Shown: positions 1 to 30,000 of the stretch, in pieces | How positions within the stretch are numbered: the first letter of the stretch is position 1 | How the letters are laid out: every line of letters starts with the position of its first letter | Assembly: GCA_018398765.1 (NCBI GenBank) | Contig: JAHBMJ010000207.1 | Location: 1-30,000 of the forward strand | Source of the DNA: Chromera velia | Taxonomy: Eukaryota > Sar > Chromeraceae | Direction of reading: 5' to 3' | DNA length: 30,000 nt | The notes under the pieces: generated by a model | The model's input: the letters and a program-made list of their open reading frames with translations, nothing else | Databases searched by the model: none | What the model was told of the DNA's origin: nothing | Program-made: the position numbers and the translations under genes

Positions 1-753
1 CCCCCCCCTCCTCGCCCCCCAGAGTGAGAATGAGGTTGTTGCGACTGCACGCCCACGCCATGGCCTGTCCATTTCGATCCCCCATGCATTCCCCCCCGAC
101 TCGATCCCCCGTCTCCCGCCTTCATCCTCTCGTTCGCCTTCCCCACGTCCCTCTGAACTTCCGTCTCCGTGTACCCCTCAGGCACCCCTCCCCTGTCAAT
201 GACCCGCCCGATGGTCACAGACCGCAACTTGCTCGGAACGAGACGTGAAGGGTTGGAGATGGGCTCCTGAAAGGACGAGGGAATGAATGCAAAGAATATT
301 TGCTTGCTTTGTTTCATTCATATGCAGTGCATGCTGCTTCATCAAATTGGTTGCTGAAAGAATGAGAGGGGGGATGGGCCAGAGAAGAGGCAGAAAGCGG
401 GCTCAGGGATCAGAAGGAAAGTAGAAGGAGGGAACTCTCTCGACGTACACGCAGAGGTGCAGAATTCGCGAACGTGCGCGCGCCCCCACATACGTACACA
501 GCGACACAGAGGGAAGCAGCGGTGAGGAGGGAAGCAGAGGAGAGGAATAGACGGAAGGGAAAAAGCAACGAAGAAAAGAAGGAAAGGAAGAAAGACACAA
601 AGAAAACAGGCGAAGAGGGAAGGAAGGGACGAAGGAAGCAGGGCAGCATGAATGAAAGAGAGAAACAAAAAAAAAAGAAAGGAAGGAAGGAAGGAAGGAA
701 GAAAGAAAAGAAAGAAAGAAAGAAAGAAAGAAAAGAAAGAAAGAAAGAAAGAA

Positions 754-784
<31 letters not shown>

Positions 785-3008
785 GAAGGAAGGAAGAAAG
801 ATAGAAAGAAAGACAGAGAGAAAGAACGCAGGCCCTGGGACAAAATGTCCCACACGCAAAGAAAGAGAGAACGCAGGCCCTGGGACAAAATGTCCCACAC
901 GCAAAGAAAGAGAGAACGCAGCCCTGCGACAAAATGTCCCACACGCAAAGAAAGAGAGAACGCAGGCCCTGGGACAAAATGTCCCACACGCAAAAAAACA
1001 GACAACGGAGGCCCTGGGACAAAATGTCCCACACGCAAAAAAACAGACAACGGAGGCCCTGGGACAAAATGTCCCACACGCAAAGAAAGAGAGAACGGAG
1101 GCCCTGGGACAAAATGTCCCACACGCAAAGAAAGAGAGAACGGAGGCCCTGGGACAAAATGTCCCACACGCAAAAAAAGAGAGAACGCAGGCCCTGGGAC
1201 AAAATGTCCCACACGCAAAAAAACAGACAACGGAGGCCCTGGGACAAAATGTCCCACACGCAAAAAAAGAGACAACGGAGGCCCTTGGACAAAATGTCCC
1301 ACACGCAAAAAAAGAGACAATGGAAGACCTGGGACAAAATGTCCCACACGCAAAGAAAGAAACGACAGAGGCCCTTGGACAAAATGTCCCACACGCAAAG
1401 AAAGAAACGACAGAGGCCCTTGGACAAAATGTCCCACACGCAAAAAAAGAGACAACGGAGGCCCTGGGACAAAATGTCCCACACGCAAAAAAAGAGAGAA
1501 CGGAGGCCCTGGGACAAAATGTCCCACACGCAAAAAAAGAGACAATGGAGGCCCTGGGACAAAATGTCCCACACGCAAAGAAAGAAACGACAGAGGCCCT
1601 TGGACAAAATGTCCCACACGCAAAGAAAGAAAGAAAGAAAGGAAGGAAGGAAGGAAGGAAAGAAAGAAAGAAAGAAAGAAAGAAAAGAAAGAAAGAAAGA
1701 AAGAAAGAAAGCATGAAAGAAAGAAAGAAAGAAAGAAAGAAAAGAAAGAAAGAATGAAAGAAAGAAAGAAAGAAAGAAAGAAAGAAAAAAAGAAAAAAAA
1801 AAAAAAGAAAGGAATGTTGGAAGGAAAGATGGACGGAAGGAAAGAAAGAAGGAGGAAAGAAAAAGAAGAAAAATGAAGGATTGCGAACGAAAATCCCTAC
1901 AAAAGAGAGGAAACAGGAGAAGGGCCCACTGAAACAAAGAGAAGGTCATCCAAATACACGACAGACCCACCCATGACAGAACTTCAGAAGCAGGAAGGCA
2001 AAACGCGTCGTGGAGACACAGAATCTCTTTCCTCCCCCCTCCGCCTCCGCTCTCTCTTTCTTCACCGAGACCCCATTTAGCTCGGACGCCCTCCTTCCAC
2101 TCCGTCACTGCACTCACTGCTTTCATCAAGGGGTCCTCTTCCTCTTCAGCATCCTCCTGCATGGAAGAAGAAGACGACCGAGACGCTTTCCCTTTCTCGG
2201 TTGTCTTTTTCACCAACTGTTGCTGCGCCTTCGCGCTCCACATGAAGGACTCCAAAGTCACGTCAAGGCGCCGAAGCAGCACCTCGACTCTCTGTCTGTA
2301 CTCTGCAGCAAAGCAGTTCTGCAATCTCCGAAATTCCTCAGCCTTAGTAGAAGAACCACACAAAGCCCCCCCATCAGGAAGCAACAGATGGGAGGTAGGG
2401 AGGGCCTTCAGCTGTTCCCTTTTGTCCTTCACCAAACCGCCTAGTCGCTCTATCGCGTTCTGAAGTGCTTCCACAGACAGTCCCACTTCCCCTCTTTCGA
2501 GCCCACGCTTTTCCCACTGTCCCAGACCCAGTTTCTCCCCCAGTACCCCCACTGTGTGCCCCATCTCAGTCTGCTCAGATTCCTCAGAGGACTCAGTGAG
2601 GCTCAGGGAAGTCCGAATCACCCCCCCGTTTTGCAGTCGGCACATGTGCAGATCCGCCAGAAGGTCAAGAAGAAAGGAACGTCTCTCTGACGAAGTAAGA
2701 GGACAGATCGATTTGCCACTCGCAATCTCTTTCTCTTTTTCTTCCCACCCAACAAAACCCCTCACAATGGCTGTCTGCACAAGTTGTTTATCCGATCCTG
2801 ACACCGCCACCCCTGACAGCCCAACCTCAAGACTGTCATCCATCTCCAAACTCGAAATTTCATGGGCAATTCCACGCACCAGCAGACCGAATTTACGGGC
2901 AGAATTCAAAATGCCGACCAGCTGGTGGCTTTGGAGGCTTTCCGTCTCTCGATTATCGATCAGACTGAAGAGAGACGCCAGCCTCTGACGCACCAGATCA
3001 TCCGACAT
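1..3008 (-). CDS. FAM98-family protein, two exons, 3' end beyond the window
   Basis: FAM98 proteins in animals are subunits of the RTCB/DDX1 tRNA-splicing ligase complex and related RNA-transport complexes; a similar role is inferred here. Exon 1 is 1971-3008 (346 codons). Exon 2 is 1-266, still open at the window edge (88 codons visible). Residues about 235-258 contain EYRQRVEVLLRRLDVTLESF followed by MWS, matching the family signature (RLDVT.QSF.WS). Exon 2 encodes VTIGRVIDRGGVPEGY, the equivalent of the family's KVLMG.VPDRGGRP segment, then a Gly/His-rich tail like the RGG-rich FAM98 C terminus. The donor at 1970 (GTGGGT) and acceptor at 268-267 (CCTTTCAG) are both phase 0 and join the two family motifs in frame. 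The ATG at 3008 is the first in frame; the frame is open upstream without an ATG to a TAG near 3137, so a further 5' exon is possible. Residues 283-292 are acidic and 321-325 are poly-Gly. Confidence 0.82.
540..829. repeat. Polypurine GAAA/GGAA tract, left flank of the minisatellite
   Basis: The plus strand is nearly all A and G, made of GAAA and GGAA repeats with few interruptions. It is continuous with the 45-bp array to its right and lies within the FAM98 intron. Confidence 0.9.
830..1630. repeat. 45-bp minisatellite, about 18 copies, with an internal palindrome
   Basis: The tandem units are 45 bp long. Each contains GGGACAAAATGTCCC, a 6-bp perfect inverted repeat around AAA, followed by CACACGCAAA, a purine-rich spacer and AGGCCC. 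The third unit is one base short. Several units read TTGGACA instead of TGGGACA, which loses one arm pair. Spacers vary among a few types (AAAGAGAGAACG, AAACAGACAACG, GAAAGAAACGAC) in an interleaved order, consistent with unequal exchange. The array lies inside the FAM98 intron and is flanked by GAAA/GGAA tracts. Confidence 0.95.
1631..1872. repeat. Polypurine GAAA/GGAA tract, right flank of the minisatellite
   Basis: The plus strand consists of GAAA and GGAA units ending in an A-rich run near 1786-1808. It mirrors the tract to the left of the 45-bp array, so the minisatellite is embedded in one long polypurine region. Confidence 0.9.
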
Positions 3009-3820
3009 CGAGTCGCACTCCGTGAAGGCAGAAAGCCCAAAAGCACAGTCGTGAAACTTGAAAGAAGTCACCAGAGCGCGATGCTTGCGATTTTCTAGAT
3101 GAATTAATAACCAGGACAGATTTCGGCAACTATCCTAAATTCGCAAGGGAGAAGAAGGTCCACAACTCGATCGACCACATTGAATGGATCCCACTGGTTC
3201 GACTTTTGAGGATAAATTCGAGACCACACTTACTGGTGCGCATGTTCGAACCAGCACTTTTACTCGGAAGGGTTGTTGGAAGCCCGGCTGAAGGATGCTG
3301 ATCGAAGGCTTTTGTCATCTTCTGTCTGACGGATGTCTGACGGCTATATGAATATACAAGTGAGTGCGCGCGTGTGACTAAGGTCTTGTCACGCGACTCT
3401 TGTGAGTGTGTTAATTATGACGTACGGGCTAAAGGAAAACGTTAAAAAACATAAGCATGCAGTATTACGGTCTGATTACTAAATCTTTTCCTGAGCTACT
3501 ATTGGTATCCAAATCCATCAATAGAATATTCACTGAACCGAATGCATTTAACATCATTATAACTTTAAAAAATTACGCATTCAATCAATCAACTAGTCAA
3601 TTAAATAAGAGCTATGTCATAAAATGTTCTAAAATTCGTTAGACTTACGGATAAACACATTCTGTAACCTTTCTTAGAAGATACTTTTTGATAAATGCTT
3701 TGTGTACCAACTATGGAACTCATCGATCAATCAATAGTCAGTCAAAAAAGTTTTATAATCTGGTATAAATTTTCCTAAATTTTTTCAAACAGTTTAATTA
3801 TAAAAGCTTTTTATAACTGT

Positions 3821-4003
3821 ATTCAATAAATTAATGCCGATCAATGTTGACGATCAACTTATGGATCAAGTATGATTAAGTCAAGGGAATTTACCATGCA
3901 ATACTATTTAGGCGCCACCATTAAAAAAATGTATAAAAGAGCGATATTCAATAAATGGCGGTCAATGTTGACGATCAAGTACGATCGTGTCGAGGAAACT
4001 TAT
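3821..4003. repeat. Imperfect direct repeat pair in an AT-rich island
   Basis: Two units begin with ATTCAATAAAT and share TCAATGTTGACGATCAA, at 3821-3894 and 3945-4003. They are about 122 bp apart. The first unit has an extra CTTATGGATCAA-like insertion. Both continue with similar GTA.GAT..GTC.AGG sequence, so the similarity extends beyond the core. Confidence 0.6.
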
Positions 4004-4733
4004 TCTGAAATAACTTTCAGGGGCTGTTATGAAAAAACATATGAAATAAGAGCTATTAAGAGGTATACGTCCAGAGAGAGAAACGAAAGGGGGGAAAAGA
4101 ATGAAAAAAGCAGTGATAGAAAGAAAGAAGAAACACAGAACAGATAAAGAGGACAGAAGAGGTGAGGGGAGAAAAGATAGAAGAGCGGAAAAGCGAAATA
4201 TGGAAGGTTGTCAGGATAACAAGTTGTTAAAGGCAGTCCTTAGATAGGACGGCCCAGTCAGAACTTTTCAGTGAACATAGGCAAAGTTTAACAGAAAGAT
4301 CAAAATTCGGGAAGTAAACTAAGTCAGGCAGACAGAATGGGCACCTAGCTGGGATGATGAGAAAGCAGTCAAACAGACAGGGAGGCAGAACTTTGAGCAC
4401 ACTTAGAAAAGAAGACAAAATTAGAAATGCGGTCAGGCACAGAGGAAGGCATCCCTGCACGACAGCCAACTGGTAGGTAGGCAGGAATGGACAGGAATAT
4501 GCTGAGTCGTGCCAGAACTTTAAGGAAACGTTAAAACGGAAGCAGAGTAGGATTGCGACTTCTGAATCTCACAGTTTGTTTGTGAGGTGGCATGTAGAGA
4601 TATATATAGCTGAGAGGTCGGATAAGAGGTCGGAATTGAGAGAAATGACATAAGAGAGACAAGATAAGAAAAGTGAAATGCAAGTGAAGAGATGAGATAT
4701 GAGTAAACAAGGTCACCGAGAGAGTAGCCTATG

Positions 4734-4772
4734 TATCTGTCTGTCTGTCTGTCTGCCTGCCTGTCTGCCTGG
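4734..4772. repeat. CTGT/CTGC microsatellite
   Basis: Tandem CTGT units grade into CTGC units. Confidence 0.9.
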
Positions 4773-6350
4773 CAGTGCCTATATCTGCGTGTTTGTATGT
4801 CTCTCTGCCTTTTTGCTATTCTGCTAGTGTCATTCTCTCATTTTACGGGTCTGCTTATTCTGCCGTTTGGCATATCTGCCTGCCTGCATGCCCACCTGTC
4901 TGCGCCAGGTGATAGCTAGGGTATAAGAGCAATGAGTTGATGGCTGTGGGCAGAAAAAAGTAAGAACCAAACATGACAGAGAATACAGTGAGAAGAGGCC
5001 ATGCATTGAAATCAGAGTACTGAACTGAGAAGACTGAGATTTAATGAGACTCGATGTGAGAGCTGACGTGAGTGCAAAAAGCTCGGCGAAGAGGCAACTT
5101 AGATGACAGTGGGAGAGATGTGGCATACAAAGGTGCAATGAGAACAGTGAAATAAAATGGGCAGGGCAGTGGATTATCATGCGAAAGCATACAGTGAAAC
5201 CGATTATTGTGGGATCGAGCGGTGATAAGATGAACAGAGATTGATATATACATATTGAGTAAATGCATAATCGAATGCGAGTAACAGACCTGTATAAGTA
5301 AACATATCAGGCTTATTATCAGCGCAGTGAGCTAACACGACTACATTATTTTGGGCAGTCGGAGAGCTGCAGGATGCCTGCAGATAACGAGGATCGTGCA
5401 ATGACACAGGCAAGCAGAAAAGAGAGAATGGAGTGCAGTGGGATAAAATAAACAAATGAGAGGTATTGAGAGCATGCACTGAGATGAAAGCAATATAAGA
5501 ATGAGGCTAGTGTGAGCAGTAAATTATAGATACGGTACTGGTGGTCATGGATTGTATATGTATACATGATTGCACATCTTTGGAGCAACATACAAATGAA
5601 GTGGCTGACAAAACGGCTATATTTAATATACGGCTAAAATTTTTTTTAGATAAAAATATAATTGGCTATGTGTGTAAGAGTACATCTGAGAGGGCAGCTC
5701 ACGGTCTGATACTGTAAAGGGCCCTATATACCATGCGCAGTCGCATAAACAATTAAGGTTTGTGCCCCACGTGGACATTTAAATGAACCGCGACACAGCT
5801 GGTTGAGGCACTAACCTACTAGGTATTAGGTGTGTTACGCAACTTTGGCAAAAGTTCTGCACACATGGGATTATATCATACATACAGTTAGATACTCTTG
5901 TGTGAAGACTCCCGCACTTACGGCCTGCGGCGGGGGATTCATGGCGCGCGGGGGGGGTGGGGCGTCTGCGATCGTCCATGCACGTGTTGCCAATTATTAA
6001 TAAGTGTTACGCAAATGTTGCGCAATGCATCTGTTATGCGTTTTTCTCTTTTCTTTCATCCAAAACTTCACCCTCGTCCTTTTCGTAAGCTGACCATAAG
6101 CTGACCATGCAGGCAGCCAGGACTTTAAATTGTTTTTTGCATGTGGCCGGATGCCAGAGTCGTGACCAGACTGCATGAGTCCCACTGATCAAATTCAAAT
6201 CTGACCGCATGACAAATATCCCCTCGCGTTCGTCATTCGACAGTTGAACAACAAGTAGTACTGTCTCTCTCCAAAAAATAGGAGAGGAAGGACTTGCAGA
6301 GCTTTTGAAAGCTCGACGCAATCAAGAAATCGAGGAGCTTCATGCCCCTC

Positions 6351-6766
6351 CTAAAAAGGCACTGACCGAAGGTGAGCTCGGCATAATAGAGTGGAGGAAC
6401 AACCAGATCTATACTGAGTGCCACCACCCTTAACATATCCCCATCTCCATCTGTAGAGAAACTTATCCAACGATCGAGCAAACCACAGAAGGCGTTGACC
6501 AACCCAATCCGTGGCGTCTTTTTTGATGTCAGGTCATAGCCCTTTGTATCTTCGAGCCAAACAGTGACAGAGATGAGAAGGAAACGGAAGCATATCAGGA
6601 AACTGTTCTCCGTTAAAACTTTCCAAGTATGGGGAAGCGAAGGCTCGCGAGCTTGCTGTAGTACAAAGGATGAAGACGTATGGGGGGACCAGCAGGGAGC
6701 AAATTTGAATTTAAAAAGGCTGTTGACTTTGCCAATAGCCTTCCTCAGCCCAAGCGGTTCAAGACG
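6351..6766 (+). pseudogene. Decayed AP2-like domain exon, copy A
   Basis: The segment aligns base by base with copy B about 510 bp downstream. Shared features are a TNP-RGVFFD-RS start, an FSV core, EAKAREL and later an AVDFANSLPQPKRFK segment. In AP2/ERF and ApiAP2 proteins the pattern GV.FD.R...FS[VI].KY.EA..LA forms the three-strand plus helix DNA-binding domain, usually in nuclear transcription factors. This copy is broken. A TAA (6431) replaces a GAA codon, a TAG (6537-6539) replaces an AAG codon, and an extra stretch near 6620-6630 shifts the frame within the FSV core. It looks like the older, non-functional product of a tandem duplication. The AP2 call is my reading of the motif, without a profile search. 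Confidence 0.5.
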
Positions 6767-6868
6767 CCCCCTGCCAGGGCTCTGTACTAACAAGAGGAAG
6801 AGTAAGAGGGGGACGTTCACAGAGGGGGTTTCCAATAATGGCAAGAAGGGGGGACAGGAAGGTCCCCT

Positions 6869-7309
6869 CTAAAGAAGCTTCTGACCGACGGAGAGCTTCA
6901 CTTGGCAGAATCGCAGAACAACCCGATCTACAGTAAGCCTCACCACCCTGAACATGTGCTTATGTTGACAGAGCAGCAACTGTTAGCAGCAGCAGATCCA
7001 ACTGCAAAAGAGAAGGTGTTGACCAACCCGGTCCGTGGTGTCTTCTTTGATACCAGGTCAAAGGCCTTCGTATCTTTGAGCAAAACAGAGACGGAGATGG
7101 GAGGGAAACAGAAGTACGTTAGGAGACAGTTCTCCATTTCAAAGTATCGGGAAGCGAAGGCTCGTAAGCTTACTGTGACATAAAGGATGAAGACGTATGG
7201 GAGGACCAGCAGGGAGTAAAAGGCTATTGACTTTGCCAATAGCCTTCCCGAGCCCAAGCGGTTCAAGACGGGGACATTCTTCAGACAGGCAGCGGAAGAC
7301 CTTAATAAG
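6869..7309 (+). pseudogene. AP2-like domain exon, copy B, with a premature stop
   Basis: An open frame from the [10 protein letters not shown] segment to TAA at 7181-7183 encodes about 105 residues. These include [15 protein letters not shown], a basic linker and [14 protein letters not shown], which matches the AP2 DNA-binding fold pattern. At the TAA, copy A has CAA (Gln). Downstream, the frame RMKTYGRTSRE is followed by a second stop, then KAIDFANSLPEPKRFK and a possible donor AAG/GTCAGT at 7309-7310. The stops suggest the original exon was longer and that this copy is also degenerate. A short protein ending at 7183 or an unrecognised internal intron remains possible. No ATG starts the frame, so it would be an internal exon. 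Confidence 0.5.
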
Positions 7310-7321
7310 GTCAGTTCTTTC

Positions 7322-7372
7322 TTTTCGTTTCTTTTCTTTTCTTTTCCTTTCTCTTCTTTTCTCTTCGTTTCT
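7322..7372. repeat. Pyrimidine-rich TTTTC repeat
   Basis: This is a run of TTTTC-type units on the plus strand directly after the possible donor of copy B. Confidence 0.8.
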
Positions 7373-7407
7373 TCCGTCTGGAGAGGAGGGGAGAGGGAGA
7401 TGGATGC

Positions 7408-7470
7408 TTGTCTGTCTGTCTGTCTATCTGTCTGTCTGTCTATTCCTCTTTCTGTCTGTCTGTCTGGGGC
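7408..7470. repeat. CTGT microsatellite
   Basis: Interrupted CTGT tandem units. Confidence 0.9.
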
Positions 7471-7615
7471 AAATAGGCAGAGAATCAACTGTTTCTTGAT
7501 CCGCCTTCACCCGTGAAAAAGGGGCAAATGACGGACTAAGTGTCTATGTCAAAAAGAGAGGGACAAGGAGGAAGGGGAACTCTCTCTATATGAGAGAGAA
7601 ACACAGTAAAACTTT

Positions 7616-7627
7616 GTGTCTGTGTGT

Positions 7628-7675
<48 letters not shown>

Positions 7676-7678
7676 TTG
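7616..7678. repeat. TG dinucleotide microsatellite
   Basis: Nearly continuous TG repeat with two TATG interruptions, ending in a short TA run next to the 37-bp array. Confidence 0.95.
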
Positions 7679-7691
7679 CTTATATATATAA

Positions 7692-8215
7692 GAGAGAAGG
7701 GAATGGAAGAAGAAGTCTCTGAATGTGAGAGAGAGGGGAGTGGAAGAAGAAGTCTCTGAATATGAAAGAGAGGGGAGTGGAAGAAGAAGTCTCTGAATAT
7801 GAGAGAGAGGGGAGTGGAAGAAGAAGTCTCTGAATATGAGAGAGAAGGAAGTGGAAGAAGAAGTCTCTGAATGTGAGAGAGAGGGGGGTGGAAGAAGAAG
7901 TCTCTGAATATGAGAGAGAAGGGAGTGGAAGAAGAAGTCTCTGAATGTGAGAGAGAGGGGAGTGGAAAAAGAAGTCTCTGAATGTGAGAGAGAAGGGAGT
8001 GGAAGAAGAAGTCTCTGAATATGAAAGAGAGGGGAGTGGAAGAAGAAGTCTCTGAATGTGAAAGAGAAGGGGGTACAAGAAGAAGTCTCTGAATATGAGA
8101 GAAAAGGGAGTGGAAGAAGAAGTCTCTGACTGTGAGAGAAAAGAGAGTGGAAGAAGGAGTCTCTGGATATGAGAGAGAAAGGAGTGGAAGAAGAAGTCTT
8201 TGAATATGAGAGAGA
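7692..8215. repeat. 37-bp purine-rich minisatellite, about 14 copies
   Basis: The 37-bp unit contains AGTGGAAGAAGAAGTCTCTG followed by AATRTGAGAGAGA. Units differ by single substitutions (AATAT or AATGT, GAGA or AAGA). Because 37 is not a multiple of three, any reading frame cycles through three translations. The minus-strand open frame of 132 codons across it is therefore not considered a gene. Confidence 0.95.
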
Positions 8216-8303
8216 AGCAGTAAGAGTGAGTGAAAGACAGAGAGGGGAGGGGGGACAGAAAGCTCCGTATGTGTGTGTCAGGGGGAGGGAGAGAAGAAAG
8301 AAA

Positions 8304-8390
8304 GAGCGGATTTTTTAAGAATTGAATGTTCTTGCTTTTTGGCAGTCTTTTTTTATATGCTGGGATAGGTATATCTGGATGTGGATGGAT
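8304..8390 (+). repeat. Dispersed repeat, copy 1 (inverted partner at 15712)
   Basis: About 85 bp starting GAGCGGATTTTTTAAGAATT match the reverse complement of 15712-15798 with about six differences. Both copies have GAAA-type repeats before the core and GGAT repeats after it, so core and flanks appear to belong to one repeated element. Confidence 0.85.
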
Positions 8391-8428
8391 GGATAGATGG
8401 ATGGATAGATGAATGGATGGATGGATGG
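8382..8428. repeat. GGAT microsatellite
   Basis: Tandem GGAT units with a few GATA/GAAT variants, continuous with dispersed repeat copy 1. Confidence 0.9.
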
Positions 8429-8690
8429 TTTTGAGAGTGGACTGGAGTAATGAAGGGGGGTGCTAAGAGGCAGAAGATGAATTGCAGTCAGTGTTGATGT
8501 CTGACTACTTGTAATAGAGCATTTGAGGAAACCACAATCGGCATGTTCTGAATTATCAGGTCCTCACAAAGCCTCTCTTGTGCTCTCTTCCTTATCTTTT
8601 TGTGTATGTGTACATGTGTGTAGATCTTCTTTCTTGCAGGAGAAGTGCTTCCATGGGCTAAGTTACTGCCTCCTCCCCTTTTCTGGGCAG

Positions 8691-9359
8691 ACCACCGTGG
8701 GCGATTGGCCTCGGAACTAACTGAACTAGACGGTGAAGTTGAAGAAGGCCGAGGTCAGTCAAGTTCTTTTAATAAGGAAGGTCAAATGATAGTCTTTATG
8801 AGGACCCCCTTCTCAACCCATAGGAATCTCCACATCTCACAACTAGACGAGGGTCCATCAGAGAGAAGGTCATTCAATCGAAAATTAAAGAGAGTGTATG
8901 GAGGGGCATGCTTCGATCAGGTACATAATCTTTTGTGGGTTCATATATTTTAAGAGATGTTAGACAGCGAACAAAAAAAAGGCAGAAAGCGGGATTTGTT
9001 TTGTATGAGTCCTTTTGCAGTCAGAACGTGATAAACAAGAGAAAAGAGCAGACTGATCGGAAATATAAATGACATGCTAATGGCGTTAACTACCTTCTCT
9101 ATATGTCCCCCCTATGCCTGATTCTATATGTGTGCCGTGCATAATTTTGGGTTGTGGTCAGTCACGCGAGAAAGAGCACACATGCGAGTAGTAGAATATT
9201 AATACTTCATGCAGTGTTCTGCTTCTTTACTGGCTCTTCTCCCGTGCGCCTTTTTGTGTCTGTGACTTCTTTCCTGACTTTCTTTCTCTCTTTCCGCAGG
9301 CTTCTTTGCGTCTGCAGGACAGTTCCCACAGAACTGTTCTTCTGCAGGCAGAGGAGCAA

Positions 9360-9406
<47 letters not shown>

Positions 9407-11582
9407 CCTCTGTCTTTCTCTTTCCTTCAACTTCTGTTCTGTCTCTTCTTTTGTTCTGAAGAAACACATATGGGATGCTCTGCATTTTTGCCTTCCCAGG
9501 TGGCGTTTTTTTTTTCTCATTTCACAAATTTTTTTGTTCCGGTCGTGAAGCCTCTTCATGCGCCGTCTTGGCTCCAGGTAGAAGTATCTTTTTTTTATCA
9601 AGCTAGGCGTCTCTTAAAATAACGCCTGCACACTTCTCTCTTCATGCGTCTTCCTCTCTACTCGATCGTTTCAATTTTTGTTCTTCATGCATCTATGCAA
9701 GTACAATATGGACATGCTTATTCAGAAGCTCGTGCCTCTCCATGCATACCTCAAAAGCTGGGCCGAGAATTTCAGGTGAGATAAATCACACAAATATTCT
9801 ACTTGTGTGAAGTGTAGTGTCCAGAATGACTGTAAAAACACCAAAACCCCTTAGAAACCGCAAGAAGCGCACACAAAACAAGGGACTGAAAGACTTTATT
9901 GTGCCAAGCATGTCTGTCCGGCCTCTTTTATGAACGACATACTGTCTAGACATACTGTGCTATCTATTTGATTCTTCCATGTGTTGCTGTATGTTTTTTT
10001 CTCCTGTTTTTGTCTACTTATTTGTCGTCAAATATGTTATTTTTCCCTTTTTTCTCCTGTGCTATGACAGTATGGCCGGGCCGGGCGTGGAGCGGTTATA
10101 ATGCCGGCGGTGTGTAAGTCCACCATGGTGGCGGTGTATGGGAAAGACACCAAGTTGGACCAGGTATGGTGCTTTATCAAAGCAGACCCAGCCCGCCTCA
10201 TTCCGTGTGTCCTCTTGAGGATAATAACTCGAATCAAGCAACTATCACTGGGGTCATATTTTTTACTTCCTAGCTTCGCTCCTCGTTTCTTTTCTCTTCG
10301 TCTCTGTTTTTTTTTCTGTCTCTGTCTTTGTTATTGTCCCTGCCTCCTTCTCTGGCTATCTGTATAAAGAGTGTTTTTGTTTTTTTGTTTTCATTGCTCT
10401 CTCTGCCTTCCTTTTTCATTTGGATAAGCGCGAGATACTTGCATGTCATTTGATTCCTTTCTTTTTCTCAAATGATCGAAAGTCAGAATCAAAAGGAGAA
10501 AAACAAGGCAAAAGACGCACAAACACACACACAGGGGGGAAAGGGGAAAGGAGAGGAACGGATACAGACAGAGAGAAACGCAGAAAAAAAATGAAAAACA
10601 GAGAATCCATCACAAAAACATGTCTCAGATATAAATGGAATACTTCGGCGAATCACAGATTTTTTGTCTGCCTGGTATATGCAATGCCATACAACGTTCT
10701 GATTTGAAACGCTTGGTGAGGGTACCGATACAGCCCTTAAAGTTTGTATATGTCCGTCTCTCTTTATGCATGCAGTCGCACAGCGTATACGGACATTCAC
10801 CAGAGGTTCTAGGAACCCATCCAGCAACGGCACTTCCTCCCCTCCCTGTTGCTGCGGTTCTCCTTCAATGTCCCCACTGTAATGCTATCAGCATCCCCGA
10901 AGGCAGGCAGCGGGTACAACGGAGCGTATGGCTTCTTTCTTTCGGAGCTTCTGCTCAAAAACGGTGTACTGCAGGAGAAAGGGCGCTTTGCACCTGACCC
11001 GGTAGATTTCACGGTCTTCAACTTTACCGCCAGGTGGGTACAGGATATGCAGGATCGGTCAGTCAGTTGGAATCTGCATGATGCAGATACAGAATGGGCA
11101 GGACACTATGCAGCCAGCTATCGGTAATGGCTAAGGGCAAGACTATGGAAGGGTTTAGCTGGAGAAAATGGAAAAGCCTTCGACTTGCCACCCAATACCA
11201 CGCCGTGCCACGCCGACTTTTCTCTTTTTTTGCTTTTTTTTGTTTTGTATGAAAGCGAACACGATAAAGTGAAGAAGCCTACCAGTCCTCTACCTGACGG
11301 TATTTCTATACTACTCACAATCAATCCATCATTCCTATTTTCGTTCCGTGTTTGACAACTCCATAATTGCATATATCCCCATATATCTCGTAGTATCTAT
11401 ACAATTTTTCTCGCTTTTTCCCCTTCTTGCACCGCTTAATCACTTATTGCAGAACCAAGGAAATTTGTCCTAAGGGGGGGGCCCGGGGGGAAAGGAAACC
11501 GAGGAAGGGAACAGTAGCCCAGCCAGAGGCGGCAGCTGCTGTAAGCAGGGAGGGCTTTTCCTTCTACCACGATGATAAAATG
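8691..11582 (+). pseudogene. Series of exon-like segments, unrecognised and probably damaged locus
   Basis: Several plus-strand segments have an AG acceptor, a GT donor and an open frame. They are 8691-8753 (donor GTCAGT), a segment ending at 8920 (donor GTACAT), about 9300-9360, 9702-9775 (donor GTGAGA), 10071-10163 (donor GTATGG), 10776-11033 (donor GTGGGT) and 11453-11582 (donor GTCAGT). 9702-9775 and 10071-10163 join in frame and end in YGKDTKLDQ. The next segment has a stop in that frame. Another frame there gives AGSGYNGAYGFFLSELLLK and APDPVDFTVFNFTAR, which look protein-like. No domain is recognised. The pieces follow the AP2-like exons on the same strand and could be the rest of that gene or a separate one. 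Frame disagreements favour a pseudogene, but wrongly chosen splice sites could also explain them. Confidence 0.25.
9362..9402. repeat. CT dinucleotide microsatellite
   Basis: About 20 continuous CT units on the plus strand. Confidence 0.95.
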
Positions 11583-12708
11583 GTCAGTCCATCCATCTGT
11601 CACTCTCAGTCAGTCCACCAGTCTAGCAAGCATCCACTTTCAGAGATTGTGTAGATTAATGTAGATGTGCAGGCGTTTTTTTTTTATTGTAGAGTCTGTC
11701 CTGCTTCTAAGGTAGTGAGAAGGAAGAGAAAACAAAGACTGCATTCTTTGTTATCAAAATCCCATTACGTTAGACTTCTACCTGGAGCGTCTACCCCTCA
11801 GACTGCATTCCGCTGCATTCACTTTCGATCGACTTTCATGCAATTCCTTATATTGAATTTGCTGGCTGCTATTACGTTATGTGCTGCAGATTGTTTCCTC
11901 GTGTGGTCGGTGATGGTTAGGCGTTATTTATTATTGTGGATGATACAATTGTTATAGATATTCAAGAACATTCGGATAGTGAATTATGATGGAGATTTCT
12001 GATTTGCCTTACGTATACAGATGTGGATCGGCACCTAGAGGAGGCATACAGTTGTATTTTGAATTTAGCATAAAATCTCTTTGTAATACGTGTACATTTT
12101 TTTTTATTCTATAGTTTTTTTTATATATTCTACTCAATTGATAATACATATTCATTCTACACATTCATAATGTAGATTTAATCATTTGAATCGAATTTCT
12201 AAATTTGAATATAATTAATTCCTAAACATTGTGTAGTAGCATAACATAGCATAGACACTATAGCATATAGAATCTTATAGACAATCAAGGCTAGATTAAT
12301 CTAGAAATTGATTAATTCTCATTAACCTCTTGATTTACCTTTTCTTTATAGCAAAGTTTTTACATGCAAGTTTCTTATTTTATTTCTATTTTCTTAGTGT
12401 TTTTAATTCTTATGAATATATATAGGCCTAGATATAGGCATCACGCCGTCGCATAAGTTGCGGCGTAACCCTTCGCCGGCTTGAACTTGAAGAAGGAAAG
12501 ACCTTAGACTATGCATGGAAGGAAGAGATATAAAGAACACGAAAGAGAAAAACAAAGATATTGTTGGTGATGAACTTTTTAAAGAAGAGGCCATTCTACC
12601 CCAAAGTTTTTTAATTAATTGACCATTGCGTAAGTCACAGCGCGATAAAGGAAAGATCGCACAGCAAACATCTAGGCAAACGCATATTAAACATGATTTG
12701 ATCTTCCA

Positions 12709-12711
<3 letters not shown>

Positions 12712-12747
<36 letters not shown>
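12712..12747. repeat. TA dinucleotide microsatellite
   Basis: About 18 continuous TA units immediately left of the foldback element. Confidence 0.95.
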
Positions 12748-12749
<2 letters not shown>

Positions 12750-12768
12750 TAATAATCCTGTAGACCTT

Positions 12769-13160
12769 GATCCCGACTACTCAGAGTCTACTCTGCAAAG
12801 ACCTAGGAATGTAGACAGGAATTTAGAGGAATTTAAACAGGAATTTAGAGGAATTTAGACAGGATTTTAGAGGAATTTAGACAGAAATCTAAAAGAATTT
12901 AGAGTTCTAAATTCCTAAACTTTGAAGGTCAATTTCTTATGAACTATGATGAGTTAGAACTTGATATTATGATGCTTATAGAAATCGGCCTCTAAAATTT
13001 GCTAAATTCCTCTAAATTCCTGTCTTTAAATTCCTTTAGATTCCTAGCTAAATTCCTCTAAATTCCTCTAATTTTTTGTTTAAATTCCTCTAAATTCCTC
13101 TAAATTCCTGTCTAAATTCCTAAATCTTTGACTCTTTGCAGGGTAATCCTAACTAGGATC
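12769..13160. repeat. Foldback (inverted-repeat) element built of AGGAATTTAG motifs
   Basis: The left arm (about 12769-12910) and the reverse complement of the right arm (about 13000-13160) share the same order of features. These are GATCC near the end, CTGCAAAGA, then AGGAATTTAGACAGG and repeated AGGAATTTAG units with AAACA and GACAG spacers. The roughly 90-bp centre is not repeated. The whole could fold into a hairpin with arms of about 140-160 bp. No transposase is seen, so a MITE-like or foldback origin is an inference. Confidence 0.75.
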
Positions 13161-13659
13161 CGAAGGAAGAACATTGACTTAAAGTTCATTCCTACCTTCT
13201 AGCTTGTTCTTCTTCTTCTTCTTCTTCTTTCTGCCCTGTTTACTATCTTCGCTACTACTAACTTTAAAGCTCTCTCACTCGTTCGACCTCTTTAATACTT
13301 AACTCTCCTCTCTCTAGATACCTTTTTCAGGATTTGCCTAAGGATTTGCTAGGTACTTCTCATCGCTCTGTCATAATGAGCGTACTGCCTATTCCTCCTC
13401 TAGTTCCTCCTTGCTGCCAGTCCTCCCCCTGCCTAGCCCCTTGCACTCCTCTGGTCCTCCGAATACATGCGCTTGCCGCTTTGAACGGCGCTTTGAGGTA
13501 GGCAATTTATAGACGGACTCGGATCCGGCCGCATGTCTTCTTCACATGTTGCTCCCACTTCTTACTCAATCGCTCAGCCAACCTCTTCAAGAACATCCTG
13601 AGTGCTGACCTCCTCCTCCATCTTGTTGTTGACCGCACTGTTAAATCCTGGAAAAACCT

Positions 13660-13805
13660 ATAGCTAGGAATTTAAACAGGAATTCTAGCAGGAATTTAAA
13701 AGAATTTAGACAGGAATTTGCCAATTTTAAGGAATTGGACAGAAATTTAGAGGGATTTGGACAAGAATCTAAAAGAATTTAAAAACAGAAATTTAGAGAA
13801 ATTTA
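13660..13805. repeat. Third block of AGGAATTTAG motifs
   Basis: The block has the same orientation as the left arm of the foldback element. It has degenerate units such as AGGAATTTAAACAGG and GACAGGAATTTG and ends near AGAAATTTAGCAAATT. It looks like a solo or diverged arm of the element 500 bp upstream. Confidence 0.65.
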
Positions 13806-15344
13806 GCAAATTGACAATAGATATCGCACAACCATCACCGACCACGCGAATTACAACCGGTTACAATGTCATGGAACTGAAGACGGTCAGAAGACCGGAA
13901 CCGGAGAGAAGACTCAGATCGCTTCGCTTAACTGAATTGAAGACTTGAGTGGATTTGAACTGTCTGAAGTGAATGCCTGATTGAACGCTCTAGTTGATAA
14001 ATTCTTTCTTGCATGCATTCTCTTTCCTTAATTTCATTCTTCCAATTTCTACTCCTCACCCGGTAGGAAAGGCGGAACAAGGGGGGGCTTTAATTCATCG
14101 ATCGTTTTTCAATCTCTCTCCCTCGTCGTGTTTCGATGGATCTACGTATGTCATTGACTAAGAGGAGGGGAGAGCGAAGAATGAACAAACTCATCTATCC
14201 CCCTCTGCTTGCTACATCTGCCAGTCTGTGTCTGTCTGCCTGTCTGTGAGTCCCACTTGGAGTCCCTCAGCTCTCTTCTGCAAGTTGTTCCTTTTTCTCT
14301 TTCTTCTTCTTCTTCTTCTTCTGGCTCTCCACAGGTCCCTCGGGCGCCAATTCCGCGTCGTCTCTGCAACCAAATTGGTTGGGGTCAGTTAAAGCAATCA
14401 TATGCGTCGCAATTGACTGCAATCATATGCGCGTAGACAGTTTCTTTGCTGTCGAGTCTGCACCACGGATTGCTCGGAAGGTCACAAGTCCAAAAACGTT
14501 TTTCGCTCGCAAAACTTGAACGACTGCGACCCAAGTGCCGATTCACCAACCCAGGGAGGACAGAAGTCAACCAAGGGGGGTTGAACCTTCACGAGGGCAC
14601 GCGTGCCGACAGACTCAACACCGCTGTCTCTGCTTTCTCAGACCCAGGAACAGAATTTCTTCTGTCTGACGCGTCGACCAACGTACAAGCGTACAACTTG
14701 AAATGTCGCATGCGTTTCTCAACCCACACGACACACCTTGTCAAACGAATGCACGTACCCACAACGCGCTCCGGAGAACCGAAGAAAAGGGCTTACTAAC
14801 TCCCTGAGCTGACTTGTTGTCAACCCAGTTCGCGTCCAGACCCCCACGACGGCTCATACAACGGAAAATCTGATTCGAGAGGCCTTTGCTCGCAAAGGTC
14901 ATCGACAAAGTCGGGGCTAACACGGAAGCAGGCCCTCTCTAAAAGGCAGAAACGAAACTGAATCACTCCACGCGCTTTCTCTCTGTAGCCCTTCAAAGTC
15001 TGACCCTGACCTTTTTCTGGACAGGCCTCCGGGGTTTGAGATCCGGCCCAGTCCACTGTGAATAGAGCTGCAAACAAAGATGCATGAAGGCTCCAAAGAA
15101 TCACAGAAAGAGGGACAAGATCGATCGGACAAGTGAGGCAGTTTGTTGTCTGAGCGCCGCTCATAAAGGTCCTTTGCGTACGGAAGGGACCAAAAGAAAA
15201 GGAACTGCATGTAGGACAATTGATGGGTGGAGTGCGATGGATGGATAGATGGATGAATCCGTCTCTCCTTGAAAACCCCCCAGGTTCCCTGTTGGTCTCT
15301 TATATGTGTTCTTCTGTTTTTGGCGGAGGCAGGTTGCCAATGGG

Positions 15345-15366
15345 TCTCTCTCTCTCTCTCTCTCTC
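15345..15366. repeat. CT dinucleotide run
   Basis: Continuous CT units leading directly into the CA/CG tract. Confidence 0.9.
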
Positions 15367-15423
15367 ACGCACGTGCACACAGCACACACACATACACACA
15401 CATACACACACACACACACGCAC

Positions 15424-15455
<32 letters not shown>

Positions 15456-15464
15456 GCACGCACG

Positions 15465-15503
<39 letters not shown>

Positions 15504-15520
15504 GCACGCACACACACACA
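15366..15520. repeat. CA/CG alternating purine-pyrimidine tract
   Basis: About 150 bp of almost perfectly alternating CA and CG dinucleotides. A pure CG core lies at about 15441-15457, and mixed CACG/CGCA units lie on both sides. The only clear break is an AGC near 15381. Sequences of this composition are the classical candidates for left-handed Z-DNA. Confidence 0.95.
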
Positions 15521-15694
15521 GCCAGCAGCGTCCACGTCCATCAGATACGAGCCTCAGGAAGGATGGAAAAGGAACCGACCTGTGTTGCGGAAGAATGGAG
15601 GAAAAACCCATGCATGGACGAAGAAAGACAAAGGAGGACGAAGAAGGCAGTAGATAGTAAGGAGACAGAGAAAAGGGTGGAGAAAAAGAAGAAA

Positions 15695-15722
15695 TGGTCA
15701 TCCATCCATCCATCCATCCATA
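15695..15722. repeat. ATCC microsatellite
   Basis: Tandem CATC/ATCC units, the reverse complement of the GGAT run at 8382-8428, adjoining dispersed repeat copy 2. Confidence 0.9.
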
Positions 15723-15798
15723 TCCAGATATACCCATCCCGGCATATAGAAAAAGACTGCCAGAAAGCAAGAACATTCAATTCTTTAAAAATCCGCTC
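15712..15798 (-). repeat. Dispersed repeat, copy 2 (inverted partner of 8304)
   Basis: The reverse complement begins GAGCGGATTTTTAAAGAATT and matches 8304-8390 over about 85 bp. Differences are six scattered substitutions or one-base shifts. The core lies between an ATCC run on the left and a TTTC run on the right, the same arrangement as copy 1 in the opposite orientation. Confidence 0.85.
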
Positions 15799-15801
15799 CT
15801 T

Positions 15802-15828
15802 CTTTCTTTCTTTCTTTTCTTTTCTTTT

Positions 15829-15858
<30 letters not shown>
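15802..15858. repeat. TTTC microsatellite
   Basis: Tandem TTTC units with a few TTTTC variants, flanking dispersed repeat copy 2. Confidence 0.9.
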
Positions 15859-15859
<1 letters not shown>

Positions 15860-15999
15860 ACCGCCAGCCCAAAAAACCAACCGGGTAGCGGACGCGGAAG
15901 AAGAGGACGAGGAGGATGCTGCGTGCATGCATGTTTACAACGTCAATCGAAAGAAGACTTAGTGCGGCTGGGCGGGACGGGAGCGAGGCGAGATAACCA

Positions 16000-16060
<61 letters not shown>
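16000..16060. repeat. Compound CT/GT microsatellite
   Basis: A CT run changes abruptly to a GT run within one 60-bp tract. Confidence 0.95.
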
Positions 16061-16061
<1 letters not shown>

Positions 16062-16816
16062 AGAGAAAACACGAAATACTGATCGTTTGTCCAAGCACTA
16101 AAAACGGTTTGAAATCGAACAAAACCGTCCCCTCTCTGTGAAGGTCACGAATGAGGGCACAGACGAGTTCTTCAATCGACAAGCCACATGATGGACAGCT
16201 CAAAAAGAGAGTCCAGCAGTGTGCCTTCGAAAAAAAGAGACAAGGTCAAACACAGGAAACATAGAAGGGCAGGCCACGGACTTTCGCCTTCTTTGCCGCT
16301 CTGTTAGAATTAGGGCAGAATTTGATGGCTACCCTCACTCCTTCCAGAATCTGTCTGCAAATTCAGAAAGTCACCACCACTCTTTCTGCGTTCTTGCACC
16401 TTCCATTGGCCGACTGAACATACTCATGAAAGAAGACACACCTTTGCCCAGCCCCCCTTAGCAGGTGGAGAGAGAGACGGAATAGCGGACGCGTCGCTAT
16501 GCTGCGTCTTCTCGAGAGGAGGCACAAAGAGGGAGGAAGGAAGGAAACAAAGAAAGAGGTGGAAACAGCTCAAAGAGCTAGTCTCTTTTCCTTCGGAGTT
16601 GCAAAACGATAAAGCACAGAGGGGCAGGCAGGGAGGGAGGGAGGGCAGACAGACAGCAGAGAAAGGGAAGCAAAAGTGGGAGGGAGAAACTCCCCTTTTC
16701 TTTTCAGCCTCTTAGCTCTTGCAAAGACGGGTGAGTAAACTGACACAAGAGAATCGAGAAACAACAGAAGGACAAGAAGCGGGGTCACAACAGCATGTTC
16801 CTTCCTTCGTTCATTC

Positions 16817-16819
16817 ATT

Positions 16820-16853
<34 letters not shown>

Positions 16854-16930
16854 TGTCTTCCTTCCTTCCTGTCTTCTTTCCTTTCTTCCTTCGTTCCTTC
16901 TCTTCCTTCCTTCCTTCATTCCTTGCTTTA
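16817..16930. repeat. TTTC/TTCC pyrimidine tract
   Basis: A TTTC run at 16818-16851 is followed by TTCC/TTCG units. The plus strand is almost entirely pyrimidine. Confidence 0.9.
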
Positions 16931-16949
16931 ACATTGCATGCAGCTGCAC

Positions 16950-16961
16950 GTGAGTGAGTGA

Positions 16962-16993
<32 letters not shown>
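16950..16993. repeat. GTGA/GT compound microsatellite
   Basis: GTGA units pass into a continuous GT run. Confidence 0.9.
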
Positions 16994-16996
<3 letters not shown>

Positions 16997-18069
16997 GACG
17001 GGATCGCAGGACAATAACGTGTGGGTGGAAAAGAATGGATTCAAGCAAGAAAGCGGAAAGAAAAGAAATGGCATGTGAAACAAAAGAGAAACAAAGAAAC
17101 GAACGGTGCCTTCGTGTCTTTTTGTGCATGCGCATGTGTACCGGCACGGAACGTCGGAGCCCGCATCAACACCCAGGAGATTCAGCCGACCAGCTCGATA
17201 AATGTGTGGGACAGCCTGGATCTCTTTTTGGTTCAAAAAGAAGAGGAAGAGGCACACACAAAACAAAAAAAGGACTCACCGCATCATGGAACGTCAGCGC
17301 ATTGCCAAGTGGTCCCAGAAGACGAAAAGTGGCGCTCTTTGATGTTCCTCCCTCCCTCCCTCCCGCCGCCCTTCGACCCCTTGCGCCTCTTGCACGGTCT
17401 CCGTCTTCTTCCTAGGTCTTCGTTTCATGGGCGAAAGCCTGCCTGCATCTCAGTCAGACAACAGTGAGCACAAACGCATGCAGGATGAAGATGCCATGCT
17501 CAGCTCATTTGTCGATCCCGAGACACCCGAAAGAACCTTTCTGTTCATCGTTCGTTGGATCTTCTCTTCAATCGACAAGTCAATCTAACAATGTACGTGC
17601 AACGAGGAATGTGACACCTCTTGCTTAGACCCTCTCTCACAACCAACAGAGAGACACCCTGACGCGCCCTGACGCAAGTCTCGACCCATATCATACCAGC
17701 GGCAGAAAAAGCACCGGCCACGATTCGAGGGGAGACATGCAACCCATGCACTGCCTGACTGACTGACTGACTGACCGGATGCAACCGCAGATCCTCCGTG
17801 AAGGTCTTCGTCACCCTCCACAGTTCCTCCTCGCACGCGCAGACGCCCAAAGACGCTCGCTCGCTCGCTCGATCGATCAGGCAGCCCTCTGACGACCGCA
17901 CGGACCCCGACCCAACCGCACTCATGCTCCCACAAACACGCAGAGAGGAAGATTGAGGTCAGAAGCAAGGGAGAGGGAGAGGTCCGACCTGTTTCTTCTC
18001 TTCTCTTTCCTCCGATCGAGAATTCCAACGACTCGCTGTCCCCTGCCCCTTCCAAGGTCGATCCTTTGG

Positions 18070-18106
18070 ATTCTCTTCTCTTCTCTTCTCTTCTCTTCTC
18101 TTCTCC
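18070..18106. repeat. TTCTC pentanucleotide microsatellite
   Basis: Seven tandem TTCTC units. Confidence 0.9.
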
Positions 18107-18268
18107 TTGTTGCCCTAGCTGCCTCTCTTTGTCCCCGATCGCCTCTTGCTGCAAAAAGTCAGAGGGGGGAGGAAGAGAAAGAAAACAGAAAACAGTTACT
18201 TCATTCTGCAAGGGAGACTACAGAACAGAGAAGTCTTCATTTGCGACAGGCAAAAAGGTAGGCAACAG

Positions 18269-18300
18269 GGCAGGCAGGCAGGCAGGCAGGCAGGCAGGCA
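18269..18300. repeat. GGCA microsatellite
   Basis: About eight tandem GGCA units. Confidence 0.9.
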
Positions 18301-20243
18301 AAAAGGATGAAATGACAAAGCAAAGAAAGAAGGACAACTTGAAGAGGGGGAGAAGAGAAAAGGAAAGACTAAAGATGAAAGAAAGGCAGCCACGCAGGCA
18401 GCAAGCCAGCGAGACCACACAAGACTTCTCTTCTACAACTCTTTTTCTCTCTTATCTTTTTCTCTTCTTCTGCTTTTTCCTTCCTTTGGTGCAAGCAGAA
18501 AAGCAAAAGAGTCCTGTCAAGAAATGCAAAAAGGGGCGAAAAAACGGAACGAACGAACGAACGACCCAACGAAGGAGTGGACGTAAAAACTAACGAAGAC
18601 TTGAGAAAAAAAGAGAGAAGACGTGATCCAAGGAACCATTCCATCGAATGCATGCACAAGGTCGGACAGGACTCTATTATGAACACATCTTCAGCTCGAG
18701 ACCTCGAATGAGTGTGTCTGTCTGTATGACTGCTGAATTGATTCTGCTTGTCATTTCAAACAATGAGTCAATCAATCGATCTTCCATATAAGAACTCACG
18801 AGAAAGAAGATGAAATATGATGAAACAAATCATGGTACGGACTAAAACCAGTTTGTTTCTGGAGTTTCTTAGACCAAGAAGACATGTGGGAGAGATTTGC
18901 ATGCGGAAAATGAATCGGTCAAAGCAACAACGCGATTGCATGCAAGGTCCTGACAACATGAAGCCATCATACACGCCAGTAGGAATCGGAGAAACGCGCA
19001 ATTCAGAAATCAACGACAGTGACCGCACAACTGGAATCCCGGAGGGTGACTTTGCGCTCTCCACGACCCCTTAAGAGACAAGAAGATCACATGTGTCCAT
19101 CAGATTGAGGGGTCTCCTTCGCGCGAAAAGACACTAAGAAAAGTGAGCAGCCGAAGAAAATGGCGGAAGGAAACGTTCAAAATTTCAGTGACAGCAGTAT
19201 TTGGCTGGCTGACTGTCTGGCTCTTCGATTCCTTGACTTACTTCGTCCTTCCAGATTCGTCCTTGACAACTCCAGCTCTGCACCCCACCCCTCAGCGATG
19301 CACACCACACAAAGACGACAGGGAGGGGCAGAGGAGAGAGGAAGTTCAGACCCACTCCGGCGATTCTACGAGCGATGCAATCTCTTCCCAGGACAGCCCA
19401 ATATGTCATATTAATACTCACTTTCCAAAAAAACTCGCTATAGGTATCTTACTTTACGTCATCTGGCGTTGGTTATTCAACTCCCTACTCTCGCTCGTCT
19501 GCTTCCAACACCTACTTGGCCTTCGTCTCACCATGGCCCTCATCATAATCTTCTCTCGCCACTTCCACACACTATTTCACAACAGTGACACACGGGCTCT
19601 TCTCACTTTTCGTTATGTGCACAGCGTCTCCTCTTTCTGACAGAATGGCCCCGGAGGGCGGAGCGTGGACCGCGGGGGCATGCGGGAACTAATCGCAGAA
19701 ACGCGGGGAAAGTGGCTAAGAAAACTGGTTAAAATTTGGCAAATTTTGAGTTTTTGCGTGGCAGATTTTGAGTTTTTGAAAAATTTTTGAGTTTCGCTGA
19801 GAAAAATTCGCTCGAGATCTTTGGACTCAGCTGCGAGCGGAGCGAGCGGCTCTGTATATAGCTGTCTTTCATATTCGGAATTCACCTCAAAAATCCGTGA
19901 AACATCTTGAAACAACACACACTATATGATATATATTGATATATACTTCGTCGAGCACCTTTCGAATCTTGGACAATCTTGGACACAGTCGGTCGACCGA
20001 GCAGTAACTGCACAAAAATCCCCTTTGAATCCTGCAACATCGATATCTTGTGGGCTGTCCGCTATCTGGTGCCATGCCGCCCGGCCGAGAAATGAGGGAT
20101 CTTCGTTGTGAATGACCTCGTATCCGTCTGCCGTCTCTTTCTGTCCCCCCGTGGGCAGATAGGTGAAGTTTCACCTGCCTCTTTCTCCTTCCCCCTTCTT
20201 CTTCTCTCGGCCTACACGAGAGAGAGAGGAAGAGAAAGAAGGG

Positions 20244-23056
20244 ATGGCAGAACCAGATCCCGACTCCGAGACTCGACCGAAAGGTGTGAAGGGGGAGGAA
20301 GAAGAACAGGTGGCGGAGAAGGACGGAACATCAGCAGCAGCAACAGCAGCTCCAGGTTGCAGCCCTTTAAGTGAAGATGGCAAGGGAAAGAAGAAGAAGA
20401 AATTTGAGCGTGTCCATCTGGACAGCATCACTTTTTTTCGTTACGCGGGATCGGTGTTCATCCTTGCCTACCACTGCTTCCGGAATGAGAGTCCTCTTTG
20501 GCGCCCTCTTTGGCAGTGGGCGAACGTGTGGCTCTGTTTCTTCTTCGTATTAAGTGGTTTCGTTCTTGCCTTCACCTCCATCACCTCCACCTCTCTGCCC
20601 CCCACAGGCCGCCCCTCCCTCCTCAAATATCTTCTCCACAGGCTGAGCGGGATCTACCCCCTCTACCTACTAGTCCTTGTCATCTGCCTTCCCTCCTTTC
20701 AACAGGGCGCAAATTCGTTCGGGGGATGGACCGTAGGATGCGGGTGGAACGACCCTCTATCTACCCAGATAGCACAGAGCTACTGGAGGAATGGTATGAA
20801 CCCGGTCCAAGTCGGACCCCTGGTCCTGGAGTGCCAAGCCGCCCGTTTGAGTTTCCACGTGGCCCTTCTTCAGGGCTTCGTCCCTCACTTCGTGTACGGC
20901 TCCGATCCGCCAGACGTTCTGAACGCTCTGCAACAAGCGAAGAAGAAAAGAAAAGAGGGAGATGGAGGAAAGAAGGTGAAGGACACGAAAAGGAAAGACG
21001 GAGATAAGGGAGGGAAGGTGGTTGGTACGAAAAAGAGAGAGGGAGATGCAGCACAGAAGGTAGAAGAGACGCAACAGAAGGAAGAAAGAGGCAACTCAGA
21101 AAATCGTGTAGAGAGGGAGGGAAGAAAAAGACAAAAAAAGTCACGCACCCACCACCACCGCCACCATCACCACCATCACAGAAGCAAAGCCGCCCAAGGC
21201 CAACGGACAGATGCCAACTCCGTCTCTGCCCATACTCTCCTTGCTGAGAACTCAAAAGAAGACAGAAAGAGCAAAGGGGTCTCACTCTTATCTTTTTCGA
21301 TTCACGAGGAAGAGAGCGGAGAGGGTACCCAAGAGTCCAATACGACAGCCAGTGCCCACAGCAGCAGCAGCGGAAGGATGGGCATATTGATGGATTGGGG
21401 GCAAAGTGAGGGTGAGGTTGAGGAAGAGGACGGAGACGTGGTTGTGCCCCAACCCCCTCTGACTCCCTTCGGTCGTGTCACGAACATTCCGGGTGTCACT
21501 CTCCCTCCAGCAGGCGGTGGGGGGGGGCATGTGAAGACAAATTCCCACAAGGCGTGGTACGTCCGTTTCGGTTCAGGGGTATTGAAAATGATCCGAAACT
21601 TTGTACATGGATTGTGGGCATTGGGATGCACCCGCCCTGTCCCCCTCTGGTTTGTTTCGGCGCTGTTTATTTATTGGATCCTTTTCTGGGTTCTGCTCCC
21701 GGTTGTGCGGTCTGATAAGCTCCTTCCCCTTTCCGTGTGTGTTGTGGGTATGTTTCTGTGTGGGGTGGGTGTAACGGTTGGAATAACCTATTTCTCTGTG
21801 TGGTGGTTTCAGACCTTCAAGTCATTTGATGGGACGTGCCATCATGGTTTGTCAGTGAGTGTGATTGGGCACATTCATGAATTTCTTTTTGGTATTTTTG
21901 TTGGTCGTTTCTTCATTTTGACTGCCTTTGACGAAGAAGGAAGATTTCTCTTCGGAGAGGGCAGGGTGGAGAGGGGGGGAGAGCCTGTTGCGTCCACTGA
22001 ACAGGGAGGGGGGGCGAAGACGAGATTTGGCTTTGGTGTGTCCTCACTTGCTGATTTGGTCAAATGGAGAAGAAGGGACCGGAGAAAGGAGGAGAAAGAG
22101 ACGGGAGAGAAAGGGGAAGGAGGGGAGACAGAGAGTGAGAAAGACGATGCGAAGAGTGCGTCTCGTGATGACTCTCCGTCTTCCTCTCAAAAGTCCTTTG
22201 TGACTAGAGGGGGTTGCAGTGGTGAAGTCACACGGACAGTCACGGAGGTCGACTCGACCCCTAGTCTCCCCCAGACCGCAACAGCCACATCTGTAGAGGC
22301 TGCAGAGGGCAGTGAGGGGGTCGTGGCGGAGGCGAAGAAAGGGCAGGAGGAACGAGAGAGTCGAAAGAAAGGAGCATCACTTCTTTGGGTGCTCCCCCTC
22401 TATCATTGGGGGGTGTTTCTGAGTCTCTCTGCCTTTGTCTTCCTAGTGGTATGCTTCCCCGAACCGAAGGGAGTTGTGCAACACACCCTAGCGTCAAATG
22501 GGGGGGCGATACTTCCAGTCACTCTTCTGATCCTGGGCCTGTCGTGTGGACAGGACGCGATCTCGAAATTCGCAAAGAGGCCTGAGTGTCTCTTTCTGGG
22601 GTCTCTCGCGCTGGGTCAGTCGGTGGTTGATGTTGATTTGTTCATTTGTCATAGTGATACGCATGTTTCACTTGACTCGTTTCATGGATTACACAGCCTC
22701 CTGCACGTCAATGCCTCACGCACCCTTTGGTTGGGCTCTCACTTGGAACCCATGCACAACACAAATCTCAACAAACGTGTGTGTGCGCAATGAATGGCCC
22801 ATGTGTCAATGGACCTGTATACGCGATACAAATTTCTTTCTTTGCAGGTCAGTACCTCTTGCACCCGCTGGCCCTTCACGCGGTGTGTCTGCTCTCCGGT
22901 ACAGCCAGACTGCCCGACGCCTTCCATTTGTTGAACCCGACAGTCAGCGAGCCCATCCTCCTGGGCGTCTCCGGGGCTCTGGCGTGGGCCGCGAATCGGG
23001 TGGTGGTGGACCCGTGCACGGCCGCCATTCAGAGACGCGTACGTCAAATGAAATGA
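20244..23056 (+). CDS. Acyltransferase-3 (OafA/YrhL-like) family membrane protein, two exons
   Basis: Exon 1 is 20244-22614 and exon 2 is 22848-23056, giving 859 residues. AT3 proteins are multi-pass membrane enzymes that move acyl groups onto sugars, lipids or other acceptors; the substrate here is unknown. Family landmarks are LDSITFFRYAG...YHCF (59-78, with candidate catalytic His77), WLCFFFVLSGF (96-106), HRLSGIYPLYLL (132-143), PLWFVSALFIYWILF (467-481), HIHEFLFGIFVGR (543-555) and, across the splice, LFLGSLALGQYLLHPLALH (783-801). The usual acidic residue after the WS.S motif is absent. Two long hydrophilic insertions break the domain. Residues about 232-430 are Lys/Glu-rich with a His tract at 303-312 and an acidic stretch, and about 563-712 are charged. 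The N-terminal 55 residues are charged and probably cytosolic. The start is the first ATG in a frame open from 20163. The splice (donor GTCAGT, acceptor TTTGCAG) is in frame and restores the C-terminal family segment. Confidence 0.82.
22615..22847 (+). other. Intron of the acyltransferase gene
   Basis: The intron is 233 bp with a GTCAGT donor and a CTTTCTTTGCAG acceptor. GGTCAGT occurs at both borders (22614-22620 and 22847-22853), so several cut positions give the same mRNA. Reading on into the intron gives a frame that stops at about 22791-22793 and loses the C-terminal membrane segments. Confidence 0.75.
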
Positions 23057-25655
23057 GCTCGTGGGTGTGTGCGTGCTGTCAGGTGTCTGGTTGCCCTGTT
23101 TGTGAAAGGGAGCCAGAAGAAACTGTGTCCGTGTGTATCCCGGACAGTCTCATAACTGTCGCCGGGAGTACTGGACGGTGCATGGGAGGGGGGCTGGGGT
23201 TCACATGAGGGGGGAAGGACAGTGTGAGTTGCTGGTTGACCAGTTGATTGCTTCAGTGGGCATTGGCTCCTCCTCAAATTCGTTGGTTGTAGGGAAATGC
23301 ACGCGCAGCAGTAGTGCAGATGATCAAAAGGGCCTGCCTGGCTTGCAGGCCTCCGCAATTATGTGCTTCGAATTCAGAGCATATGCACGCGTCTGCCGGC
23401 TTGCCTGGCCCTGATCGACTTGCTCATCATCAGCAGCTCATGTGAATCATCATATGTCAATTTATATTATGTATAGTATTATGTAGCATAGATCAATGTC
23501 AGATAGAGTCTTTAAACGCAAAAAAGTCTATATGTTAAACTAGAAGTTAAACAGTTAACTTAAACTTCAATTTATGTGATATGACAAGGTATACTGTATA
23601 CACGTGTACAATATTTAACAATATTATATATCGATCCGATCAGTAGAGCATCACTGGTAATTGTATACTAAAATTTTATAACAAGAATTATCTTAACTTT
23701 TGAAGGTATACTCAGAAAAATAATACTCTAGGATAGAAAAAAATTTCCATAAGTGATAAGTGATTTAATATTATTGGTGCCCTTCAGCACTGTCGCCATT
23801 TTGTTTTGTGGAGGTGGCCTCCGCAAACGGCAGGGAGGTGTGCCCTATCGCTAAGGCTCAGACCATACCCCGTGACCGGCCAAGATATAGTGATAGTCAT
23901 TCTTCAAGGTCCAATACCAAATATCGGTTTACACTGTGACTAATTATAAGTTATCTCAACTGGTTTAATAGGATATAAGTTTGAATTTATATTCCAGATT
24001 AGATTCTAGATGAATGAATGAATGAATGAATGAATGAATGAATGAATGAATGATTGAGGGTTAAATCCTAGATCCAGCGATGCTAGACCCCAAGCCACTA
24101 ACAAGGCTTTGAAGACAACCCCATCTCATGCTACGTGTTATGAATATTTATTTTTTAAATCGTATTTTATACAATTAATTGATTTTCAGGGTATCTACTA
24201 CTGACAATGATTTTATTTGCATGCCTAGGGTTGGAAAACTAAGCAAACTTATTTAATGTGTTAGGTCACATACAGTATATACAACGACCTTTTTCCAACT
24301 TGTTTATAACAGTTTTTGAAGTCACTATAAGTCACTATGCCTGCACTGCAAGTAATGCCGCGCAAATCCACCCGACATCTTTTTTCTTCCGGGCCTTTCG
24401 CCCTGGCTGCCTTCATATTTGATACCAGCCGCATCCATCCGCATCCGATTTTTTTGGCTATACATCGAGTGCAACACAAATTCCGAGCGACATGCATATG
24501 CACATTCTCTGAAAAAGGCAATTTAAACGTGAATGAGTAGAAATGAGAATCGGCAAGGTGCATAGATGGGAACATCAAGAGGAGCGGAACAGAAACAGCG
24601 GAAACATTCGGGAGCAAGAATGAAGGGGAAACACCCCAAGCGCTGCAGGACACGGGAAGACTTTTTGAGGGGAACAATCGAACCAATGACAGAAAGAAGA
24701 ATCAGGGGGGAGCGAAAGAACGGAACTTTGATTTCGTTTTCCTCAGGCAGCTACCTGAAGTTCCTTTAGACACAAAACTCTCTCCTTCTGCATTACGGCA
24801 TCGTTCCGTCTCTGTTCGTCTGTCCACCCATCCACTTCTCTCTTCCCTCTTTCCTTCTCTCTTCTTAAATCAGCCTTCACCTACTCAGCTCCCCGGCGAC
24901 TCGGACAGTCGCAGATGCAAAGGGGAAGAGATCATAGAATGCAAACAAAGAAACAAACGAAGATGAGCAGAGGTGCAACACAAGCAAAGGCACACGAGCT
25001 CTCTCTCTTTCTCATTCATCACGACTGCCGACCGGCACCAGCAGATGCATCTATCTCTGACGCCAACCCACCACTCGGCCCTCCCCTATGCAACACTCTC
25101 CTCACTCACGCCACTTGCCAAGAGAGACTACAGAATTCCTCCACACGGTCAAGCCCCTTCCTCTTCACCTAGCTGTCGGCTCATTCGTCCCCATATTTGG
25201 TGCATGCACGTACAGACGAACGCTTTCACCTGCGTGTCCCTTTCGTCTACCAAACAAGCAATCATCACACTCGCGTCTACCAGTCTCACCATCGGTCCAA
25301 CAAGCAAAGAGAAAGCATGGAAGACAACGAGAGAGAGGAATTCGTACAACGCGCGCAAAAGCAGATCACTCATTCGAACAAAAAATGTACAAGACCAAGA
25401 AGAAAGAAAGAGGCAAAAAGGAAAGAGAAGCAGGGCAGAAATGAAGAAGAATACGCCACCAATAAAACGAACTAGAAAAGGACCGTCAGATGGAAAGAAA
25501 AAGGATTCGAGGACGAACACAAAAACAAGAAATCGGAAACAAATCGAAGGAGGGAAGGACGCGAAGGCATGCTGCTGGCTGCGGGAGAAGAGAAAATTGT
25601 CAGACAGACTACCAGGAAGGCAATCGTAGGCAGACACAAAGCAATTCGAAATCGA
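23057..25655. other. Intergenic stretch, AT-rich, no recognisable gene
   Basis: About 23430-24300 is strongly AT-rich and has a GAAT microsatellite. Short overlapping frames at 24260-24770 and 24900-25650 show no known motif and no consistent splicing. The right part adjoins the 3' end of the minus-strand CBM20 gene and may include its 3' untranslated region. Confidence 0.55.
24009..24053. repeat. GAAT microsatellite
   Basis: About 11 tandem TGAA units. Confidence 0.95.
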
Positions 25656-27779
25656 TCAATGAGGAAGGGAAGAGACCTGCTTGCACTCCTGACACCGTCG
25701 ACGCTCTCTTCGATGAACACAGAAGCCCCCCCCTCCGCAGTCCTTGCAGTAGTAGCGCTCCCGACCGTGCTCACAAATACTCTTCCCTCCGCACTCCTTG
25801 CACTGAGAGTGCCTGCGACCGTGCTCGCAGATGCTTTTCCCTCCACACTCCTTGCATCGACAGCGCTGTCGGCCATGCTCGCATATGCTCGTCCCTCCAC
25901 AATCCTTACACTGATGTCGCTGCCTGCCGTGCTCACAAATACTCTTCCCACCACATTCGTTGCACTTAGAGCGCTCCCGGCCGTGCTCACAAATACTCTT
26001 CCCCCCACACTCCTTGCACTGACAGCGCCGTCGGCCGTGCTCACAAATGCTCCCCCCTCCGCACTCCTTGCACTGACTGCGAATGCGACCGTGCTCACAA
26101 ACACTCTTCCCTCCGCAGTCCTTGCATCGACAGCGCTGTCGGCCATGCTCGCATATGCTCGTCCCTCCACAATCCTTACACTGATGTCGCTGCCTGCCGT
26201 GCTCACAAATCCTCTCCCCGCCACATTCGTTGCACTTAGAGCGCTCCCGGCCGTGCTCACAAATACTCTTCCCCCCACACTCCTTGCACTGACAGCGCCG
26301 TCGGCCGTGCTCACAAATGCTCCCCCCTCCGCACTCCTTGCACTGAGAGCGCTTCCGACCGTGCTCACATACGCTCTTCCCTCCGCACTCTTTGCACTCA
26401 GAGCGCTGCCGACCGTGCTCACACACGCTCTTCCCTCCGCACTCTTTGCATTGAGAGCGCCTGCGACCGTGTTCACAGATGCTTTTTCCTCCACACTCTT
26501 TGCATTGAGAGCGCCTGCGACCGTGTTCACAGATGCTTTTTCCTCCACACTCTTTGCATTCAGAGCGCCTGCGACCGTGCTCACAGATGCTCTTCCCACC
26601 ACAATCCTTGCACCTGCAGCGAACCCGTCCATGCAAGCAGAGAATCTTGCCATGCCGGTTTCTCTTCACCTCTCCTCCCTCTTCCCCTCGACGATCATTC
26701 TCAGACACGACCACTTTCCATCCAGCGATCGGACCACCCCTCCCTCTACACATCTCAGAAGAGAGAAGGGCGGAGTCCGAAAGAGAAACAGTCAACCGAC
26801 GCTGCTTCTCTCCCCCCATGCAACCCGTCCCCCTCCCCTCCCTCCCCTTTCCCCACAACCCACCCCCCCTCCTCTCACCGGGACAGCCAGACACCTCATC
26901 ACACTCGTCAGCCTCTACCTGAGCGAGGTCACTCCCTGAGCGACGACGCTTCACGCCAAATGTTGAGCCGTCCGCATGCCGTCGCTCCTCTTTCTCCACT
27001 TTGGTGGATGGGAGAGGGGGGCGTTGAAGAACTTTTTGCTCTGAGGAAGTGGCACGGGAGACAGCCGACTGGATGTTTGAGGTGTCATGACTATCTGAAT
27101 AATCGATTGGTTTTACGATTCTGGAATTCGTTTGGGTCCTCCCCTCTGAGGAATGCGGACACGCAATCTGTGACGGGCGGGCAGACAGGTCATCATGCTC
27201 ATATTCTCTGCGTGGGTTTTCCGTCTGTCTATTCGTGGGCTGAGGGAGAAGAGCGAGCTGCACACTCTCAGGGACCCCCCATTCCACCGAAATTCCAACC
27301 ATCTCTGCCTGCTGCTCTCCTCCCCTCTCTGCACCGACATGGATTGTGTTGACACCCCTCTTTCCGACCGAAGAGCGGTCAGAAAGAGGAGGCGCACTAA
27401 CGAGACGCACGATACGGAAGTCTCCCCCCCTCAGCGGCTCAAGACACATGAGGTTGCCAGGGTCAGAAACCTTAACCTCTTCGCCATCGTTTGGAATCGC
27501 AAGCAGTCGAAACTTCAACTCTGACACCCCCATCCCCCCACCCTCTCCCCCCGCCCCCACCCCATTCACGAAATCTCCAGAGACACCCATAGGGGACTCT
27601 AGGAGATTCACCTCCACCTCACTCGACACCCACCACGGACGCCCACACGGTGCAGGGGCGAGAGACAACGCACCACCCAATTCCCACCCACCCAGCTCAG
27701 GACATTCTCCCACCACGACGACTCGTTGATTCTCTCGCACCTCCGGGCAATGTGCAATAAAGGCGATGAACCCCTTCAT
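25656..27779 (-). CDS. CBM20-like protein with 18 tandem CEHGR...CKECGG repeats
   Basis: A single open frame encodes 707 residues. Residues about 3-127 resemble a CBM20 starch-binding domain: a first strand FIAFIAH, QRVVVVGECPELGGWE (18-33, with the conserved LG.W), a W-W pair at 49-50, ELKFRLLAI (87-95, the EYKY-like strand) and EPLRGGDFRIVRL (114-126, the WE..NR-like end). A Gly-rich insertion sits at about 65-86. Known CBM20 domains bind starch or glycogen. Residues 128-377 are polar and probably disordered, with basic KRRR near 280. Residues about 378-701 are 18 units of 18 residues following C-x-H-G-R-x(4)-C-x(2)-C-G-G, with Cys/His spacing suited to binding a metal such as zinc. The last unit is degenerate (CVHRRERRRCQEC). 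The ATG at 27779 is the first after an in-frame TAG about 30 bases upstream. Similar repeats occur in uncharacterised algal and protist proteins; their function is unknown to me. Confidence 0.85.
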   Translation of the reverse strand: MKGFIAFIAHCPEVRENQRVVVVGECPELGGWELGGALSLAPAPCGRPWWVSSEVEVNLLESPMGVSGDFVNGVGAGGEGGGMGVSELKFRLLAIPNDGEEVKVSDPGNLMCLEPLRGGDFRIVRLVSAPPLSDRSSVGKRGVNTIHVGAERGGEQQAEMVGISVEWGVPESVQLALLPQPTNRQTENPRREYEHDDLSARPSQIACPHSSEGRTQTNSRIVKPIDYSDSHDTSNIQSAVSRATSSEQKVLQRPPLPSTKVEKEERRHADGSTFGVKRRRSGSDLAQVEADECDEVSGCPGERRGGGLWGKGREGRGTGCMGGEKQRRLTVSLSDSALLSSEMCRGRGGPIAGWKVVVSENDRRGEEGGEVKRNRHGKILCLHGRVRCRCKDCGGKSICEHGRRRSECKECGGKSICEHGRRRSQCKECGGKSICEHGRRRSQCKECGGKSVCEHGRQRSECKECGGKSVCEHGRKRSQCKECGGGSICEHGRRRCQCKECGGKSICEHGRERSKCNECGGERICEHGRQRHQCKDCGGTSICEHGRQRCRCKDCGGKSVCEHGRIRSQCKECGGGSICEHGRRRCQCKECGGKSICEHGRERSKCNECGGKSICEHGRQRHQCKDCGGTSICEHGRQRCRCKECGGKSICEHGRRHSQCKECGGKSICEHGRERYYCKDCGGGGFCVHRRERRRCQECKQVSSLPH
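25677..26648 (-). repeat. 54-bp coding repeat array, 18 units
   Basis: Each 54-bp unit encodes 18 residues of the CEHGR...CKECGG type. Units 6-10 and 11-15 form a second-level duplication of five units (270 bp). The same stretch beginning GTCCCTCCACAATCC occurs at 25891 and 26161. The unit length is a multiple of three, so frames on the opposite strand also stay open. Confidence 0.95.
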
Positions 27780-29261
27780 CGTACCAATGCAGACAGGTAG
27801 ACGGTTTTCCTATCAGGAAATGAGTGTCAAGAAGGAACAAGGCTTCCTGCGGCCTCGTTTGATTTGACGATCAGCTGCACAGGTTCGCAGACTCACAAGC
27901 TTGAGAAAGCCTTATACGCAATCAAAACAGTTGCAAAGAAGGAAAATTATGAAATTCATGCCAAAGGATAGAGCAGGAGAGAACAGACTCACCAGGGGTG
28001 CCTCGATCAAATTCAACCCGAAGGAAGGCGACAGCCCGATCACCGACTGTTGGCAGCAGGACAAGCAGATGGACCGACGACAAAAAATGTCAGACTTCTG
28101 ACTCTCTTCTATGTACTCGATCTAGAATAAAGCACGAGGAATCATGCACCGTCGCAGGAAGTGTCGATAGACGTATGGCCAAAGCAGTTTGCGATCGATC
28201 TGCCGGCCTGCTGTCTCGCCGTCTGACGGTGCTCAATTCTCAGTCTGAATCTCAGACGGTCTCTCTGATTCTTTGTGCTTCGAAATGATTCTTCAAGGAA
28301 CCACTCACGACTCCTTCGAGATCGATCTGCGGCATGGAACCGGACTCTGATTGTACTTTGATCCGAGGATTGTTGGAAGATGTTATATATATATGTAATT
28401 GGAAGACAGAAAAGCCAGGATTCAATTGTAAGCCTGGAAGCCATATATATATATATATATATATATAGGTCAAACGATGTCAAACGGACGTACCATGGAC
28501 GTACCGTATAACGTTGAATCCGCGGGCCGCGCGATATTTCGCGATGCCATTGCAAGCCGTCTCTGTTGTCGGAGATTGTTGGAGGTCTCTGCTTGAAACT
28601 GAAGTTGTGCGATGTTGTGCGAGAGTTTGATAATTGAGTTCCTGTCTGAAGGAGTTTGCTTCATTGTTGAGCAGGTTCAAGCAGTCAGACTGGATTGCTT
28701 GCGAGAGCCTTGTGCAGAAAGACCAAGCAAGGCAGCTTCAATGGATGGCTTGAACGCCTTGTTCTTTCTTCGTAACACTTGCAGACTTCGTTCCATGCAC
28801 TCCTTTGCGATCCGTGGCTTTCTCGTTGATTGAAGTTTTCGAGAAACGGGCCTTTGATCTCTACGGTCCAGAACATCGAATTGCTTTTAGAGCTCTTGCA
28901 TGATCAGTCCCTGTCTGCCTGCCATCGATTGAACGGGAGATCGAAGACGGTCACTTGTGCGCGAGTGGATCGCTCAGCTGCTCTTCGCCTTCATCCGCTT
29001 CTGGTACGGCCGTCTTGAGGTCTTTTGTTGTGTGTCCCTTGTGACACGCTCAATTGTCGTCCACTCAAACGGATCAAATCAAGTCAGTAAGAAACTTTGA
29101 GGGAGACGCGCGCAATGACTTTGTTGCTCGAGCTCTGCGTTGTAACGTTCACTCTTTGTCACAGGAAGGTTGATGCAGATGCGCGATTCGACTTGTTTGT
29201 TGATGTGCGCGCAGATATCACTTTTGTGTTTGCCCTACAACGGATCTGATTCACTGTCAAG
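27780..29261. promoter_or_regulatory. Shared intergenic region of the divergent CBM20 gene pair
   Basis: The 1482 bp between the two outward-facing start codons must hold both 5' untranslated regions and any promoters. It contains a TA run at 28443-28467, another short TA run near 28384-28394, and a direct repeat of GGACGTACC near 28486-28504. No core promoter motif is clear, and the small frames here show no domain. Confidence 0.4.
28443..28467. repeat. TA dinucleotide microsatellite
   Basis: About 12 continuous TA units between the divergent CBM20 genes. Confidence 0.95.
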
Positions 29262-30000
29262 ATGATAGAGGCGGAGACGGGCGTTGTGCTTTTTGCTTGT
29301 TCGGGAGTGGAGCCTCGGGAGGGACAGACGCTGGTGGTTGTCGGGAGCAGCTCTGAGCTCGGAGGGTGGGATGCGAGTCGCGGTATCACCCTCCATCGAG
29401 TGAAGAACCCTGCCTTCCCAGGTGTGTGGATGTCCTTTCCGATGTGTCACAGTGCGTGCTCTGAAGTCCGATTTCAGTTTGCCCTTGTTGGACCAGTTGC
29501 CGACACTCTTCAATCAATGACGTCTGACAACGGTGGATTGGTGGTAGACGGTGTCAAAACGTCTTCTGCCGTCTCCTCAGCCCTCTCAGCAGCCCCTATA
29601 GACGGTCGAAATCAGGACTGTTGTGGGTGCGTGTGTGAGCCTTTGGGGTGTGGGCCGCGGGAAGTGGAGGTCGTCGGTGGTGGGCATGCGTTGTTTGGTG
29701 GGCGTTGGGGAAATGGGGAGACACGGGTGACTCCGTTGAGATTGGAAGACATGGTGTTAGCGCAGCAGCAACTCGAACAGGAATATCCTGCCTCTGTCTC
29801 TTCAGAGTTGGACAGTGAGAGAGACAGGGAGGGGGGCAGGGGGGAAATTAGGAGGGAGGGAAACTTTGGGGGTCCGGCTGCAGACGACCTGATAGTCGAT
29901 GAGACCTCCCTCTCTGCTGCCTCAGTTGTCCGTTCAGTGACTGGACAATCTCAAACTGCCTTCACCCCTCGCAGAAGCACAGTGACAGAACGGCAGGGTG
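29262..30000 (+). CDS. Second CBM20-like protein, 3' end beyond the window
   Basis: A frame from ATG at 29262 stays open to the window edge (246 codons). The ATG is the first after an in-frame TGA at 29247-29249. Residues about 7-75 parallel the CBM20-like domain of the divergent neighbour: VVLFACSGVEPREGQ, then TLVVVGSSSELGGWD (22-36, with the conserved LGGW), a VWM segment, and EVRFQFALVG (the EYKY-like strand). Known CBM20 domains bind starch or glycogen. After the domain come a Ser/Ala-rich stretch, a Cys cluster (CCGCVCEPLGC) and a polar, probably disordered region, as in the neighbour's linker. Whether the protein also ends in Cys/His repeats cannot be seen. The arrangement suggests an inverted duplication. 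An intron within the visible part is possible, but none is required. Confidence 0.7.
   Translation, partial: MIEAETGVVLFACSGVEPREGQTLVVVGSSSELGGWDASRGITLHRVKNPAFPGVWMSFPMCHSACSEVRFQFALVGPVADTLQSMTSDNGGLVVDGVKTSSAVSSALSAAPIDGRNQDCCGCVCEPLGCGPREVEVVGGGHALFGGRWGNGETRVTPLRLEDMVLAQQQLEQEYPASVSSELDSERDREGGRGEIRREGNFGGPAADDLIVDETSLSAASVVRSVTGQSQTAFTPRRSTVTERQG

Follow-up and report, generated by a model that had tools for sequence, protein, structure and literature searches.

A CBM20-like domain joined to a tandem Cys/His repeat array in a large paired gene family of Chromera velia

Described systems and the layout of the locus

The CBM20 domain carries a conserved pair of tryptophans in its binding site 1, and the glucan-binding roles of these residues are known from Aspergillus glucoamylase. 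Tandem arrays of C2H2 zinc fingers, with the spacing C-x2-4-C-x12-H-x3-5-H, occur in the KRAB zinc-finger proteins and in PRDM9, where a conserved framework surrounds a few fast-changing recognition positions and where large lineage expansions have taken place. The EsV-1-7 repeat of brown algae and their viruses has the spacing C-x4-C-x16-C-x2-H, and fungal allorecognition involves repeat receptors with hypervariable repeats.

The window analyzed here is a stretch of 30,000 nucleotides from Chromera velia (contig JAHBMJ010000207.1, positions 1 to 30,000). The architecture described earlier for 25656-27779 was confirmed; it belongs to one open gene (gene A, protein P0001) on the minus strand, where the frame 25656-27809 contains 717 open codons and the ATG at 27779 gives a protein of 707 amino acids. 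A head-to-head CBM20 gene starting at 29262 on the plus strand (gene B) was absent from the original prediction. The features annotated in the window are listed below.

25656..27779, minus strand: gene A (P0001), a single open frame of 707 amino acids plus stop
27390..27779, minus strand: CBM20-like N-terminal domain, residues 1-130 of P0001 (the Pfam match to residues 12-52 lies at 27624-27746)
26673..27389, minus strand: linker of P0001, faster evolving (dN/dS) and without a Pfam match
26940..26951, minus strand: KRRR at residues 277-280 of the linker, similar to a nuclear-localisation motif
26640..26672, minus strand: N-cap EVKRNRHGKIL (residues 370-380), which precedes the first array unit and by eye is like the start of the array in the viral locus L125
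25683..26639, minus strand: array of 18 C-x-H-x6-C-x2-C units of 18 amino acids (54 bp) each, residues 381-699
27780..29261, no strand: divergent stretch of 1,482 bp between the A and B start codons, in the layout of the A/B pairs
29262..30000, plus strand: start of gene B, CBM20-like domain and linker, running past the window end

The array resembles the KRAB and PRDM9 arrays in its tandem, putatively metal-binding units, its few fast positions and its expansion in one lineage, but its unit is C-x-H-x6-C-x2-C within 18 amino acids, none of the 18 units of P0001 fits the C2H2 spacing and there is no KRAB or SET domain. With EsV-1-7 it shares the presence of Cys/His repeats both in algal viruses and in an alga, where they have expanded, whereas the spacing of the 18-residue unit is different and the array has no match in Pfam or NCBIfam. 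The likeness to the CBM20 domains of laforin and glucoamylase lies in the N-terminal half, where the A heads keep the core VVGxxxELGxW as well as another conserved tryptophan, W50. P0001 differs from known CBM20 proteins in having a leucine in the WEP motif and a zinc-type array, in belonging to a family of about 90 loci and in lacking an enzyme; the absence of an enzyme domain had been predicted, and the Pfam and NCBIfam profile searches matched none. CBM20 domains, HNH nucleases and zinc-type arrays are thus known kinds, while the way they are combined, the family's size and its paired layout are new to the searches made. No published description of the CBM20-array family was found among the top literature matches, taken by title and start of abstract and mostly outside subscription journals.

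The CBM20-like heads and the glucan question

PF00686 was the only Pfam family matched in P0001, with 19.5 bits for the whole protein and 23.0 bits for residues 1-130, where the match covers residues 12-52; the curated cut-off of the family is 23.3 bits. A profile search gave a score of 22.8, which rose up to 23.3 with neighbours included, and no Pfam family was matched by profile search in the linker (26664-27389). The head of gene B in the window is above the cut-off with 30.0 bits. In the genome, PF00686 matches 25 of the 48 A loci (E<=0.01), 20 of these at 23.3 bits or more, and 36 of the 41 B loci, all at 23.3 bits or more. When compared profile to profile with five CBM20s from their own genome, the B head reached 97.3% (E=1.8e-11) and the A head 74.7% (E=2.6e-5), and the A and B heads matched each other at 91.5% (E=8.6e-7). 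The descent of both heads from CBM20 is supported by these comparisons. The N terminus had been called CBM20-like, a description that stands at the level of descent by profile-profile comparison, whereas the match of P0001 alone is borderline and partial; the relatives of P0001 match more clearly. The best matches to PDB sequences were weak for both profiles, namely laforin for A (E=0.025, 26 residues) and glucoamylase 1ac0 for B (E=0.007), and an AlphaFold prediction of the A head (two sequences) reached a pLDDT of 32.7.

The two heads differ at binding site 1. The first tryptophan is invariant in all 13 aligned A rows, and the second, in the WEP motif, is replaced by leucine in all 14 A proteins. 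This second tryptophan is kept in seven of eight B rows, the window copy of B having cysteine, and it is present in all five aligned CBM20 rows of the same genome (from eight loci fetched). The link of A to glucan is therefore doubtful, since leucine replaces the second site-1 tryptophan.

Purifying selection nevertheless acts on the CBM20 part, as the median dN/dS is 0.29 for residues 1-60 of A (14 genes, 91 pairs) and 0.39 for residues 1-85 of B (7 genes, 21 pairs), as compared to 0.48-0.80 farther along the A and B proteins (0.48-0.65 for residues 96-240 of A). Judged from these alignments, selection has kept the head, although in A it may not bind glucan.

P0001 could also be a starch-associated scaffold, anchored on storage glucan by its CBM20 domain and bringing in a partner through its array. 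The descent of both heads, the second tryptophan of most B rows and the purifying selection on the CBM20 half all agree with such a role, which is however opposed by the leucine of the A proteins and the cysteine of the window B copy, by KRRR-type motifs that hint at the nucleus and by the presence of the same array beside nuclease-like domains elsewhere. We consider the scaffold unlikely.

The repeat unit and its nuclease-like partners

All 18 units of the P0001 array are exactly 18 amino acids apart, from position 26639 down to 25683 of the window, and 2000 residue shuffles of P0001 produced at most one C-x-H-x6-C-x2-C unit per shuffle. Tandem Repeats Finder reports the array with periods of 54 and 270. 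Units 2-17 have a mean identity of 78% in DNA and 77% in protein, and they differ at 0.151, 0.117 and 0.400 of sites at codon positions 1, 2 and 3 respectively. The excess at third positions indicates that the array is translated in this frame and has been under selection, and together with the shuffles it rules out a chance repeat or an untranslated minisatellite. The array had been described as 18 near-perfect units; its count and spacing were confirmed, whereas only the inner 16 units are near-perfect and the end units are divergent caps. Its predicted character as a basic tandem array with metal-ligand spacing was borne out by the 18 C-x-H-x6-C-x2-C units and by 78 K+R against 41 D+E from the first unit onward.

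A sample of 417 units was drawn from the window and 19 fetched stretches (20 stretches in all). The framework of the unit consists of C1, H3, G4, R5, R7, C10, K11, C13, G14 and G15, of which C1, H3, C10 and C13 were fixed in the search expression and either G4 or R5 was required. Rates were calculated from 2805 unit pairs in the 35 arrays with at least three units. Relative to overall pS, pN is 1.13, 0.79 and 1.04 at positions 6, 8 and 9, as against 0.11-0.33 at positions 2, 4, 5, 7, 11, 12, 14 and 15, with values of 0.69, 0.52 and 0.38 at positions 16-18; these ratios are rough because the silent sites are near saturation (pS 0.53). Positions 6, 8 and 9 thus vary roughly as fast as silent sites, position 8 being below the silent rate. 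The same three positions, together with position 16, are also the most variable in the nuclease-linked arrays (57 units) and in the viral arrays (57 units).

Most A and B arrays are bounded by an N-cap, EVKRNRHGxILC, and a C-cap, CVHRxxRRxCxECKxxSSLP. By eye, the N-cap is similar to KVRDKWGHILC, with which the array of the viral locus L125 begins. A half unit was found at neither end in 48 of 56 arrays, although arrays cut by a stop or by the end of a stretch could hide one, and the remaining eight appeared by eye to be broken or degenerate at one end. The absence of half units at array ends suggests that the ligands probably pair within a single unit, which would give one metal site per unit. 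The 72 potential Cys/His ligands of the P0001 array (four in each of 18 units) might also be expected of a metallothionein-like metal buffering protein. Against it speak the fixed G, R and K framework that accompanies the ligands, the three variable positions and the nuclease-linked relatives, and we regard this explanation as very improbable.

L010, L016, L017 and L028 are the nearest relatives of the window gene, with A heads that are 88-92% identical to its own, and by eye the strings of residues at positions 6, 8 and 9 are different in these relatives. Recognition triplets are shared at 0.12 between the strands of one locus and at 0.06 across loci (permutation 0.0014; 11 loci, with broken pieces pooled), and gene conversion could account for the sharing within loci. 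Differing strings, change at about the silent rate at positions 6 and 9 and a large dispersed family would suit, by analogy with fungal allorecognition, receptors for self/non-self or pathogen recognition whose hypervariable arrays bind proteins or other ligands. On the other side, the Pfam and NCBIfam searches found no other domain in P0001, and the array is basic and is common to nuclease-like genes; recognition receptors of this kind also seem improbable to us.

The structural searches did not identify a fold for the array. No match to the Pfam zinc-finger families was found in P0001, and eight weak matches were obtained against PDB sequences, of which six are eS27 zinc ribbons (best E=0.0049). 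A PDB fold search with the array model gave no real match (one at E=9.2), and no DNA- or RNA-binding fold was recognised by the Pfam, NCBIfam and PDB sequence and fold searches. One of five AlphaFold models of a four-unit array was confident (pLDDT 82.6, as against 49-55 for the others) and for this reason the model is used only as support.

Beyond the A and B genes, the array was found next to nuclease-like domains. Five array loci were fetched in which neither the A nor the B head was matched (L037-L041). Three of them (L038, L039 and L041) have 16, 18 and 23 units respectively, followed by an endonuclease-VII/HNH-like domain with the motif HVDHIVP...LQPMWS, which is matched by the endonuclease VII model PHROG_1035 (E=1e-8, 5.2e-5 and 4e-10) and in which Pfam recognised no nuclease. 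This array-linked nuclease domain has 127 matches in the genome, and an array was read in these three. The other two loci, L037 and L040, have arrays with neither a nuclease nor a CBM20 domain in the stretch read, which rules out the array as a nuclease-only module.

Ten viral stretches, of which two come from the same contig, were found with a DNA pattern for the unit, and in all ten an array of 3-7 units is followed by a further domain. PHROG nuclease models match seven of the nine viral proteins scanned (E<=2.1e-4). An HNH model is matched behind the array in L124-L127 and L129, with the L125 match overlapping the last nine array residues. In L122 and L128 the match to endonuclease VII extends across the array, and behind the array these two match phrog_28061, a model of unknown function that also matches L041. 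The likeness of L123 and L131 to nucleases was seen by eye only. The confident AlphaFold model of four units matched predicted proteins of viruses, five of them at E<=0.001. One, from Pithovirus LCPAC404, is named 'Endonuclease' (E=3.9e-8, 56% identity), another, from Pithovirus LCPAC304, bears the name DnaJ central domain protein (71% identity), and the remaining three are unnamed.

Eighty viral loci whose products are related to the nuclease domain were all scanned for units, with the nuclease frame recognised by motif in 57 of them. No frame with two units was found, and single units occurred in L044 (exact) and L062 (relaxed). The nuclease thus does not need the array, and a constant association of the two is ruled out. 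Two earlier protein-pattern scans of viral contigs and one of prokaryote genomes did not find the array; the looser DNA pattern, which was applied to viral contigs only, did find viral arrays, so the earlier scans show a limit of the method. Matches by tblastn to plasmids and phages (21-38%) were taken to reflect composition and were not counted as relatives.

The array nucleases share with P0001 the unit of 18 amino acids, the framework CxHGRxRxxCKxCGG, the variable positions and, in L125, an N-cap similar to that of A and B. They differ in that position 4 of the viral units is more often N than the G of P0001-type units and in that the A and B arrays are mostly longer (5-21 units, as against 3-7 in the viral arrays). 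P0001 itself ends eight residues beyond the last array Cys, and the Pfam and NCBIfam profile searches found no nuclease domain behind its array. Nuclease-like domains are the commonest recognisable partner of the array outside A and B, which makes nucleic acid its likeliest target. It had been suggested as a guess that the protein could link storage polysaccharide to nucleic acid or to another partner. The occurrence of the same array in nuclease genes makes the nucleic-acid partner probable, whereas a clear glucan-binding role is not supported, given the substitutions at the second site-1 tryptophan.

The paired family and its proposed function

The genome searched comprises 177.8 Mb in 4040 contigs. 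P0001 has at least 118 matches in it (63 of 809 candidates scored). A query with A residues 1-240 gave 62 matches, which were reduced to 48 A loci by joining eight second pieces and excluding six divergent CBM20s; the B head gave 48 matches and 41 B loci, with three joined and four excluded. A search of viral sequences found no relative of the B head. Some of the A and B loci are broken, with stops or fragments inside. Unit numbers range from 5 to 21 in 17 A/B proteins, for which at least five units were required. The array of the window gene B was not seen because the next 5000 bases of the contig beyond the window are all N, and five B relatives with one open frame have 7-21 units each.

A partner B locus lies within 6 kb in 33 cases among the 48 A loci, and all 33 pairs are arranged head-to-head, leaving 15 A and 8 B loci unpaired. 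The 5' ends of the matches are separated by a median of 1607 bp, with 31 of the pairs between 1428 and 1785 bp and the other two at 2354 and 2876 bp. The pairs probably descend by the copying of one pair and so do not represent 33 independent events. The A-B intergenic stretch has long DNA similarity in seven other loci, including C1188, C917 and C2386, and short weak matches in six further loci. More than 150 bases of the downstream flank are common only to C2386, where the similarity extends down to position 24221 of the window, and homology beyond gene A stops at about 0.9, 1.3 and 1.5 kb in three comparisons.

These observations bear on the possibility that the A/B pair is the cargo or a part of a mobile element that spreads as a unit without a cell function, maybe aided by array-nuclease genes. 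The 33 dispersed pairs, the several copies broken by stops and the 127 genome matches to the array-linked nuclease domain would be compatible with spread of this kind. The flanks and the differing ends of homology speak against it, as do the intergenic stretch, which is matched at length in seven loci and only shortly and weakly in six, and the purifying selection on the CBM20 half. A simple transposon is not supported by the flank comparisons, and the mobile-element explanation as a whole appears quite improbable.

The stretch between the A and B start codons would act as a shared promoter region. According to an earlier study, genes less than 1000 bp apart are head-to-head more often than expected in Chromera and Vitrella (PMC4501334); the terms 'CBM' and 'zinc finger' are both absent from the main text of that study. 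Besides the array cap, a linker motif of the KR-x-R type is present in 15 of the 17 A/B proteins, 11 of them having KRRR, as a raw count without a background rate. These motifs are a hint of the nucleus in the protein sequences.

The explanation that we put forward, with about an even chance of being right, is that the P0001 family consists of nuclear nucleic-acid-binding proteins with a fast-evolving recognition array, a CBM20-derived interaction domain and paired expression from a divergent promoter region. Each unit would fold about a single metal ion, probably a zinc ion, with its own C1, H3, C10 and C13 as ligands, and the array would bind nucleic acid with a specificity determined by positions 6, 8 and 9. 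The array would be a portable recognition module, common to nucleases of the HNH/endonuclease-VII type, which it would direct to their targets. The A/B family lacks the nuclease, and its CBM20 domain would serve for interaction or tethering, while a single divergent promoter region would drive A and B together and the two proteins would have related targets. We infer zinc, the target, the nuclear location and the co-expression of A and B. The array of A and B was possibly drawn from nuclease genes.

A more far-reaching proposal, which we hold as doubtful, takes the 18-residue unit as a new modular reader of nucleic acid in which positions 6, 8 and 9 do the reading and each unit holds one zinc. 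Such readers would guide nucleases of the HNH/endonuclease-VII type in giant viruses and in the alga, and would include a repertoire across the algal genome of about 90 nuclease-free readers, mostly arranged as head-to-head pairs. The arrays of these algal readers would match those of PRDM9 or KRAB zinc fingers in their speed of turnover, and the readers would perhaps police nuclease genes, transposons or viruses with matching sites.

If the array does read DNA or RNA, it would represent a compact modular recognition system, with a simple repeating unit and three variable residues, distinct from C2H2 fingers, TALEs and PUF proteins, and the 417 natural units sampled would allow its code to be put to a direct test. 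A further consequence would be that a recognition module has been exchanged between nucleases of the giant-virus type and an algal gene family, and that the CBM20 domain has a new nuclear use.

Finally, PF00686 has 87 matches in the genome, with 26 others in addition to the 25 A and 36 B loci. Four of these others were fetched. Three (L133, L134 and L135) are CBM20-array genes outside A and B with 8, 22 and 13 units respectively, and the fourth (L132) is a CBM20 frame of 770 amino acids without an array, which rules out that CBM20 is always joined to the array. No match to PsaA or PsaB was sustained, and the light-harvesting family PF00504 has 58 matches in the same genome, which marks it as that of an alga.

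Array-linked nuclease-like domains and other CBM20 genes

A total of 127 matches to an endonuclease-VII/HNH-like domain were found genome-wide, for example on contigs C3703, C442 and C1327, and in three of the genes read (L038, L039 and L041) this domain is preceded by the C-x-H-x6-C-x2-C array. Many adjacent matches are spaced about 1.2-1.5 kb apart with an open-frame length that is equal within neighbours, so that many of these neighbouring matches probably represent one gene carrying two such domains.

A divergent CBM20 gene (L134, C3079:1401-4200) contains 22 units split into two arrays, which are separated by a Pro-rich linker with a KRRRRR stretch. Another gene (L029, on contig C413) has a strong CBM20 match (75.6 bits) followed by repeats that were judged by eye to be ankyrin-like.

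Downstream of gene A

23749-23885: dispersed repeat, ~130 bp
20238-22793 (+): Acyltransferase 3 gene (PF01757, 37.3 bits)

When the window pair, gene A and its head-to-head paralogue, was compared with the pair on contig C2386, downstream homology was found to end at window 24221 and C2386:62743, a copy boundary. The dispersed repeat, SINE-like by size, has more than 35 matches elsewhere in the genome at 79-87% identity, a lower bound as 40 of 849 candidates were scored. The Acyltransferase 3 gene is located beyond gene A, on its far side.

Tandem and inverted repeats

825-1630: 45-bp tandem repeat, ~18 copies, 94% matches
7686-8217: 37-bp tandem repeat, 14 copies
12796-13130 and 13661-13798: inverted repeats, AGGAATTTAGA runs and the reverse complement of these

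The inverted-repeat arms match over up to 66 nt at 77% and 43 nt at 93%. Several frames are open in the 45-bp repeat, which has GAAA runs on its flanks, and several minus-strand frames are open in the 37-bp repeat.
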